Of a stretch of 64,000 nt of DNA, positions 1 through 64,000 are shown one piece after another. The notes beneath the pieces are model-generated. The model did not search any database. It had not been told where the DNA came from and was given only the letters and a program-made list of their open reading frames with translations. The first letter of the stretch is position 1, and every line of letters begins with the position of its first letter. The stretch spans positions 2,852,001 through 2,916,000 of the forward strand of contig NZ_CP091786.1 of the NCBI RefSeq assembly GCF_022024015.1, in the 5' to 3' direction. The position numbers and the translations under genes were made by a program. The DNA is from Prevotella sp. E9-3 (GTDB lineage: Bacteria; Bacteroidota; Bacteroidia; Bacteroidales; Bacteroidaceae).

Positions 1-905
1 AGCAAACACTCTTCAAGGACTTTACAGCAACTGTTGGTTTGCGACTCACCCATCACCAAACGTTCAACCAGCACCTCACTCCAAAAGTTGCCATGATGTA
101 TGCCCCGGGTAATTTCCGTTTCCGTGCCACCTACTCAGCCGGATTCCGTGCTCCAGGTCTGGACGAACTGTACTATCACTATTTTTCCGTGAATCGTGGC
201 AAACCTCAGATTATTTTCGGCAATCAAGACCTTTCACCCGAGAAAAGCCACTACTTCTCTTTGAATGCCGAATATCGTACCCAGCAGGTTGCTTTCAGCA
301 TTACAGGTTATTTGAACCGTATCAGCGATATGGTGGTTCGACAGAACATCGATGTTGACAACGCCTCCATGACCATGCTTCGAAAGGAGTTTCCTGAAAT
401 GACTGATGCTCAAGCAGCCAAACTCGAGCGCTATTCGCTCTATACGAATAGTGACAAGGGCGATGTAAAAGGATTTCAGGTAAACATTTCCTCCAACATC
501 GTTCAGGGATTTAATCTCTCTGCCAACTATGTCTATACCTATGCCAGAACCAAGAGCGGCGACGAATGGAACGTATTGGAGCGCAGTATCCGTCATACTG
601 CCACCATTGCAGCCAACTATCATCACAGTTGGGGGAGATATGGTCTGAACATTAATCTGAACGGCCGTTTGCAGTCTAAGACCTACTATCCCGACTACGA
701 AGATGCACCCGGCTATGGTGTATGGAACCTGCATACCACACATTCTTTCGATGTAGCGAAGTGGGCCTTCATCGAACCGAGTATCGGTATCGACAACCTT
801 TTCGACAAGGCCGACCGTCGCATCGACTCCTCTAATCGTAAATATGCCCTATACAGTCCTGGCCGCATGCTGGTAGCAGGGCTGAAAGTGAAGTTTAAGC
901 ACTAA
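1..905 (+). CDS. TonB-dependent outer membrane receptor, C-terminal part
   Basis: This is the last ~300 residues of a TonB-dependent receptor, an outer-membrane barrel that imports ligands using TonB energy. The third reading frame is open through the left edge of the window, so the plug domain and start lie outside. The visible part has the alternating strand pattern of the barrel, the typical FRAPGLDELY stretch, and near the end GIDNLFDK followed by a final strand. The cobalamin operon starts 42 bp downstream, so a B12 or corrinoid receptor of the BtuB type is the natural guess. Nothing in the visible portion fixes the substrate. Confidence 0.88.
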   Translation, partial: QTLFKDFTATVGLRLTHHQTFNQHLTPKVAMMYAPGNFRFRATYSAGFRAPGLDELYYHYFSVNRGKPQIIFGNQDLSPEKSHYFSLNAEYRTQQVAFSITGYLNRISDMVVRQNIDVDNASMTMLRKEFPEMTDAQAAKLERYSLYTNSDKGDVKGFQVNISSNIVQGFNLSANYVYTYARTKSGDEWNVLERSIRHTATIAANYHHSWGRYGLNINLNGRLQSKTYYPDYEDAPGYGVWNLHTTHSFDVAKWAFIEPSIGIDNLFDKADRRIDSSNRKYALYSPGRMLVAGLKVKFKH

Positions 906-907
906 AC

Positions 908-939
908 TTTGGCTCTTTGCCATATAAACATTATCTTTG
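908..939 (+). promoter_or_regulatory. Bacteroidetes-type promoter of the cobalamin operon
   Basis: TTTG at 908-911, a 20 bp spacer and TATCTTTG at 932-939 match the TTTG/TAnnTTTG consensus. The ATG of cobJ-cobH begins only 8 nt after the -7 element, so the leader is a few nucleotides at most. Confidence 0.75.
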
Positions 940-947
940 CTCACAAT

Positions 948-2396
948 ATGGGAAAGATTATCATTGCCGGCATTGGTCCTGGCAGCAAGAACGACATCAC
1001 TCCCGCCGTACTCGAAGCAGTACGTCAGGCCGATGTGATTGTTGGCTACAAATACTACTTTCAGTTCATCGAACCGTTTGTGCCAGCAAATTGCGAGTGT
1101 ATCGACACTGGTATGAAAAAAGAGCGAGAGCGTGCCGAACATGCTTTCCGACTGGCAGAAGAAGGCAAGACGGTGGTGGTCATCTCTTCGGGCGATGCAG
1201 GTATCTACGGCATGGCGCCACTCATCTACGAGATGCAACAAGAACGGGCTGCCCTTCATTCTTCTGCCGACATCGAAGTTGTTTCTTTACCTGGCATCTC
1301 GGCTTTCCAAAAAGCTGCATCATTGCTGGGTGCTCCCATTGGCCACGACATGTGTATCATTTCCCTTAGCGATCTTATGACCCCATGGTCTGTCATTGAA
1401 CGGCGCATCAAGGCTGCAGCCGTCGGCGATTTCGTAACAGCCATTTATAATCCGAAATCGCACGGACGCTATTGGCAACTATACCGTCTGCAAGAGTTGT
1501 TTCTGCAGGAGCGTAGTGCCAACACCCCAGTGGGCTATGTACGTCAGGCAGGCCGCGAAGAGCAGGAAGTGAAACTGACAACCCTCGGTGATTTTGACCC
1601 GGAAGATGTAGATATGTTTACCGTTGTACTGATTGGCAATTCGCAGTCGTACATAAGCCTCACCCCCGCCCCCTCTCCAAAGGACGAGGGGCGTAAGATC
1701 TTTATTACACCACGCGGGTACTACCGAGAGGAGAAGCAGGAAGACGTAAAGCCCGGCCAGTCTATCATGATGGAAAGCTTCCGCACGATACGTTCCGAGA
1801 TGCAACATCCTGATGTGCCAACGTGGCGTCTATGGCCGTTGCTGCACGCCATTCATACCACGGTTGACTTCGGCATGGAAGAGTGTCTTTGGATGGATGA
1901 ACGTGCTACGGAGATACTATATAAAAAGGTGGTTGACGGCAGTCTGAAACATATCGTTACCGACGTCACGATGGCTGCCAGCGGTATCCGTAAGGGGGCT
2001 TTGGAGCGACTTGGCATCGAGGTACATTGTTACATCAACGACCCTCGTTCCAAGCAGATGGCAGACGAGAAAGGCATCACTCGCAGTCAAGCCTGCATGC
2101 AACTGGCAGCGGAGGAATACCCAGAGGCGTTCTATGTGGTGGGCAATGCGCCAACGGCACTCTTCGAGATATGCGACTTGGTACGTAAAGGCAAGATGCA
2201 TCCCGTGGGCATTATTGCCGCTCCCGTCGGTTTTGTGCATGTGTGCGAGAGCAAGCATGCCGTCAAGACGCTGCGCCACATTCCCAAACTGATTATCGAA
2301 GGGCGCAAAGGCGGCAGCAACCTCGCTGCCACACTCTGCAATGCCATTCTGACCTACGACGATGCAGAGCAGTTAACCCCTGGACGGGATCTATAG
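948..2396 (+). CDS. cobJ-cobH: Precorrin-3B C17-methyltransferase / precorrin-8X methylmutase fusion (CobJ-CobH, CbiH-CbiC)
   Basis: A bifunctional corrin-ring enzyme of 482 aa. Residues 1-255 are a SAM-dependent C17-methyltransferase that drives ring contraction (KIIIAGIGPGS at the N-terminus, SSGDAGIYGMA). Residues ~271-482 are the methylmutase that moves the C11 methyl group to C12 (MMESFRTI, DVTMAASGIRKG, VVGNAPTAL, IAAPVGFV). The ATG at 948 is chosen over an upstream TTG because MGKIIIAGIGPG is the usual N-terminus. Between the conserved GNSQSY and ITPRGY segments lies a 13-residue insert (SLTPAPSPKDEGR, 237-249) encoded by a palindromic repeat. It is the first gene of the operon, 33 bp before cobL. 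Confidence 0.95.
   Translation: MGKIIIAGIGPGSKNDITPAVLEAVRQADVIVGYKYYFQFIEPFVPANCECIDTGMKKERERAEHAFRLAEEGKTVVVISSGDAGIYGMAPLIYEMQQERAALHSSADIEVVSLPGISAFQKAASLLGAPIGHDMCIISLSDLMTPWSVIERRIKAAAVGDFVTAIYNPKSHGRYWQLYRLQELFLQERSANTPVGYVRQAGREEQEVKLTTLGDFDPEDVDMFTVVLIGNSQSYISLTPAPSPKDEGRKIFITPRGYYREEKQEDVKPGQSIMMESFRTIRSEMQHPDVPTWRLWPLLHAIHTTVDFGMEECLWMDERATEILYKKVVDGSLKHIVTDVTMAASGIRKGALERLGIEVHCYINDPRSKQMADEKGITRSQACMQLAAEEYPEAFYVVGNAPTALFEICDLVRKGKMHPVGIIAAPVGFVHVCESKHAVKTLRHIPKLIIEGRKGGSNLAATLCNAILTYDDAEQLTPGRDL
1655..1694 (-). repeat. 39-nt palindromic repeat, copy A, in frame inside cobJ-cobH
   Basis: CCCCTC at 1670-1675 pairs with GAGGGG at 1686-1691, extended by TCC/GGA with one bulged base, followed on the minus strand by a G-rich tail. 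It resembles the copies at 3051 and 63666. It adds about 13 codons between two conserved methyltransferase segments. Confidence 0.75.
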
Positions 2397-2429
2397 TTAG
2401 TGAATAATGATTAGTGAATAGTTGTTGCC

Positions 2430-3647
2430 ATGCAGTTCATCGTTATTGGTATCACAGACAATCCTCAACCGTTCTTTCCACCAGAAGTTTTGAACATCAT
2501 CAAGAACGGGAAAATATTTTCGGGTGGTCGTCGCCATCACGAGATTGTAGCCCCATTGCTGTCTGCCGATGCAGAATGGATTGACATCACCGTCCCTTTG
2601 GACAACGTCTTTGATCAGTACCGAACCCTTTCAACACGAGTTATCATCTTTGCCAGCGGCGACCCCTTGTTCTTCGGCTTCGCCAGCACCATCCGCCGCA
2701 AGATGCCTGATGCCGAGGTGGTGGTATATCCCACTTTCAATTCACTCCAACTGTTGGCCCACCGCCTGCTGATGCCCTATCACGACATGCGTATTGTCTC
2801 GCTCACAGGGCGTCCCTGGCCACAGTTCGACCGTGCGCTTATTGAACGAGCCGAGAAGATTGGCGTTCTAACAGACAAAGAGCATACCCCTGCCGTCATT
2901 GCACAGCGTATGCTGGAGTTTGGCTACAAGGACTATACCATGCACGTGGGCGAACATCTTGGCAACCCGCAATTAGAGAGAGTCAGCACATGCACACTCG
3001 AGGAGGCTGCAAAGATGGATTTCTCAACGCCCAACTGCGTGATACTATCTACTCCCCTCCATCGCAGGGAGGGGTTGGGGATGGGTCTCCCCGACAGCGC
3101 ATTTGCGCTACTCGACGGTCGTGAGAAGATGATCACCAAGATGCCTATCCGTTTGTTGACCCTTCAGGCTCTCGACCTCCCCCATCGCCATGTTCTATGG
3201 GATATTGGTGCCTGCACCGGAAGTGTCAGCATTGAGGCTCGTCTGCTGTTTCCGCACCTTCAGATAGAAGCCTTCGAGATACGTCCTGAGTGTGAGGCCA
3301 TCATTCAAGAAAACACACATCGCTTTGGTGCTCCAGGCATCAACATCCACATCGGCGACTTCCTGAAGTACGACCTCTCACCTCTCACTTCCCCCGACGC
3401 CGTCTTCATCGGCGGACATGGTGGTCATCTGAAAGCAATCATGGAAAAGGTGCTGACCGTATTGGCCGACGACGGTATCATCGTATTCAATAGCGTCACT
3501 TCCCCAAAGGTACCTACCAATAGTCGTGCGCTCTGGGACGAGGCCTGCCGGGACTTAGGACTTCGACAGGGAGAGCCGCTCCATATTCATCTCAACGACT
3601 ATAATCCTATAGACATACTAACCGCATCTAAATCACATATACAATGA
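2430..3647 (+). CDS. cobL: Precorrin-6Y C5,15-methyltransferase, decarboxylating (CbiE-CbiT fusion)
   Basis: A 405-aa CobL-type fusion. Residues 1-205 resemble CbiE (FASGDPLFFGFAS, VSLTGRPW), which methylates C5. Residues ~235-405 resemble CbiT, a Rossmann methyltransferase for C15 methylation and decarboxylation, with the SAM loop DIGACTGSVS near 256 and DAVFIGGHGGH. The linker, normally short, carries a 39-nt palindromic repeat translated as TPLHRREGLGMGL. The stop codon overlaps the start of the next gene (ATGA at 3644), pointing to translational coupling. The 33 bp upstream spacer contains a short repeated TTAGTGAATA motif. Confidence 0.95.
   Translation: MQFIVIGITDNPQPFFPPEVLNIIKNGKIFSGGRRHHEIVAPLLSADAEWIDITVPLDNVFDQYRTLSTRVIIFASGDPLFFGFASTIRRKMPDAEVVVYPTFNSLQLLAHRLLMPYHDMRIVSLTGRPWPQFDRALIERAEKIGVLTDKEHTPAVIAQRMLEFGYKDYTMHVGEHLGNPQLERVSTCTLEEAAKMDFSTPNCVILSTPLHRREGLGMGLPDSAFALLDGREKMITKMPIRLLTLQALDLPHRHVLWDIGACTGSVSIEARLLFPHLQIEAFEIRPECEAIIQENTHRFGAPGINIHIGDFLKYDLSPLTSPDAVFIGGHGGHLKAIMEKVLTVLADDGIIVFNSVTSPKVPTNSRALWDEACRDLGLRQGEPLHIHLNDYNPIDILTASKSHIQ
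3051..3089 (+). repeat. 39-nt palindromic repeat, copy B, in frame inside cobL
   Basis: CCCCTCC at 3054-3060 pairs with GGAGGGG at 3068-3074, followed by a G-rich tail ending GTCTC. It matches the intergenic copy at 63666-63704 (opposite strand) at 33 of 39 positions by my count. It lies exactly at the CbiE/CbiT domain junction. Confidence 0.85.
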
Positions 3648-4783
3648 GACAAGACATCGCCATCTACACACTGACGTCCGAACTGCACGACGAGCATGCC
3701 GTGACCACCATGACAACAGCTTTTCTGGAGAGTCTGGGAATAGACTATCTGCTGAAAGGCACTGACTATAGCGACTATGGCAGTCATGCACTCAACCTGA
3801 TATATGTCCGCACAGGTGGAACAGAAGGTATCTTCCGCCGTTTACTGCCAGAACTGCAAAGCAAGAGTCTCCGTCCGTTCTATCTGTTGACATCGGGGAA
3901 GAGCAATTCACTTGCCGCCTCAATGGAGATTCTGTCATTCCTGAGACTGCATCATATCGGTGGCGAGATTATACATGGCAACAGCGATTATATGACGCGT
4001 CGCATCCAGCTCTTATCAAAGGTTGAAGAAGCCAGAAAGTCTCTTTTTGGCACGCGGCTGGGCATCATTGGTGCACCTTCCGACTGGCTTATCTCCAGCC
4101 ATGCCGACAAAGCGAAGGTGAGAGAGAGGCTGGGAATAGAACTGATAGACATCCCCATGCAGGAACTGCTTGACGAGATTGGCGAGTCAAAACAGATATA
4201 CCAGGCACTGAAGGTGCTCATCAACAGATATCAACTGCGGGGCTTTACCCTTCGGTGTTTCGATCTTCTCACCACCGTAAAAGATACGGGGTGCATGGCT
4301 TTAGCCAAACTGAACAGTGAGGGATATGTGGCTGGTTGCGAGGGTGATGTGCCTGCCATGCTCTCAATGATGATTGTCCGTTCGTTGTTGGGGGTGTCAG
4401 GCTTTCAGGCCAACCCTTCGCGCATCGACCCGGAGACTGGCGAGATGCTCTTTGCTCATTGCACCATACCACTTGACATGGTAGAGCGCTATGAGCTCGA
4501 CACCCATTATGAGTCGGGCATCGGAACAGGCATACGCGGCTATATGAAAGAAGGCCCCGTCACCATCTTCAAGGTCTCGGGCAATCTCTCACGCCACTTC
4601 ATCGCTGAAGGTGAACTCGTCCGTAATGAGTCAAAGCCAGATCTTTGTCGCACCCAACAGGTGATACGTCTTGCAGACAAGAGTCTCACCAACAGTTATT
4701 TCCTCACAAATCCTATTGGCAATCATCATATCATCATGCCAGGACACTGCCAAGAACTCTTAGAACAGCTTTTAGTAAAATGA
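3644..4783 (+). CDS. L-fucose/L-arabinose isomerase-like protein embedded in the cobalamin operon
   Basis: A 379-aa protein resembling the L-fucose isomerase-related family (COG2407 type). The second half contains GYVAGCEGDVPAML, with E233 and D235 where family members carry metal-binding acids, then ANPSRIDPETGEMLFAHC and a C-terminal GNHHIIMPGHC that recalls the catalytic His segment. The first half looks like the family's two Rossmann-like domains (LGIIGAPSDWL at ~135). It overlaps cobL and cbiG-cobM by ATGA on each side, so it is translated with the corrin enzymes. No step of the known anaerobic pathway needs a sugar isomerase, and its role is unknown. The fold assignment is fairly secure; the substrate is not. 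Confidence 0.75.
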   Translation: MRQDIAIYTLTSELHDEHAVTTMTTAFLESLGIDYLLKGTDYSDYGSHALNLIYVRTGGTEGIFRRLLPELQSKSLRPFYLLTSGKSNSLAASMEILSFLRLHHIGGEIIHGNSDYMTRRIQLLSKVEEARKSLFGTRLGIIGAPSDWLISSHADKAKVRERLGIELIDIPMQELLDEIGESKQIYQALKVLINRYQLRGFTLRCFDLLTTVKDTGCMALAKLNSEGYVAGCEGDVPAMLSMMIVRSLLGVSGFQANPSRIDPETGEMLFAHCTIPLDMVERYELDTHYESGIGTGIRGYMKEGPVTIFKVSGNLSRHFIAEGELVRNESKPDLCRTQQVIRLADKSLTNSYFLTNPIGNHHIIMPGHCQELLEQLLVK

Positions 4784-6558
4784 ACAGAATTGCCATCATA
4801 CCAATAAGCGAGGCAGGCTGTGCCATCGCTGACACCTTGCAACAACATTTCCCCTCGGCCGACACCGTGAGTCGCAATTCAGTTGCGACATATTGGAACA
4901 ACTACGACGCCTTCGTGTTCATCGGTGCCATGGGCATCTGCGTGCGCACCATCGCTCCCTGTATCGAAGACAAGCACAGTGATCCCGCCGTTGTTTGTAT
5001 TGATTCCATGGGCCAGCATGTCATCTCTGTTCTCTCTGGTCATATAGGCGGTGCCAACGACCTGACGCGTCAATTGTCGGCCTTCCTTGGTGCCCATGCG
5101 GTCATCACCACCCAGAGCGACTGTGCCGGACTGTGGGCGCTCGACACACTCAGCGACCGCTTTCAGTGGCCCATCGCCAGCAATAACGAGGATATGAACG
5201 ACTGCATCTTTGCCTTTGTCAACCGCAAGCCTACGGCTCTACTGCTGGAAGCGCGCGATGAGGGCACCGATTATTTAGAGTCTACCAAGCCCGACCATGT
5301 CACCATCATCCACAATATCAGCGAAGCCGACCCACAGAAATACAAGTTGCTGATTTTAGTATCTCCTTTCATCCGCAATGCACCCGATGGGATGCTCAAA
5401 CTTCATTTTGTTCCCATGATAGGAACCATCGGCTTCGGACTGGCCCATCATCCCGACAACTACCATCAGATAAAAGAAGAGATTGACGAGGCTTTTGCTA
5501 ATCATGGCATCCTGCCTTGCTCCCACCGCTATTGCACCATCGATGTGAAAGCCGATGAACCCTTTGTCAAACTACTCCAAGAGGATTATAAAGCTGAAGT
5601 CGTGTTCTTTACAGCCGATGAGTTGGCAATGATTGAGGTGCCCAACCCGAGCACTACTGTGATGAAACACGTGGGTACGCCCAGCGTCTGCGAGGCAGCA
5701 TCCATTCTGGGTTCTAACCACGGTCAACTCGTTGTTCCTAAGATAAAAGGCAAGAACTGGACAGCTGCGCTGGCCATTGACCAGAAGTATCTTAGACGGA
5801 AACTGGGCTTCATCGAAATTGTCGGTGCCGGTCCTGGCGATCCCGATTTAATAAGTGTGCGAGGACGGAAGATGCTGGAGCGTGCCGATTTAATTCTCTA
5901 TGCCGGATCGCTGGTACCCAAGGCATTGACAGAATGCCATAAGTCTGGTGCCGTGGTGCGTTCGTCGGCCGATATGAATCTTGAGGAACAATGCGCTTTG
6001 ATAAAGGAGCACTACGACCGGGGGCACTTCATCGTACGTCTGCATACCGGCGACCCCTGCATCTTCGGTGCCATACAGGAACAGATGGCTTTCTTCGATG
6101 CTCACCACATGCGCTATCATATCACCCCCGGCATCTCATCGTTCCTGGCTGCCGCTGCCGAACTGCAAAGTCAGTTCACCATCCCCGAGCGCTGTCAGAC
6201 CATCATCCTCACCCGTGGCGAAGGGCGCACGCCGATGCCCGAGAAGGAACAGCTACACCTGTTGGCCCGTTCACAATCTACCATGTGTATCTTCCTCTCT
6301 GCCGCCATTGTCGATGATGTGCAGCGCGAACTGCTTCAGGAATATCCAGAAGACACCCCCGTTGCCGCCTGCTACCATCTCACCTGGCCCGACCAGAAAA
6401 TCTATCGCGGCACACTGAAGAATCTTGCCAAGATTGTTCACGACAACCACCTCACACTTACCACTATGCTGGTGGTAGGAGAGGCTATTGACAACCGTCA
6501 TGGACTATCTGCTCTTTACGACAAGCACTTCACTCATCTATTCCGCAAAGGAGAGTGA
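4780..6558 (+). CDS. cbiG-cobM: Cobalt-precorrin 5A hydrolase / precorrin-4 C11-methyltransferase fusion (CbiG-CobM)
   Basis: A bifunctional enzyme of 592 aa. Residues 1-345 match CbiG, which opens the lactone ring of cobalt-precorrin 5A and releases acetaldehyde (FIGAMGICVRTIAP, VLSGHIGGANDLTRQ, then the C-terminal part with GTPSVCEAASI). Residues ~346-592 match CobM/CbiF (EIVGAGPGDPDLISVRG, YAGSLVP, LHTGDPCIFGA, ITPGISSFLAAAA). The ATG at 4780 overlaps the previous stop as ATGA; an upstream in-frame ATG at 4645 lies inside the preceding gene and is rejected. CbiG is a marker of the early-cobalt, oxygen-independent route. This gene ends the first block of the operon. Confidence 0.95.
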   Translation: MNRIAIIPISEAGCAIADTLQQHFPSADTVSRNSVATYWNNYDAFVFIGAMGICVRTIAPCIEDKHSDPAVVCIDSMGQHVISVLSGHIGGANDLTRQLSAFLGAHAVITTQSDCAGLWALDTLSDRFQWPIASNNEDMNDCIFAFVNRKPTALLLEARDEGTDYLESTKPDHVTIIHNISEADPQKYKLLILVSPFIRNAPDGMLKLHFVPMIGTIGFGLAHHPDNYHQIKEEIDEAFANHGILPCSHRYCTIDVKADEPFVKLLQEDYKAEVVFFTADELAMIEVPNPSTTVMKHVGTPSVCEAASILGSNHGQLVVPKIKGKNWTAALAIDQKYLRRKLGFIEIVGAGPGDPDLISVRGRKMLERADLILYAGSLVPKALTECHKSGAVVRSSADMNLEEQCALIKEHYDRGHFIVRLHTGDPCIFGAIQEQMAFFDAHHMRYHITPGISSFLAAAAELQSQFTIPERCQTIILTRGEGRTPMPEKEQLHLLARSQSTMCIFLSAAIVDDVQRELLQEYPEDTPVAACYHLTWPDQKIYRGTLKNLAKIVHDNHLTLTTMLVVGEAIDNRHGLSALYDKHFTHLFRKGE

Positions 6559-6665
6559 ATTCTTGCATATTCATTCAGTTTATTTTTCGAAAATCAAGAC
6601 AAATAAAAATCGCAAACTAGAACAGCGAAACAACGAAAATTCACCTTTTTGTAATAAAAACGGCT

Positions 6666-6811
6666 GTTATACCGCAATAAAATAAGTCTTATACTGCAGT
6701 TATTTAATTCCTATACCTCAATCTAAGTTCAATTGAGATATAACTGAATGGTGGTTGCAATATAGTTTTCATTCAGTTGCGGTATAACCACCGTTCTATT
6801 GCAGGCGGTAT
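6666..6811. repeat. Seven-unit degenerate array, 22 bp period, with orientation switch
   Basis: TATACCGCA-type cores start at 6668, 6690 and 6712 (22 bp apart). After an inversion centre near 6726 (CTCAAT/ATTGAG), the complementary form TTGmrrTATA starts at 6733, 6755 and 6777, with a weaker unit at 6799 (again 22 bp apart). GTTATACCGCAA (6666-6677) is the perfect reverse complement of TTGCGGTATAAC (6777-6788). Confidence 0.75.
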
Positions 6812-6877
6812 TCAGGGGGAATGAAGGGAAAAGAAACGCCCTTTTTGAGTTACACAATCGTAAATGGTTGATGTTCA

Positions 6878-6904
6878 GTAAGTTGCGAATAATTCGCAAC
6901 TTAC
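6878..6904. other. Perfect 12 bp inverted repeat (hairpin or operator)
   Basis: GTAAGTTGCGAA at 6878-6889 and TTCGCAACTTAC at 6893-6904 are exact complements with a 3-nt loop. No T-run follows on either strand, so it is not a typical terminator. It lies 150-170 bp before the cobK promoter and could be an operator or an RNA structure. Confidence 0.7.
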
Positions 6905-7050
6905 ACTACAATCGCTCATATTTCGCACAGAGAAGTCCAAAGTAGGAGTTGGTGAATTCCGCGCGATTCTCACGCGCTTTAACATCATAAATATGCAGTA
7001 AGAAAGTGCATATATATAAAGATTTTGATGAACTATCTTATGGATAATAG

Positions 7051-7082
7051 TTTGTCTATTCCGAGAGATTTTATTAACTTTG
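7051..7082 (+). promoter_or_regulatory. Bacteroidetes-type promoter of cobK-cbiD
   Basis: TTTG at 7051-7054, 20 bp, then TAACTTTG at 7075-7082: a full consensus match. The ATG at 7113 is 30 nt downstream, a normal leader length. Confidence 0.8.
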
Positions 7083-7112
7083 CCACACATTCTTAATGCA
7101 AACAACAAAAAC

Positions 7113-8990
7113 ATGATACTGGTATTCGGCGGTACAACGGAAGGGAGAAAAGCAGCTGAGGTGCTGGAGGAAAGCGGCTCACCTTTTTTCTATAGTACGA
7201 AGACAGGCGAACAGGAATTGTCACTTCATCACGGGCAACGTATAGACGGAGCACTCGATGCGGCGGCAATGAAGGCATTCTGCATGGAGAATGACATCCG
7301 ACTGATTGTTGATGCTGCCCACCCTTTTGCCTCAATGCTGCACCAGACCATCGCTCAAGTGGCCCAACAGTTGGACCTATCCGTTGTCCGTTTCGAACGT
7401 ATCTATCCCCCTCGCCAAGAGGACATCGTCTGGATAGACGACTACGCTGAACTGCCCTCAATACTACCTCCTCATTCTTCTTTGTTAGCCACGACAGGCG
7501 TCCAGAGCATCAGCAAACTGAAACCGCTGGAGGTCAACAAAGGTATCAAGGTGTATTACCGCATTCTGGAACGGGAATCGTCGATAGCCTCAGCCTTAAA
7601 ACAAGGAGCAACGAAAGAGCAGCTGTGCTATTATACGAACCCAAAGGACATTCCCGTCAAAGCAGAAGCTATTCTGCTGAAGGAAAGTGGGACAACAGGC
7701 GGTTTTGCAGAGAAAGTAGAGGCGGCCAAAGCTCAAGGCATGAGAATTATTGCCCTGAAGCGCCCCGCCATGCCGGCAATGTTTATAACCGTAAATGGCC
7801 CGTATGGACTTCGCAGGACTGTAGAAAAGCTACTGCCAGAGTTCTTTCCTTTGCACAGCGGATTGACCACCGGCACCTGTGCTACAGCAGCAACAGTAGC
7901 CGCAATAATACAGTTACGGGAAGAAGCACAGCCCACACAGTTGCCACTTCCCACAGAGGTACCGGTTGAACTGCCCAACGGTGAAACCATCATGGTGCCA
8001 ATAGGGTATGGAGATGGATATGCTTATTGTAAAAAGGAGGCTGGCGACGACCCTGACGTGACGAATGGTATTGAGGTGAGAGCCTACGCAAAGACCAACC
8101 CGGAAGTCCTACCTTCGGGAGAGGTTGGAGGAAGACCCTTTCTCCATGTGGGGGCATGGGAAATAGTGGCGGGTGAAGGCATCGGACACTTCACCGTGCC
8201 GGGATTCGACTACCCACCGGGTGAACCAGCCATCAACAAAGGACCAAGAGAGATGCTAAGAAGAAACTTGGCCCACCCCCTCCTAAGGGGAGGGAATCCT
8301 TTTGAGTTACACGGTCTAACTGAGATATCTCCCCTCCCCTCGGGAGGGGCTGGAGGTAGGCTTCTCCTCTCCATCCCCAATGGTGCCGAAATAGCCCGCA
8401 AGACTTTCAACCCCCGATTAGGCATTGAAGGAGGCATCTCGATTATTGGCGTCAGCGGTATCGTTAAACCTTTCAGCGAGGAAGCCTTCATCGGTTCAAT
8501 CCGCAAATGCATGGTAGTAGCAAAAGCCAGTGGAACCTGTCGGGTTGTCATAAACAGTGGCGGAAAGAGTGAGCGGTTTGTGAAGGCGCTCTATCCCACG
8601 CTACCCCAACAGGCCTTTGTGGAGTATGGCAACTACATTGGCGAGACTCTGAAAATTGCCAGTGAACTGAACATTCCACGCATCACCCTCGGAGTAATGC
8701 TGGGCAAAGCAGTAAAACTGGCAGCAGGCCATTTAGACACGCATAGTAAGAAAGCTACTATGGACCTGCAGTTTATTGCCCAGATGCTGAAAGAGGCCAA
8801 TATCAGTATCGACCTGAATGGCATCACACTGGCAAGGGAGCTATGGGAAAGGATTCCGGCCAACCAACTGAAAGACTTCACACAAACCGTCATCGGCCAC
8901 TGTCGTAAGCATTGCGCTCCACTACTGCCAAAAGGTGAGCTCACCATTTTACTGATAGATGACAACGGACAAATATTCGGGAACTCATAA
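7113..8990 (+). CDS. cobK-cbiD: Precorrin-6A reductase / cobalt-precorrin-5B C1-methyltransferase fusion (CobK-CbiD)
   Basis: A 625-aa fusion. Residues 1-245 are the NAD(P)H-dependent precorrin-6A reductase CobK/CbiJ (ILVFGGTTEGRKAAE, DAAHPFA, TTGVQS). Residues ~248-625 are CbiD, the C1-methyltransferase of the anaerobic pathway (HSGLTTGTCATAA, DDPDVTNG, VAGEGIGHFT, PPGEPAINKGPREM, FNPRLGIEGGISIIG). The ATG at 7113 is chosen because MILVFGGTTEGR is the usual start. CbiD carries extra sequence at two places, residues ~331-342 and ~387-418, both made of palindromic repeats; the second lies between the PREM helix and SIPNGAE. The gene has its own promoter and leads into the HAD gene 23 bp on. 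Confidence 0.94.
   Translation: MILVFGGTTEGRKAAEVLEESGSPFFYSTKTGEQELSLHHGQRIDGALDAAAMKAFCMENDIRLIVDAAHPFASMLHQTIAQVAQQLDLSVVRFERIYPPRQEDIVWIDDYAELPSILPPHSSLLATTGVQSISKLKPLEVNKGIKVYYRILERESSIASALKQGATKEQLCYYTNPKDIPVKAEAILLKESGTTGGFAEKVEAAKAQGMRIIALKRPAMPAMFITVNGPYGLRRTVEKLLPEFFPLHSGLTTGTCATAATVAAIIQLREEAQPTQLPLPTEVPVELPNGETIMVPIGYGDGYAYCKKEAGDDPDVTNGIEVRAYAKTNPEVLPSGEVGGRPFLHVGAWEIVAGEGIGHFTVPGFDYPPGEPAINKGPREMLRRNLAHPLLRGGNPFELHGLTEISPLPSGGAGGRLLLSIPNGAEIARKTFNPRLGIEGGISIIGVSGIVKPFSEEAFIGSIRKCMVVAKASGTCRVVINSGGKSERFVKALYPTLPQQAFVEYGNYIGETLKIASELNIPRITLGVMLGKAVKLAAGHLDTHSKKATMDLQFIAQMLKEANISIDLNGITLARELWERIPANQLKDFTQTVIGHCRKHCAPLLPKGELTILLIDDNGQIFGNS
8106..8137 (+). repeat. Palindromic-repeat fragment, copy C0, inside cbiD
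   Basis: The stretch around CTTCGGGAGAGGTTGGAGG parallels CCTCGGGAGGGGCTGGAGG in the copy at 8328. The translations LPSGEVGGR and LPSGGAGGR are alike. It sits between the conserved EVRAYAK and WEIVAGEGIG segments. Confidence 0.6.
8274..8299 (+). repeat. Palindromic-repeat copy C1, inside cbiD
   Basis: CCCTCC at 8278-8283 pairs with GGAGGG at 8289-8294. It forms, with copy C2 and a 30 bp linker, one ~95 bp insertion in the CbiD coding region. The linker contains GAGTTACAC, also present at 6847-6855 in the upstream gap. Confidence 0.65.
8328..8366 (+). repeat. 39-nt palindromic repeat, copy C2, in frame inside cbiD
   Basis: CCCCTCCC at 8331-8338 pairs perfectly with GGGAGGGG at 8342-8349 over a 3-nt loop, followed by a G-rich tail and CTTCTC. 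It has the length, layout and orientation of copy B in cobL. Confidence 0.8.
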
Positions 8991-9013
8991 GAATAAAGAA
9001 TATACACATCAAA

Positions 9014-9775
9014 ATGAAATACAAAGACCTGTTTATCGATTTTGACGATACACTCTACGACACGCATGGTAACGCTGTCATTGCCCTACAGGAAACTTAC
9101 GAACAGTTCCAACTGGAACGCTTCTTTTCCAATCCACAGATATTCTATGATGCCTATTGGAATGCCAATATTGACCTATGGACTCGCTATGCAAAAGGAG
9201 AGATAACGCGCGACTATCTCATCGTTGAACGTTTCCGCCGACCGCTAAGTGCATACGATATCACTCCCGCCAACGGAAGTTCAGAGAATGGCGAAAAACT
9301 AATCGCCACGCCCTGGGAGGAACAGGGCGAGAGTTATTACTTAAAGATGAGTGATGCCTTCCTTAACTTCTGTTCATCAAAACCAGGAGTGATTGAGGGA
9401 GCTCACGAACTGATGGACTATCTGAAAGGCCGGGGCTATCGGATGCACATGACGAGTAACGGTTTCCATGAGGTGCAATACAAGAAACTGGCAGCCTGCG
9501 GTTTGAAGGACTATTTCGACACGATTATCCTGAGCGAGGATGCCGGAGTGAACAAACCTTCACCATTGTATTTCGACTATGCACTGAAACGTTCAGGAGC
9601 TGAGAAAGAAAGTACGCTGATGATTGGCGACAACCTGAATACCGACGTGATGGGAGCTCTCTCTGCCGGCATCGACGCCATGCTGTTCAATCGCTGGAAG
9701 GTAGAGACAGCCGACTGTCAGCAACAGCCCACCTTCATCGTTGATAGCCTCAAAGGCATCATCAAAATTCTTTAG
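9014..9775 (+). CDS. HAD-family phosphatase, YjjG (pyrimidine 5'-nucleotidase)-like
   Basis: A 253-aa haloacid-dehalogenase hydrolase. Motif I is IDFDDTLYDT with nucleophile D9 and acid D11, motif II is HMTSNG, motif III is the Lys in VNKPSPLYFDYAL, and motif IV is MIGDNLNTDVMGA. The all-helical cap after motif I and the overall length fit the YjjG/YfnB group, which dephosphorylates noncanonical pyrimidine nucleotides. It starts 23 bp after cobK-cbiD on the same strand and is probably cotranscribed. A role in nucleotide-loop assembly (for example a phosphatase step) is conceivable, but only position suggests it. Confidence 0.85.
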   Translation: MKYKDLFIDFDDTLYDTHGNAVIALQETYEQFQLERFFSNPQIFYDAYWNANIDLWTRYAKGEITRDYLIVERFRRPLSAYDITPANGSSENGEKLIATPWEEQGESYYLKMSDAFLNFCSSKPGVIEGAHELMDYLKGRGYRMHMTSNGFHEVQYKKLAACGLKDYFDTIILSEDAGVNKPSPLYFDYALKRSGAEKESTLMIGDNLNTDVMGALSAGIDAMLFNRWKVETADCQQQPTFIVDSLKGIIKIL

Positions 9776-9806
9776 TTTAGAAACACTTCAATTTTCCAAA
9801 CTGAAT

Positions 9807-10835
9807 TTATTCACTCACATCACTCTTCCTGCGACTGAAGATGACGGCGGCAATGACAGGAGCGCCAACAAGTGCCGTAACTGAATTGACAGGAAGAGCG
9901 CCCTCGAAACCTGGCATACGGGCTATGAAGTTGCATACAAGGGCAAGAAGAGCACCGCAAAGGGCAGTGGCAGGCATGAGTATGCGATGGTCGCTACTAC
10001 GGAAAAGGGCCCGTGCCAGATGAGGAACAGCAAGACCGATAAACATGATAGGGCCGCAATAGGCGGTGACAATGGCCACAAGGATGCCACTACTGAGGAT
10101 AACGAGCATACGCGCCTTTCGCACATTTAATCCGAGATTGGCGGCATAACGCTCGCCCAGCAATAGGATGTTCATGGGTTTGACAAGCAGGAAACTGAGG
10201 GGTATCAAAATACACATCAGTCCTACGAAAAGCATCATCTCATCGCCACTGACACGAGAGAACGAGCCCAATCCCCATACCACGAACGATTTCACATCTT
10301 CTTCAGGCGCGAGGAATTTCAGCACACCGATAATGGCATTGGCCAAATAGCCTATCATCACACCAATAATGAGCAAAGTGACATTGCCCATCACTTTCTG
10401 TGCTACCCAAACAATGAGCAGCATCACAGCAAGTGCACCTATAATGGCTGCTATGGAAATGGCTGCATCGCCCAGATAGCCAAGACGAGAAAGGGCCACG
10501 CCGCCTAACTTACCCGACAACAGTACGACAAAAGCCACACCAAGGGCAGAGCCGTTGCTAATGCCTAAGACGGAAGGACCTGCCAGCGGATTGCGGAACA
10601 CGGTCTGCATCTGAATACCGCTCACGGCCAGACCTGCTCCTGCCACAATGGCTGTGAGTACCTGAGGAAGTCGGGATTTCCAAATGATGTTGGTCCATAT
10701 CTCATGACTGTCGTCACCCAACAGGATGCGACAGATATCGGCCACTGGAATCTCTACAGACCCAATGAGCAGATTGACTATTGCCATCAGTACAATGGCA
10801 ACCATCAGTACCAACATCAACGAAATTTTCTTCAT
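9807..10835 (-). CDS. btuC: FecCD/BtuC-type ABC transporter permease
   Basis: A 342-aa inner-membrane permease of the iron-siderophore/cobalamin family, with about ten hydrophobic segments and the family features GAGLAVSGIQMQTVFRNPLAGPSVLGISNGS, GLGSF and the C-terminal GLAVPHLAR with GPIMFIG. It overlaps the binding-protein gene by ATGA, so the two are coupled. The neighbourhood (cobalamin synthesis, TonB receptor) favours B12 or corrinoid uptake, but sequence alone cannot separate this from iron-chelate transport. No ATPase gene follows: the gene ends 31 bp from the convergent HAD gene, so the BtuD-type partner must be elsewhere. The symbol is tentative. Confidence 0.85.
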   Translation of the reverse strand: MKKISLMLVLMVAIVLMAIVNLLIGSVEIPVADICRILLGDDSHEIWTNIIWKSRLPQVLTAIVAGAGLAVSGIQMQTVFRNPLAGPSVLGISNGSALGVAFVVLLSGKLGGVALSRLGYLGDAAISIAAIIGALAVMLLIVWVAQKVMGNVTLLIIGVMIGYLANAIIGVLKFLAPEEDVKSFVVWGLGSFSRVSGDEMMLFVGLMCILIPLSFLLVKPMNILLLGERYAANLGLNVRKARMLVILSSGILVAIVTAYCGPIMFIGLAVPHLARALFRSSDHRILMPATALCGALLALVCNFIARMPGFEGALPVNSVTALVGAPVIAAVIFSRRKSDVSE

Positions 10836-11947
10836 CGCAATAATTGATAGTATTTCGGGTGATAATCATCTTCCACCAGTTCAGGATGGAAAATGGCTAC
10901 GAAGTCTTTCAGCAGCACATCAGGTTCAACAGGCGAAATTTCATAATAGGGTGTCTGCTTCATGTTGCAGTAGATGACCTTGCGCTCCTTGAACGCTTTG
11001 AACAACTCGTTGCGGGGTTCAGATGCTTTTAGGGCTTCATAGGAGAACTCATCTGGATAACTGTTCAGAATACGCCAGTAATCGGCATTGGCAGCAAGTT
11101 CATACATTTTCTCAAACTCAAAATCTTCACCTGCCGTTTCCTCGTCGTTAACGACATAGACAGCACCGGCATCACGAAATATCTGAGCCAAATAGTTCTT
11201 GCCACCCACGGAGTGCCAATTGCCATAATGCATTTCGCCGCTGAACACGGTGGGACGTTCTTCCAACTTGAGGTCTGCGGTTTGGGTCTTCAGTGCATTG
11301 TAGCGTTTTTCGATAGCTGAGAAAATATCGTAGGCCTCACGCTCCTTGCCAATGAACATAGCCACAAACTTTATCCACTCTGCTTGTCCCAACGGATCAA
11401 GTTCTTTATATCCCAGATGGGGCACCAGCGTAATACCCGATTCCTTGATGGCATCATAGCCTCCGCGCTTGAATGGTGAGATAAATATCACATCAGGATT
11501 GGCGGCCTGCACCAACTCGGTATCGATATTGCCTTCCATACCTATTTTGACAATGCGACCGTCTTTCACACGTGCTCTAATATCTTCATTGAAAAGATTT
11601 TTCGTACCCGTCAGTCCCTTCACCACATTGTGAGCATTGAGAATGGTGAAGTTTGACAGCTGCAGTGAGGTCATACAAATGGTACTTTTGATGGGCACCT
11701 TCACCTTTATATAGCCTTCGGGCACCATAGCATCATCGGTAGTCACGAGAGCAAAATGATAGTCATTCCCTACATCGACCAGTCGAATGCCATGCTGAAG
11801 AGTCACCTGATAGCCCGTAGCATACTTTGGACATATCAGGCTGTCTGCCTCTTCATCACCCCCTGAAACAGTTTGATTTTTTTGCTGACAAGAACTGCAT
11901 ATTAGCATGCAGAGCAAAATAAGATTAAAAAAACGTAATCGCTTCAT
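10832..11947 (-). CDS. btuF: ABC transporter substrate-binding lipoprotein (BtuF/FecB-type)
   Basis: A 371-aa periplasmic binding protein. The start at 11947 gives a lipoprotein signal peptide, MKRLRFFNLILLCMLICSSC, with the lipobox Cys at position 20; the longer frame upstream is rejected. The mature part has the two-lobed helical-backbone pattern: LSNFTILNAHN, AANPDVIFISPFKRGG, then VPHLGYKELDPLGQAEWIKFVA and the second lobe with TVFSGEMHYGNWHSVGGKNYLAQIFRDAGA. It captures an iron chelate or corrinoid for the permease encoded just downstream. The -7 promoter element lies only 9 nt before the ATG. The symbol rests on context. Confidence 0.83.
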   Translation of the reverse strand: MKRLRFFNLILLCMLICSSCQQKNQTVSGGDEEADSLICPKYATGYQVTLQHGIRLVDVGNDYHFALVTTDDAMVPEGYIKVKVPIKSTICMTSLQLSNFTILNAHNVVKGLTGTKNLFNEDIRARVKDGRIVKIGMEGNIDTELVQAANPDVIFISPFKRGGYDAIKESGITLVPHLGYKELDPLGQAEWIKFVAMFIGKEREAYDIFSAIEKRYNALKTQTADLKLEERPTVFSGEMHYGNWHSVGGKNYLAQIFRDAGAVYVVNDEETAGEDFEFEKMYELAANADYWRILNSYPDEFSYEALKASEPRNELFKAFKERKVIYCNMKQTPYYEISPVEPDVLLKDFVAIFHPELVEDDYHPKYYQLLR

Positions 11948-11956
11948 AGTTGGATG

Positions 11957-11964
11957 CAAAGATA
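11957..11964 (-). promoter_or_regulatory. -7 element of the btuF promoter, near-leaderless
   Basis: On the minus strand TATCTTTG (TAnnTTTG) ends 9 nt before the btuF ATG. The upstream TTTG box is not clear. As for cobJ, the predicted transcript would start almost at the ATG. Confidence 0.6.
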
Positions 11965-11981
11965 CGTATTTTTTCTTTCTT

Positions 11982-12016
11982 TTTGTTAGGTATCTACAGA
12001 AAAATGTGTACTTTTG
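11982..12016 (+). promoter_or_regulatory. Probable ddh promoter
   Basis: TACTTTTG at 12009-12016 fits TAnnTTTG, with TTTG at 11982-11985; the 23 bp spacing is slightly long. It is divergent from btuF. Confidence 0.55.
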
Positions 12017-12057
12017 CAAGCAAATTCGTTTTAACAACAACACAAATATAAAAGAAA

Positions 12058-12957
12058 ATGAAAAAAATCAGAGTAGCCGTTGTTGGATACGGCAACATCG
12101 GAAAGTATGCACTTGAGGCCCTTGAGGCCGCTCCCGACATGGAGGTTGCAGGAATTGTACGTCGTCAGGGCGCTGAAAACAAGCCTGCCGAGCTGTCACA
12201 GTATGAGGTTGTAAAGGATATCAAAGAGTTGAAGGATGTCGATGTAGCCATCCTGGCCACTCCCACCCGTTCATGCGAAGAGTATGCCAAGCAGATTCTG
12301 CCACTGGGCATCAATACCGTCGATTCGTTCGACATACACACCATGATTCGCGACTACCGTCGTAATCTCATGGAACTGAACAAGAAAACAAATACCGTCA
12401 GTGTGATTGCAGCTGGATGGGATCCAGGTTCAGACTCAATTGTTCGCACACTGATGCAGAGCCTGGCTCCTAAGGGCCTGAGCTATACCAACTTTGGTCC
12501 TGGCATGTCAATGGGCCACTCTGTTTGCGTGCGCTCAAAGGCAGGCGTAAAGAATGCACTCTCAATGACTATTCCTTTGGGCGAAGGCATTCACCGTCGT
12601 ATGGTCTATGTAGAACTGGAAGAGGGCGCCAAACTGGAAGAGGTAACAGCAGCCATCAAGGCCGATCCTTACTTCTCTAACGACGAGACCCATGTGTTCC
12701 AGGTAGAGAGTGTTGACGATGTTCGTGATATGGGCCACGGTGTAAACCTTGTTCGCAAGGGTGTCAGCGGCAAGACTCAGAACCAGCGTCTGGAATTCAA
12801 CATGAGTATCAACAACCCCGCCCTCACTGGTCAGGTACTGGTAAACGTGGCTCGTGCCTCCATGCGTCTGCAGCCCGGTTGCTACACCATGGTAGAGATT
12901 CCAGTGATCGACATGCTTCCCGGCGACAAGGAAGAACTGATCAGCCATCTGGTGTAA
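12058..12957 (+). CDS. ddh: meso-Diaminopimelate D-dehydrogenase
   Basis: A 299-aa NADPH-dependent dehydrogenase. It makes meso-diaminopimelate in one step from tetrahydrodipicolinate, ammonia and NADPH, for lysine and peptidoglycan. The N-terminal Rossmann fold shows VAVVGYGNIGKYALEAL and VRRQGAE. The middle has DSFDIHTMI, AAGWDPGSDSI and GPGMSMGHSVCVR, typical of the family, and the length agrees. The gene stands alone, divergent from btuF, with its own promoter and a strong downstream terminator. The dehydrogenase route to DAP is widespread in Bacteroidales. Confidence 0.96.
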   Translation: MKKIRVAVVGYGNIGKYALEALEAAPDMEVAGIVRRQGAENKPAELSQYEVVKDIKELKDVDVAILATPTRSCEEYAKQILPLGINTVDSFDIHTMIRDYRRNLMELNKKTNTVSVIAAGWDPGSDSIVRTLMQSLAPKGLSYTNFGPGMSMGHSVCVRSKAGVKNALSMTIPLGEGIHRRMVYVELEEGAKLEEVTAAIKADPYFSNDETHVFQVESVDDVRDMGHGVNLVRKGVSGKTQNQRLEFNMSINNPALTGQVLVNVARASMRLQPGCYTMVEIPVIDMLPGDKEELISHLV

Positions 12958-12981
12958 TCATCCTTTTAGAACAAATATGAG

Positions 12982-13015
12982 AATGAGGCAGTTCAGTTGA
13001 ACTGCCTCATTTATT
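12982..13015 (+). terminator. Terminator after ddh
   Basis: AATGAGGCAGTTCA at 12982-12995 pairs exactly with TGAACTGCCTCATT at 12998-13011, followed by TTATT. Confidence 0.85.
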
Positions 13016-13093
13016 GTCTCCTCCAAGGTATGTATTTAGGAGTAAGACAACAATTGATAACTAATAATTTTTAAAAATGCTTCTTTCTGAAGC

Positions 13094-13813
13094 TTATTTC
13101 AGACGGAAAGTGAAAGGAACTGTATAGTTAACCTTGATGGGCTTTCCTTTGTCCATGCCAGGATTCCATTTCGGCATCAGCTTCACCACACGAAGTGCCT
13201 CTGCATCAAGCTGTGGATCGACAGACTTCTTCACCTTCACATCTGTTACATTACCATTTTCATCAATCACTATGTCAATTAGCACACGACCTTCTATTCC
13301 CTTTTCCTCGCACTCAGGAGGATACTTGACATTTTCACTAATAAAAGTCACAAAAGCTTCCAAACCGCCGGGGAACTCTGCCATCTGCTCGATATCTTCA
13401 TGAGCCCCATCAAGTTCAAACTTGACAGGCACCTTGTATCTCACTCTCACAGCCTCACCTTTCTCATTTCGTCCGGGTGTCCATTCCGATAAGAGGTTCA
13501 TAACACGCAACGCCTCAGAATCGAGCAACGAATCAGCCGACTCTACCACTTCGACATTACTAACTGAACCATCCTTCTCGATAATAAAAGAACAAACGAC
13601 TCTGCCCTCCATGCCGACTTCTTCTGCATGTACAGGATACTTTATATTCTCACCGATAAAGGCCATCAATGCTTCCTGACCACCAGGAAACTCAGGCATT
13701 ACGGCACAAGAGTCATAGACCTCATCGGTAACAGCGCCCTGCTTGTTCTGCGAACACATACTCAACCCTATTATTGTGATGGCTGACAGCAAAAAAAACT
13801 TCATTTGTTTCAT
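13094..13813 (-). CDS. Lipoprotein with two tandem TonB C-terminal domains
   Basis: A 239-aa exported protein with signal MKQMKFFLLSAITIIGLSMC and a likely lipobox Cys. It consists of two copies of the TonB C-terminal fold (residues ~38-130 and ~140-239). Each begins with EFPGGxEA, continues with GRVxxxxxIxxxGxVxxVxVxxSxDxxLDxEALRV and ends with a WxPG segment and VxFxL. It lacks the membrane helix and proline-rich linker of a true energiser, so it is more likely an adaptor or sensor that pairs with the barrel encoded upstream. It follows that gene by 40 bp on the same strand and is probably in one operon with it. Confidence 0.85.
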   Translation of the reverse strand: MKQMKFFLLSAITIIGLSMCSQNKQGAVTDEVYDSCAVMPEFPGGQEALMAFIGENIKYPVHAEEVGMEGRVVCSFIIEKDGSVSNVEVVESADSLLDSEALRVMNLLSEWTPGRNEKGEAVRVRYKVPVKFELDGAHEDIEQMAEFPGGLEAFVTFISENVKYPPECEEKGIEGRVLIDIVIDENGNVTDVKVKKSVDPQLDAEALRVVKLMPKWNPGMDKGKPIKVNYTVPFTFRLK

Positions 13814-13853
13814 ACTATTCTATAACACTTTAAATAAGCACAAAGGAGAGAAG

Positions 13854-16184
13854 TTAATTCATTCGACTACGAATGTCGTTCCAGTTCTCTAATTGACTTG
13901 TCTTTGCTTTACGTTTGTTATCAAACTTGTAAACAAGTTTACACCATACATTCGGATAGTAAGAATTTATCCGAATGTCATAGATGAGTGTCGGACTCAT
14001 ATGAACAGAATGGATTCTTCCCCCGTTAAGAATATCGTTTATGCCAACGGAAGCAATAAAACGCTTACCGAGGTTGCGCTCATAAGAAAAATCAATTTCG
14101 ACAGTTTTCTGTTCTTGTGTAATATTTGCCTGGAGATATTTCGTCATATAGGAAGTATTTAGCTCAAATATACCAATACGCTCCCATGAGAAACGGTTCA
14201 CCCAATTAAACAATCCTGTCCAATTTGATTTCAGATTGAACCCGTTTGGATAATAGACATACAAAGCATTAACTCCTGCATCCGTCTGCCACCAAGGGAG
14301 AATCATTCCACCATAAGTGTAGGTCAGAAAAAGAATCTTCCTTGTTCCCTCATTTCTTTTCTGTATATAGGTTATCCCATTATCTGTATGTAACGTTTCC
14401 ACCATGGCATCAGGTGTAAACCAGTATTCGACCGAGAAGTTATGTCCCTTTCTGTCCACTGACAAATTAATCTTATCAGTTAACTCATGCTTCAAATCAG
14501 GATTTCCCATACCATAGAGTACATCGGAATAACGTTCCATATACCCCGTAAGGGCCGAGAATGCGGGTCGGCTGATTGTCTTTGAATAATAAGCACTAAA
14601 GTTCCACCCATTGTCAGTAGAGTATCTCATAAAGGCATATGGAACCACATCGGTATTGTTGCGTTTTACCTCATCGTTTTCTGTGACATATCCGGACAGA
14701 AGGGTATGCTCTACCCTCATGCGGGCAACAGCATAGATTCGCCCCCATTGTTTCTCCACCCCAAGGTAGCCACCACCAATATGTTCGCGATAGTTCCACG
14801 TGGCCATCTTCGTCGTGTTTTCTAGCAACATATTGAAGGCAGTCTCACTATAACGCTTGGAAGTTAAATATTCACCACCAATAGTAATTTTCCATCCACT
14901 CCCCCAATTCTTTTCAAAGTCAACACGTCCCGAGATATTCTCGGCATCCGCCTTGGCGGCATCGATTTCATTTATGTTATTTGCAGGCAAATTTGTATAG
15001 GTAGCAATCAGTTGATTCTCGTTTTGGCTCTTTATTCTGTTATAATTCATCAGCACTTTGAGACTGCTACCCAGCGTATCGACATCCCATTTGTAGGAAC
15101 CTGCCACATTATAGAAATCACGCTTGCTGGGATTCTGTGTGGTCATATATGCTGTATGCTTGGTTCCATCCGAAAGTGTCAACTCCTCATCGGCTGTACT
15201 CACACTGGCTGATGTAGGACTAAGTGAACCATTCACTTCAAAGCTCAATTCGTGGTTCTCTGCAACGTAGAACACTGTTCCTACCGTATAACTGTGTTTC
15301 TTATCTGTACCAGACACATCATAAAGATTACTTTTATGAACAGTATTATTGTAAAGAAATTCGTTAGTAATTTCACTATACGACTTTGATCTGCTTTGAA
15401 TAAATGAATAGTTCACATATACATTCCACTTCGGTGTTCCGAAGAACACACTTGTCCTAGGAATTAATGTATATATGTTTCTGAATTGTGTGCTCGAATA
15501 CATACTGGCTGTTCCACGAACGCCCAAAAGAAACCTCTTCGTTACAATATTTATAATACAGCCCTGCATTTCTGCGCTATACATACTACTGTGACTTGTT
15601 CTCAATTCTATGCGTTCAACGTCACTCGCATTGAGGTTAGCCAAATAGTCTAGGCCAACAACCCTGCCGTTCACCATTACTACAGCAGTCTTTCCCGTAT
15701 AAGAAATAACATCTTTACCGACAATTACCCCTGGTACATATTTGAGTATATCGACAACCTGCATAGCCTCAATGTTATTCATAAGCTGAGGATTAAATAC
15801 CACCTTGTCTCCCACATGCTTGGTGAAAGGGCGCTTACCTTTCACAATGACATCAGCATATTCTACGACATCGTCCTCCATCACCAAACGAAGGTTGGCT
15901 ATATTATCGTTGCAATTCATAACAATGGTCTTATAGCTCACCGATGAAACTTTAAGTAATGCAGGTTTGGGCTGACTCTCGCCAACCTGAAGGCTGAAGC
16001 ATCCCAGCTCATCTGTAATACAACCGCAAATGAAAAGTGAATCCGCTGTTTGGAGAACGATAGAGACAAATTGTAGAGGCTGGTCTTGGCTATCCACAAC
16101 GACGCCACTGAAACTTTGAGCCGCTATGGATAATAATCCTCCCCAAAGAGAGAAAAACGAGAACAGCAATCTCTTTACTATCAT
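13854..16184 (-). CDS. Outer membrane beta-barrel protein with carboxypeptidase-like regulatory domain (receptor-like)
   Basis: A 776-aa outer-membrane protein. A signal peptide ends at SIAAQ. Residues ~25-110 form a carboxypeptidase-regulatory-like domain (FSGVVVDSQDQPLQFVSIVL). A plug-like segment follows (VVDILKYVPGVIVG, VVMVNGRVVGLDYLANLNASDVERIEL) and then a large barrel. This layout matches the receptor-like barrel family common in Bacteroidetes (the OMP_b-brl_3 type), which lacks a clear TonB box. It lies 13 bp after the TPR gene and 40 bp before the TonB-C lipoprotein. A joint envelope function is likely; the ligand is unknown. Confidence 0.85.
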   Translation of the reverse strand: MIVKRLLFSFFSLWGGLLSIAAQSFSGVVVDSQDQPLQFVSIVLQTADSLFICGCITDELGCFSLQVGESQPKPALLKVSSVSYKTIVMNCNDNIANLRLVMEDDVVEYADVIVKGKRPFTKHVGDKVVFNPQLMNNIEAMQVVDILKYVPGVIVGKDVISYTGKTAVVMVNGRVVGLDYLANLNASDVERIELRTSHSSMYSAEMQGCIINIVTKRFLLGVRGTASMYSSTQFRNIYTLIPRTSVFFGTPKWNVYVNYSFIQSRSKSYSEITNEFLYNNTVHKSNLYDVSGTDKKHSYTVGTVFYVAENHELSFEVNGSLSPTSASVSTADEELTLSDGTKHTAYMTTQNPSKRDFYNVAGSYKWDVDTLGSSLKVLMNYNRIKSQNENQLIATYTNLPANNINEIDAAKADAENISGRVDFEKNWGSGWKITIGGEYLTSKRYSETAFNMLLENTTKMATWNYREHIGGGYLGVEKQWGRIYAVARMRVEHTLLSGYVTENDEVKRNNTDVVPYAFMRYSTDNGWNFSAYYSKTISRPAFSALTGYMERYSDVLYGMGNPDLKHELTDKINLSVDRKGHNFSVEYWFTPDAMVETLHTDNGITYIQKRNEGTRKILFLTYTYGGMILPWWQTDAGVNALYVYYPNGFNLKSNWTGLFNWVNRFSWERIGIFELNTSYMTKYLQANITQEQKTVEIDFSYERNLGKRFIASVGINDILNGGRIHSVHMSPTLIYDIRINSYYPNVWCKLVYKFDNKRKAKTSQLENWNDIRSRMN

Positions 16185-16197
16185 ATATTAATTCTCT

Positions 16198-17385
16198 TTA
16201 GAGTTCTACCTTGATACTATCGGTGGAAAACACGTCATTTGATATAGAATCATTCAAGATAGAATCTTTTTTTAGATGTTCATCAACAGGTAATTTGAAA
16301 TCTTCCTGCCCTTCCTGAGGAAGCTCACGTGTCATATTTTCAGCACGCTCAATCATATCAAGCAACTGTGGGGTAGGTGTTTTTTCTTCTTTAGCCCGTT
16401 CCATAAACTTTTTATAATACTTTTTTGCTTTATCATAGTCCTCCAACAAATAGGCATAGACATTAGCTATATTATAATAGGTGACAACTGTATTTGGATT
16501 GTAAGCGATATGCTGTAACCAAGCATCGACAGCCTCTTGGTAATGTTCAGTCTTGTAATTGGCCTCAGCCAACGAAAGAGTAAACGAGCGCATTTGCATA
16601 GTATCGGGATATATCAGTTCCTTTGCCATTTCAAGATATTTTAATCCCTCCTCATAGAGCCCCATTTTCAGGCATACTGTTCCTAACCTACTAACGCATG
16701 CGTCGTTTTTGAAATCATTGATAGTTGCTGCTTTCAAAAGCAATGAATGTGCCTGCTGCAAACTATCCAATTTTGAATAAGAAAGACCTGTTAGAAAAAA
16801 AGTAGTAAATACAGAATCTCCCAAAGCTAATAGGCGTTCCCCAATAACAGTTGCCTTCTCAAACTGAAAATCCATAAAATATGCGTTCTCCAAAGCACGA
16901 TTCACTTCAATACTCGTAGAATCGACCTCAACATATTTCAATGCACACTCTACACCATTTTGTGGTTGATTGAGTTGGGAAAAGCCTGAAATCAGCTTGG
17001 CAACAATCTCTGCATCCATAGGATAACGATTCACAGTCTGCTCTGCCCAATATACCATCGAGGGTATGTTGGACAACTTATGATAGCTGAACACCAACTG
17101 GCGAAAGGCCTCATGACTCAAACTATCCTCGTTCATCACCTTCAACAGGTTAATTGTCTGCTGATACGCTACTCGCTGAAAAAAGCAGTTAGCTAACTTC
17201 ATACGGGTCATCGCACAATCATTCTGTTTAAATGCCTGCTCATAATAACTCAGTGCCTCATAGGTATTGTAACTATTCATCAGGCTATCACCTTTGCACA
17301 GAAACACATTTGCAGGTTCCTCCTCCTGACTCCATGACGTTGTCGTTGCACAAAGGGCCAAACTTAGTAAAATAAAATATTTCAT
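16198..17385 (-). CDS. Exported tetratricopeptide-repeat protein
   Basis: A 395-aa protein with a signal peptide when started at 17385 (MKYFILLSLALCATTTSWSQ); the ORF extends 8 codons upstream. The mature part is a chain of TPR helices (EALSYYEQAF, KMGLYEEGLKYLEMAKEL, HYQEAVDAWLQHIAYNP, VYAYLLEDYDKAKKYYKKFME), ending in a Ser/Asp/Lys-rich tail of about 35 residues. Such proteins usually scaffold protein contacts in the periplasm or at the outer membrane. It is the first gene of a three-gene envelope operon and follows the regulator gene after a 176 bp gap that holds promoter and operator-like repeats. Confidence 0.82.
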   Translation of the reverse strand: MKYFILLSLALCATTTSWSQEEEPANVFLCKGDSLMNSYNTYEALSYYEQAFKQNDCAMTRMKLANCFFQRVAYQQTINLLKVMNEDSLSHEAFRQLVFSYHKLSNIPSMVYWAEQTVNRYPMDAEIVAKLISGFSQLNQPQNGVECALKYVEVDSTSIEVNRALENAYFMDFQFEKATVIGERLLALGDSVFTTFFLTGLSYSKLDSLQQAHSLLLKAATINDFKNDACVSRLGTVCLKMGLYEEGLKYLEMAKELIYPDTMQMRSFTLSLAEANYKTEHYQEAVDAWLQHIAYNPNTVVTYYNIANVYAYLLEDYDKAKKYYKKFMERAKEEKTPTPQLLDMIERAENMTRELPQEGQEDFKLPVDEHLKKDSILNDSISNDVFSTDSIKVEL

Positions 17386-17448
17386 TTTTATATCTAAAGA
17401 ATTAGTCATCTAAAATGATAATGTATGAGATAAAGATCTACTGAATAG

Positions 17449-17456
17449 CAAAATTA
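17449..17456 (-). promoter_or_regulatory. -7 element of the envelope operon
   Basis: TAATTTTG on the minus strand fits TAnnTTTG. A T-rich stretch about 20 bp upstream takes the place of the TTTG box. The leader would be about 60 nt. Confidence 0.5.
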
Positions 17457-17466
17457 TAATAAACAT

Positions 17467-17507
17467 TGCACACTACTAAAAAAAAACAGTGTGCATTTTA
17501 GTGTGCA
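17467..17507 (-). promoter_or_regulatory. Operator-like triplicate AGTGTGCA motif
   Basis: TGCACACT at 17467-17474 and its exact complement AGTGTGCA at 17488-17495 and 17500-17507 cluster just upstream of the -7 element. The 21 bp inverted spacing is two helical turns. It lies between the regulator gene and the operon it may control. Confidence 0.55.
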
Positions 17508-17561
17508 TTACATAAACACTTGATTTACAATGTTTTTTAAAAGCTATTCAATAAGTATATT

Positions 17562-18968
17562 TCACAACACTTTAATTAACTGGTCCCAATCTGTTGGTTT
17601 TCCTTTTTTTCCAAAAGCACGCTCATAAAGCCTACGACGCGTTGAAGAAATTGCCTCATCACTACGAATAGTAAGCCGCGCAATGTCACTGGGCTTCATC
17701 CCCACCTTGAGTAACAAACAGACATGATAGTCGTGGGAAGACAGGCGACATAGTTCATAGAGACGCTGTCGGAATAAAGGATAGGCACTGAGCACTGCCT
17801 GCTGCAGAGCCTCCCAATCACTGTCAGTCATCAGCGTAGTATCACCTCCATTCAGTTTCAATCTTAACAGCTGGTATATGTCAGTATGCTGAGTACTCTG
17901 CTCAGTTTCGTGCCTGCGGTCTTCACTCTTTTGCAGGTAATCCACACGCCATTGTCGCAGTTTGTCAATCCTGTAACGAAGAATGACCTGTCGCTGCCGA
18001 TAGACGCGCACCCAAAGGGAGAGAAGACCGATTATTAACAGACTGACCAACAATACACTTAAAATATAAGTCCATTGACGGCGTATATCAATTTTCAATT
18101 TTCTAATGACCTTTTTAGATCGTGCATCCTGATAGCGAGCATGATGTTGCAATATTTGCTTCGTAGTCTGTTCGCCTTTGCGAATCAAAGCATTAGTCTC
18201 TTCGTAATTTCTTAGCATTTCCTCAGCAAAATCCAACTCGCCCACACTGAGCCATAGGCGTGAAAGATGCAATTGTGCAAAAGCGCGCACATAGTAAGAA
18301 CGGGCATAAATCAACCCTGTATACCTTCCTATAGCCATCTTTACCTGTCCTTTCTGCTCAGCTATCCATCCTTCGAAAGCAGTTTCCAGTTCCGCACTTC
18401 GTGGCGTTAGATGACTCATTTCTCCGACATAAGTTGAAGGCAATTCGGTCTGCATTTTCATCATCTGATCGTAACGTTTCACATGGTCAATCTTCCTAGT
18501 CACTTCTATCTTATCAGTAGGCATATCCTTCAGATAATTGGCAGCTATCTGCCGAGCTTGCTCCAGTTGTCCGTTACTCTCGTAGGCAAAGGCAATACTG
18601 CGTAAGCTCTTGATCATTGAGAAGGTGTCTTTACGTAAGGAATCGATAATATAAGCCTGACGAACAGAAGTAATACATTCTTCGGGCAGACTCCAGCGCA
18701 TAAAGAGGAGTCCCATACGGAAATACGTTTCACGAAGCAGACTGGAATCCGGTTCGTCAAGTAATTGATCAAGAGACTCTTCATAGAGGTCGAGTGCCGT
18801 CACTGCATCGCTATCCTCTATGGCAATAGCCTTACTAAGTTGCCGATGTACCCGTTCAAAAGATGGTTCACTATTGTAACAAGAATTAAAAAAGAAAGCG
18901 ACAGCCATCCATAGAAGAACGGCTGGAAACTTTCGTTTTTGCTGTCTAATGCGATGGTTGCCAGTCAT
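17562..18968 (-). CDS. Membrane-anchored TPR regulator with C-terminal HTH
   Basis: A 468-aa one-component regulator. The N-terminus has a hydrophobic segment ending FFFNSC, possibly a lipobox. Residues ~35-290 are helical repeats of TPR type (EQARQIAANYL). A transmembrane helix spans ~299-321 (WTYILSVLLVSLLIIGLLSLW), followed by a basic coiled segment. The C-terminus (~395-468) is a LuxR-like helix-turn-helix: VCLLLKVGMKPSDIARLTIRSDEAISSTRRRLYER, then GKKGKPTDWDQLI. It has a paralogue in this window at 49460-51076 with the same layout and tail. It begins 24 bp after lpdA, at the end of the glycine cleavage operon. Confidence 0.82.
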   Translation of the reverse strand: MTGNHRIRQQKRKFPAVLLWMAVAFFFNSCYNSEPSFERVHRQLSKAIAIEDSDAVTALDLYEESLDQLLDEPDSSLLRETYFRMGLLFMRWSLPEECITSVRQAYIIDSLRKDTFSMIKSLRSIAFAYESNGQLEQARQIAANYLKDMPTDKIEVTRKIDHVKRYDQMMKMQTELPSTYVGEMSHLTPRSAELETAFEGWIAEQKGQVKMAIGRYTGLIYARSYYVRAFAQLHLSRLWLSVGELDFAEEMLRNYEETNALIRKGEQTTKQILQHHARYQDARSKKVIRKLKIDIRRQWTYILSVLLVSLLIIGLLSLWVRVYRQRQVILRYRIDKLRQWRVDYLQKSEDRRHETEQSTQHTDIYQLLRLKLNGGDTTLMTDSDWEALQQAVLSAYPLFRQRLYELCRLSSHDYHVCLLLKVGMKPSDIARLTIRSDEAISSTRRRLYERAFGKKGKPTDWDQLIKVL

Positions 18969-18992
18969 TATTGCTTGTGTTGGAAATAATGA

Positions 18993-20336
18993 TTATTGTT
19001 CGGCAGCGGTAAACAGTATCTCTCCAACCGTTGGGTGAATATGCACCATCTGGCGCAGTTGCTTCACAGTTGCTCCACAACACATAAGCACACTGACCTC
19101 CTGAATCATGTCGGCACTGTGGGAACCATACGCATGGCATCCCAAAATGCGACCAGCATCGGGTTCAGAGAAAAGTTTTAGCATACCTTCGGTTTCATTC
19201 ATGGCTACAGCCTTGCCATTGGCACGATGAAAGGCTTTGCGACATTCGTATGCGATGCCTTGCTCCTTCAACTGATCTTCGGAAGGACCTACACAGGCGG
19301 CTTCTGGAGTGGTGAAGATGGCGGCTGGACAGTATGAAAGTGGAGAGTGGAGAGTGAAGAGCGAAGAATCTGACTGCGCATTGTTTCCATTCACTATGCT
19401 ATCAATAACAACTTTTGCCTGAAACTCTGCTGCATGAGCAAGCATCTGACGGCCGTTCACATCGCCGATGGCATAGATGTTGGAGAATTGATCGCTCGGC
19501 CCAAAGGGACGTTTTGCTTGCAAAGAATTGATAATTGATAATTGACAATTGACAATTGGCCGATCGGCCCCAAGGGACAAGTGATAATTATCATCTACGG
19601 GGATGGCACCGTTGGGAGCGAGAGTAACGCCTATTTTTTCCAGACCTAAGCCTTCGGTACGGGGCTTACGCCCTGTAGCCATCAAGATAACATCGGCATC
19701 GATATCGGCAATATTCTCAACGGCCGTTTTCATTTTGAAGGTGATACCTTGTTTTTCAAGATATTTGCGCAGACGCTTGGCGATATCACTATCGAGAGCG
19801 GGCAGACACTCCTTCAGAAACTCAATGACTGTTACCTCTGAACCAAAGCGATGGAATACCGAGGCAAACTCCATACCAATCACACCAGCTCCGATAATGA
19901 CAAGGCGTTTGGGCAGCGTATCAAGATTGAGCAAGCCTGTAGAATCGACAACACGCGGATCATCGAGTCCTTTGATGGGTAGCCATTTAGTTTCTGAACC
20001 GGTGGCAATGATTATATTCTTAGCGGTATAGTCATTGACAGTATGGGCATCGACAAACACGCCCTTCTCACGAACCAAGGTGATGTTGGGATGTGTGAGA
20101 ATGGACTCTACCCCACTACGCAATTGCTCTACCACCTGTGGCATACGTTCACGAGCCTCAGCAAAGGAGGCACTGTGCACATAAGTTTTTGTTGGTATGC
20201 ACCCCACATTCAGACAGGTGCCACCCACTTCGGAGCCTTCGAACACTACCACCTTCAAGCCTACCTTAGCAGCAAGCTCGGCGGCACGATAGCCACCAGG
20301 TCCCGCACCGATGATGATAAGATCAGTACTAATCAT
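18993..20336 (-). CDS. lpdA: Dihydrolipoyl dehydrogenase (glycine cleavage L-protein), with repeat-derived insertions
   Basis: A 447-aa FAD-dependent disulfide reductase that reoxidises the lipoyl arm of GcvH. It shows the FAD motif GAGPGGYRAAELA, the redox pair GGTCLNVGCIPTK, the NAD motif IGAGVIGMEFAS, the second FAD motif IYAIGDVNG and the C-terminal HIHPTVGEILF with the active His and Glu. Two extra segments are translated low-complexity repeats: about 24 residues (containing VNCQLSIINSLQ) just before IYAIGDVNG, and about 12 residues (SSLFTLHSPLSY) before PAAIFTTPEAA. All catalytic motifs are intact, so the enzyme is probably active. It overlaps gcvPB by 4 bp. Confidence 0.93.
   Translation of the reverse strand: MISTDLIIIGAGPGGYRAAELAAKVGLKVVVFEGSEVGGTCLNVGCIPTKTYVHSASFAEARERMPQVVEQLRSGVESILTHPNITLVREKGVFVDAHTVNDYTAKNIIIATGSETKWLPIKGLDDPRVVDSTGLLNLDTLPKRLVIIGAGVIGMEFASVFHRFGSEVTVIEFLKECLPALDSDIAKRLRKYLEKQGITFKMKTAVENIADIDADVILMATGRKPRTEGLGLEKIGVTLAPNGAIPVDDNYHLSLGADRPIVNCQLSIINSLQAKRPFGPSDQFSNIYAIGDVNGRQMLAHAAEFQAKVVIDSIVNGNNAQSDSSLFTLHSPLSYCPAAIFTTPEAACVGPSEDQLKEQGIAYECRKAFHRANGKAVAMNETEGMLKLFSEPDAGRILGCHAYGSHSADMIQEVSVLMCCGATVKQLRQMVHIHPTVGEILFTAAEQ
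19333..19366. repeat. Purine-rich tandem repeat inside lpdA
   Basis: AGTGGAG, AGTGGAG and AGTGAAG follow each other as 7-nt units and are translated as SSLFTLHSPL on the minus strand. This segment has no place in the usual enzyme. Confidence 0.65.
19526..19558. repeat. AATTGATAATTGACAATTG tandem repeat inside lpdA
   Basis: Four 8-nt units of the form AATTGAyA are translated as VNCQLSIINSL. The insert is flanked by imperfect direct repeats at 19493-19510 and 19561-19578 (16 of 18 identical), suggesting an insertion or slippage event. Confidence 0.7.
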
Positions 20337-21742
20337 ATTGTCTCGCTTTTCATCTGACGGAAGGTTGTAACCGGATGTTTAGCAGCCAGTACATCATCAA
20401 CACGACCAATAGGAGTGTTGTGGGGGGCCGACTTCACAAGGTCAGGATTTTCACGAGTTTCAAGTGCTATCTGGCGCATCACGGCTATAAAACTGTCGAT
20501 AATTTCCTTTGATTCGTTCTCCGTGGGTTCAATCATCAGACTCTCATGGAAAAGTAAAGGAAAATAGATAGTTGGTGCATGATAGCCATAGTCAAGCAGG
20601 CGCTTGGCCACATCCATGGTAGTAACCCCAGTTGATTTATCTTTCAGACCATCGAAAACAAACTCGTGCTTACACACCGTATCGATAGGCAGTTCATAGA
20701 TATCTTTGAGCGACTCTTTGATATAGTTGGCATTGAGAGTAGCCAGAGGACCTACCTCTTTGATGTGCTCACGACCGAGTGAAAGAATATAAGCATAGGC
20801 ACGCATAGCCACTGCGAAATTGCCATGATAGGGAGACACTTCAGGAAAGAACTCTTCAAGACCTTTGCGTACACCTACCGGACCAGCACCCGGACCACCT
20901 CCGCCATGAGGGGTAGAGAAAGTCTTGTGTAGGTTGATATGCATCACGTCAAAGCCCATATCTCCAGGACGACAAGCACCCAACATCGGATTGAGGTTGG
21001 CTCCATCGTAATACATCAAGCCACCGACCTCGTGTATGATTTTCTCAATAACAGGAATTTGCTGTTCGAAAAGACCAAGAGTATTGGGATTGGTCATCAT
21101 CATTGCAGCGATGCGGGGCCCCTCTGAATTGACAAGATTCTTCAAATCTTCAAGATCCACCAAACCGTCTTTGGTCGATTTTACCTCTGCAATCTCCAAA
21201 CCGCAAACGGCAGCCGAGGCAGGATTGGTGCCATGGGCAGAATCGGGAACAATGACCAATTGGCGTGCCATATCGCCACGACTCTCGTGATATTTCTTGA
21301 TAACCATCAGTCCTGTCAGTTCACCATGAGCGCCGGCAAAAGGCTTCAGAGTGAATGCATGCAAGCCTGTGAGTTCACAAAGAGCCTTGCAGAGCAGCGT
21401 GCATACAGCCTCAGCACCACGCACCGTTTTTTTCGGTTGCAGGGGATGCAGATTCTGGAACTGTGGCAAAGCAGCCATTTCCTCATTGATTTTGGGATTA
21501 TACTTCATAGTGCAGGAACCAAGTGGATAGAATCCGTTATCTACACCGAAGTTGTTGGCCGAAAGGTTTGTATAGTGACGCACAACGGTCATCTCGTCAC
21601 ACTCAGGCAGATCGGCCTCTTTTTCACGACACATAGATGCCGGCAACTCGTAGTTTCCAAAATGATTCTTTGGCAAAGAATAGCCACGTCGGCCTGATTG
21701 CGAGAGTTCGAATATCAGGCTGCCATATAGTTTATTGTTCAT
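20333..21742 (-). CDS. gcvPB: Glycine dehydrogenase (decarboxylating) subunit 2
   Basis: The C-terminal half of glycine decarboxylase P-protein as a separate 469-aa subunit. The PLP lysine is K273 in HINLHKTFSTPHGGGGPGAGP. Other landmarks are MTNPNTLGLFE, MYYDGANLNPMLG and the C-terminal EPTENESKEIIDSF. With GcvPA it decarboxylates glycine and loads aminomethyl onto the lipoyl arm of GcvH. The two-subunit form is common in Bacteroidetes. Its start overlaps the end of gcvPA by 4 bp, and its end overlaps the lpdA start, so all three are translationally coupled. Confidence 0.97.
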   Translation of the reverse strand: MNNKLYGSLIFELSQSGRRGYSLPKNHFGNYELPASMCREKEADLPECDEMTVVRHYTNLSANNFGVDNGFYPLGSCTMKYNPKINEEMAALPQFQNLHPLQPKKTVRGAEAVCTLLCKALCELTGLHAFTLKPFAGAHGELTGLMVIKKYHESRGDMARQLVIVPDSAHGTNPASAAVCGLEIAEVKSTKDGLVDLEDLKNLVNSEGPRIAAMMMTNPNTLGLFEQQIPVIEKIIHEVGGLMYYDGANLNPMLGACRPGDMGFDVMHINLHKTFSTPHGGGGPGAGPVGVRKGLEEFFPEVSPYHGNFAVAMRAYAYILSLGREHIKEVGPLATLNANYIKESLKDIYELPIDTVCKHEFVFDGLKDKSTGVTTMDVAKRLLDYGYHAPTIYFPLLFHESLMIEPTENESKEIIDSFIAVMRQIALETRENPDLVKSAPHNTPIGRVDDVLAAKHPVTTFRQMKSETI

Positions 21743-23055
21743 ACCAATTCTACCAATTTATCGATTTCTTCTTTAGTACGTTTCTCTGTAACCGCAAACA
21801 TAATCTGATTATCGGCCACTTTGATGCCGCCAAAGATACCATTATCAACAAAACGACGCTGCAAAGCATCAATATCACCATCATAACGCACAACAAATTC
21901 ATTGAAGAAAGGCTGATGACAGACTAAGCTGAAACGGCCCGTAGCAACCAGTTGATCGCACAGATAGTGGGCACCGGCATACGACAGTTGAGCAGCCTCT
22001 TTCAATCCTTGCTTGCCCATAAGCGAGCAATAAACTGTCACCCAAAGGGCCATCAGACTCTGATTAGAACAGATATTTGACGTAGCTTTCTGGCGACGGA
22101 TGTGCTGTTCGCGAGCTTGAAGGGTGAGTACGAAGGCACGCTGACCGCGAGAGTCCTGAGTTCTACCTACAATACGACCAGGCATTTTACGGATCAGTTT
22201 CTCCGTACAACACATATAGCCTACATAGGGGCCACCCCACTGCATAGGAATACCCAACGACTGTGCATCGCCACAAGCAATGTCGGCACCCCATTCGCCT
22301 GGTGTTTTGAGAACGGCAAGGTCGGCAATGATACTGTTTACGATGAAAAGGGCCTTGTGTTCATGAATTGCATCAGCAAACCCACTGTAGTCCTCTACGA
22401 TACCGTAGCGGTTGGGCTGTTGTACGATCACACCAGCGACACTCTCTTGAGTTGAGAGTTGAGAGCTGAGAGCTGAGAGGTTTGTGACACCATTTTCAGA
22501 AGGAATCATCTTCAGTTCTATGCCATGGAAATGGGCATAGGTGTCCAATACGGCTATTGTTTTCGGATCGACAGTTTCGCTCACCAGCACCGTGTTTTGC
22601 TTCTTGCCAGCAGCCACAGCCATCATCATCGCCTCGGCAGTGGCAGTAGTGCCATCATACATGGAAGCATTTGAAATGTCCATGCCTGTCAGTTCGGCCA
22701 TCATCGACTGAAATTCAAAGATATAATGGAGCGTACCTTGCGAAATCTCTGCCTGATAGGGCGTATAACTGGTAAGGAACTCTGAGCGTGAGAGCAGATT
22801 GGGGATTACGGAAGGTGTATAATGATCGTAAACACCGGCGCCAGCAAAGCAGGTTAGTTGCTGGTTCATTGAGCCCAACTGCTCAAACAGTTGACGGACC
22901 TCCAATTCGCTCATCTCCGAAGGTAACTGATAGTCACCCTTGAAACGAACAGCTTCAGGCACATCGCTATAGAGTTCATCAATGGAACCGATGCCTACAG
23001 TGGCAAGCATTGATTCTATATCAGCCTCAGTATGAGGGAAATACTTATAATCCAT
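21739..23055 (-). CDS. gcvPA: Glycine dehydrogenase (decarboxylating) subunit 1
   Basis: A 438-aa N-terminal-half subunit of the glycine decarboxylase. It shows FAGAGVYDHYTPSVI, TPYQAEISQGTLHYIFEFQSMMAELTG, SMYDGTTATAEA and GADIACGDAQSLGIPMQWGGPYVGY, all typical of GcvPA. A short stretch, TNLSALSSQLSTQES, is encoded by a purine-rich tandem repeat; length there is normal, so the repeat seems to have replaced rather than lengthened the segment. It lies 2 bp after gcvH and overlaps gcvPB. Confidence 0.96.
   Translation of the reverse strand: MDYKYFPHTEADIESMLATVGIGSIDELYSDVPEAVRFKGDYQLPSEMSELEVRQLFEQLGSMNQQLTCFAGAGVYDHYTPSVIPNLLSRSEFLTSYTPYQAEISQGTLHYIFEFQSMMAELTGMDISNASMYDGTTATAEAMMMAVAAGKKQNTVLVSETVDPKTIAVLDTYAHFHGIELKMIPSENGVTNLSALSSQLSTQESVAGVIVQQPNRYGIVEDYSGFADAIHEHKALFIVNSIIADLAVLKTPGEWGADIACGDAQSLGIPMQWGGPYVGYMCCTEKLIRKMPGRIVGRTQDSRGQRAFVLTLQAREQHIRRQKATSNICSNQSLMALWVTVYCSLMGKQGLKEAAQLSYAGAHYLCDQLVATGRFSLVCHQPFFNEFVVRYDGDIDALQRRFVDNGIFGGIKVADNQIMFAVTEKRTKEEIDKLVELV
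22447..22480. repeat. GAGAGTTGA/GAGAGCTGA tandem repeat inside gcvPA
   Basis: About four 7-8 nt units (TTGAGAG, CTGAGAG) lie inside the coding frame, in a variable surface segment of the subunit. Confidence 0.6.
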
Positions 23056-23057
23056 AG

Positions 23058-23441
23058 CTATTGTTTTTCACAGAAAGCAGCATAGCTGGAAGCATCCATC
23101 AGATTGTCAACCTCAGTCTTGTCAGAGAGTTCGACCTTGATAATCCAGTTCTCCCAAGGATCCTGATTGATTAGCTCAGGCTGATCATCGAGGGCCTCGT
23201 TGACTTCAACGACAGTACCACTGACGGGAGAAATCAAATCGCTGGCAGCCTTGACGCTTTCAACGGCACCAAATTCCTCGCCTGCTTCCACATCATCATC
23301 AACATCGGGCATATCAACATAAACTACATTTCCCAATGCATGCTGGGCATAGTCGGTGATACCTACGAAACCGAAATTTCCTTCAATTCTCACATACTCG
23401 TGCGACTCACTATAGAAGAGTCCTTCCTTTACTGTTGCCAT
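23058..23441 (-). CDS. gcvH: Glycine cleavage system H protein
   Basis: The 127-aa lipoyl carrier of the glycine cleavage system. The lipoylated lysine is K64 in GAVESVKAASD. The rest follows the family closely: YSESHEYVRIEG, VGITDYAQHALGNVVYVD, PVSGTVVEVNEAL and DPWENWIIKV. It shuttles the aminomethyl group between GcvP, GcvT and LpdA; the lipoate is presumably attached by the LplA encoded at the head of the operon. The spacer upstream is filled by a MITE-like inverted repeat, which leaves only five bases between the element and the start codon. Confidence 0.97.
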   Translation of the reverse strand: MATVKEGLFYSESHEYVRIEGNFGFVGITDYAQHALGNVVYVDMPDVDDDVEAGEEFGAVESVKAASDLISPVSGTVVEVNEALDDQPELINQDPWENWIIKVELSDKTEVDNLMDASSYAAFCEKQ

Positions 23442-23446
23442 AATTA

Positions 23447-23563
23447 GGGCCCCCTAAGTTAGGGGGTTAGGGGTCTGAACAAGCGTAATCAGACTATTTA
23501 AAAGGTTAGTAATAAAAGGACCTGCGCCTGTTCAGGCCCCTATTATCCCCTTACTTAGAGGAA
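23447..23563. repeat. MITE-like element with long inverted repeats filling the gcvT-gcvH spacer
   Basis: The left arm (about 23450-23485) and right arm (about 23525-23562) are inverted copies. The inner 16 bp, GGGGTCTGAACAAGCG at 23470-23485, matches the complement of 23525-23540 at 14 of 16 positions, and the outer parts also align. The left arm begins with the palindrome CCCCCTAAGTTAGGGGG, like the 39-nt family elsewhere. The element abuts the gcvT stop codon and would form a long hairpin in the operon mRNA. Confidence 0.75.
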
Positions 23564-24688
23564 CTAATGCTTATAGTGCTTATCATAGAAGCGTTTCTTC
23601 ACGACTACACCGGGGAAGGTCTTTTTACGGATCTGTATCTCGACCTCAGTACCCAACTGTGCATACTGGCTGTCGATAAGTGCCATACAAACGCTCTTGT
23701 CGGTAGAAAGGGTGTGATAGCCGGTGGTAACCTCACCAATAGGCTGCCCGTCCTTCAAAACGATATATCCATGACGAGGAATCGCTTTATCTTGTAGCTC
23801 GATGCCAACGAGTTTGCGCTGGGTGCCTTCAGTTTTCTGCTTCAGAAGGGCTTCCTTACCAATAAACTCTTCTTTATCGAACTTCACAAACATCGTTAGG
23901 CCTGCCATCACAGGTGATATCTCTTCTGACAGTTCATCACCATAAAGCGGTAAACCGACCTCGAAACGCAGGGTATCACGACAACCCAGTCCGCATGCCT
24001 GCACACCAGCAGCTATCAGTTTGTCCCAACAATCATTTATGTATGCATGTGAAGCATAGATCTCAAAGCCATCTTCACCCGTATAGCCGGTACGGGATAT
24101 CACGCCAATCCCTGCCTCGGAAGAAGGAAGTTCTGAAAGATAGCGAGCTTCATAGAAATTGAGTTCTGCACATTTCAGCCCCAACACACGCTCCACAACT
24201 TCTTCACTTTGCGGTCCTTGAACAGCAATCTGTCCATAATAGCTGGACTTATTCTGCAGATCAATATCGAAGCCGACAGCCTGTTGTTGCATCCATTCCC
24301 AGTCTTTATCAATATTGGAAGCATTGATTACTAAGAAAAAGTCCTGTTCGCCCATTTTATAGACCAACAGATCATCTACGGTACCACCATTCTCATAGCA
24401 CATCATGCCATAGAACACTTTGCCCACAGGAGCGCCTGCCACATCGTTGGTAAAGATGTGCTGAACATAACGCTCAGCATCTTTTCCCTTTACGGTAACT
24501 TCGCCCATGTGACTGACATCGAACAGGCCCACCCGTTCACGTACGGCAGTATGTTCAGGAGCTATACCTGCATATTGTATGGGCATGATAAATCCGCCAA
24601 AAGGCGACATCAACGCCCCCATCTGCACATGCTTCTCATAGAGGCAGGTGCGTTTCTCTCGTTGTACTGGTTCTTGTCTGATTCCCAT
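23564..24688 (-). CDS. gcvT: Aminomethyltransferase (glycine cleavage T protein)
   Basis: A 374-aa folate-dependent aminomethyltransferase that releases ammonia and forms methylene-tetrahydrofolate. It shows GGFIMPIQYAGI, VGLFDVSHMGEV, LVINASNIDKDWEWM, SRTGYTGEDGFEIY, GLGCRDTLRFEVGLPLYGDEL and the C-terminal EVTTGYHTLSTDKSV, all expected. The start at 24688 gives about 15 residues ahead of the conserved CLYEKHV segment, as in related species. It lies 33 bp after lplA. The inverted-repeat element directly after its stop could affect expression of the genes below it. Confidence 0.96.
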   Translation of the reverse strand: MGIRQEPVQREKRTCLYEKHVQMGALMSPFGGFIMPIQYAGIAPEHTAVRERVGLFDVSHMGEVTVKGKDAERYVQHIFTNDVAGAPVGKVFYGMMCYENGGTVDDLLVYKMGEQDFFLVINASNIDKDWEWMQQQAVGFDIDLQNKSSYYGQIAVQGPQSEEVVERVLGLKCAELNFYEARYLSELPSSEAGIGVISRTGYTGEDGFEIYASHAYINDCWDKLIAAGVQACGLGCRDTLRFEVGLPLYGDELSEEISPVMAGLTMFVKFDKEEFIGKEALLKQKTEGTQRKLVGIELQDKAIPRHGYIVLKDGQPIGEVTTGYHTLSTDKSVCMALIDSQYAQLGTEVEIQIRKKTFPGVVVKKRFYDKHYKH

Positions 24689-24721
24689 TGTTTTAGGTTA
24701 TGATAATAAGTAAATAATCGG

Positions 24722-25444
24722 TTATGATATAAGGTGAATAAACTCTTCACGCAGATAAGTCTGTTCCAGGTTCTCAATGCCAGCCACGTCATCGGGCTTC
24801 AACACCAGTTCACCTTGACAGAGGGTATTTCGTACAGCCGTCTTAAAAGCGTCTATGTCCAACGACAAATAATCTTTCAACAGTGTGATACGCTGCCGAA
24901 CACTCTGAATACCTTTCGACTGCAATTTCTCCTTGCTGGGCGTTATGGCGTGAAGCATATTCTCCATATCGGTATCGTAGAGCATTGTAGAATGAACGAT
25001 ACTACTATCGGGAAGATGATAGCAGGCGGTACCGCTCACCTTGCGGTTGCCAATCATGATGTCATTGTGACTGGTGCCTACAGCCTCAATACCTAAATTG
25101 CGAAGCACTAACAGCATCTTTCCCATAAAACTGTTGAAAGCAAAGCCCACATTCTCGCCTTTGGTGATATAAGACATCATGATATTGGAACGGTCGGCAT
25201 AGACGCAGCCTCCCCCACTCTTTCGGCGATAAAGAAGGATGCTGTGTTCACGACAGTAGTCAACATTGACTTCGTTTTCCAATACTTGATTCCTACCAAA
25301 GATTACACTGGGCTGCACCTGCCACATGAAAAACAATTCGTCGGTGCCAGCTTCCTTCAGAAGATGACGAGCCACATACTCCTCCATGGCAAGATAAAAC
25401 GACAACCGTCGTTCAGTATCCATGGGTAGCACTACGTATTTCAT
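24722..25444 (-). CDS. lplA: Lipoate-protein ligase
   Basis: A 240-aa ligase of the LplA/biotin-ligase fold that attaches lipoate to carrier proteins. The signature RRKSGGGCVYAD is at residues ~73-84, followed by NIMMSYI, HNDIMIGNRKVSGTACYHL with the catalytic Lys, and HSTMLYDTDM. It lacks the separate C-terminal accessory domain of E. coli LplA, so it may need a partner or an activated substrate. As first gene of the glycine cleavage operon, its obvious client is GcvH. Confidence 0.92.
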   Translation of the reverse strand: MKYVVLPMDTERRLSFYLAMEEYVARHLLKEAGTDELFFMWQVQPSVIFGRNQVLENEVNVDYCREHSILLYRRKSGGGCVYADRSNIMMSYITKGENVGFAFNSFMGKMLLVLRNLGIEAVGTSHNDIMIGNRKVSGTACYHLPDSSIVHSTMLYDTDMENMLHAITPSKEKLQSKGIQSVRQRITLLKDYLSLDIDAFKTAVRNTLCQGELVLKPDDVAGIENLEQTYLREEFIHLIS

Positions 25445-25485
25445 GTTAAGGACAAACTTGTTTTAAGGTTAGCCAAATATCACTG

Positions 25486-25517
25486 CAAATATAGGAAGTT
25501 TTTATATACAAACCAAA
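25486..25517 (-). promoter_or_regulatory. Promoter of the lplA-gcv operon
   Basis: On the minus strand TTTG (25514-25517), 20 bp, TATATTTG (25486-25493) match the Bacteroidetes consensus. The leader is about 35-40 nt. No glycine riboswitch is apparent in it. Confidence 0.75.
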
Positions 25518-25629
25518 AGAAAAGACGGCAAATTTACAAAAAATGCTTGCACAGATAAAAAAAAATGTGTTACTTTGCATCTATGTTTTTATAAACACCA
25601 CTAATATAAATAAATCAAAGACCCGAAAT

Positions 25630-26259
25630 ATGAAAAAGCTCTTTACGGCCATTGTGGCAGCTATTTTTGCAGTTCCCTCTTTTGCCCAGATTCACAGCGG
25701 CGATTTCTCACTGAACGAGACATCGGTATATTATGGAATCAGGCTTGGTATGAATGCTTCCACTTTCAGTGGCGATGCAGACATGTCAAGACTCGATGCC
25801 AAGACAGGTCTCACATTGGCGGGTACTGTGGGTTTGCGGCTGTCGGATGTGGTGACGCCTCTTTTCCTTGAAAGTGGTCTCTACTACACTCAGTATGGCG
25901 CAAAGGAGAATAAGGATGAAGTTAATCTGAATTACTTTGAGATACCTATTTTAATAAAGGCCGGTTTCGAGCTTCAGAACGACATGGCCTTGCTGCCCTT
26001 TATTGGCCCGACCTTTGGACTGGGTATTGCCGGTAAGACGAAAGGTTATGACGAGAATGGTGATTTCTATAGCAAGTCATCATTCGGAAAAGGAAAATGT
26101 CTTCGCCCCGACGCTGCTATCAAGATGGGATGCGGATTTGAATGGAATGTTGTCTATCTGGAATTAGGCTATCGCTTCGGTCTGGCAAATATTTACGACA
26201 GCGATGAGTTTACGCTCCACAACAACGCATTCTTCGCCAATATCGGTGTAAATTTCTAA
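25630..26259 (+). CDS. Small outer membrane beta-barrel protein (PorT-like)
   Basis: A 209-aa exported protein. The start at 25630 gives a clean signal peptide MKKLFTAIVAAIFAVPSFAQ; the 29 codons upstream are rejected. The mature part has alternating barrel strands (YYGIRLGMNASTF, LFLESGLYYTQYG, YFEIPILIKAGFEL, PFIGPTFGLGIAG, VYLELGYRFGLANIYD, FFANIGVNF) typical of small porin-like barrels in Bacteroidetes. The final residue is Phe, as in barrels inserted by the BAM machinery. It stands alone, with a terminator downstream; the function is unknown. Confidence 0.85.
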   Translation: MKKLFTAIVAAIFAVPSFAQIHSGDFSLNETSVYYGIRLGMNASTFSGDADMSRLDAKTGLTLAGTVGLRLSDVVTPLFLESGLYYTQYGAKENKDEVNLNYFEIPILIKAGFELQNDMALLPFIGPTFGLGIAGKTKGYDENGDFYSKSSFGKGKCLRPDAAIKMGCGFEWNVVYLELGYRFGLANIYDSDEFTLHNNAFFANIGVNF

Positions 26260-26280
26260 TCATTATAAAATACCATCCAA

Positions 26281-26313
26281 AGGGACATTCCTACAAAGAA
26301 TGTCTCTTTTTTT
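26281..26313 (+). terminator. Terminator after the small barrel gene
   Basis: AGGGACATTC at 26281-26290 pairs with GAATGTCTCT at 26298-26307 (one G-T pair), followed by a T-run. Confidence 0.85.
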
Positions 26314-26387
26314 ATATTTATTTGTTGCACACTATCCAACAAAAAGCTGTTTATCATTGAATAAAGTAACTTTTTTAAAACAATAAT

Positions 26388-26418
26388 TTTGGGATTTAAG
26401 ACTTTATTACTATTTTTG
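26388..26418 (+). promoter_or_regulatory. Promoter of the DUF5723-like gene
   Basis: TTTG at 26388-26391, 19 bp, TATTTTTG at 26411-26418. The leader is about 40 nt and A/T-rich. Confidence 0.75.
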
Positions 26419-26465
26419 CATCATACATGATGAATATAACACAAGTTTAATTAAATTTTATCAAC

Positions 26466-27980
26466 ATGAAGAGAATCTACTCCATTGCAAAAAGAACAGG
26501 ACTGTTCTTCTTTGCCACTGCATTTGCTGCAACCGCAAGTGCACAGTTCCTACGCACATCGTATTTGCAGGATGTACCCTACTCACTGCAGATGAACCCT
26601 GCACAGGTACCCTCACACGGATATTTTAGTCCGCTGCTCGGTCCGCTCAGTGTTACCATGCAGTCTAACGCCTTTGGATTCCAGGATCTTCAGGATATGT
26701 TCGACAAGGGCGAAACTTACTATAAGAGTAACGACTTTATGGACAAGCTGAAGAGTGATAACAGCCTGAACTTGAACATGGCATGGGACCAGATCAATGT
26801 AGGTTGGTTCGCAGGAAGCAACTTCTGGAACTTCAGCACAGGAACACGTATAGAGATGGGTGCCTCGATGCCAAAGAGCATCTTCACTTTCATGAACGAA
26901 ATGAATGGTAACACCCTCGATCAGGATATGTGGAAAAATGGACTGAATGCTGATCTGGCTGGTGAGAAAATCAATATGATGGTCTATCAGGAGGTTGGTA
27001 TCGGCTTTGCACGCAAGATTAACGACAAACTGACTGTTGGTGCAAAGGTGAAGGCTCTGCTGGGTGTTGCCAATATGGACTTTGAAATCAGTGACATGTC
27101 TATCAACACACCTCAAGGTATTGACATTGAGAAAGTCAGAAATATGGATCAGACTTTTGCTGAGGCAAACCTTGACTGGTCAAAGTATAAAGATGGCAGC
27201 TATAAAGATGACAACATGTTAACAGCAATTCGTAATGAAATTGGTGCACACGGAAAAGCAGGTATCAAAGTTGGCGCAACAGGTAAGGCATCTATGGGTG
27301 GTCTGAAATGGAAATATGCTTCAGACGACGCAGGCAACAACACTTATATTAACGGTGCTGAAATGAATGGCTTCAAAATTTCCGGTTATGGTCTGGGTTT
27401 AGACTTGGGCGCAACCTACGAGGTGATGGAAAACCTGAAAGTGACTGCTGCTGTCACCGACCTGGGCTTTATCAACTGGAGCAAGAGCGAGTCAAAGGTA
27501 GTTACAGCCGAACTAGACAGATCTTATGATCTTGACAGAGATGAAGGTGAAGGTGGCCTGTATGACTTTGCCAAAGCAGTTGCCAGCAATGAAGTTGTAA
27601 ACTTCGACATGTTGAAGATGAAGGAAGATGACGGTGACGGATACTCTACTTCACTCTACACCACTATCGCACTCGGCGGACAGTACACCACACTTGACGA
27701 CAAGCTTGTAGTAGGTGCCCTCTACACCGGTCGTATGGCTAAGCCCGAGAGCGTTCATGAGCTGACGCTGTCAGGTGCTTACAATCTGAGTTCAATGCTG
27801 AACGTAGCCGTTTCATATTCTATGATTCAGAGTGCAGGTAAGTCATTTGGTCTTGGTTTGAAGTTCGGTCCTGCCTATATTGGTACCGACTATATGTTCT
27901 TCGGCAGCAACACCAAGTGTATGAACCTCTTGGCTGGTCTGAGCATTCCTCTCGGCAAGGGTAAGAAATTCGCTATGTAA
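26466..27980 (+). CDS. DUF5723-like outer membrane beta-barrel protein
   Basis: A 504-aa protein with a signal peptide cut after ATASAQ. The mature N-terminus FLRTSYLQDVPYSLQMNPAQVPSHGYFSP, the amphipathic strands through the middle, and the C-terminal GLGLKFGPAYIGTDYMFFG with LLAGLSIPLGK fit the DUF5723 family of Bacteroidetes barrels. These are thought to be outer-membrane proteins; no molecular function is assigned. It is a single-gene unit with a good promoter and a strong shared terminator against asnS. Confidence 0.82.
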   Translation: MKRIYSIAKRTGLFFFATAFAATASAQFLRTSYLQDVPYSLQMNPAQVPSHGYFSPLLGPLSVTMQSNAFGFQDLQDMFDKGETYYKSNDFMDKLKSDNSLNLNMAWDQINVGWFAGSNFWNFSTGTRIEMGASMPKSIFTFMNEMNGNTLDQDMWKNGLNADLAGEKINMMVYQEVGIGFARKINDKLTVGAKVKALLGVANMDFEISDMSINTPQGIDIEKVRNMDQTFAEANLDWSKYKDGSYKDDNMLTAIRNEIGAHGKAGIKVGATGKASMGGLKWKYASDDAGNNTYINGAEMNGFKISGYGLGLDLGATYEVMENLKVTAAVTDLGFINWSKSESKVVTAELDRSYDLDRDEGEGGLYDFAKAVASNEVVNFDMLKMKEDDGDGYSTSLYTTIALGGQYTTLDDKLVVGALYTGRMAKPESVHELTLSGAYNLSSMLNVAVSYSMIQSAGKSFGLGLKFGPAYIGTDYMFFGSNTKCMNLLAGLSIPLGKGKKFAM

Positions 27981-28041
27981 AAAACGAGTTTTAAGCAACT
28001 GAATAAATAATTCAATTCATAAAACGAAATTCAAACGACTA

Positions 28042-28078
28042 AAAAAGGCTGCAATCCAATTGCGATTGCAGCCTTTTT
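28042..28078. terminator. Bidirectional terminator between convergent genes
   Basis: AAAAAGGCTGCAATC at 28042-28056 pairs with GATTGCAGCCTTTTT at 28064-28078, giving A-tract and T-tract on both strands. It serves the gene at 26466 and asnS. Confidence 0.88.
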
Positions 28079-28100
28079 CATATTTAATTCCTTCCTACTT

Positions 28101-29540
28101 TTAGAACTCAGCGCTCTTTGGAGTACGGGGGAAGGGAATGACATCGCGAATGTTCTGCATACCAGTTACGAACAGGATGAGACGCTCGAAGCCGAGGCCA
28201 AAGCCTGCATGAGGACATGAACCCCAACGGCGTGTATCGAGATACCACCAGAGGTGAGTCTTATCCATTTCACGGCGTTCTACCTCGCTCATCAGTTTAT
28301 CGTAGCTCTCTTCACGAACAGAACCGCCAATGATCTCACCAATCTGTGGGAACAACACATCGGTACCCTGCATGGTAGGACCAGGAGCAACAGCTCCCTT
28401 GTAACCTACAGAACCGCCATTGGCAGTATCTTCGTTCTGCTTCATATAGAACGACTTGAAGGCACGGGGATAGTCAGTCATGATGACTGGCTTTTTGAAA
28501 TGCTCTTCAACCAGGTAGCGCTCATGCTCGGATGCAAGGTCATCGCCCCAGTTGCAGGGGAACTCAAATTTCTTACCCTTCTTAATAGCTTCCTGCAGAA
28601 TATTGATACCTTCAGTATAAGGCAGACGTACAAAGGTTTCCTTCAGTACACCCTCCAAACGCTGAATGAGTGTTTTGTCAATCATCTGGTTCAAGAAGGC
28701 AAGATCGTCCTTACAGTTGTCAAGTGCCCATTTCACGCAATACTTGATAAAGTCTTCCTCCAGGTCCATCAGTTCTTCCTGATCGATGAAAGCGACTTCA
28801 GGCTCTACCATCCAGAACTCTGCCAAGTGACGTGGGGTGTTTGAATTCTCAGCACGGAATGTTGGACCGAAAGTGTAGATGGCGCCGAGGGCTGTGGCTC
28901 CCAGCTCACCTTCCAACTGTCCACTCACTGTCAGTGAGGTCTGCTCACCGAAGAAGTCATCGTCATAGATAATCTTTCCCTGCTCGTCCTTCTTCAGATC
29001 ATAAAGGTTCTTGGTTGTCACCTGGAACATATTGCCAGCTCCTTCACAGTCGCTTGCAGTAATCAGCGGTGTGTGGAAATAGTAGAAGCCATGATTGTGG
29101 AAGTAAGTATGAATGGCCATTGCCATATTGTGACGAATACGCATCACTGCACCGAAGGTATTAGTGCGCAGACGCATGTGAGCATTCTTACGCATAGCCT
29201 CAAAGCTCTGTCCCTTCTTCTGCATGGGGTACTCATTGTCACAGAGACCGTAGATTTCAAGAGCTGTAGCCTGAATCTCACTGTTTTGGCCTGCACCCTG
29301 ACTTTCAACGAGTGTACCTACTGCACAGATGCAAGCACCCGTGGTAATCTGTTTCAGCAACTGCTCGTCAAACTTGGTTGGATCTACCACTACTTGCACA
29401 TTCTTGATGGTCGAACCATCATTCAGTGCAATAAAGTCAACAGCCTTGGAAGAGCGGTGCGTACGCACCCATCCCTTCACACAGACTTCTTTGCCATATT
29501 CCGTGCACTGAAGCACGTCAACGATTTTAATTCGTTTCAT
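28101..29540 (-). CDS. asnS: Asparaginyl-tRNA synthetase
   Basis: A 479-aa class II synthetase that charges tRNA-Asn. The N-terminal OB-fold anticodon-binding domain spans ~1-110 ([23 protein letters not shown]). The catalytic core shows motif 2 ([21 protein letters not shown]) and motif 3 ([15 protein letters not shown]), and the C-terminal DVIPFPRTP is typical of AsnRS. The start at 29540 ([10 protein letters not shown]) is preferred to an upstream ATG 19 codons earlier, because the upstream residues come from a repeat-rich spacer. It follows the pseudouridine synthase gene by 56 bp and is probably cotranscribed. Confidence 0.97.
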
Positions 29541-29549
29541 TTCGTTATT

Positions 29550-29590
29550 ATTATTTCTAGTTTGACTAGTATAGCTAGTCTGACCAGCCT
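29550..29590. repeat. ACTAG-type short repeat in the rluB-asnS spacer
   Basis: Repeated TAGTnTGAC/GACTAG units with the inverted repeat GACTAG-TATAG-CTAGTC lie between the two genes. It resembles the other low-complexity spacer repeats of this window. Confidence 0.5.
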
Positions 29591-29596
29591 CATTCA

Positions 29597-31006
29597 TTAC
29601 TCATACGCACCCATGCGCAGACGGTCCACCTCTTCCTCAGTGAGGTAACGCCAGTCGCCACGACGCAGATTCTTCTTGGTCAGGCCGGCAAACTGTACAC
29701 GGTCGAGCTTGGTAACCTTATATCCAAGACTCTCAAAGATACGACGCACAATACGGTTCTTTCCTGAATGAATCTCAATGCCAACCTGCTTCTTGTCAAC
29801 AGGATCAGCATATTCAATTGCATCTGCCTTGATTTCGCCATCATCGAGCATCACACCCTCAGCAATCTGCTGCAGGTCGTGAGCTGTCACGTTGCGGTCG
29901 GTATATACATGGTAAATCTTCTTTTTCAAGAACTTAGGATGTGTGAGCTTTGAAGCCAAATCACCATCGTTGGTGAGCAGAAGCACACCAGTAGTGTTGC
30001 GGTCCAGGCGACCTACAGGATAGATACGCTCGGGACAAGCGCCCTTCACCAAATCCATCACAGTCTTACGCTGCTGGGGATCCTCACTTGTAGTAACATA
30101 GTCTTTGGGCTTGTTCAGCAGCACATAGACTTTCTTCTCCAAAGAAACGGGATCATCGTGAAAGCGAACTACATCGGTACGCATCACCTTTGTTCCGAGT
30201 TCGGTAACCACCAGTCCGTTAACGGTTACCACACCTGCCTGGATGAACTCATCGGCTTCGCGACGGCTGCAAACGCCGGCATTGGCAAGGAACTTGTTCA
30301 AACGGATGGGCTCATTGGGATCGAAGTTCTGCTCTTTGTACTCAATGCGCTTCTTCATAGAGTACTTTGCATTGGGATCATAATCGGCAGTACGGGGACG
30401 GAAGCCGCCCTGACGCTGCTGACCATAACCGCCACGCTGCTGGTAACCGCCGCGCTGCTGACCGTAGCCACCACGCTGCTGACCGTAACCACCACGCTGC
30501 TGGTAACCGCCACGCTGCTGGTAGCCACCCTGCTGACGAGGCTGATAACCACCCTGACGAGGCTGATAGCCGCCCTGCTGACGGGGCTGATAGCCACCCT
30601 CACCCTGTCCATACTGGCGGGGAGCGTAACCTGTCTGGCCCTCAGCGCCTTCCTGATTATAGCGAGGGCGATAGCCGCCCTGAGGACGCTGTTGAAAACC
30701 GCCCTGAGGACGAGGCTGATAGCCACCCTGAGGACGCTGCTGATAATTGTTTGTACGAGGACGATAGCCAGTATGCTGAGCTGCGGGACTCTGCAAACCT
30801 GCTCCGAAGCCTTCGGGACGGAAACCGCCTTCGTCATCATTATGCTTATTGAAACTAGGACGTTCGTAGCCTGATGTGGCTGGACGCTGTCCGGTGTGAA
30901 TGCGCGGACGGGGTGAACGCCCTACAGGTCTAAATTCTTTCTGGAAACCTTCGCGGTCTTGTGCAGTGGACTGTTCCTCCTGCTTGTTTTCATTTTCAAA
31001 ATCCAT
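29597..31006 (-). CDS. rluB: RluB/RsuA-family pseudouridine synthase with long RGG/Q-rich N-terminal extension
   Basis: A 469-aa protein. Residues 1-225 are low complexity, built of GGY, QPRQ and [13 protein letters not shown] units rich in Arg, Gly, Gln and Tyr. Residues ~232-290 are an S4 RNA-binding domain ([22 protein letters not shown]). The rest is the pseudouridine synthase core, with catalytic D335 in [18 protein letters not shown] and the C-terminal [19 protein letters not shown]. The core fits the large-subunit 23S rRNA enzyme group (RluB/E/F); the precise target cannot be told. The extension resembles RGG boxes that bind RNA or form condensates. It heads a unit with asnS. Confidence 0.88.
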
Positions 31007-31113
31007 AATACTTTTTAAAAAATTAAATTGTTGATAATTGTGTTGATTATTACTCGAGCCTCACGGCCCATTGTTACATTAATAATAGGTTTTTTATATT
31101 TATTATTTATTAA

Positions 31114-32460
31114 TTAAACTCCTGTGTAATTCCATGGAGTGATGGCCATCAGTTCCTGCTTCACACTATCGCTCACCTCGAGGGTTTCGATAAAGGCATG
31201 AATAGTCTGTTCGGTCATTTTCTCATTGGTACGAGTCAGCGCTTTCAGCGTCTCATAAGGATTAGGATAAGCCTCACGGCGCAGAATAGTCTGGATAGCT
31301 TCTGCCACTACAGCCCAAGTATTCTCAAGGTCTTCGTGCAGTTTTCCTTCGTTCAGGATCAATTTGCGCAGTCCTTTCAAAGTGCTCTCAAAAGCAATAA
31401 CAGCATGTCCCATGGGCACACCTACATTGCGAAGAACAGTTGAGTCGGTCAAATCGCGCTGCAAACGACTTACAGGCAATTTCTGTGCCAAGAATTGTAA
31501 AATAGCATTGGCTATTCCCAAATTACCCTCTGAGTTCTCATAGTCAATGGGGTTCACCTTATGAGGCATAGCACTCGAACCTACTTCACCGGCCTTAATC
31601 TTCTGCTTGAAATACTCCATTGAGATGTACATCCAGAAGTCACGGTCTAAGTCGATTACGATAGTATTGATACGACGCATGGCATCAAAGATGGCACCCA
31701 TCCAGTCATAATTTGAAATCTGTGTGGTATATTGTTCACGCTCAAGACCAAGTTTCTCACTCACGAAAGCATTGCCGAACTCTTTCCAATCGTACTGAGG
31801 ATAAGCCACATGGTGAGCATTATAATTGCCTGTAGCGCCTCCAAACTTTGCTGTAATTGGCGTATCCTTCAGCGAACGCAACTGTTCTTCCAAACGATAA
31901 ACGAAAACCTTAATTTCTTTTCCCAAACGAGTAGGCGATGCAGGCTGACCATGGGTCTTTGCCAGCATAGCTACGTTTTTCCACTCTTCAGCGTAGTCGT
32001 TCAATTGTTCAATCAGTTCTTCAACCAGTGGATAGTACACTTGCTCCAATGCTTCTTTGATAGACAAGGGAACACTGGTATTGTTAATATCCTGAGAGGT
32101 TAGTCCGAAATGAATAAACTCTTTGAAAGCTTCCAGGCCTCCGATTTTGTCAAACTCTTCCTTAATGAAATATTCTACCGCCTTTACATCATGGTTAGTC
32201 ACTTTCTCGATGTCCTTTACTCGTTGGGCATCAGCAGGTGTAAATTGGCGGTAAATGTCGCGAAGACGTTCAAAAAGTTCATGGTTAAAGTTTGCCAATT
32301 GAGGCAATGGGAGTTCACACAATGTGATAAAATACTCAATTTCTACACGCACACGGTAACGAACCAAGGCATATTCAGAAAAATACTCGCTAAGCGGTTC
32401 AGTTTTTCCACGATAGCGGCCATCAATAGGCGAAATTGCGGTCAGTTTGCTTAATTCCAT
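31114..32460 (-). CDS. purB: Adenylosuccinate lyase
   Basis: A 448-aa enzyme that catalyses two fumarate-releasing steps: SAICAR to AICAR, and adenylosuccinate to AMP. The signature GSSAMPHKVNPIDYENSEGN is intact. It also shows the N-terminal LSKLTAISPIDGRYRGKTEPLSEYFSEYALVRYR, HDVKAVEYFIKE and the catalytic His region MLAKTHGQPASPT. The length and the ISPIDGRY start fit the E. coli-type subfamily. It appears to be transcribed from its own promoter; the downstream rluB starts 108 bp later. Confidence 0.97.
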   Translation of the reverse strand: MELSKLTAISPIDGRYRGKTEPLSEYFSEYALVRYRVRVEIEYFITLCELPLPQLANFNHELFERLRDIYRQFTPADAQRVKDIEKVTNHDVKAVEYFIKEEFDKIGGLEAFKEFIHFGLTSQDINNTSVPLSIKEALEQVYYPLVEELIEQLNDYAEEWKNVAMLAKTHGQPASPTRLGKEIKVFVYRLEEQLRSLKDTPITAKFGGATGNYNAHHVAYPQYDWKEFGNAFVSEKLGLEREQYTTQISNYDWMGAIFDAMRRINTIVIDLDRDFWMYISMEYFKQKIKAGEVGSSAMPHKVNPIDYENSEGNLGIANAILQFLAQKLPVSRLQRDLTDSTVLRNVGVPMGHAVIAFESTLKGLRKLILNEGKLHEDLENTWAVVAEAIQTILRREAYPNPYETLKALTRTNEKMTEQTIHAFIETLEVSDSVKQELMAITPWNYTGV

Positions 32461-32497
32461 TCTATTTTACAATACAGATAATTATCCTTTGGGCCGA

Positions 32498-32505
32498 CAA
32501 AGTTA
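32498..32505 (-). promoter_or_regulatory. -7 element of purB
   Basis: TAACTTTG on the minus strand, about 38 nt before the ATG. No exact TTTG box lies at the usual distance; the upstream region holds AATGAAGAATTAAG-type short repeats. Confidence 0.5.
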
Positions 32506-32585
32506 CAATAATTAATTAAGAATGAAGAATTAAGAATGAAGAATTTTAAGAATAAAAGTACTTTTTTCAAATTTTACAGAAAGAA

Positions 32586-32618
32586 AAAAGACTGTAACCT
32601 TTCGAATTACAGTCTTTT
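32586..32618 (-). terminator. Terminator after tRNA-Val
   Basis: AAAAGACTGTAA at 32586-32597 pairs exactly with TTACAGTCTTTT at 32607-32618. Read on the minus strand it is followed by a T-run, four bases after the tRNA end. Confidence 0.85.
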
Positions 32619-32622
32619 GTTG

Positions 32623-32697
32623 TGGGCGTTGACGGATTCGAACCGCCGACCCTCTGCTTGTAAGGCAGATGCTCTGAACCAACTGAGCTAAACGCCC
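32623..32697 (-). tRNA. tRNA-Val (anticodon TAC)
   Basis: A 75-nt tRNA read on the minus strand. The acceptor stem GGGCGTT pairs with AACGCCC and discriminator A. The D arm is TAGCTCAGTTGGTT, the anticodon arm TCTGC-CTTACAA-GCAGA has anticodon TAC, and the T arm contains GGTTCGAATCC. CCA is not encoded. It stands alone between purB and the array at 32932. Confidence 0.95.
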
Positions 32698-32931
32698 TCT
32701 TCGTTTTGAAGTAGCTTATCAAGTGTTATTCCTTGTAAGCGGTTGCAAAGGTACGGCGTTTTTTTGGAACCACCAAACATTTTCCAAACTTTTTTCATGT
32801 TTTCTTCAAAAAAAGTTCATTTTGCCTGTTTTTAGCCCATTTTCGGGTCTCAAACAAGCACTTTTCTTACTACAAACGGACTAGACACTAACTTCAAACT
32901 TACTGAACATTTTCCTCGATGAGCTGGATTT

Positions 32932-33041
32932 CTACCAAAAAGGTACTGGGGATCTACTCAAAAGGTACTAGGCTTCTACCTAAAAGGTACTGGCTTTCTA
33001 TCCAAAAGATACTGGGTATCGATCTCAAAGGCACAGGATAT
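32932..33041. repeat. Five-unit degenerate array, exact 22 bp period
   Basis: Units begin at 32932, 32954, 32976, 32998 and 33020. The consensus is roughly CTACCnAAAAGGTACTGGnnwT; the first four are close and the fifth is diverged. There are no spacers between units, so it is a tandem array and not CRISPR. Confidence 0.85.
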
Positions 33042-33093
33042 TGCATCCATACGGATTAGAAGCAAGCAAACGGATTAGAAACATGCAAAAAAA

Positions 33094-33122
33094 ATTGCCA
33101 TGCTGTTGTGCAGCATGGCAAT
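33094..33122 (-). terminator. Terminator after the 371-aa lipoprotein gene
   Basis: ATTGCCATGCTG at 33094-33105 pairs exactly with CAGCATGGCAAT at 33111-33122 over a 5-nt loop. An A-run on the plus strand gives a T-run for minus-strand transcripts. Confidence 0.88.
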
Positions 33123-33146
33123 ATATCATTTTGATTCGTTCAAAAT

Positions 33147-34262
33147 TTAGAGAGCGCTTGAACCACCGCTGTGAGTAGGAACAACAGTAGTAGCAGTGAA
33201 TTCAGCAAAAACCTTACCGTAGATGGTAGCTTTGAATACCAACGAACCAGAAGTAACGGTTACTTCCCTCATCTCCTGCTTGATTACAACTGTACCATCG
33301 CTAACAGCGTTGAAAGCATACTCTTTATCAGCAGTAAACTTAGAAGCACCGAACATGTTGCGAAGTGTACGACCAATAAGACCAGTTGTCTGTCCGTCAA
33401 AACCGAAGTTCTCCTTATACTTAATGGTGTTTGCACCAGCCTTCACATCTTCATCAGCGAGTGTTGCATAAGTTGTCTCACCAACACTAACTGTCACCTG
33501 CAGAGTGATGTTCCAAATAGAGAAGTGAGGCAGAGTAGCAGAAAGAACTGCAGTCTCCTTGTTGAAGTCCATTGTGGTAGGAGCATCACCTCCCTCATGC
33601 TGAAGATCTACGAGAGCGCCCTTAGCCTCAGGAATAGTAACAACCATAGGAATGCTAGGATTGAAAGTTGCACCTTCAGGTGTGCAATAAACAGCATAAG
33701 GATTCTCGGTATAAGTCTTATTCTCAACATCTACAATAGGAGTAGAAGCAGGAGCGAACAGAGTCATTGACAAGTTCTGTGTAGTATTGTCAACAGTTGT
33801 GCTACCAGGAATGGTTACAGTACCGCTAATTTCTCCTGCGAAAGAGTCATTATCAGTGGTAGCACCAGTAGTTTTGCCAGCTCCATCCAGAGGAGCGATT
33901 GGTGAACCAACAGAAATTGCGGTAACAGGAACTGCAACTACAACGAGGTTACGACCATCAGGGAAGTCAATCTTAACTGTCTGAGGAATAATACCAGCAC
34001 CAGTCAATACGAGGTTCTTACCACTAGCTGCATTCTCGAAGGTGTAAGTCTTCTTATCAGTGCTAATAGTTGTTGCACCTGCACCATTAAACTTCAAGGT
34101 AGCGCCTGAAGGAAGAACATCAGACAACTGAGCTACCAAAGTGTTGGGAACATTTACAGTCTGAGGCTGAGGCTGAGGCTCTTCTACATCGCCCTTATGG
34201 CATGCAGTGAATGTACCAGCTAGTAAAGCGCAGAAGGCCAAATTTCTAATTAGATTCTTCAT
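33147..34262 (-). CDS. Secreted lipoprotein of unknown function
   Basis: A 371-aa lipoprotein with signal MKNLIRNLAFCALLAGTFTAC and lipobox Cys at 21, then an acidic/PQ linker (EEPQPQPQ). The rest is Thr/Val/Ala-rich and looks all-beta, with a repeated style of short strands (ISTDKKTYTFENAASGKNLVLTG; LPHFSIWNITLQVTVSVG). I do not recognise a family. It follows the OmpA-family gene by 28 bp on the same strand and is probably cotranscribed, which suggests an outer-membrane or surface location. A strong terminator follows it. Confidence 0.75.
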   Translation of the reverse strand: MKNLIRNLAFCALLAGTFTACHKGDVEEPQPQPQTVNVPNTLVAQLSDVLPSGATLKFNGAGATTISTDKKTYTFENAASGKNLVLTGAGIIPQTVKIDFPDGRNLVVVAVPVTAISVGSPIAPLDGAGKTTGATTDNDSFAGEISGTVTIPGSTTVDNTTQNLSMTLFAPASTPIVDVENKTYTENPYAVYCTPEGATFNPSIPMVVTIPEAKGALVDLQHEGGDAPTTMDFNKETAVLSATLPHFSIWNITLQVTVSVGETTYATLADEDVKAGANTIKYKENFGFDGQTTGLIGRTLRNMFGASKFTADKEYAFNAVSDGTVVIKQEMREVTVTSGSLVFKATIYGKVFAEFTATTVVPTHSGGSSAL

Positions 34263-34290
34263 TTTCGTTTGTTTTTAATTGTTCTACATT

Positions 34291-35442
34291 TTATTTAATA
34301 GCAACAGTAGCACGACGGTTGTAAGAGATGGGGCTCAGAGTCTGAACGCCACCAGCAGCAACAACTTCGATGTTGTCACGGCTTACGCCCATCTTAACGA
34401 GTTCGTTTGCTACAGTCTCAGCACGCTTCTGGCTCAGCTTCTGGTTGTAAGCAGCGCTACCAGTCTTGCTATCGGCATAACCGGTAACAACGAGCTTAGC
34501 ATTCTTTTCCTTAGCAACATTGGCCAGTTCCTGAACATTCTGCAGATCCTTACGAGAAGCAATCTTGCTCTTGTTGATGTTGAAGAATACAGATACGGGA
34601 GCAGCAGTAACTTCCTTAACAGTAACAGTCTGAGCCTCGGGGCACTTGTGATTGTTGATCATATTCTGCAGACGATCGTTCTCAGCCTGTGCGTCAGCCA
34701 ACTGAGCATTGAGGGCATCAATCTGGCTCTGAGAGAGAGCTTTGAGAGCGTCCACATCAGGAGTCTTGTTCCAAGTAGCCTTACCCAGGTTGAAGGTCAG
34801 ACCCACCTCAGCAGCGAAGTAACGATCGGTCTGAGCAATTGAGTGACCATAACCAGCATGACCAGCACTTGCATTAGCATAGTCATCATCAGAAACATTG
34901 AAGCCGAGGTCGAGGTTCAGAGCAACGTGCTTAGAAAGCTTCCAAGTGTTCAGCAAGCCAATGCTTCCGCCGTGAGCATACTCATTGTCGCTGCAGTTAC
35001 GCAGAACGCCAACACCAACATAAGGAATCAGGTTCCAAACGCGATTCTCGTTATAACCACAGAAAAGATTGCTCAAGTTGAAGAGCACCTGCTCCTGAAG
35101 GTTCCAGAACTTGATAGCATTGTCATCAGCATTATCGGTCAGTACGTGACGGCCCCAGATACCCTGGAACTTAGTGCGCAGACCCAAACCGGGAGTGAAC
35201 CACTTACCGACAGCTACTGAAGCGCCCAGGTTACGACGATAGTCTGTGAAGGGGCTCTTTTTGAAGTCATTTCCTTTCTCCTCGTTAGAATAGAAAGCGC
35301 CGTACATTACGTCAGCTGAAATGAACCAATTACTCCAGAATGAATTAGTAGCTACGCTATACTTCATTTCAGGAGTTTCATTCTGTGCCATACCTGCCAC
35401 AGAAACGCTAGCCAAGGCCAGCACCATAAATAACTTCTTCAT
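34291..35442 (-). CDS. OmpA-family outer membrane protein
   Basis: A 383-aa protein. After a signal peptide (ending AGMAQ), residues ~25-230 form an outer-membrane barrel (WFISADVMYGAFYS, LGASVAVGKWFTPGLGLRTKFQGIWG, AAEVGLTFNLG). A short coiled segment follows (SQIDALNAQLADAQAENDRLQNMI), then a C-terminal OmpA peptidoglycan-binding domain (~280-383) with VVTGYADSKTGSAAYNQKLSQKRAETVANELVKMGV and NRRATV. It anchors the outer membrane to peptidoglycan. The layout is that of the abundant OmpA-like proteins of Bacteroidales. Confidence 0.93.
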   Translation of the reverse strand: MKKLFMVLALASVSVAGMAQNETPEMKYSVATNSFWSNWFISADVMYGAFYSNEEKGNDFKKSPFTDYRRNLGASVAVGKWFTPGLGLRTKFQGIWGRHVLTDNADDNAIKFWNLQEQVLFNLSNLFCGYNENRVWNLIPYVGVGVLRNCSDNEYAHGGSIGLLNTWKLSKHVALNLDLGFNVSDDDYANASAGHAGYGHSIAQTDRYFAAEVGLTFNLGKATWNKTPDVDALKALSQSQIDALNAQLADAQAENDRLQNMINNHKCPEAQTVTVKEVTAAPVSVFFNINKSKIASRKDLQNVQELANVAKEKNAKLVVTGYADSKTGSAAYNQKLSQKRAETVANELVKMGVSRDNIEVVAAGGVQTLSPISYNRRATVAIK

Positions 35443-35490
35443 AATAAATATATTTTATAAAACAATCAATAAATATTTCGAAATCATTTG

Positions 35491-35498
35491 CAAAAGTA
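35491..35498 (-). promoter_or_regulatory. -7 element of the ompA-like gene
   Basis: TACTTTTG on the minus strand, with a GTTG box 20 bp upstream as a weak -33 match. The leader is about 45 nt. Confidence 0.55.
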
Positions 35499-35608
35499 GA
35501 TAAAATACTTTAAACCTCCAACAAAAACGTCCAACAAAATGCCTCAGTACGCTTAAAAAAGATTAAAAATGGACATTTTTCACTAAACAAGGCCACTATT
35601 TAGGCCCT

Positions 35609-37465
35609 TTACCCGAGCAATTGCTCTATATCATTTTGGGGCAAAATAGCCAAGATATTCTTTCCATCTGGAGTATAATTTACATTTGAACAGGTAAACA
35701 GTTGATTTACAATATACTCCATCTCTTCATTTGACAGTACCTGCCCCCGAGGAATGGCAGACTGTCTTGCCAAACTGAGTGCCAGTGTCTCATGCAACTG
35801 CTCAGTAGTAGCACCTTCTTTCTCGGCAGCATCAGCCACGAGAGCCTTAACCAAGGCCACAGGCGACAGGCCATCTAAATCGGCCGGCATACCAGAAACG
35901 GCATAGGATGAACCGCCAAGATTACTCATATCGAAGCCAACAGCCACCAGGTCGGGCATCATCTGTTCTAAAAGTACTGACTCAGCTGCCGACATCTGAA
36001 CCATTTCAGGGAAAAGCAGTCGCTGGGTGCGACTCTGACTTTTCTTCAATTGCTGTAAATACCTTTCATAACGGATTCTCAAATCGGCTCGGTGCTGATC
36101 AATAATCATCAGTCCTGAACGAACAGCTGTCATAATATACTGCCCTTTATACTGATAGTGAGCGGGCGACTTATCTGCCAGCATCTGTTCAGGTACATCC
36201 TTTACAGGTATCTCATTGCCGGGGAACAATGTATCTTCGTACAACTGTTGCCATTCATCACTCACCTTTGGCTGCATCGTAGCACGCTTTGCATAGTCGG
36301 AAGACATATTTTCCGAACCACCAAAAGACGAAGGAACGCCTACTACCCCACCTGTATTAAAGGGATTGTATGACGGGTTGTATGTAACCTTTGGCATTTC
36401 CAGGACCTCTGTTTCCGGATTGAAAACAGGAATCTCCGGTCGTCCTTCAGTATCGAAATCTATGGCAGGCACTTCACAGAAACGACCAATAGCATCTTTG
36501 ACTGCAGCAGACAGGATTTGCCAAATGCCTTGTTCGTTCTCAAATTTTATCTCCGTCTTGGTAGGATGGATATTCACATCAATATCAGCGGGTGCCACTT
36601 CAAAATAGACGAAGTAAGGTACCACCATGCCCTGCGGTATCAGTCGTTCGTAAGCATTGGCCACTGCCTTATGGAAATAGGCATGACGCATATATCGGCC
36701 ATTCACAAAGAAATAGTTCTGCGTTCCTTTCTTCTTGGCAGCTTCCGGTTTTCCAACGAATCCGGTTATCTTGCATAGTGCCGTATCAACTTCTATTGGC
36801 AGCAGGTCCTGATTCAATCTTTTTCCGAACACATCGATGATGCGCTGGCGAAGAGAGCCAGGTTTCAGATTCATCAGTTCCTGTCCGTTGCTATGGAGGG
36901 AGAAAGCTATCTCCGGATAAACGAGTACTATACGTTCGAAGGCAGTCAGGATATTACTCAACTCTGTAGCATTTGTCTTCAGAAACTTACGCCGTGCAGG
37001 AACATTAAAGAAAAGATTCTCCACTCGGAAATTAGAACCCTCTGGACAGGCTGTCGGTTCCTGCCTTTCGATGCGCGAGCCTTGAAGCACGAGTCGGGTT
37101 CCCACTTCCTCTCCCTTCAATCGTGTGGTCAGTTCTACCTGAGAAACAGCAGCCACAGAAGGAAGAGCCTCACCTCGGAAACCCATCGTATGCAAATCGA
37201 ACAGGTCGTCAGCCTTCCGTATCTTTGAAGTGGCATGTCGCTCAAAGGCCAGGCGAGCATCAGTCTCTGACATTCCTTTGCCATCGTCAATCACCTGTAT
37301 CAGTGTCCTGCCGGCATCAATCACCACCACTCGTATTGTTTTGGCTCCGGCATCAACGGAATTCTCAACCAGTTCCTTTATCACAGAAGCCGGTCGTTGA
37401 ATCACCTCACCCGCTGCAATCTGATTGGCCACGGAATCGGGCAGAAGTTGAATAATATCACTCAT
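35609..37465 (-). CDS. mutL: DNA mismatch repair protein MutL
   Basis: A 618-aa GHKL ATPase that links mismatch recognition by MutS to strand removal. The N-terminal domain shows LPDSVANQIAAGEVIQRPASVIKELVENSVDAGA, DDGKGM, RHATSKI and GFRGEALPSVAAVS. The C-terminal dimerisation domain starts near 430 (QYIMTAVRSGLMIIDQHRADLRIRYERY) and ends with FTCSNVNYTPDGKNILAIL. The start at 37465 (MSDIIQLLPDS) is the standard one and overlaps the preceding small gene by ATGA. The QHRADLR segment corresponds to the QHAAxER motif. It is the last gene of the guaB operon. Confidence 0.96.
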   Translation of the reverse strand: MSDIIQLLPDSVANQIAAGEVIQRPASVIKELVENSVDAGAKTIRVVVIDAGRTLIQVIDDGKGMSETDARLAFERHATSKIRKADDLFDLHTMGFRGEALPSVAAVSQVELTTRLKGEEVGTRLVLQGSRIERQEPTACPEGSNFRVENLFFNVPARRKFLKTNATELSNILTAFERIVLVYPEIAFSLHSNGQELMNLKPGSLRQRIIDVFGKRLNQDLLPIEVDTALCKITGFVGKPEAAKKKGTQNYFFVNGRYMRHAYFHKAVANAYERLIPQGMVVPYFVYFEVAPADIDVNIHPTKTEIKFENEQGIWQILSAAVKDAIGRFCEVPAIDFDTEGRPEIPVFNPETEVLEMPKVTYNPSYNPFNTGGVVGVPSSFGGSENMSSDYAKRATMQPKVSDEWQQLYEDTLFPGNEIPVKDVPEQMLADKSPAHYQYKGQYIMTAVRSGLMIIDQHRADLRIRYERYLQQLKKSQSRTQRLLFPEMVQMSAAESVLLEQMMPDLVAVGFDMSNLGGSSYAVSGMPADLDGLSPVALVKALVADAAEKEGATTEQLHETLALSLARQSAIPRGQVLSNEEMEYIVNQLFTCSNVNYTPDGKNILAILPQNDIEQLLG

Positions 37466-37650
37466 AGTAGTAATTTCCAAACAATAAAAATAAGAAACAG
37501 TAACAACACCAGACACACAAGATTCCAGATGCGCCACCATCCGTAGGCATTGCGTGGTTTTCCAGATCGCCATTGCGACATTTCCTCCATACGTTGGCGG
37601 TGGCGATCAATATAGATCGGACTATGGTAGAATCTTCTCGGTTTCTGCAT
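37462..37650 (-). CDS. Small single-pass membrane protein between ostA and mutL
   Basis: A 62-aa protein with a basic, Arg/Tyr/Trp-rich N-terminal half and one C-terminal transmembrane helix (IWNLVCLVLLLFLIFIVWKLLL). It overlaps mutL by ATGA and, from the start at 37650, overlaps the end of the OstA-like gene by 29 nt; a later start at Met21 (37590) would avoid that. The tight overlap with mutL argues that it is translated. Topology would be cytoplasmic N-terminus, membrane C-terminus. No family is recognised. Confidence 0.65.
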   Translation of the reverse strand: MQKPRRFYHSPIYIDRHRQRMEEMSQWRSGKPRNAYGWWRIWNLVCLVLLLFLIFIVWKLLL

Positions 37651-39349
37651 TCTTCTGTTCTATAGCTATCGGCTTATTATGCTGTTCCGGTGTCTGGGTT
37701 TGAAATGTATCCGGTGTCAGAGATGCGTCAGGTTTTGATGTCTCAGCATCATCCTTCGGCAAAGAAAGCTTCTGTAGTGGAGCCTCACGTCGTTTCTGAA
37801 CTTTCAACTCGGTTCCAGCTTTCTTACCTCGCCAAACGAATATATCTTCTTTCGACAGAGGACGGATATAGTCAAACCAAGTAAACCCGCTCAAATAACG
37901 CTTCTGTGGAGGAATCTGTGTCATGGGATAAACAACGCCCTCGCTTTTAGGAGTCCAAATACGTTCCAGCTTTTGCCCTTTTAGGAACATACGCATCTCG
38001 CTTGTCTCCATTGTCACCATTCCTATATAGCTGCTATCCGATTCGTCAATCGGGTAATAGACCACCAGTACATTATCGACAGCCCTACCCTCACGGATAT
38101 TTCCTTTTTCAAAGAATGCCAGCATCTCCTTCGATGACACCTGATTGTACATATCCTTCTGATGAAGGTCTTCAATAGAGAAAGCCTGATTGATGACATG
38201 AGCACGATCTATAACGGAGTCTTTCATATAGACCTTGATCTCTTCGCCCAACAGTTGCTGGTTGTTATTCCAAATGATGGGATCCTTATAAAGTGTCATG
38301 CAAGAATCCTTTTGAATATACACCAAAGAGTCGCAGACGGCCTGAATATCTAAACGGTACGCGCGTACCTTATTGTACGCGTGTATAACACGATACACAG
38401 AATCCGTTTCCTTATTATATGTAAACACCTTGAATGTATCGGCATGCATGAACAGAGAATCACGCTGCGAATAGTCAATGGTCACAGCACTATCGGTACA
38501 CATAGCATACCCCGTCTGGTCGTCATAATATCCATAGTTGCCCGTGAGCATATTTCTATTAACCGTGTCATTATAGACCACATTCACGAACGCCTCACTG
38601 ACGCCAGTCTGCCCATTATACCATATACTGTCGCCAACGAGCAGTTTGCCATCGTTGTCAATTACCGAACGGTTGAGCAATTGTCCGCATTCAGAGTCAG
38701 TATTATAATATCCCAACTCTGAATAGATATGACTAGCACCGCTATGAATGTCAGAAGGACCGATGATATGTGCCAGTTTTGATTCAGTATTATAATAGAG
38801 AGAGTCGGTGGTAAGCAGGAAATCCTTGTCGCGCATAGACACGTCATAATAGAAAATAGCCATTTTCGTATCGGTGTGATATTCGCCCCAGTCGCTTACC
38901 AGCGTAGTCGTCTTGTCTATCATCTTTCCGCCTTCCATAAAATACCCCATATTCCAAAGGCGGTCGAAATATAGAGAATCAGTATAAAGTGTAGTACCGC
39001 GATGTTTCAGTACCACATTCTGAAGTGCCTGCATCAGCTGCTCGTTACCGTCGTAATAGCCATAGTCACTGACCAACGACAGTGTATCGCCCTGATACAT
39101 TCTTACGTTTCCAAAAGCTTCAAACGAATTTGTTGATTCAAAGAAATTGGCACTATCGCAGAGTAGTCGGGCACCATCGTGCTCGAACTCAACGTTTCCG
39201 CGCAGCACCTGTGCATCATTGTTGCGCCAACGTTCATAAAACAGCTCGTCGGCATGAATCAGGTACACACGGTCATCTTTTTCTTTTTTGGCCGCTGCAT
39301 ACACGAAACAGCAACAGAGCGCAAAGAGAAAAAGCTTTATCTTACCCAT
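37622..39349 (-). CDS. OstA-like (LptA-like) protein
   Basis: A 575-aa exported protein with signal peptide MGKIKLFLFALCCCFVYAAA. Residues ~28-200 form an OstA/LptA-type beta-jellyroll (VYLIHADELFYERWRNNDAQVLRGNVEFEHDGARLLCDSANFF), and repeats of this type (DTLSLVSDYGYYDG, TTLYTDSLYFDR, GKLLVGDSIWYN, QLLGEEIKVYM) continue through the middle. Such proteins shuttle LPS across the periplasm. The tail (~520-575) is charged and Lys/Pro/Gln-rich. It lies after the two foldases for outer-membrane proteins, overlapping surA by 13 nt. Confidence 0.85.
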   Translation of the reverse strand: MGKIKLFLFALCCCFVYAAAKKEKDDRVYLIHADELFYERWRNNDAQVLRGNVEFEHDGARLLCDSANFFESTNSFEAFGNVRMYQGDTLSLVSDYGYYDGNEQLMQALQNVVLKHRGTTLYTDSLYFDRLWNMGYFMEGGKMIDKTTTLVSDWGEYHTDTKMAIFYYDVSMRDKDFLLTTDSLYYNTESKLAHIIGPSDIHSGASHIYSELGYYNTDSECGQLLNRSVIDNDGKLLVGDSIWYNGQTGVSEAFVNVVYNDTVNRNMLTGNYGYYDDQTGYAMCTDSAVTIDYSQRDSLFMHADTFKVFTYNKETDSVYRVIHAYNKVRAYRLDIQAVCDSLVYIQKDSCMTLYKDPIIWNNNQQLLGEEIKVYMKDSVIDRAHVINQAFSIEDLHQKDMYNQVSSKEMLAFFEKGNIREGRAVDNVLVVYYPIDESDSSYIGMVTMETSEMRMFLKGQKLERIWTPKSEGVVYPMTQIPPQKRYLSGFTWFDYIRPLSKEDIFVWRGKKAGTELKVQKRREAPLQKLSLPKDDAETSKPDASLTPDTFQTQTPEQHNKPIAIEQKNAETEKILP

Positions 39350-40740
39350 CCTTGATATTCAAAGTCGCAGTCCCGATAGTTGTCGTTGATACGCACATAA
39401 GTGTTCTTTATCTTATCGACAACCCACTTGTGAAGTGCCTCAGCACGGCGTTTTTCCAACACTACATCCTTCATCACCTGAAAATCCTCAGTGATGGTAG
39501 CCTTATGTCCTTCCGTGCGACTTTTCAGTTTTGCGATGACACACACCGTCTTACCACGGTCATTAATCATGGTGAAAGGCTTAGAGATCTGTCCCACCTG
39601 TAGAGTGTCCACAACCTTTGCAACCTCAGAAGGCAGGTCTTGCAACTGGAACTTAGACGTCTGTCCCTGTCCTGACTGGTTAGCCATCAGACCGCGGTTG
39701 TTGCGTGTATTCTTATCGTCTGAAATAAAGGTAGCACCCTCTTCAAAGGTAAACTTCCCTGCTCGTATATCAGTTGCCACTGAATCCAGGCGGGCCAGCG
39801 AAGCGTTTATAGACGAGTCGTTCACCTCGGGTTTCAGCAGGATATGGCGCACTTTCACCTTGTCGCCACGCTTGTCAATAAGTTGTATGATATGATAGCC
39901 GAACTCAGACTCCACGATTTTTGAAATCTTTTTCGGATCGGTCAAGTTGAAAGCCACATTGGCGAAAGCCGGGTCGAACATGCCACGACCAGTATAGTCA
40001 AGCTCTCCACCCTTTCTGGCTGAACCTGGGTCTTCCGAATACAAACGGGCCAAAGTCTGGAAGGTTGACTGTCCACTCATCACGCGATCAGTAAAATCAC
40101 GCAGTTCGTCCTTCACACGGTTAATCTCTTCTGGAGCCACGGTTGGGGTCTGTGCAATAATCTGCACCTCCACAGTGGTAGGCACGAACGGAATGCTGTC
40201 TGGTGAAAGTTCCTTGAAATAGCGGCGCACCTCAGCAGGCGTTACGATAACATTCTTAGCCAGATGCTCCTTCATGCGCTGAATCATCATCTGGTCGCGC
40301 AGTTCGTCGTGCATCGCAGCACGAATCTGACTGATACTCTGCTTACGGTACTCTTCCAGTTTCTCGCGCGAACCTATCTGAGAAATCATATAGTCCAAAC
40401 GGGCTTCTATCTGAGACGAAACCTCCGATTCTGTCACCTCAATACTATCAATGGCAGCCTGATGCAAGAAAAGTTTCTGAACAGCAATTCGCTCAGGAAT
40501 GGCGCAGTCGGGATTACGCTCCCAGCGTACCCCTTCCATAGCGGCCTGAATGCGCATCACCTCGATATCACTTTTCAGAATGGCCTCATCGCCAACCACC
40601 CATACCACCTCATCCACAGTACTTCCAACTTCCGTACTATCGGCAGCATTTACAGTGGTAACCTCTTTTGCCGAAGATGCGATGCCCAGTAAGGGCACCG
40701 CCATCATCAGTAAGAGTATTATAGTTCCTGTATTCTTCAT
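39337..40740 (-). CDS. surA: SurA-like periplasmic peptidyl-prolyl isomerase
   Basis: A 467-aa periplasmic chaperone for outer-membrane proteins. A signal segment (IILLLMMAVPLLGIAS) precedes a SurA N-terminal domain (DEVVWVVGDEAILKSDIEVMR). Two parvulin-type domains follow, at ~180-290 (ARLYSEDPGSARKGGELDYTGRGMFDPAFANVAFNL, SEFGYHIIQLIDKRG) and ~295-410 (KVRHILLKPEVN, then FISDDKNTRNNRG). The first is the canonical one; the second is more diverged. It overlaps ppiC by ATGA and ostA by 13 nt. Confidence 0.92.
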   Translation of the reverse strand: MKNTGTIILLLMMAVPLLGIASSAKEVTTVNAADSTEVGSTVDEVVWVVGDEAILKSDIEVMRIQAAMEGVRWERNPDCAIPERIAVQKLFLHQAAIDSIEVTESEVSSQIEARLDYMISQIGSREKLEEYRKQSISQIRAAMHDELRDQMMIQRMKEHLAKNVIVTPAEVRRYFKELSPDSIPFVPTTVEVQIIAQTPTVAPEEINRVKDELRDFTDRVMSGQSTFQTLARLYSEDPGSARKGGELDYTGRGMFDPAFANVAFNLTDPKKISKIVESEFGYHIIQLIDKRGDKVKVRHILLKPEVNDSSINASLARLDSVATDIRAGKFTFEEGATFISDDKNTRNNRGLMANQSGQGQTSKFQLQDLPSEVAKVVDTLQVGQISKPFTMINDRGKTVCVIAKLKSRTEGHKATITEDFQVMKDVVLEKRRAEALHKWVVDKIKNTYVRINDNYRDCDFEYQGWVR

Positions 40741-42176
40741 TCGTGGTTATTTACAGTCTTCAACACATTCTCATCTACAGTGAAGAGATACTTCTTGCGC
40801 AGCTCTGCCACCCACTGTTTTTCCAGTTCTTCCTGATAGTCGGCAACCACCAGTCCACGCACATCAGTATAGTCTTCCGGTCCTTTCTTCAGCACCTTTC
40901 CATATACATCATCAAAAGGATAGTCCTTCACCTTGGTCACTGTAGTATCCTTCTTGAATACGATGCTATCCACCAAAGCATTATCGCCTTTCTTAAAGAT
41001 ACCTTTCTCTACACGGATACGCAACACAGAATCGTTGTTGAATGTAGTGCGAAGCTTGTCGGCCCATTTGTCGAAAGCCAGTTTCTTCACACAGTTCTTC
41101 ACAGCCTGCAGGTCGGCAGCATCCTTCACGTGGTATGCCATACCTTTGAAGCGAGGCTCATCCCAAGCATATTTCTTTTTGTTCTTCTTGAAATACTTAG
41201 CCAGTCCGGCCTCATCCTTGGCAGCCTTGTCCCATACCAGCTTATTACTGATTTCATAGAGCAACAGGCCATCGTGGTATTCACGAATCAGGTTCTTAAG
41301 GTCAGAATCAGTAGCTGAGAACTCGTTGGCTTTCTCTTCCATCAGCTGAGCCTTTGTCTGAGCGCCGTTGGTAGCTTTCACCAGTTCATCCACCTTCTGC
41401 TCGGCAATGCGGTCGCGCAGGTTACGCTGCTCAATAAACTTCAGAATGGCTTCGCGATGGAATTCGAACGGTTCCATCTGCTTACGCTCTTTCACCATAA
41501 TAATATGATAGCCAAAAGGCGACTGAACCACATCTGAAATCTTTCCTGGTTCCAGCGAGAATGCTACATCCTCATACTCTTTCACCAGTTGTCCGCGCTG
41601 AACGAAAGGCAGCAGTCCGCCCTGTCGGGCCGAGCCTGGATCTTCCGACACTTTCTTTGCCAGTTCAGCAAAGTCAGCACCATTTTTCAGGGCTGTATGA
41701 ATACTGTCTATGCGCACCTTCACGGCAGCCTGTTCCTCGGGAGTAGCCTGCTGGTTCAAGCGCAGCAGGATATGAGCAGTCTGTACCAGTCCGTCAGGAC
41801 CGATACGCTCTACCGTCTGGTCATAGATGCGGTGGGCCTCAGCCTCTACATCAGCATCCGTAATCAGCAAAGGCATCACCTGCTGGTCGCGATACTGAGC
41901 AAACTCATCCTTGAACGACTGCAACGTATCATATTTCTCGTCGAGAGCAGCAGCCACTTTCAACTTGTAGTTGATAAAGAGATCTACATACTCATTAATG
42001 GTCTTCTTGTCTATGACACCCTCTGAGTTGTTCTTATTGTAAGAATACTCAAATTCGGAACGGAGCACAGGAACGCCGTTCACCGTCATGATAACGGGAT
42101 CCTTAACTTGCTGCGACTGAGCCACAACGCCCTGAGCAGATGCCGCCAAAAGAGCGGCCATTAAAACATGTTTCAT
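40737..42176 (-). CDS. Parvulin-type peptidyl-prolyl cis-trans isomerase
   Basis: A 479-aa exported foldase. The signal peptide ends near VVAQ. A SurA-like N-terminal region follows (DPVIMTVNGVPVLRSEFEYSYNKN), then one clear parvulin domain at ~135-240 (VQTAHILLRLNQQAT, KVSEDPGSARQGGLLPFVQRGQLVKEYEDVAFSL, QSPFGYHIIMVKERK), then a long C-terminal domain of unknown fold. With the SurA-like protein encoded next it probably assists outer-membrane protein folding; adjacent foldase pairs with ostA are common in Bacteroidales. It starts 9 bp after guaB. Confidence 0.9.
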   Translation of the reverse strand: MKHVLMAALLAASAQGVVAQSQQVKDPVIMTVNGVPVLRSEFEYSYNKNNSEGVIDKKTINEYVDLFINYKLKVAAALDEKYDTLQSFKDEFAQYRDQQVMPLLITDADVEAEAHRIYDQTVERIGPDGLVQTAHILLRLNQQATPEEQAAVKVRIDSIHTALKNGADFAELAKKVSEDPGSARQGGLLPFVQRGQLVKEYEDVAFSLEPGKISDVVQSPFGYHIIMVKERKQMEPFEFHREAILKFIEQRNLRDRIAEQKVDELVKATNGAQTKAQLMEEKANEFSATDSDLKNLIREYHDGLLLYEISNKLVWDKAAKDEAGLAKYFKKNKKKYAWDEPRFKGMAYHVKDAADLQAVKNCVKKLAFDKWADKLRTTFNNDSVLRIRVEKGIFKKGDNALVDSIVFKKDTTVTKVKDYPFDDVYGKVLKKGPEDYTDVRGLVVADYQEELEKQWVAELRKKYLFTVDENVLKTVNNHE

Positions 42177-42185
42177 TGTTATTTA

Positions 42186-43679
<1,494 letters not shown>

Positions 43680-43697
43680 TTAAAAAATTATTGCGTG

Positions 43698-43705
43698 CAA
43701 AGATA
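43698..43705 (-). promoter_or_regulatory. -7 element of the guaB operon
   Basis: TATCTTTG on the minus strand, 30 nt before the ATG. The region further upstream is the repeat at 43712-43815, and no clear TTTG box is left. Confidence 0.55.
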
Positions 43706-43711
43706 CGAAAA

Positions 43712-43815
43712 AGATTGGAGATTGCAGATTGAAGAATGAAGTTTTTGGTTTGCCTTGCCATTTTTTAACCAATCTTCAATTTTCAATCGCCAATCTCCAA
43801 TCTTCAATTTTTCAA
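43712..43815. repeat. Inverted GATTG(G/A)A repeats upstream of guaB
   Basis: The plus strand has GATTGGA, GATTGCA and GATTGAA in tandem. The complement (CTTCAATTTTCAATC, CCAATCTCCAATC) recurs about 45 bp later, so the region can fold on itself. It is the same kind of 7-8 nt low-complexity repeat as those inside lpdA. Confidence 0.6.
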
Positions 43816-43833
43816 GCTTGTTCTCTCTGCAGC

Positions 43834-45024
43834 TTACTTGACTATCTTCTTTCCGTTCTGAATGTACAGTCCGTGCGTAGGGGACTTTCCAAGCCGACGG
43901 CCTTGGAGGTCAAAGAGTGCATCATTCTCAGTCTTTGTTGCATTTTGACGAGTGTTGACTATACCCAATGGTATCACTTCTTCCGCAAGATCGGTCACAG
44001 GAATTAAGAAATAGTTGCAATCATGTACGCCCAGAATGCTCTGCATCTTTGGGCAGCTTGCGGGAAGCGGCAGTTTGTTTACCACCCCATACAGATCGAC
44101 AACAGGGATGCGCTGTTCATTCTGTATGGCATAAAGAACACGCGCGCCACTATTGTCTTGCAAAGAGTCTAACGTCACATCTTTCACAATGACCACATCA
44201 CTCAGCCCATTCCCTCCGAACAGTTCTTCAATAGTCACTACTCTATCAGACATATCAAAAGTCTGATTGACAATTAAATGCTCATCATTGGTACGCTCAG
44301 TAGGCAAAAGTAGTGGCACTCCATTGTCATCTCCTCTGACACCAACGAGGCTTCCTTTCAACACCATGCCCTTCTTCACATCAAGCTTGGTGTTGCGCAG
44401 ACAGATGGCCGAACATGCTTCGCCACGGATGTAGATGTCATTTCCGCCCACGAACATCACAGTGTCGTAGAGCATCACCATACGTGCCTCTGTACCCAAT
44501 TCCAGTTTTCGGAATTCACGAATATCCTGCACCATGGGTATGCCGTCATCGCCACTCACCCCGGCAATATCCTCCAAAGTCTCCGTATCAATATCATCTT
44601 CCTTTTGATCCAGTTCATCGAATGTATACACGTGGTCTCCTAACTCATAAAAAGAGCTGCATGTGACATCTCCATCCGATGTACGTTCAGACGGCAACAA
44701 CAGCGGCATGCCATTATCATCCCCTCTGACACCAACGATGGTTCCTGTCAGCACCATGCCTTTCTTCACATCAAGCTTGGTGTTGCGCAGACAGAGGGCC
44801 GCACATGCGTCGCCACGGATGTAGATATCGTTGTCTCCCACAAACATCACAGTGTCATACAGCATCACCATACGTGCCTCTGTACCCAATTCCAGTTTTC
44901 GGAACTCGCGAATGTCCATCACAGTGGGTATGTCGTCATCGCCACTTACCCCCGTCGTATTCACTCCTGCCCACCCAAAGAGGGGCAACGCTACAATAAG
45001 CAAGCTTAATACTCTTGTTTTCAT
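43834..45024 (-). CDS. Secreted protein with two duplicated OB-like domains and a C-terminal DLQGR tail
   Basis: A 396-aa exported protein with signal peptide MKTRVLSLLIVALPLFGWAG (start 45024; the frame extends 15 codons upstream). Two near-identical domains follow (residues ~24-111 and ~154-241), each with DIREFRKLELGTEARMVMLYD and CLRNTKLDVKKGMVL and resembling OB-fold secreted modules. A middle segment (YFLIPVTDL) leads to the C-terminal tail FDLQGRRLGK...GLYIQNGKKIVK, a motif frequent at the ends of exported Prevotella-type proteins and reminiscent of type IX sorting tails. The two DNA copies are offset by 390 bp and very similar, implying recent duplication. The role is unknown. Confidence 0.78.
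   Translation of the reverse strand: MKTRVLSLLIVALPLFGWAGVNTTGVSGDDDIPTVMDIREFRKLELGTEARMVMLYDTVMFVGDNDIYIRGDACAALCLRNTKLDVKKGMVLTGTIVGVRGDDNGMPLLLPSERTSDGDVTCSSFYELGDHVYTFDELDQKEDDIDTETLEDIAGVSGDDGIPMVQDIREFRKLELGTEARMVMLYDTVMFVGGNDIYIRGEACSAICLRNTKLDVKKGMVLKGSLVGVRGDDNGVPLLLPTERTNDEHLIVNQTFDMSDRVVTIEELFGGNGLSDVVIVKDVTLDSLQDNSGARVLYAIQNEQRIPVVDLYGVVNKLPLPASCPKMQSILGVHDCNYFLIPVTDLAEEVIPLGIVNTRQNATKTENDALFDLQGRRLGKSPTHGLYIQNGKKIVK
44304..44953 (-). repeat. Internal duplication (two copies ~260 bp, offset 390 bp)
   Basis: 44304-44563 and 44694-44953 align base by base with few differences, for example both contain TTGGTGTTGCGCAGACAGA and TCCAGTTTTCGGAA. The identity at third positions indicates recent duplication or gene conversion. 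Confidence 0.85.
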
Positions 45025-45084
45025 ATGGCTGCATTTTTTAGGGTTAATACTTTTCTTACCTGAAGTCATAATTATAAGGTAAGC

Positions 45085-45849
45085 CTATTTATTCATTAAT
45101 AATTTCTTTTTCCCGTCTTTAATATAAAGACCTCCCTGTAGGGGAACTTTCATTAATCGTCCTTGAAGGTCATAATAAGGAGGTTTACCCAGATGAAGTT
45201 CTGGATTTGGCGAATGTATCTTTAACAGAGAAGTTGCATTGTTATACAGGACTACTTCGTCTGAGCATAGAACAAGGGTGGGGATGGCACCTTCCAAATC
45301 AGCTGTATTTATCAACCCTGTCAAGAGCGATCCTATACCTTCCACCCAGACATCTGTCTGATAGGGAATCTCAACATTCACGACATGAAGGCAGTGTCGT
45401 ACCTTTCTGTCATTACCACTATCAAGAATAGTATCCGTTACAGCTATCACACGCCATTGCCAACCAAATTTTTCAATCAACTCACCCTTTTCTAGTGAGA
45501 AATCAAAAAGAAGCTGACATGTATTTGTAAGCCCGTTATATGTATATACCTTACCATTTTCCTCACCTATCCAAATATTCTGCGGTGTCCATTCCGCAAC
45601 GGAAGTTTCGTCTTCGTCAGGGACCTGTCTTTCCATCACTCTATTAAAATGAATTCCTTCTATCAAGGTATCGCCACTAAGACACATTTCTCTCTGATAC
45701 ACATCATCGTAGTCAGGATTGACGACTAACTTATACTGATAGCGCCATACTTTCCCTTCTTTCAAAATCGAATCGAAGTTGTCATTTGCAAAGAGTGCTG
45801 ATGAAAGAAACAATACAATGCCTACAAAGAATAACAGTCTCTTTTTCAT
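45085..45849 (-). CDS. Secreted protein with C-terminal DLQGR tail
   Basis: A 254-aa exported protein with signal MKKRLLFFVGIVLFLSSALFA. The body is beta-rich (KVWRYQYKLVVNPDYDDVYQ, WIGEENGKVYTYNG, EKFGWQWRVIAVTDTI) and has no family I can name. The C-terminus YYDLQGRLMKVPLQGGLYIKDGKKKLL matches the tail of the next gene (43834-45024) and suggests the same secretion or anchoring route. It lies 60 bp upstream of that gene and is one of a run of exported-protein genes. Confidence 0.75.
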   Translation of the reverse strand: MKKRLLFFVGIVLFLSSALFANDNFDSILKEGKVWRYQYKLVVNPDYDDVYQREMCLSGDTLIEGIHFNRVMERQVPDEDETSVAEWTPQNIWIGEENGKVYTYNGLTNTCQLLFDFSLEKGELIEKFGWQWRVIAVTDTILDSGNDRKVRHCLHVVNVEIPYQTDVWVEGIGSLLTGLINTADLEGAIPTLVLCSDEVVLYNNATSLLKIHSPNPELHLGKPPYYDLQGRLMKVPLQGGLYIKDGKKKLLMNK

Positions 45850-45908
45850 AATTATTAATTTTAGATTTTAGTTCTGCAAATATATGATTTTTAGTTTATT
45901 AATCCAAA

Positions 45909-47783
45909 TTAAAACGAAGAAAAATCAGAAGAGTTACATATTTTCCCAAAAGTAGCATTAACAACTGAGCCAACAGGAGTGCTAAAAACAGAATTGGTTC
46001 GTATAACAATAATACCTCCGTTTAATAATTGCAACTGGCTTCCACTTTGCAACTGAATATATGCATTTGTTATAACGCCGCCATCTATTATTAACTTGCC
46101 ACCATTCTCTACCGTAATAGTTGTACGTCCAAACATATTTAAGACGTTACGCACTATCAACGTCGCATTCGGCTTTATATTTATATGTGAATATTGACTT
46201 TGTTGAGTAGTATACGTTTGGGTTCCATTAATAATTAGAGCTGGCGATTGGTTAGGATTTAAAGATTCCAACACTCCATATTGATTCATCGCTCCTTGAG
46301 TATAACTTGCATCGTTACCATCAGGTATATCGGGAACCCATGAAGGGCAAAAAGACGGTTTAGACCCAATCCCCCAAAAATAATAGCCATCACCATCAGC
46401 ATCTTCGCACACCACATCTGAGTCAGTATACGACATTGTTGTTATGTTTCCTTTCAAATAATAAGGCGTATTCAGATTTGCCGCATTAACATATACGTAA
46501 GCATAACCATTATCTCCCCATGAAGTACCCCAACTATTTTTCAAGATCCAAACAGTTTTCCCAATCAAATACGAATGATCAGTACTATTGATTTGTACCC
46601 AAACAGTCTCATCTGAAGAACGTATATAAATATAATCTCCTACTTCTATTGTTTTATATCCAACGAGAACGAGAGCATGCCCCCAATCACTAATGCCAAA
46701 TGTAACTGGGGCTACAAACAATTTTTTCTTTATCGAATCCTCGTTAAAGGAAAGAGATCCGTAGTTTCCTAAGAACACTTCTTCGTCTGGCGAATCACAT
46801 TTATTACTACAATCACTATTAGTTGCCGTATAAGGGAAACAACCCTCATTGACCACTCCATTATTTTTGATATAGTTCAAAGCAACGCCACGATTTCCGC
46901 CAGAACATCCGTTAGAATAAATACACGAGACCAATTGTTGTTCTGACAGATTCATATTCAACTGCTTGTTATAATACAAATTAACATAGGCTTCAAGTGC
47001 GCCAATAGCGGAAAAAGCCCAACATGAACCACAGTTTCCTTGATTCTTTACAGATGTCATCCAATTTTTCCCATGTCGATTCCTCCAATCCCAATTATCC
47101 ACATATAAAGAACGTTCTTCCGAATCGACCTGAATTGTAGAGTTTTCAACACTTGGTATCGCAAATATTCCACCAATATAATAATCAAATCCGTACAATT
47201 CCGGTACTTTTCCACCAAACAAATTCTTTTTTTCTTCATAACTCATTTGGCTTAGGGATGTATGACCTGCACGCCATGTCATATTTCTCGCATTCAAATT
47301 CACATTTAGCTTATCAATAATAGCCTGAGCCTGTAAACGCTCAATTCCTATCTTTGACTCTCCCCTATGCCTGAGATAGAACAAAGAATCAATCTTAATT
47401 GTAGCTCCACGAACTGTCACAATCAATTCCTTGGGACGAATTTTTTCTAGCGATAATGTTTCTATGCAGACATTTTGAAAAGAAGAAGTTCCCGTTTTAG
47501 TCAACAAAGGGTAATTCTCATATACCATGTAATCATAGTCATATTCATCTCTCAGTAGAATCCGAACATAACTATTCTCTGAATTTAAAGTTGCTGTCCC
47601 CGAAACGGAAAGGCCGTAGACAAAATCATCCACGCATAAAAGTTGAGTTGTATCCTGAGATGTCAACAGCCCAACAGGCACACTCACAGCCTCTCCCTTA
47701 TTGCCCATTATAAAACACTTTTCTGTGTACTGAGCTAACAGAACCTGAGGAATAAGCATTAATAAACACAAGAAGTATTTCAT
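45909..47783 (-). CDS. Papain-family (C1) cysteine protease, secreted
   Basis: A 624-aa exported protease. A signal peptide (ending LLAQ) and a ~220-residue N-terminal region precede a papain-like domain at ~235-460. The catalytic Cys is C254 in QGNCGSCWAFS, the His is H369 in WGHALVLVGY and the Asn is N416 in LKNSWGTSWGDNGYAYV. After it, DADGDGYYFWG and DIPDGNDAS resemble calcium-binding repeat linkers. The last ~110 residues look like a beta-helix (LIVRNVLNMFGRTTITVENGGKLIIDGG). A propeptide-like segment may lie before the domain. No standard sorting tail is seen at the C-terminus. Confidence 0.9.
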   Translation of the reverse strand: MKYFLCLLMLIPQVLLAQYTEKCFIMGNKGEAVSVPVGLLTSQDTTQLLCVDDFVYGLSVSGTATLNSENSYVRILLRDEYDYDYMVYENYPLLTKTGTSSFQNVCIETLSLEKIRPKELIVTVRGATIKIDSLFYLRHRGESKIGIERLQAQAIIDKLNVNLNARNMTWRAGHTSLSQMSYEEKKNLFGGKVPELYGFDYYIGGIFAIPSVENSTIQVDSEERSLYVDNWDWRNRHGKNWMTSVKNQGNCGSCWAFSAIGALEAYVNLYYNKQLNMNLSEQQLVSCIYSNGCSGGNRGVALNYIKNNGVVNEGCFPYTATNSDCSNKCDSPDEEVFLGNYGSLSFNEDSIKKKLFVAPVTFGISDWGHALVLVGYKTIEVGDYIYIRSSDETVWVQINSTDHSYLIGKTVWILKNSWGTSWGDNGYAYVYVNAANLNTPYYLKGNITTMSYTDSDVVCEDADGDGYYFWGIGSKPSFCPSWVPDIPDGNDASYTQGAMNQYGVLESLNPNQSPALIINGTQTYTTQQSQYSHINIKPNATLIVRNVLNMFGRTTITVENGGKLIIDGGVITNAYIQLQSGSQLQLLNGGIIVIRTNSVFSTPVGSVVNATFGKICNSSDFSSF

Positions 47784-47793
47784 GATGGTATTC

Positions 47794-48948
47794 CTATTTC
47801 GATAAGATCATTCTTTTCGTATCCACTTCCTTGCCATTGACAACCAGAGAATAAATGTACATGCCAGCAGAAAGCTCGTAGCCATTGATGGTGACACTTT
47901 CCATAGCAGCGTCAACGGCTATCTGTTTCTGCATCTTGCCCGACATATCGAAGATATAGATATAGGCATTCATCGCATCTTCGGGCAGCGTAAAACGAAT
48001 GACGGTGCGCTCAGTGAAAGGATTAGGAGTGTTCTGAGCCAAAGCGGCTGTCTGTGGTAGTAAGGTCTGGCCGGCAGTAGCTGTCATAGTAGGAGCGTTC
48101 TTAGTGAGGCCTTCATCATCAGTCCCGCGTAAATCGTCTATCTGCTCCTTCAACTCCTGAATACAGCGGAGCAGAATGGGAACCATCTCTGTGTAATTAA
48201 CGCTGAGGTAGCCATCCTGACCTTCCGTCACCAGTTCGGGAAAAACTTCTCGAAGTTCCTGAGCTATCAGTCCAATATGACGCTCCTTGCCTGACTTGTC
48301 ATTTAACTGACGTAGTTTCAAGGTTGTTGCTGAAGCTGTATCAAGATCTACGTATTCATGAGGTTTATAATTATAGGAAATCACGCTCAGATTCTTAATA
48401 CGAGCTAATGCATTCCCATTTTTAGCGTCATCGAACACTACCACGTTCTCCTTTAGTCTTATGTCGGATGGAGTTATGAAACTTGTTGCAGTAAGACTAC
48501 CCACAACACGGGTTTCTCCATCAAAGTAGCCTGCATAACGCCCTGGGACATACACTCCCAACACATTGGTTGTGGTTCCAAAAATACCAGCACCATTTTG
48601 AGTTCCTTGCACACTACCAAGCACTCCATAGTTATATCCACTAGTTGTACTACCTGCTATGCCTCTGACACCTATTGCTCTCCCAAAATTTTTTGGTATT
48701 GGAGGATAAGTATCGCTATTAAAGCCTATATAGTAATTTCTGCCATCATCTACTTTATTGCGAGAGAAAAGATTAAAGTCAAACTGGCTGTATTCGGTGT
48801 CTTCTTTATTGCCGATGGCCAACTTTGCATATTGGAATTCGGCGGGAGTCATCACTCCGACCCTTCCACTACTATAAACATTCAACTGAGCATTCAATGT
48901 CAAGAAATTGTAGCACAAGCAAAAAGCTACGAAAAGATATTTTTTCAT
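47794..48948 (-). CDS. Exported protein with S74 intramolecular chaperone domain and type IX sorting tail
   Basis: A 384-aa protein with signal peptide MKKYLFVAFCLCYNFLTLNA. The N-terminal part is repetitive and tail-fibre-like (GVRGIAGSTTSGYNYGVLGSVQGT). A peptidase S74 chaperone domain starts near 158: SDIRLKENV holds the Ser161/Lys166 self-cleavage pair, followed by HIGLIAQELREVFPELV. After a linker comes a type IX C-terminal domain (~300-384: NTPNPFTERTVIRFTLPEDA, YIFDMSGKM, LSAGMYIYSLVVNG). S74 domains help trimerise phage tailspikes and then cleave themselves; here the module is used by a cell-surface protein. It is 10 bp upstream of the protease gene. Confidence 0.88.
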   Translation of the reverse strand: MKKYLFVAFCLCYNFLTLNAQLNVYSSGRVGVMTPAEFQYAKLAIGNKEDTEYSQFDFNLFSRNKVDDGRNYYIGFNSDTYPPIPKNFGRAIGVRGIAGSTTSGYNYGVLGSVQGTQNGAGIFGTTTNVLGVYVPGRYAGYFDGETRVVGSLTATSFITPSDIRLKENVVVFDDAKNGNALARIKNLSVISYNYKPHEYVDLDTASATTLKLRQLNDKSGKERHIGLIAQELREVFPELVTEGQDGYLSVNYTEMVPILLRCIQELKEQIDDLRGTDDEGLTKNAPTMTATAGQTLLPQTAALAQNTPNPFTERTVIRFTLPEDAMNAYIYIFDMSGKMQKQIAVDAAMESVTINGYELSAGMYIYSLVVNGKEVDTKRMILSK

Positions 48949-48961
48949 ATTCTCTTATTTT

Positions 48962-49330
48962 TTAAAAGGTGATTTCACAATAGTAGTAGTAGTTGCTGCC
49001 GTCATAGAGCTGCAGCTCATAGTCTCCAGTGAGGGTGCTGGGCAATGTTACTGAATCCACATCAGAGGGAGCAACTGCTGAATAGACCTCCTCACCCTCT
49101 TCGTCAAGCAGCACAAGTGTAAAAGACGGATGATCTGTCTCAAAAAAAAGAGTGTAATTGCCTAATGCCACATTAGGAGCTTGCAAAGGAGAACGAGGAC
49201 GTGGAATTCCTTGACCAACAGGAACAACGACTCCTACTTCAAAAGTTATACGCGTCATCGTTCCAGGAATGAATGCAAATGTTGACATACAACAAAGCAT
49301 TACCAACAATAATAAAAAACCTTTCTTCAT
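48962..49330 (-). CDS. Small secreted DUF3244-like protein
   Basis: A 122-aa exported protein with signal MKKGFLLLLVMLCCMSTFA (start 49330; the frame extends 27 codons upstream through an A/T-rich spacer and is rejected). The mature part resembles the DUF3244 family: short strands, FTLVLLDEEGEEVYSAV, LTGDYELQLYDGSNYYYYCEITF. These small beta proteins are abundant in Bacteroidales and have no assigned function. It lies 13 bp upstream of the S74-domain gene and is probably the first gene of the exported-protein run. Confidence 0.75.
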   Translation of the reverse strand: MKKGFLLLLVMLCCMSTFAFIPGTMTRITFEVGVVVPVGQGIPRPRSPLQAPNVALGNYTLFFETDHPSFTLVLLDEEGEEVYSAVAPSDVDSVTLPSTLTGDYELQLYDGSNYYYYCEITF

Positions 49331-49369
49331 GATAATAATTAAAAAGTACGCCACAAAAATAATTACATT

Positions 49370-49382
49370 CCTTGAATCAAGG
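49370..49382. promoter_or_regulatory. Palindrome CCTTG-AAT-CAAGG upstream of the exported-protein run
   Basis: A 5 bp inverted repeat with a 3-nt centre, flanked by AATAATT and AATTATT. It lies 40 bp before the first gene of the run and 78 bp after the regulator gene, a place fit for an operator. Confidence 0.4.
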
Positions 49383-49459
49383 ACAATTATTTCAGAAGAA
49401 AGATGTAACAAAATGTATCAACACAAAACACAATATCTTGATTATCAAATAGTTAACAT

Positions 49460-51076
49460 CTAATTTATCGACATTACTATATTATCAAAATCTTCAGGTT
49501 TTCCTTTAATATTGAAGATTTTCTTCAAAAGACGGCTTCGACGGGTAGACACATATTGTGAATAAGTACCCATGATTGTACATATTTCCGCAACTCCAAA
49601 CTGCATACGAATCAACATACACAGATGTAAATCAGCATCGGTGATACTCTTTCCACGAGTAAGTGTTTGACGGAATGCTGGAAGTTTTTCATCAAACAGC
49701 ATTTCGAGTGCCTTCCAATGCCGTGTTTTTACTTCTACTGAGGGATGGGTCGTAACATAAAGGAAGAAATCGTATATTTCGTTGTCTCTAAGATTGACAG
49801 CAGGTATATTCTGAATACCCAACAAACTCAATAGCTGTTGTTGGTTCTCCAAAAGTTCCTTTTCATATTTTATCCTATACTCATTCAAGGTTGCCGCAGA
49901 AAGTTCCTCTTGTACTTTCTGAATTTTCTCAATTTGATGCTCATACTCTTTTGTCAGCCTTTCTACCAACATATTCCTCATGACACGCTGACGGTACAAA
50001 ATGAACAATAAAACAAGTATTAATATGGCACAGATAGATAATGATACGGTTCTGTTCAAACGAACCTCGTTAGCTTCATTTTCTTTTTGACGCGCAGCTC
50101 TCTGATGCACGCTATAATTGTATTGCGAATGCATGCGCTGTAACTCACTAATAGACGACTCACGATAATTCAAAACGCCAGTCTTATAACACAAATCTGC
50201 ATATTTAGCAACGGAATCACTTTGCCCTGACTTCAGATAAGTAAGATACAATCCTTTGTATGCGCCTTCCAGTTTCTTGGAATCTGTTTCTCCCTCTAAA
50301 AGTCTCTTAAAACAAACTATCGCTGAGTCATTTTTATCAATAGCAGAATAAAAAGAGCCTTTGGTATAGTAATAAAAAATATGTCGTGGTGCTTTGTTTT
50401 GTCTATCGTAATAGTCAGAATATGTTTCAAAAATATTAATATAATGTAGAGCGTCTTCAATACGGTCAGACTCAACAAAATAAAGGAGTGTAGGCTCAAT
50501 ATAGTTTGCTGCTACCGTCTGTCCATATACACTTTTGGTTATCTCATAAGCATTTAGGTCAGTTATAATGGCTGAATCAACCTGACCTGCCATATAATAA
50601 GCTTGGCTTTGCTTTTCAAACGAGACCAACCACATTAGAGTATCATTATCCTTAAGTGCATAGTGCTGACAGAACTTTTCCTCTTCGAGTGCCTCCTGTG
50701 GCAGCAGTTGGTCGTAAAACAGTTCTGCCATCTGCCCATGTACTCGGCTAAGCAGACGATAGTCACAATCAGCAGCTGTTGTGTCAGCACAATTAACGGC
50801 TTTCTGGAATTCGTCCAAAGCTTCGGGAGCCTGACCACGGTCGCGATAGACGCTGGCCAGCAGGTAATGGGCCTGCATGCGCTCATTGTGTGTGCCGTGG
50901 CGGTCCATCCACTCTGTGACGGCAGGCATCACGCTGTCACCGGCCAAAGAGATATAGTTGCGATTCATCGAGTCAACCTCGGTCATGAATCGCAACATAC
51001 GTTGCCGTTCAGCTGTTGAAGTACAGCCCAGAAAGCCCAGTAAGTGAATGAGACATATATAATGTATAAACTTCAT
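49460..51076 (-). CDS. Membrane-anchored TPR regulator with C-terminal HTH, paralogue of 17562-18968
   Basis: A 538-aa regulator with lipoprotein-like N-terminus MKFIHYICLIHLLGFLGC. Residues ~30-320 form TPR helices (YLLASVYRDRGQAPEALDEFQKAV, AYKGLYLTYLKSGQSDSVAKYADLCY). A transmembrane helix lies at ~341-362 (SLSICAILILVLLFILY), then a coiled coil of ~60 residues (VERLTKEYEHQIEKIQKVQEEL). A LuxR-like HTH ends the protein: DADLHLCMLIRMQFGVAEICTIMGTYSQYVSTRRSRLLKK, then IKGKPEDFDNIV. The same order and the GKPxD tail occur in the paralogue. It shares one base with the recQ stop and precedes the exported-protein genes. Confidence 0.84.
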   Translation of the reverse strand: MKFIHYICLIHLLGFLGCTSTAERQRMLRFMTEVDSMNRNYISLAGDSVMPAVTEWMDRHGTHNERMQAHYLLASVYRDRGQAPEALDEFQKAVNCADTTAADCDYRLLSRVHGQMAELFYDQLLPQEALEEEKFCQHYALKDNDTLMWLVSFEKQSQAYYMAGQVDSAIITDLNAYEITKSVYGQTVAANYIEPTLLYFVESDRIEDALHYINIFETYSDYYDRQNKAPRHIFYYYTKGSFYSAIDKNDSAIVCFKRLLEGETDSKKLEGAYKGLYLTYLKSGQSDSVAKYADLCYKTGVLNYRESSISELQRMHSQYNYSVHQRAARQKENEANEVRLNRTVSLSICAILILVLLFILYRQRVMRNMLVERLTKEYEHQIEKIQKVQEELSAATLNEYRIKYEKELLENQQQLLSLLGIQNIPAVNLRDNEIYDFFLYVTTHPSVEVKTRHWKALEMLFDEKLPAFRQTLTRGKSITDADLHLCMLIRMQFGVAEICTIMGTYSQYVSTRRSRLLKKIFNIKGKPEDFDNIVMSIN

Positions 51077-53253
51077 CAGTTGGCCATGTCCGAGATGAAC
51101 TTGATGCGCACAAGGCGAATCTCATTCTCATCGATATCGGCACCGAACTCGTCGATAGCAGCCTGAAGGTCGTCCTTCTCCTGTTCGCGGAAGAACTCGT
51201 AAATATCGTTGATATCATCGGGATCCATAATATCCTCCAGGAAATAGTCGATATTTACCTTATTTCCACTATAGAGCACGATTCCCTCCAACTCGTCGAG
51301 CAATTCCTCAAAGTCAATACCTAAAGCATTGGCAATATCATCAAGAGCAATACGGCGATCGATATTCTGAAGTATCTTCAACTTACGCATAGAGTCCTTG
51401 GCCTTGGTACGCACACGCAAATCGGCCTGTCGGGTGATTTCGTTCTCCTCACAATAACGCTTAATCAAGTCCACAAACTCCTTAGCGTATGGCTGACGTG
51501 TCTTTCCATCGCCTACGCCCTGGATATTCTTCAGTTCCTCAAGCGTGATGGGATATTCGGTAGCCATCTGCTCAATGCTGACATCCTGGAAAATGACATA
51601 AGGAGGTCTGTCCAGTTTGCGCGACCACTTCTTGCGCAAATCGTGCAGCATTGACGAGAGCGTGAGGTCAAGGGCACTGATTCCTCCCTCGGCGGGTTCG
51701 TCATCCTCACTGAATTCATGGTCGGCAACCACCTGGAAGGATGTAGGAGCCTTCAGGAATTTCTTACCAGCAGCAGTAACCTTCAGCAAGCCATAGTTCT
51801 CAACTTCTTTCTTCAGATAGCCCATCAGCAATGCCTGACGAATCACGGGATTCCAAATCTTATTGTCTTCATCCTCGCCAGAACCGAAGGAATCGAGTTC
51901 ATGATGCTTATGAGCACGAATTTCCTCAGTTTCACGTCCGGTAATAAAATCTATCACGTAATCGGTGCGGAAATTCTCCTTGATATCCAAAATGGCTTTC
52001 AGCACGATAACCAGTTGTTTGCTGGCCTCTATCTTCGTCTGTGGATGCAGACAGTTGTCACAGTTATGACAGTTGTCCTGCTCATAGTTTTCACCGAAAT
52101 AATGCAGCAACATTTTCCGTCGGCAAACACTTGTCTCGGCGTAAGCAGCCGTTTCCTGCAGCAACTGGCGACCGATATCCTGCTCGGCTACGGGTTTCCC
52201 CTCCATGAACTTATCCAGTTTCTGGAGGTCTTTATAGCTATAGAAAGCAAGGCAGATGCCTTCACCGCCATCACGACCGGCACGTCCTGTCTCCTGATAG
52301 TAACCTTCCAGACTCTTCGGAATATCATAGTGAATGACGAAGCGCACATCAGGCTTATCAATACCCATTCCAAAGGCAATCGTAGCCACAATCACATCTA
52401 TTTTCTCCATCAGGAAATCATCCTGCGTCTGTGTACGTGTAGCGCTGTCCAAGCCTGCATGGTAGGCAGATGCCTTGATATCGTTGGCACGCAACACGTC
52501 GGCCAGATCCTCTACTTTCTTTCGTGACAAACAGTAGATGATACCGCTCTTGCCAGCGTGCTGTTTGATGAATCGTACAATATCCTTATCGATTTCCTTT
52601 GTCTTAGGGCGCACCTCATAATAGAGGTTCGGACGGTTGAACGAGCTTTTAAACTCGTCGGCTCCAAGAATGCCCAGACTCTTTTTGATGTCCGTACGCA
52701 CCTTGTCGGTAGCCGTTGCCGTGAGCGCTATGACCGGAGCCTTTCCTATCTCATTGATAATGGGGCGTATCCTACGATATTCGGGGCGGAAATCATGTCC
52801 CCATTCTGAAATACAGTGAGCCTCATCGACCGCATAGAACGAAATCTTACAACTTTTCAGGAACTCTACGTTATCCTCTTTCGTCAACGACTCAGGAGCC
52901 ACATAGAGCAACTTTGTTTGACCAGCCCGCACATCGGCTTTCACCTGATCGATTGCACTTTTGTTGAGTGAAGAGTTCAGGAAATGGGCTATCCCCTCAT
53001 GTTCACTAAGATTGGTGATAAAGTCCACCTGATTCTTCATCAGTGCGATGAGCGGTGAGATGACAATAGCCACACCGTCCATCAGTAGCGAAGGCAGCTG
53101 ATAGCAGAGCGACTTACCGCCACCCGTTGGCATTAGTACAAAGGTGTCGCGTCCATTCAGCAGATTCTGAATGATGGCCTCCTGATCGCCTTTGAACTTA
53201 TCGAAGCCGAAATAGTGTTTTAGTTCTTTTGTAAGATCTGGTTGCTTAGTCAT
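51076..53253 (-). CDS. recQ: ATP-dependent DNA helicase RecQ
   Basis: A 725-aa superfamily 2 helicase. Motif I is MPTGGGKSLCYQLP, motif II is VDEAHCISEWGHDFRPEYR, motif III is ALTATAT, and motif VI is QETGRAGRDG. The zinc site comprises CRRKMLLHYFGE and CHNCDNC at ~378-402, followed by the winged-helix RQC domain and an HRDC-like helical region. An acidic ~60-residue tail (DPDDINDIYEFFREQEKDD) makes it longer than E. coli RecQ. It unwinds DNA in recombination repair. It follows clpX by 7 bp in the tig-clpP-clpX run. Confidence 0.96.
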   Translation of the reverse strand: MTKQPDLTKELKHYFGFDKFKGDQEAIIQNLLNGRDTFVLMPTGGGKSLCYQLPSLLMDGVAIVISPLIALMKNQVDFITNLSEHEGIAHFLNSSLNKSAIDQVKADVRAGQTKLLYVAPESLTKEDNVEFLKSCKISFYAVDEAHCISEWGHDFRPEYRRIRPIINEIGKAPVIALTATATDKVRTDIKKSLGILGADEFKSSFNRPNLYYEVRPKTKEIDKDIVRFIKQHAGKSGIIYCLSRKKVEDLADVLRANDIKASAYHAGLDSATRTQTQDDFLMEKIDVIVATIAFGMGIDKPDVRFVIHYDIPKSLEGYYQETGRAGRDGGEGICLAFYSYKDLQKLDKFMEGKPVAEQDIGRQLLQETAAYAETSVCRRKMLLHYFGENYEQDNCHNCDNCLHPQTKIEASKQLVIVLKAILDIKENFRTDYVIDFITGRETEEIRAHKHHELDSFGSGEDEDNKIWNPVIRQALLMGYLKKEVENYGLLKVTAAGKKFLKAPTSFQVVADHEFSEDDEPAEGGISALDLTLSSMLHDLRKKWSRKLDRPPYVIFQDVSIEQMATEYPITLEELKNIQGVGDGKTRQPYAKEFVDLIKRYCEENEITRQADLRVRTKAKDSMRKLKILQNIDRRIALDDIANALGIDFEELLDELEGIVLYSGNKVNIDYFLEDIMDPDDINDIYEFFREQEKDDLQAAIDEFGADIDENEIRLVRIKFISDMAN

Positions 53254-53260
53254 AGGCTAT

Positions 53261-54472
53261 TTATTGCAAGTGCGACTTATCCAGTTGCTGTTGAGCATAC
53301 TCGCGCGACACTTCAAATGTTTTTTTCTTTGTCGAGGGCACTTCAAACATTGCATCCATCATGATATTCTCTACGATAGAGCGCAGTCCGCGTGCACCAA
53401 GTTTATATTCTACTGCTTTGTCAACAATCAGTTCCAGTGCATCCTCAGCAAAGGTCAGTTTGATGCCGTCCATCTGGAACAGTTTCTCGTACTGGCGCAC
53501 GATACTGTTTTTCGGCTCAATAAGGATGCGGCGCAGAGCCTCACGGTTGAGTGGATTCAGATAGGTAAGCACTGGCAGGCGGCCGATAATCTCGGGGATG
53601 AGACCGAACGACTTCAAGTCTTGCGGCTGTACATACTTCATCAGGTCTTCCTTGTCTATCTTGCGCACGTTCTGTACTGAGTTGTAACCCACGGTATGAG
53701 TGTTCAGTCGCTGGGCTATCTTACGCTCAATACCATCGAAAGCGCCACCGCAGATAAACAGGATGTTGCGTGTGTCCACGTGTATATAATCCTGATCGGG
53801 ATGTTTGCGGCCTCCCTTTGGCGGCACATTGACAACGGTACCTTCAAGGAGCTTCAACAGTCCCTGCTGAACGCCCTCGCCACTCACATCGCGAGTGATG
53901 CTAGGATTATCGCTCTTGCGGGCAATCTTGTCTATCTCGTCAATGAACACGATACCGCGCTGGGTAGCCTCCAGATTGTAGTCGGCCACCTGAAGCAGTC
54001 GGCTCAGGATGCTCTCTACGTCCTCACCCACATAGCCGGCCTCAGTGAATACGGTAGCATCGACAATGGTGAAGGGAACATCGAGCAGTTTGGCAATGGT
54101 TCGAGCCAGAAGGGTCTTTCCCGTTCCTGTCGAGCCCACCATAATAATATTAGACTTCTCTATATCTACGCCATTGTCGTCGGCAGGCTGAAGCAAGCGC
54201 TTATAGTGGTTATAGACAGCCACTGAGAGGTAGCGTTTGGCCTCGTCCTGACCAATGATATACTGATCCAGATAGTCTTTAATCTCACGTGGCTTGGGAA
54301 CCTGCTTCAGTGTAGGCGTATTCCTCGAAGCACCATTCTTTGCCATGATGCCCGACTCCTCCACAATCTCATAGGCTCGTTGGGCACACTCATCACAGAT
54401 GAAGGCGCCGTTCCCAGAAATGAGCAGTCTGGTTTCTTTCTCACTTCTTCCGCAGAAACTACACTTCTTCAT
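53261..54472 (-). CDS. clpX: ATP-dependent Clp protease ATP-binding subunit ClpX
   Basis: A 403-aa AAA+ unfoldase. The N-terminal zinc-binding domain shows CSFCGR and ICDEC. The AAA+ domain has Walker A GSTGTGKT, Walker [11 protein letters not shown] and the pore loop GYVGED. The C-terminal subdomain ends with [10 protein letters not shown] and [13 protein letters not shown] residues. It lacks the long N-terminal tail of some homologues and otherwise matches the usual length. It feeds substrates to ClpP, encoded immediately upstream with a 2 bp gap. Confidence 0.97.
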
Positions 54473-54474
54473 GC

Positions 54475-55137
54475 TTATTTCCTCGACAGTACCTGGTCAA
54501 TCATTCCATACTCCTTTGCCTCGTCAGCCGTCATCCAATAGTTACGGTCTGAATCGCTCCACACCTTCTCGTAGTCAGTATGCGAGTGGTCGGCAATGAT
54601 GGTATAGAGTTCTTTCTTGATTTTCTGAATTTCGCGAGCCTCAATCTCAATATCGCTGGCCTGTCCCTGCACACCGCCCAAGGGCTGGTGAATCATCACG
54701 CGACTGTGGGGCAGTGCTGAGCGCTTTCCTTCAGCGCCAGCCACCAGCAATACTGCTGCCATTGAGGCAGCCATACCGGTACAGATAGTAGCCACATCGC
54801 TGGTGATGAACTGCATGGTGTCATAGATGCCCAGTCCAGCATAGACGCTACCGCCAGGCGAATTGATATAGATACTGATATCCTTTCCAGGATCGACAGA
54901 GTCCAGATAGAGCAACTGTGCCTGAAGGGTATTGGCTGTATAATCGTTTACTTCCGTACCCAGGAAAATGATACGGTCCATCATCAGACGTGAGAACACG
55001 TCCATCTGCGTAACGTTCAACTGGCGCTCTTCCAAAATGTATGGGTTCATGTACTGCGCCTGTGTTTTCATCACGTCGTCTAGCACCAGTCCATTCATGC
55101 CCAGGTGCTGTGTGGCATATTTCCTGAAATCGTTCAT
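54475..55137 (-). CDS. clpP: ATP-dependent Clp protease proteolytic subunit ClpP
   Basis: A 220-aa self-compartmentalised serine protease. The nucleophile is S125 in [13 protein letters not shown], the His is in [12 protein letters not shown], and the Asp is in the C-terminal [18 protein letters not shown]. The family segment [23 protein letters not shown] is present. A good Shine-Dalgarno-like AGGAG stands 8 nt before the start, which is rare in this window and supports the ATG at 55137. It has a -7 element 31 nt upstream, so it may be expressed separately from tig. Confidence 0.97.
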
Positions 55138-55145
55138 TTTTTATT

Positions 55146-55176
55146 CTCCTCTTAATTATTATCTAATACAAAGTTA
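55146..55176 (-). promoter_or_regulatory. clpP -7 element and ribosome binding site
   Basis: TAACTTTG at 55169-55176 and AGAGGAG at 55146-55152 on the minus strand. The TTTG box is not evident. Confidence 0.55.
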
Positions 55177-55236
55177 GAAAAAAAAGTCGATACTATTTTC
55201 TTTTTTAAGAATTATTTATGATTTTAGTCGTATAAT

Positions 55237-55278
55237 AATAAATGCCACCACCAGTCGTTCTGGTAGTGGCAATTTATT
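55237..55278 (-). terminator. Terminator between tig and clpP
   Basis: AATAAATGCCACCACCAG at 55237-55254 pairs with CTGGTAGTGGCAATTTATT at 55260-55278 with one bulge and one G-T pair. A moderately T-rich tail follows on the minus strand. Confidence 0.75.
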
Positions 55279-55305
55279 CTTTGAAATGCTTATTTCGTGG
55301 AAGTA

Positions 55306-56664
55306 TTATGCTTCCTGCATCATCTTATTGAATTCGTCGAGTGTCACCTCCTTGGTGTTCAACTTCACTACACCTTTCAGGGCTGCAGTGAGCTTCTGGT
55401 CGATGGCACGGTCAACGAACTGATCAATATTCTCACGTTTCTTCAGCTGTTCAGCGGCATAGTTGTCGAGCACATCCTCGGGGATGTTGTTCATGCCATA
55501 CTGAGCAAACTGCTGGCGAATGGCAGCCTTGGCCATCTGCTTCACGTCGTCGTCCTCAACCTTGATGTTGTTGGCAACAACCAGCTGCTCCTTAATCAGG
55601 TGCCACTTCAGCTCGTCGATAGAGGCCTTGAAGTTCTTCTCTACAAACTCCTCGCCCTTATCCTTGTTATTGTTCAGCATCACGCGCTTCAGCAGAGCCT
55701 CGGGGAAGGTCAGTTCGCCCACCTTCTTCTCAACATACTTGCGAACGTCCTGCAGGAACTTGAAGTCGCTGTTGGCCTCCAGCTGGGGCTTGATCATGTC
55801 GGCAATGCGCTGACGGAAATCAGCCTCATCCTTCACGCCCTCACCAAATACCTTCTCGAACAGCTTCTCGTCGATAGCAGCGGGCTGGAAGTGACGGATC
55901 TCAGTGATCTGGAAGCTGAAGTCAGCAGTCAGGTCTTTCACCTTCTCCTTATCAACCTTCAGCAGGGCAGCCACCTCAGCATCGTTGTCGGGATAAGCCT
56001 TCTTGGGGTTGAAAGTGATGATATCGCCGGGCTTAGCGCCTTCAAACTTCTTGCGCTCGTCGTCGCCCTTCATATAGCTTGGCATCAGCATGCCGCCCTC
56101 AGCCTCAATACCGCCTTCGAGGGTATTGCCGTTAGCGTCGAGCTGGCGCAGGTCGCCTTTCAGGGTGTCATTGCCGCTCCACTCCTGAGCCTCAACGAAC
56201 TCACCGGCCTGCTGTGCAAACATCTGCACCTGGTCCTCAACGAGCTTGTCGTCGGCCTTGATGCTATAGTAGTCAACTTTATCCTTTGCAGTCAGTTCTG
56301 CCTTGAACTCGGGAGCCACAGCAATGTCGAACACAAAGGTGAAAGGACCATCCTGTTCGAGGTCCTGAGCCTGCTGTTTCTCCTCGTTGGGAAGGGGCTC
56401 GCCCAGCATCTGAATCTTGTTCTCACGAACATACTCATAGAGCTTCTCGCCCAGCAGACGGTTCACTTCGTCAACCTTCACGGCTGTGCCATACTGCTTC
56501 TTGATAAGACCCATGGGCACCATACCTGGACGGAAACCAGGCACCTGAGCCTTTTTGCGATAGTCTTTCAGTGTCTTGTTTACTTTCTCTTCATAGTCTG
56601 CCTTCTCGATGGTGATGGTCATCAGGCCATTCACTTTGTCGGCAATTTCAAACTGAATATTCAT
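55306..56664 (-). CDS. tig: Trigger factor
   Basis: A 452-aa ribosome-associated chaperone with prolyl isomerase activity. The ribosome-binding domain holds the signature VPGFRPGMVPMGLIKKQYG (residues ~41-59; the family motif is GFRxGxxP). The middle FKBP-like domain is diverged, and the C-terminal chaperone arms are long and helical (PEALLKRVMLNNNKDKGEEFVEKNFKASIDELKWHLIKEQLV). The length is normal for Bacteroidetes. It sits directly upstream of clpP-clpX, as in many bacteria. Confidence 0.95.
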   Translation of the reverse strand: MNIQFEIADKVNGLMTITIEKADYEEKVNKTLKDYRKKAQVPGFRPGMVPMGLIKKQYGTAVKVDEVNRLLGEKLYEYVRENKIQMLGEPLPNEEKQQAQDLEQDGPFTFVFDIAVAPEFKAELTAKDKVDYYSIKADDKLVEDQVQMFAQQAGEFVEAQEWSGNDTLKGDLRQLDANGNTLEGGIEAEGGMLMPSYMKGDDERKKFEGAKPGDIITFNPKKAYPDNDAEVAALLKVDKEKVKDLTADFSFQITEIRHFQPAAIDEKLFEKVFGEGVKDEADFRQRIADMIKPQLEANSDFKFLQDVRKYVEKKVGELTFPEALLKRVMLNNNKDKGEEFVEKNFKASIDELKWHLIKEQLVVANNIKVEDDDVKQMAKAAIRQQFAQYGMNNIPEDVLDNYAAEQLKKRENIDQFVDRAIDQKLTAALKGVVKLNTKEVTLDEFNKMMQEA

Positions 56665-56707
56665 CTTCTATATACCTTATTTAATATTATAATCGAATTT
56701 GAGCGTG

Positions 56708-56715
56708 CAAAATTA
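56708..56715 (-). promoter_or_regulatory. -7 element of tig
   Basis: TAATTTTG on the minus strand, 44 nt before the ATG. Confidence 0.5.
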
Positions 56716-56771
56716 CTCATAAAAGCCGTAAAAAATGCACGATTACCATTTTTTAACAAGATTGCAGAAGC

Positions 56772-57563
56772 CTATCCCTCTTCTTCTTTGCGTTTGCGTT
56801 CCTCTTCCAATTGCTGGAAGTCTTTCTGGCGTAGCACGAACGAATCGGTGAGGTAGTTTTTGCGCACTATCTCGTTGGCAGCCAGTTCTTCAGGCGATCC
56901 ATGGAACAAGATTCGGCCTTCGAAAAGCAGGTACGCACGGTTCGTAATACAAAGGGTATCCTCCACATTATGGTCGGTAATGAGAATGCCGATATTACGG
57001 TCTTTCAGCTTCCACACAATGAACTGGATATCCTCTACGGCAATAGGATCGACACCGGCAAAGGGCTCATCGAGCATGATGAACTTCGGTTCGATGGCCA
57101 GACAACGGGCTATCTCGCAACGGCGGCGTTCGCCACCCGAAAGCTGGTCGCCCTTATTCTTGCGCACTTTCTGCAGACGGAACTCTTTAATCAGGCTTTC
57201 CAGCTTCTCCAGCTGGTATTCGCGCGGTTTTCCCGTCATCTCAAGAACAGAGAGAATATTATCCTCGACGGACATCTTGCGGAACACGGAGGCCTCCTGG
57301 GCCAGATAGCCGATTCCCGCCCGTGCCCGTTTATAAACGGGATAGTTGGTCACTTCCTCATCGCCCAGATAGATATGTCCGGCATTGGGAATCACCAGAC
57401 CCGTGGTCATATAGAACGAGGTGGTTTTTCCGGCACCGTTAGGTCCCAGCAAACCCACAATCTCACCTTGACGCACATGAAAGCTTACGTCGTTGACCAC
57501 TGTGCGCTTGCCATAGCGCTTTACCAAGCCTTCAGAACGCAGTACAATCGATTCTTCTGCCAT
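56772..57563 (-). CDS. lptB: LPS export ABC transporter ATP-binding protein
   Basis: A 263-aa ABC ATPase that powers lipopolysaccharide extraction from the inner membrane. Walker A is [13 protein letters not shown], the Q-loop region is [19 protein letters not shown], the signature is [16 protein letters not shown], Walker B is [13 protein letters not shown] and the switch His is in [12 protein letters not shown]. The [11 protein letters not shown] and GGERRR stretches are characteristic of LptB. The C-terminus has ~20 extra Lys/Glu-rich residues. Its partners LptF/G are not in the window; an LptA-like protein is encoded at 37622-39349. Confidence 0.95.
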
Positions 57564-57592
57564 AATCTGTCATCTAAATCTGTTTCAGAGCG

Positions 57593-57600
57593 CAAAGGTA
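57593..57600 (-). promoter_or_regulatory. -7 element of lptB
   Basis: TACCTTTG on the minus strand, 29 nt before the ATG. Confidence 0.5.
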
Positions 57601-57660
57601 GGCATTTTTTCCGATAACAGAATAAACACTATGAAAAAATTACTGATTAAATGAAACGAA

Positions 57661-57723
57661 TAATGGCCAAAATTTTAAAAATAATGGCCAAAATTCTGAA
57701 AATAATGGCCAAAATTTTATTCA
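57661..57723 (+). repeat. Three-unit array, 21 bp period, upstream of mlaE
   Basis: TAATGGCCAAAATTyTrAAAA units begin at 57661, 57682 and 57703; each has the palindrome TGGCCA. The array ends 5 bp before the -33 box of the mlaE promoter. Confidence 0.85.
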
Positions 57724-57727
57724 CTAC

Positions 57728-57759
57728 TTCGTATAACTCCCAACTTTTTAATAACTTTG
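57728..57759 (+). promoter_or_regulatory. Promoter of mlaE-mlaF
   Basis: TTCG (near TTTG) at 57728-57731, 20 bp, TAACTTTG at 57752-57759. It implies transcription starts near 57765 and rules out coding use of the array upstream. Confidence 0.65.
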
Positions 57760-57785
57760 CACCCGCAATTAATATCTTTTTTTTA

Positions 57786-58532
57786 ATGATTATACACAAA
57801 TGGCTTACCGTTTTCGGACGTTACCTCATTCTGATGGGGCGCACGTTTTCCGTTCCTGAGCGGTTTCGCATGTTTTGGAAACAATATGTCAAGGAAATGG
57901 CCCAACTGGGCGTGAACTCCATTGGCATTGTATTGCTTATTTCCTTTTTTATCGGTGCCGTCATCTGCATCCAGATGAAACTGAACATCGAGAGTCCGTG
58001 GATGCCGCGCTGGGTGGCCGGTTTTACCACTCGTGAGATTATGCTGCTGGAGTTCTCGTCCAGTATCATGTGTCTGATTCTAGCTGGTAAAGTAGGCTCG
58101 AACATTGCCTCTGAAATAGGCACCATGCGCGTAACCCAACAGATTGATGCTCTTGACATTATGGGGGTCAACTCTGCCTGTTATCTTATACTGCCGAAAA
58201 TCATGGGCATGCTCACCATTATGCCGGTGCTGGTGGTCTTCTCATCGGTGATGGGCATTATAGGCGCCTACGCCACAGCCTATATCGGCCACATCATGCC
58301 GCCCGACGACCTTACCGCCGGCCTGCAGCACGATTTCGAGTCGTGGTTTATATGGATGTCTATCATCAAGAGCCTTTTCTTTGCCTTTATCATCTCGAGT
58401 GTGCCCTCATATTACGGCTATACCGTTGAGGGAGGCTCAGTCAATGTGGGAAAGGCCTCTACCGACGCTGTTGTATCGTCGAGTGCGCTCATCCTGTTTT
58501 CTGATGTATTCCTAACCCAGTTGCTGTCATGA
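57786..58532 (+). CDS. mlaE: MlaE-family phospholipid transport permease
   Basis: A 248-aa inner-membrane permease of the Mla/MCE lipid transport type, with about five hydrophobic segments. It shows FFIGAVICIQMKLNIE, GFTTREIMLLEFSSSIMCLILAGKVGSNIASEIGTMRVTQQIDAL, and the C-terminal IISSVPSYYGYTVEGGSVNVGKASTDAVVSSS, all family features. The start at 57786 is preferred: an in-frame ATG at 57651 would run through the 21 bp array and the promoter, giving a spurious repeated MAKILK peptide. It overlaps mlaF by ATGA. The MCE (MlaD) subunit is not adjacent. Confidence 0.92.
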   Translation: MIIHKWLTVFGRYLILMGRTFSVPERFRMFWKQYVKEMAQLGVNSIGIVLLISFFIGAVICIQMKLNIESPWMPRWVAGFTTREIMLLEFSSSIMCLILAGKVGSNIASEIGTMRVTQQIDALDIMGVNSACYLILPKIMGMLTIMPVLVVFSSVMGIIGAYATAYIGHIMPPDDLTAGLQHDFESWFIWMSIIKSLFFAFIISSVPSYYGYTVEGGSVNVGKASTDAVVSSSALILFSDVFLTQLLS

Positions 58533-59335
58533 TAGAAGTAAAAGAACTAAAAAAATCGTTTGAAGAGCGTTCTGCCGACGGCACTCTGCTGGGACGGAAA
58601 GATGTGCTGAAAGGCATCTCTACCCTATTTGAAGACGGCAAGACAAACCTGATTATCGGACAGTCGGGCTCGGGCAAGACGGTACTGATGAAGAATCTTG
58701 TGGGCCTCCTCAACCCTACCAGCGGACAGATTCTGTATGACGGGCGCGACTTTGTAAAGATGTCGAAAAAGGAGAAGGTGATGATGCGCCGCGAGATGGG
58801 AATGATTTTCCAAAGCGCTGCCTTGTTTGACTCGCTGACCGTACTGGAGAACGTGATGTTCCCCCTCGACATGTTCTCGTCGATGACGCTGCGCGAACGC
58901 ACCAAGCGCGCCATGGACTGTCTGGACCGTGTGAACCTTGTCGGCGCCGAACAGAAATTCCCCGGCGAGATTAGTGGCGGTATGCAGAAGCGTGTGGCCA
59001 TTGCCCGTGCCATTGCCCTGAATCCCAAATACCTGTTCTGCGACGAGCCCAACAGCGGACTGGACCCGAAAACCTCGCTTGTGATTGACGACCTGCTGCA
59101 CAGCATCACGCGCGAATTCAATATGACCACTATCATCAATACGCACGACATGAACTCGGTGATGGGTATTGGTGAGAACATCATCTTCATCTATGAAGGC
59201 GAGAAAGAATGGCAGGGCAACTCGTCGCAAATCATGAACTCTACCAACAAGCGCCTCACGGATTTCATCTTTGCCAGCGACTTGCTGAAAGAAATGCGTG
59301 AAGCTGTTACCGGGCAGTCGTCAAATAAAGGCTGA
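58529..59335 (+). CDS. mlaF: MlaF-family phospholipid transport ATPase
   Basis: A 268-aa ABC ATPase partner of MlaE. Walker A is GQSGSGKTVLMKNLVG, the Q-loop is MIFQSAALFDSLTVLENV, the signature is ISGGMQKRVAIARAIA, Walker B is YLFCDEPNSGLDP and the switch region is TIINTHDMNSVMGIGE. These match the Mla/Ttg2A group. It maintains outer-membrane lipid asymmetry or moves phospholipids between membranes. The gene ends before an array, a hairpin and a second terminator, so it closes the operon without mlaD. Confidence 0.93.
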   Translation: MIEVKELKKSFEERSADGTLLGRKDVLKGISTLFEDGKTNLIIGQSGSGKTVLMKNLVGLLNPTSGQILYDGRDFVKMSKKEKVMMRREMGMIFQSAALFDSLTVLENVMFPLDMFSSMTLRERTKRAMDCLDRVNLVGAEQKFPGEISGGMQKRVAIARAIALNPKYLFCDEPNSGLDPKTSLVIDDLLHSITREFNMTTIINTHDMNSVMGIGENIIFIYEGEKEWQGNSSQIMNSTNKRLTDFIFASDLLKEMREAVTGQSSNKG

Positions 59336-59377
59336 ACAGACCGTCTATTGCCCAACAACAGGATGAGGGCTGAAATA

Positions 59378-59440
59378 AATTATAGCTAAAATTTTAAGAA
59401 TTATAGCTATAATCGTCGAAATTATAGCTATAATTTGCTT
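59378..59440. repeat. Three-unit array, 21 bp period, downstream of mlaF
   Basis: AATTATAGCTA begins at 59378, 59399 and 59420, exactly 21 bp apart. Two of the units contain the perfect palindrome TATAGCTATA. Confidence 0.85.
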
Positions 59441-59447
59441 TTAAATG

Positions 59448-59489
59448 AATTGCGGCTAACCACAACAGAATGTTGGATTAGCCGCAATT
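59448..59489 (+). terminator. Hairpin after mlaF
   Basis: AATTGCGGCTAA at 59448-59459 pairs exactly with TTAGCCGCAATT at 59478-59489, with an inner CAACA/TGTTG pair. There is no strong T-run, so terminator function is likely but not certain. Confidence 0.6.
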
Positions 59490-59626
59490 GCTTATCTATA
59501 TCTACCATCCTTTTATTCTTTTGGAAATGAACGTTGATAAGTGCGTCATTTCTCTATAGTAGAGGATGACGATTGCAAAGATAGTGCATTGAACGCAAAA
59601 GGTGTATTTCAATTTCACATTCACAA

Positions 59627-59671
59627 AAAAAACGTTCAAAATCGCAAAACTATCGATTTTGAACGTTTTTT
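59627..59671 (-). terminator. Terminator of the der operon
   Basis: AAAAAACGTTCAAAATCG at 59627-59644 and its exact complement at 59654-59671 give an 18 bp stem with a T-run on the minus strand. It starts 4 bp after the lipoprotein stop codon. Confidence 0.88.
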
Positions 59672-59675
59672 GTTA

Positions 59676-60074
59676 TTATTTCATCTTCCACTCACCATTT
59701 CGCTCAACCATCGGAACGACGATTTCTTCCTTCAGCGAATCGGCGTAGTCTATGATCATAAACACCTGAACCAGATGCTGGGCCGTATCCATCACTGCCC
59801 TACTGGCGGTGATGCCGCGTATGCCTCCATTCTTGGACTCCTGCTGCCGATGAAATTCCTTATATGCCATGAGCAGTTCGTTGCGGTAAGTGGCCGGAAA
59901 ACTGTCGGCATCGACTCTACCCGCCAAGAAGCCCTCGTAATTGCCTGCCAGCAATTGGTCGTAGCTTTGCTGTGCCGACTGCATGGCAAGTGTTTCGGGA
60001 GTATGATCCTTTCCACACTGCACAAAGAGAAGAGTGAAGGCAGCCAACAGCCAGATAAAACACAGTGGCCTCAT
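59676..60074 (-). CDS. Small lipoprotein of the DUF4878/NTF2-like type
   Basis: A 132-aa lipoprotein with signal [20 protein letters not shown]. The mature part ([55 protein letters not shown]) has the helix-then-sheet order and the GEWKMK end of the small NTF2-like lipoproteins of Bacteroidales (DUF4878 type). Its start overlaps the der stop by 4 bp, so it is translationally coupled to der. The function is unknown; the linkage with an essential ribosome-assembly GTPase may be incidental. Confidence 0.72.
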
Positions 60075-61384
60075 TTCTGTCGCACAAAGATATTGATGGG
60101 CGAACCTGTGAGGGTCCAGTTCTCACGAATCTTATTCTCGAGGAAACGCTTGTAGGGCTCCTTGATGTACTGAGGCAGGTTGGCATAGAAGATAAAGGTG
60201 GGAATCTGTGTGTCGGGCACCTGACTCACATACTTGATCTTGATATACTTACCCTTAATAGAAGGCGGCGGAGTGGCTTCAACCAATGGAAGCATCACCT
60301 CGTTGAGCTTAGAGGTGCCAATCTTCACCTTACGGTTAAGGTAAACCTGCTTGGCTGTTTCCAGCACCTTAAAGATGCGCTGCTTGGTGAGTGCAGAGGC
60401 AAAGATGATGGGGAAGTCAACGAATGGAGCCATACGCTGGCGGATGGCATTCTCGAAGGTATCAATAACCACTTGCGACTTTTCTTCCACGAGGTCCCAC
60501 TTGTTTACGACTACCACCAGACTCTTGTTGTTCTTCTGAATGAGCTGGAAGATATTCATGTCCTGTGCTTCAATACCACGGGTGGCATCCAGCATGAGGA
60601 TACACACATCGCTGTTTTCGATGGCACGGATAGAACGCATCACAGAATAGAACTCAAGGTCTTCGGTGACTTTGTTCTTGCGACGGATACCTGCTGTATC
60701 AACCAGATAGAAGTCGAAGCCGAACTTATCGTAACGGGTATAGATACTGTCACGGGTGGTGCCTGCAATATCGGTCACAATGTGGCGGTCTTCACCTATA
60801 AAGGCATTGATAAGACTGGACTTTCCGGCATTAGGACGGCCCACAACGGCGAAACGGGGAATACCGTCTTCAATATCGTCTTTCGACTTCTCGGGAAGAA
60901 TCTCCAGCACCTTGTCAAGCAGATCGCCCGTACCGGAACCGGTGGCCGCACTTACACAGAAAGGATCGCCCAGTCCCAGTTTATAGAACTCATACTGTCC
61001 GTAATAGTCCTTTCCATCATCGGCCTTGTTGGCCACAAGGATGGTAGGAAGTTTGGCACGACGCAGAATCTGGGCTACATCCATATCCCAGTCGGTCACA
61101 CCATTCTTTATATCACACAGGAAAAGTACTAAATCAGCCTCTTCAGTGGCAATAATTACTTGTTTTCGAATCTCCTCCTCAAAAACATCGTCGCTATTGA
61201 CTACCCAGCCACCGGTATCTACTACCGAAAACTCGCGTCCGTTCCATTCGCACTTGCCATACTGGCGGTCGCGGGTTGTACCGGCTTCATCGCTCACAAT
61301 AGCCTGACGGCTGTTGGTCAGTCTATTGAATAAGGTGGACTTTCCAACATTAGGACGGCCCACGATTGCTACTAAATTTGCCAT
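60071..61384 (-). CDS. der: Ribosome biogenesis GTPase Der
   Basis: A 437-aa GTPase with two tandem G domains, needed for 50S subunit maturation. G domain 1: [33 protein letters not shown] domain 2: [45 protein letters not shown]-terminal KH-like domain follows ([20 protein letters not shown], then [22 protein letters not shown]). The start at 61384 ([16 protein letters not shown]) is the standard one; the frame extends 21 codons upstream. It has its own promoter, divergent from the M3 peptidase gene. Confidence 0.97.
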
Positions 61385-61402
61385 AATTATAATTATTTGT
61401 GG

Positions 61403-61433
61403 CAAAGGTACAAAAAATATATTAATAATCAAT
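61403..61433 (-). promoter_or_regulatory. Promoter of der
   Basis: ATTG (61430-61433), 19 bp, TACCTTTG (61403-61410) on the minus strand, 18 nt before the ATG. Confidence 0.6.
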
Positions 61434-61465
61434 TGATTATCATCCATTTTTACGTATCTTTTGCG

Positions 61466-61473
61466 TACCTTTG
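61466..61473 (+). promoter_or_regulatory. -7 element of the M3 peptidase gene
   Basis: TACCTTTG fits TAnnTTTG. No TTTG box lies at the standard distance. The leader would be about 40 nt. Confidence 0.5.
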
Positions 61474-61517
61474 CAACAGCATGCGCATAACTAAAGCGAT
61501 TTTAAGTATATATTTAT

Positions 61518-63662
61518 ATGATAAAGATTACCAAGACATTAGTGACACTGGGACTGGCATCGGTAGTGATGCAGTCGGCCGCACTTGACATGGACGGAAT
61601 GAACGGAACTACAGCACGTAAGAACCCTCTGTTGGAACAGAGCAAACTGCCTTTCGGCGCTCCTGATTTCAGGAAGATTAAAACATCCGACTACCTGCCT
61701 GCCATTGAGACGGGTATTCAGAAACAGCGTGAGATTATCTCTGCCATCGTATCAAACCCCGAAACGCCTTCGTTCGAGAACACCATCATTCCCTACGAGG
61801 AGAGCGACGCACTGCTGGACCGAGTGACCAGCATTTTCTTCTGTCTGACAGGAGCCGACAAGACACCGGAGATTGCCCAGACACAGAAAAAGGTGATGCC
61901 GATGCTCACAGAACTGGGCAACGACATCTCGTTCAACAAGCTGCTGTTCGACCGCATCAAGTATGTCTATGATCACGAATACGCACAGCTGAAGGGAGAA
62001 AACCAGAAACTGCTTGAGACCATCTATAAGCGTTTCGTGCGCTCGGGCGCCCTGCTGCCAGAGGAGAAGATGGCACGCATGAAGGAAATCAACCTGCGCA
62101 TCTCCGACCTACAGGAAAAATGGGGAAACACGCTGCAGGATGCCACCAACGACGCCGTGGTATGGGTGCAGAACCGCGAAGAACTGGCAGGACTGAGCGA
62201 GGCCGACATGGCACAGTGTGAGAAGGATGCGCAGAGCCGTGGCGGAAAGGCGCCCTACTGCATTGTCATTGTGAACACCACCCAACAGCCTATCCTGGCC
62301 AGTCTGGACAATCGCGACCTGCGCCGCCGTGTGTTCGAGGCATCTATACACCGTGCTGACGGAACGGGCCTGTTCAACACGTTTGCCATTGTGACAGAGA
62401 TAGCCCGTCTGCGTGCAGAGAAGGCATCACTGATGGGATTCAAGACTTATGCCGACTATTCGCTGGAGAACACGATGGCCAAGACACCCGAGGCGGTGTA
62501 TCAGTTCCTGAACCAACTCATCGACGTCTATACGCCAAAAGCGGATACCGAGACAAAGGAGATTGAAGAATATGCCCGCAGAACCATGGGCAGCAGTTTC
62601 CAACTGCAGCCCTACGACCGTTTCTACTATTCGGCAAAAATGAAGAAGGAAATGCTGAATATCTCGGACGAAGAGATCAAGCCCTATTTCAATGTGGACA
62701 GCGTGCAGCTGAACGGTGTGTTCTATGCTGCCAACAGAGTTTACGGTCTGACATTCAAGGAGCGCAAGGATATTCCCACCTATCATCCCGACATGAAGGT
62801 GTTTGAGGTGAAGGATCGCAACGGAAAGACGATTGCCCTGTTCTACAGCGACTACTTCCGTCGCCCCACCAAGCGCGGTGGCGCATGGATGAGCTCGTTT
62901 GCAAAACAGAGTCGTCAGCGCAACCAGATTCCTCTCATCTATAATGTTTGCAACAATGCCAAAGCTCCCGAGGGCCAGCCTTCACTGCTCACTTGGGATG
63001 AGGTGACTACCCTGTTCCACGAGTTCGGACACGCCCTGCACGGTATTCTCTCCGACTGCCAGTACAACACGCTGAGCGGTACTGCCGTGGCTCGCGACTT
63101 CGTGGAGATGCCGTCACAGTTCAACGAGTCGTTTGCCACCATTCCTGAGATATTCGACCACTTTGCACTGCATGCCGTTACCGGACAGCCCATGCCGAAG
63201 GATCTGAAAGAGAAGATGCTGGGATCAATCAACTTCCACTCTGCCTACTCGCTGGGCGAGAACTTAGCAGCTACTTGTCTGGACATGGCCTGGCATGTTC
63301 TGCCTGAGAGTCAGGTGCCTACAGCTGCCGAGGCAAAGCAGTTTGAAACGGAAGCCCTGCGCCATGTGCATCTGCTGAACTCACAGATTCTGCCACGCTA
63401 CTCTACTTCCTATTTCAATCATATCTGGGGAAGCGGTTATGCCGCCGGCTACTACAGTTACCTGTGGACAGAGGTACTGGCAGCCAACATTGCCGACTGC
63501 TTTGCCGAGCGTGGAGCGTTGAAGCCTGAAGTGGGACAGGACATGCGCAACAAGATTCTGAGCCGTGGCAACACGCTCGACCTGATGCAGATGTTCACCG
63601 ACTTCACTCACATGAAACAGCCTGACGCAAAATCGCTGCTAAAGGCAAGGGGGATGGAGTAA
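61518..63662 (+). CDS. dcp: M3-family metallopeptidase (peptidyl-dipeptidase Dcp/oligopeptidase A-like)
   Basis: A 714-aa zinc peptidase. The metal site is HEFGH at 501-505, with the downstream Glu in a FVEMPSQFNESF segment. Other family stretches are PSFENTIIPYEESDALLDRVTSIFF, KTYADYSLENTMAKTPE and WGSGYAAGYYSYLWTEVLAANI. Its N-terminus (MIKITKTLVTLGLASVVMQSAA) looks like a signal peptide, so it is probably periplasmic. It trims peptides, removing C-terminal dipeptides if a true Dcp. The ATG at 61518 lies 45 nt after the -7 element. It is a single gene, ended by a long hairpin. Confidence 0.93.
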   Translation: MIKITKTLVTLGLASVVMQSAALDMDGMNGTTARKNPLLEQSKLPFGAPDFRKIKTSDYLPAIETGIQKQREIISAIVSNPETPSFENTIIPYEESDALLDRVTSIFFCLTGADKTPEIAQTQKKVMPMLTELGNDISFNKLLFDRIKYVYDHEYAQLKGENQKLLETIYKRFVRSGALLPEEKMARMKEINLRISDLQEKWGNTLQDATNDAVVWVQNREELAGLSEADMAQCEKDAQSRGGKAPYCIVIVNTTQQPILASLDNRDLRRRVFEASIHRADGTGLFNTFAIVTEIARLRAEKASLMGFKTYADYSLENTMAKTPEAVYQFLNQLIDVYTPKADTETKEIEEYARRTMGSSFQLQPYDRFYYSAKMKKEMLNISDEEIKPYFNVDSVQLNGVFYAANRVYGLTFKERKDIPTYHPDMKVFEVKDRNGKTIALFYSDYFRRPTKRGGAWMSSFAKQSRQRNQIPLIYNVCNNAKAPEGQPSLLTWDEVTTLFHEFGHALHGILSDCQYNTLSGTAVARDFVEMPSQFNESFATIPEIFDHFALHAVTGQPMPKDLKEKMLGSINFHSAYSLGENLAATCLDMAWHVLPESQVPTAAEAKQFETEALRHVHLLNSQILPRYSTSYFNHIWGSGYAAGYYSYLWTEVLAANIADCFAERGALKPEVGQDMRNKILSRGNTLDLMQMFTDFTHMKQPDAKSLLKARGME

Positions 63663-63665
63663 AAA

Positions 63666-63704
63666 GAGACTCTCCCCCTACCCCTCCCTGTGAGGGAGGG
63701 GAGT
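63666..63704 (-). repeat. 39-nt palindromic repeat, copy E, intergenic
   Basis: CCCCTCCC at 63681-63688 pairs perfectly with GGGAGGGG at 63694-63701. On the minus strand it has the same order as copy B in cobL (33 of 39 identical). It directly follows the peptidase stop codon. Confidence 0.85.
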
Positions 63705-63728
63705 AGATAGAAAAGTAACTTATTAATT

Positions 63729-63774
63729 TGAGGGTTCTTAACTTCTGAAAAAACGGAGAAGTTAGGAACCCTCA
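63729..63774. terminator. Bidirectional terminator between convergent genes
   Basis: TGAGGGTTCTTAACTTCT at 63729-63746 pairs with AGAAGTTAGGAACCCTCA at 63757-63774, with a single G-T pair. It serves the peptidase gene and the rapZ-like gene. Confidence 0.85.
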
Positions 63775-63785
63775 AAAATTGGATA

Positions 63786-64000
63786 TTAGTCTTTAAGAAC
63801 CTGCCGAATGTTCTGCTCACGGTGGCAGATGCGCACTTCGACACCGAACTTCTGATGAATATGCTCGGCTAAATGCTGGGCACTATACACCGAACGGTGC
63901 TGACCGCCAGTACAACCGAAACAGAACATCAACGAGGTGAATCCACGCTGGATATATCGCTTCACATGAGCATCGGCCAGCTTATAGACACTATCCAAAA
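63786..64000 (-). CDS. rapZ: RapZ-like nucleotide-binding protein, C-terminal part
   Basis: The last ~71 residues of a RapZ/YvcJ-family protein; the reading frame is open through the right edge. The segment LMFCFGCTGGQHRSVYSAQHLAEHI is the family's C-terminal signature (GCTGGxHRSV), part of the RNA-binding domain that, in E. coli, delivers the small RNA GlmZ to RNase E. The start and the P-loop domain lie outside the window, so a fusion with another N-terminal domain, as seen in some Bacteroidetes, cannot be excluded. Confidence 0.88.
   Translation of the reverse strand, partial: LDSVYKLADAHVKRYIQRGFTSLMFCFGCTGGQHRSVYSAQHLAEHIHQKFGVEVRICHREQNIRQVLKD

Follow-up and report, generated by a model that had tools for sequence, protein, structure and literature searches.

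REP-type palindromes that travel with a small gene are known from REPtrons, in which a RAYT (TnpA-REP) gene for a Y1 HUH transposase is flanked by short and imperfect palindromes bearing a conserved side sequence; these number in the dozens, some solitary and some in inverted pairs, and their type co-varies with that of the gene. The palindromes described here share all these features, flanking pairs as well as scattered copies, with a DUF559 gene in the place of the transposase gene. They differ from REPtrons in that the linked gene encodes a predicted DUF559 nuclease of the PD-(D/E)XK type and not a Y1 HUH transposase, that the hairpin foot carries no 5' GTAG (or CGTC) tag, and that many copies are intragenic, the nuclease itself occurring in frame inside host genes. 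GTAG/CGTC-tagged palindromic repeats, some of which also lie within ORFs, and of which the GTAG repeats are linked to RAYTs (consulted part of PMC3733652), are set apart by the same tags, and no word starting with GGAG or CCCTCC occurs in the text of that paper.

Rickettsia palindromic elements (RPEs) are likewise palindromic in-frame inserts in unrelated metabolic genes that are kept in translation, and are about 150 bp long according to the consulted part of PMC10969869. A resemblance to them had been claimed in a sequence-only reading of this locus, and it holds for the in-frame insertion into unrelated genes; membership of that family is unlikely, since our unit is of about 42 nt and a probable mobilising nuclease gene is linked to it. 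EDxHD (Vsr-like) homing endonucleases, for instance I-Bth0305I, belong to the same nuclease superfamily and are also sited inside conserved genes, and PMC9403480, where it deals with genes that have inteins, places a DUF559-containing gene in the EDxHD family. Unlike in these systems, no intron or intein part is evident here, the chimeric protein is unspliced as far as can be read from the DNA, and the nuclease gene lies between REP-like palindromes, which also spread on their own.

The analysed stretch of the Prevotella sp. E9-3 genome (the window) has 64,000 nucleotides, and its palindromes and their cobalamin host genes are as follows, bit scores being those of our covariance model R1, scores those of local alignment, and cognate matches those to repeats flanking DUF559 genes:

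948..2396, + strand: host gene 1, fused cobJ-cobH (tetrapyrrole methylase and precorrin-8X methylmutase CbiC); ORF with PF00590 at aa 3-216 and PF02570 at aa 273-469
1654..1696, - strand: palindrome in cobJ-cobH, G-rich tail leftward, translated as SLTPAPSPKDEGRK between the two domains; R1 27.1 bits, score 68
2430..3647, + strand: host gene 2, cobL-like (CbiE/CbiT-type); ORF with PF00590, methylase domain confirmed, name from the sequence-only reading
3049..3090, + strand: palindrome in the cobL interdomain linker, translated as STPLHRREGLGMGLPD; R1 60.6 bits, placed by an 81-sequence alignment and low pLDDT at 213-236
7113..8990, + strand: host gene 3, fused cobK-cbiD; PF02571 at aa 2-222, PF01888 at aa 248-539
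8107..8141, + strand: decayed copy in a CbiD loop; score 34 against a background maximum of 30, cognate match 34
8271..8294, - strand: decayed copy, left half of an inverted pair in a second CbiD loop; score 36, cognate match 34 to the G000:3179414 repeat
8326..8365, + strand: well-preserved copy, right half of the pair, translated as SPLPSGGAGGRLL; R1 27.0 bits, cognate match 62
63665..63706, - strand: intergenic palindrome of the CTCACAG-loop subfamily; R1 65.4 bits

The five copies in cobalamin genes and the one at 63666 had been taken for one repeat family, and this proved correct: aligned locally to the genome's other REP copies, they scored 68 (1655), 70 (3051), 34 (8106), 36 (8274), 62 (8328) and 76 (63666), all above the maximum of 30 reached by 600 random 50-mers of the window. 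Of the five copies in cobalamin genes, those at 8106 and 8274 are decayed and the other three well preserved; R1 at E<1e-3 recovered four of the six window copies, 1654-1696 (-), 3049-3090 (+), 8326-8365 (+) and 63665-63706 (-), and gave no match to the two decayed ones. The unit, initially described as exactly 39 nt or 13 codons, comes to about 42 nt in our alignments, YACTCCCCTCC-loop-GGAGGGGTYGGGGGWGRGTCT, with YACT as the hairpin foot ahead of the stem and GGGGGWGRGTCT as the tail (alignments A1/A2), and it is found in both orientations. As a known RNA family it was rejected, Rfam giving one sub-threshold match elsewhere in the first 10 kb.

At least 62 copies are present in the genome (R1, E<1e-3), a lower bound from scoring 150 of 1161 first-look candidates, and 23 of the 62 lie within recognisable ORFs by a hand tally, including those of glutamate synthase, DapF and PorE. 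Eight copies are clustered at 61.4-67.7 kb (dapF/gltB) and eight more at 2.0093-2.0137 Mb (an efflux operon); these clusters are as dense as that of the cobalamin genes or denser, so the special density originally seen in the cobalamin genes is rejected, and they are one palindrome cluster among several.

Comparison with homologues speaks for insertion. Of 80 relatives, 76 were readable at the cobJ-cobH site, and it is empty (54 nt) in 71, among them L016, beside its filled relative L017; it is filled with 87 nt in L017, L046, L078 and L080 and with 81 nt in L028. Three of the empty loci (L052, L071, L088) have a palindrome-like peptide some seven residues further on. The net gain is 33 nt (11 codons) and by our reading some 42 nt replace some 9 nt. 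At ten gltB and dapF sites the homologues are without this palindrome peptide, and the relative G008 has other REP-like inserts at some of the ten; three dapF homologues are of 268-278 aa and five, as stop-to-stop frames, of 301-324 aa. Some of the longer ones have their own loop sequence near one site. The idea that the extra residues are an insert, which would fall had distant homologues shared them, is thus upheld.

In cobL, for which 80 orthologous loci were kept of 319 found, the model places a palindrome here in L016 and L017 only, and in the 81-sequence alignment the linker is not clearly longer than that of homologues, the palindrome taking the place of linker sequence. The CobL model, the weaker of the two predicted (mean pLDDT 73), has its longest segment below 50 at 213-236, overlapping the palindrome-coded part of the interdomain linker, and a second one at 127-129. 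In the confident CobK-CbiD model (mean pLDDT 88) the sole segment below 50, 393-411, falls inside the second loop, and the block of aa 331-340 averages 60; the loop holding the 8107..8141 copy is variable among relatives. Together with the position of the cobJ-cobH insert between the PF00590 and PF02570 domains and the homologue comparison, these segments support the early suggestion of in-frame insertion at loops or domain linkers.

What the sequence-only reading missed is a predicted DUF559 nuclease whose flanking repeats resemble the palindromes. Five DUF559 (PF04480) matches, one of them partial, are found in this genome, and DUF559 genes have such palindromes on both sides, inverted relative to each other and with the G-rich tails pointing outward. 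The inverted-repeat score of the flanks exceeded the 99th percentile of 711 control genes (rumen Prevotella cobalamin loci, from other genomes than the DUF559 loci) at 27 of 36 DUF559 loci of this and related genomes, 36 being what was left of 59 matches after omission of partial, contig-edge and unfetched loci. The same threshold was exceeded by 17 of 24 loci in a phylum-wide sample (24 of 29 new loci, four being cut by contig edges and one excluded beforehand). Against mismatched flanks of DUF559 loci from other genomes, a stricter control because repeat types are common to genomes, 20 of 36 lay above the 95th percentile of 43. The 9 of 36 and 7 of 24 loci that did not pass, the latter including the leuS loci L208 and L210, suggest that some cassettes are decayed or without ends. 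Flanking is not a general property of DUF559 genes: 9 of 12 plasmid loci of other phyla (12 of 43 records examined) were without such a palindrome pair.

The type of nuclease and the type of repeat change together. DUF559 identity was correlated with repeat similarity over 365 pairs from 28 loci (Spearman 0.546, Mantel p=0.0005, genome relatedness not removed), and DUF559 was present in 14 of 15 genomes with at least 20 palindromes vs 14 of 45 with fewer than 20 (Fisher p=3.5e-5), half of the 28 DUF559-bearing genomes thus falling below 20 palindromes of exactly this pattern. For the cbiD copies the closest match is the repeat next to the genome's own DUF559 gene at G000:3179414, to which the copy at 8326..8365 is equal in 33 of 35 aligned bases, and the cobJ-cobH copy best matches that beside G000:3399446 (cognate match 62); the 63666 and cobL copies had no clear cognate DUF559 gene within this genome. 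In an alignment of 31 DUF559 copies (29 embedded or fused), E16, QH35-36, D44, E55-x-D57-G, H61 and D70 are invariant. In the PDB, the profile has a match at 1e-6 to 3r3p, 'Mobile intron protein', which we take to be I-Bth0305I.

The nuclease also lies within host genes in frame, host matches being found to either side of it and the reading frame being open through the insert: in leuS in eight genomes and at two sites, and furthermore in metH (two cases), recG (two), ABC-F, HsdR and DegT aminotransferase (two) genes. The interrupted leuS is the sole LeuRS above the cut-off in 8 of 8 genomes examined. N-terminal joins (gmk, argB, ispF, sufD and rnhA frames) were not counted as internal insertions, since such a frame could be a DUF559 gene that continues into the gene after it. 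For the rnhA-like L197 and the GNAT-like L193 the host names are by reading only, Pfam at 1e-8 giving no host domain. Pfam scans of 18 ORFs at a cut-off of 1e-8 found no intein family. DUF559 domains with intact nuclease motifs and palindrome-derived peptides are, as judged from the open frames, translated within host proteins, essential ones included, and nothing appears to be spliced out, unlike in inteins and group I introns.

From these data we consider it likely that the palindromes are REP-like non-autonomous end copies of a mobile element built on a small DUF559 nuclease. At the level of the DNA it is established that palindromes flank DUF559 genes in pairs, that nuclease and palindrome co-vary and that bare palindromes are read in frame in host genes; mobilisation by the DUF559 nuclease, a predicted PD-(D/E)XK-type enzyme with Vsr and an EDxHD homing endonuclease among its relatives, is what we infer from this. 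The full element would consist of a DUF559 gene between two inverted palindromes with outward G-rich tails, and the bare palindromes of the cobalamin genes would be its solo ends. The nuclease may cleave DNA at, or close to, the palindrome or its target; repair may then copy the palindrome or the cassette to the cut in a homing-like manner. What would let such insertions survive is that the GC-rich palindrome is free of stops in about five of the six frames and codes for a short Pro/Gly/Ser-rich linker, and in a surface loop or a domain junction the host protein would still fold; the ends would thereby serve both as DNA recognition sites and as harmless protein linkers in almost any frame. The 62 palindrome cores are open in 5.0 of 6 frames vs 3.8 for random 36-mers; mononucleotide shuffles of the cores reach 4.8, which makes it mostly a matter of composition, and selection for open frames was rejected as a candidate.

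The first alternative is that the palindromes are REPs of the ordinary kind, which a Y1 tyrosine transposase (RAYT) moves, and that the DUF559 genes are passengers which landed between them. The hairpins are indeed REP-like with a conserved side sequence, a TnpA-Y1 subclass (2.6) found mostly in Bacteroidetes and flanked by atypical structures is described in the consulted part of PMC6006769, and Y1 matches occur in 39 of 60 genomes. We consider this unlikely, because the present genome and the palindrome-rich G003, G019, G026, G023 and G008 have no Y1 match, Y1 and palindrome numbers show no positive correlation over the 60 genomes (rho -0.20), the GTAG tag is missing at the 5' foot, and it is the nuclease that co-varies with the repeat. 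For this genome, RAYT mobilisation was discarded (0 matches to PF01797, vs 5 of 14 control genomes positive).

Passive spread by homologous recombination, gene conversion or template switching of GC-rich sequences, with no dedicated enzyme and with DUF559 sharing the fate of the repeats, has its own support at cobJ-cobH. In the 100-nt block with and after the insert L017 is 98% identical to the window, the other blocks of the gene being at 69-86%; between L017 and L016, identity is 62% in the insert block and 92-100% in the rest. One palindrome allele is common to species along with about 100 nt of flanking host DNA and was, by sequence identity, moved by recombination, a co-import that also counts among the evidence for the DUF559 element. 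This import tract is not unique, so ordinary recombination could explain it: the L016/L017 alignment has ten divergent patches, one carrying the cobJ-cobH copy, that make up 10% of its length, and two of the ten touch a palindrome. The copies also cluster locally. Passive spread as a whole seems to us improbable, as it leaves unexplained the new sites in unrelated genes, the matching inverted pairs around DUF559 well above control genes, the nuclease-repeat co-variation and the presence of DUF559 at two leuS sites. A role of the palindromes as conversion hot spots was rejected separately: flank divergence in 13 close locus pairs was not clearly raised (mean percentile 0.26 for 6 one-sided and 0.42 for 18 shared flanks), and eight of the ten L016/L017 patches lie away from palindromes, which leaves the one documented co-import.

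That DUF559 and the REPs constitute a defence or repair module, a Vsr-like mismatch or methylation-linked nuclease with palindromes as regulatory or recognition sites and not mobile ends, is very unlikely in our opinion: a Caulobacter DUF559/Vsr-like protein, VsrA, is functionally linked to a cytosine methyltransferase (consulted part of PMC12907096) and some DUF559 insertions are in restriction genes (L241, L243), but a regulatory role is hard to reconcile with insertions in leuS, metH, recG and DegT genes and with the bare copies that many metabolic genes contain. Ancestral functional linkers resembling the repeats by GC-rich convergence can practically be dismissed, for the variable cobL linker, not clearly lengthened by its palindrome, is outweighed by the empty cobJ-cobH, gltB and dapF sites, where homologue comparison refutes them, and by near-identical repeats both in unrelated genes and between genes.

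Returning to the DUF559 element, no report joining DUF559 to palindromic repeats was found in the literature searched, most subscription journals lying beyond it. We see about even chances that REP-ended DUF559 cassettes, which would invade coding genes, single-copy essential ones included, and persist unspliced because they are translated through, make up a class of mobile elements undescribed in that literature, with leuS as a recurrent cassette site across families of Bacteroidota. If the proposed explanation is true, an intragenic REP family of Bacteroidota would acquire its partner enzyme and the DUF559 nucleases found in this phylum a role in mobility. It would represent a form of selfish DNA intermediate between inteins and REPs, in frame, unspliced and tolerated as a linker. 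In annotation, Pro/Gly-rich peptides such as LTPxPSPKGEGR in Bacteroidota proteins would have to be read as element ends and not as protein signal. The origin of new loops and inserted domains in conserved enzymes would become testable, because an essential LeuRS that is interrupted at two places among eight genomes should still work.

All six palindromes proposed in the sequence-only reading of the window (2.852-2.916 Mb of a single-contig genome of 3.73 Mb, 99.9% complete) were borne out, as each one aligned to other copies of the own genome, Prevotella sp. E9-3, with a score above 30, the maximum for 600 random 50-mers taken as background. According to the alignments of copies, the unit is about 42 nt rather than the 39 nt first assumed, and is arranged as YACTCCCCTCC, loop, GGAGGGG and then a G-rich tail.

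Palindrome copies in the window: position, host gene, and alignment score against other own-genome copies
1655, fused cobJ-cobH (Pfam domain matches), score 68
3051, cobL (name from the sequence-only reading; domain match to a methylase only), score 70
8106, fused cobK-cbiD (Pfam domain matches), score 34
8274, fused cobK-cbiD, score 36
8328, fused cobK-cbiD, score 62
63666, score 76

The cobalamin genes of the window are similar to those of rumen Prevotella / Xylanibacter brevis. Three of their five palindromes are well preserved; the covariance model (R1) missed the other two, at 8106 and 8274, which are decayed. In predicted structures (AlphaFold) the copies overlap the lowest-confidence loops. 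The window also holds two repeat arrays unrelated to the palindromes (30413-30763 and 32930-33039), one with units of some 20 nt and one of 22 nt (AAAGGTACT).

The cobJ-cobH copy is an in-frame insertion, as had been suggested, and not ancestral protein sequence. Among cobL loci fetched from named genomes (the best 80 of 319), the cobJ-cobH junction was readable in 76, and in 71 of these it is 54 nt long, three of the 71 having a palindrome-like peptide a few residues downstream; four relatives (L017, L046, L078, L080) have 87 nt and one (L028) 81 nt. The window junction, at 87 nt, thus carries a net 11 additional codons with the frame preserved. Relatives differ widely in the CbiD loops that bear copies and in the cobL linker, and other lineages have different repeat-derived or unrelated peptides there. 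Across the rumen Prevotella loci L016-L095 the CobL interdomain linker shows many low-complexity or repeat-like peptides (FTLHSSL, LSPLTS, INDNSC and NPCNPC types, for example), which suggests, as far as sequence can tell, that several unrelated repeat families have invaded the same linker. The palindrome model also matches a second place in cobL, at about codon 66, in L035, L056, L070 and L082 (near 8195-8240). In cbiD of L018, L019, L028 and L048 an inverted palindrome pair with outward tails occupies the same two CbiD loops in different subtypes, as if it had been overwritten or reinserted in several lineages.

The special density of palindromes ascribed to the cobalamin genes did not hold, because copies also occur in gltB, dapF, permeases and other ORFs, which makes this cluster one of several. 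At least 62 copies in the own genome pass E<1e-3, with scoring limited to 150 of the 1161 first-look candidates, and by a hand tally 23 of the 62 lie within ORFs of recognised domains: six in gltB, two in dapF, four in two ABC permeases, two in PorE, three in cobalamin genes, and one each in an OmpA-type protein, Mfa2, Vsr, a TonB receptor, YifB and a DegT aminotransferase. GltB has 1575 aa (1500-1523 in six full-length homologues) and DapF 313 aa (268-278 in three relatives; 301-324 in five others, measured as stop-to-stop frames). At ten gltB/dapF sites, one weaker copy per gene included, the palindrome peptide is absent from homologues, and the related genome G008 has REP-like inserts of another kind at some of these sites. 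In the Vsr endonuclease gene (L138:2066-2632, 2.3356 Mb) the palindrome directly follows the Vsr domain.

A DUF559 (PF04480) survey was undertaken since a palindrome adjoins an in-frame domain of this nuclease family in the DegT aminotransferase gene (L148:1669-3252, 139.7-141.3 kb, 528 aa). DUF559 is present in 28 of 60 own and related genomes, namely in 14 of 15 palindrome-rich ones (at least 20 copies) versus 14 of 45 others, and in 78 of 148 genomes of a phylum sample. The 300 nt on each side were scored for inverted repeats shared between them. At 27 of 36 DUF559 loci of own and related genomes, and at 17 of 24 of the phylum sample, this score was above the 99th percentile of 711 ordinary genes, all from fetched rumen Prevotella loci; with flanks mismatched between DUF559 loci of other genomes the 95th percentile was 43, which 20 of the 36 exceeded. 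The flanking repeats are hairpins with G-rich tails outward, their sequence varying by locus, and DUF559 identity correlates with repeat similarity (Spearman 0.546, Mantel p=0.0005). Among the repeats flanking DUF559 genes, that of the own gene at 3179414 is closest to all three cbiD copies, and that at 3399446 to the cobJ-cobH copy; the cobL and 63666 copies form a subfamily with no clear DUF559 partner among own-genome genes. An unrelated flanking palindrome (GCCCCCTAAGTTAGGGGG...) is common to the own genome and G031. The own DUF559 at 298288 (L186:2738-4480, joined to a SufBD-type frame) and that of G031 (L176) have in common a palindrome family that is likewise different (CCCCCTAA..TTAGGGGG), so that one genome holds several DUF559-palindrome types. 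Outside Bacteroidota such repeats occur at three of 12 plasmid DUF559 loci. At one of the three, on plasmid pPg_02 of the cyanobacterium Pseudanabaena galeata (L300), DUF559 lies between near-identical CCCTCTCC palindromes within a 4.9-kb coding sequence (about 1621 residues).

Frames were also read in which DUF559 stands within a host ORF: host matches precede and follow it, and palindrome-derived peptides flank it on one side or both.

Host genes with DUF559 inside
Leucyl-tRNA synthetase (LeuRS), eight genomes, two different sites
MetH, two cases
RecG, two cases
ABC-F ATPase
HsdR
DegT aminotransferases, two cases

The DegT chimera of G001 (L198) is similar to the own one, apparently at a different position. 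Two leuS loci (L208 and L210) fail the DNA flank test, so their palindromes have decayed or been lost. None of the eight genomes (99-100% complete) has a LeuRS above the family cut-off other than the interrupted one, and further matches score below that cut-off and look like other class I synthetases; the chimera should therefore work, or undergo processing invisible in sequence. N-terminal joins (Guanylate_kin, AA_kinase, YgbB and SufBD where Pfam names are given) may reflect genes that run on, not insertions. All 31 aligned DUF559 copies, 29 of them embedded or fused, retain the same acidic, His and Arg residues, and the profile has a match at 1e-6 to PDB 3r3p, 'Mobile intron protein'.

In its proposed workings the element resembles both a REPtron and a homing endonuclease element, the latter with no splicing part seen here. 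The proposed resemblance to Rickettsia palindromic elements stands for in-frame inserts in proteins and fails for size, the property compared, the unit here being about 42 nt. The element does not fit a RAYT-REP system, as the own genome has no match to the Y1 transposase and the palindromes lack the GTAG tag. We call it a REP/nuclease element. The DUF559 literature searched, in which subscription journals were mostly outside coverage, gave no paper joining DUF559 to palindromic repeats.

A single transfer can be seen at cobJ-cobH. In 100-nt blocks, L016 and L017 are 92-100% identical outside the insert block and 62% in the block of the insert and following bases, where L017 is 98% identical to the window, against 69-86% in other blocks. 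Such a pattern would be expected of a homed allele and is short of proof, because divergent patches are mostly without palindromes (two of ten touch them in the 15-kb L016/L017 alignment) and 13 pairs of loci tested for divergence at palindromes gave no clear general effect.

In the simplest reading, a homing-type nuclease would be bounded by palindromic ends that may also travel alone, like REPs with RAYTs; its cutting of DNA, its choice of target and the movement of the element are inferred. Palindromes keep a mean of 5.0 of six frames open (random 36-mers 3.8; composition alone 4.8), and their survival inside genes may be aided by this GC-rich sequence, open in most frames.
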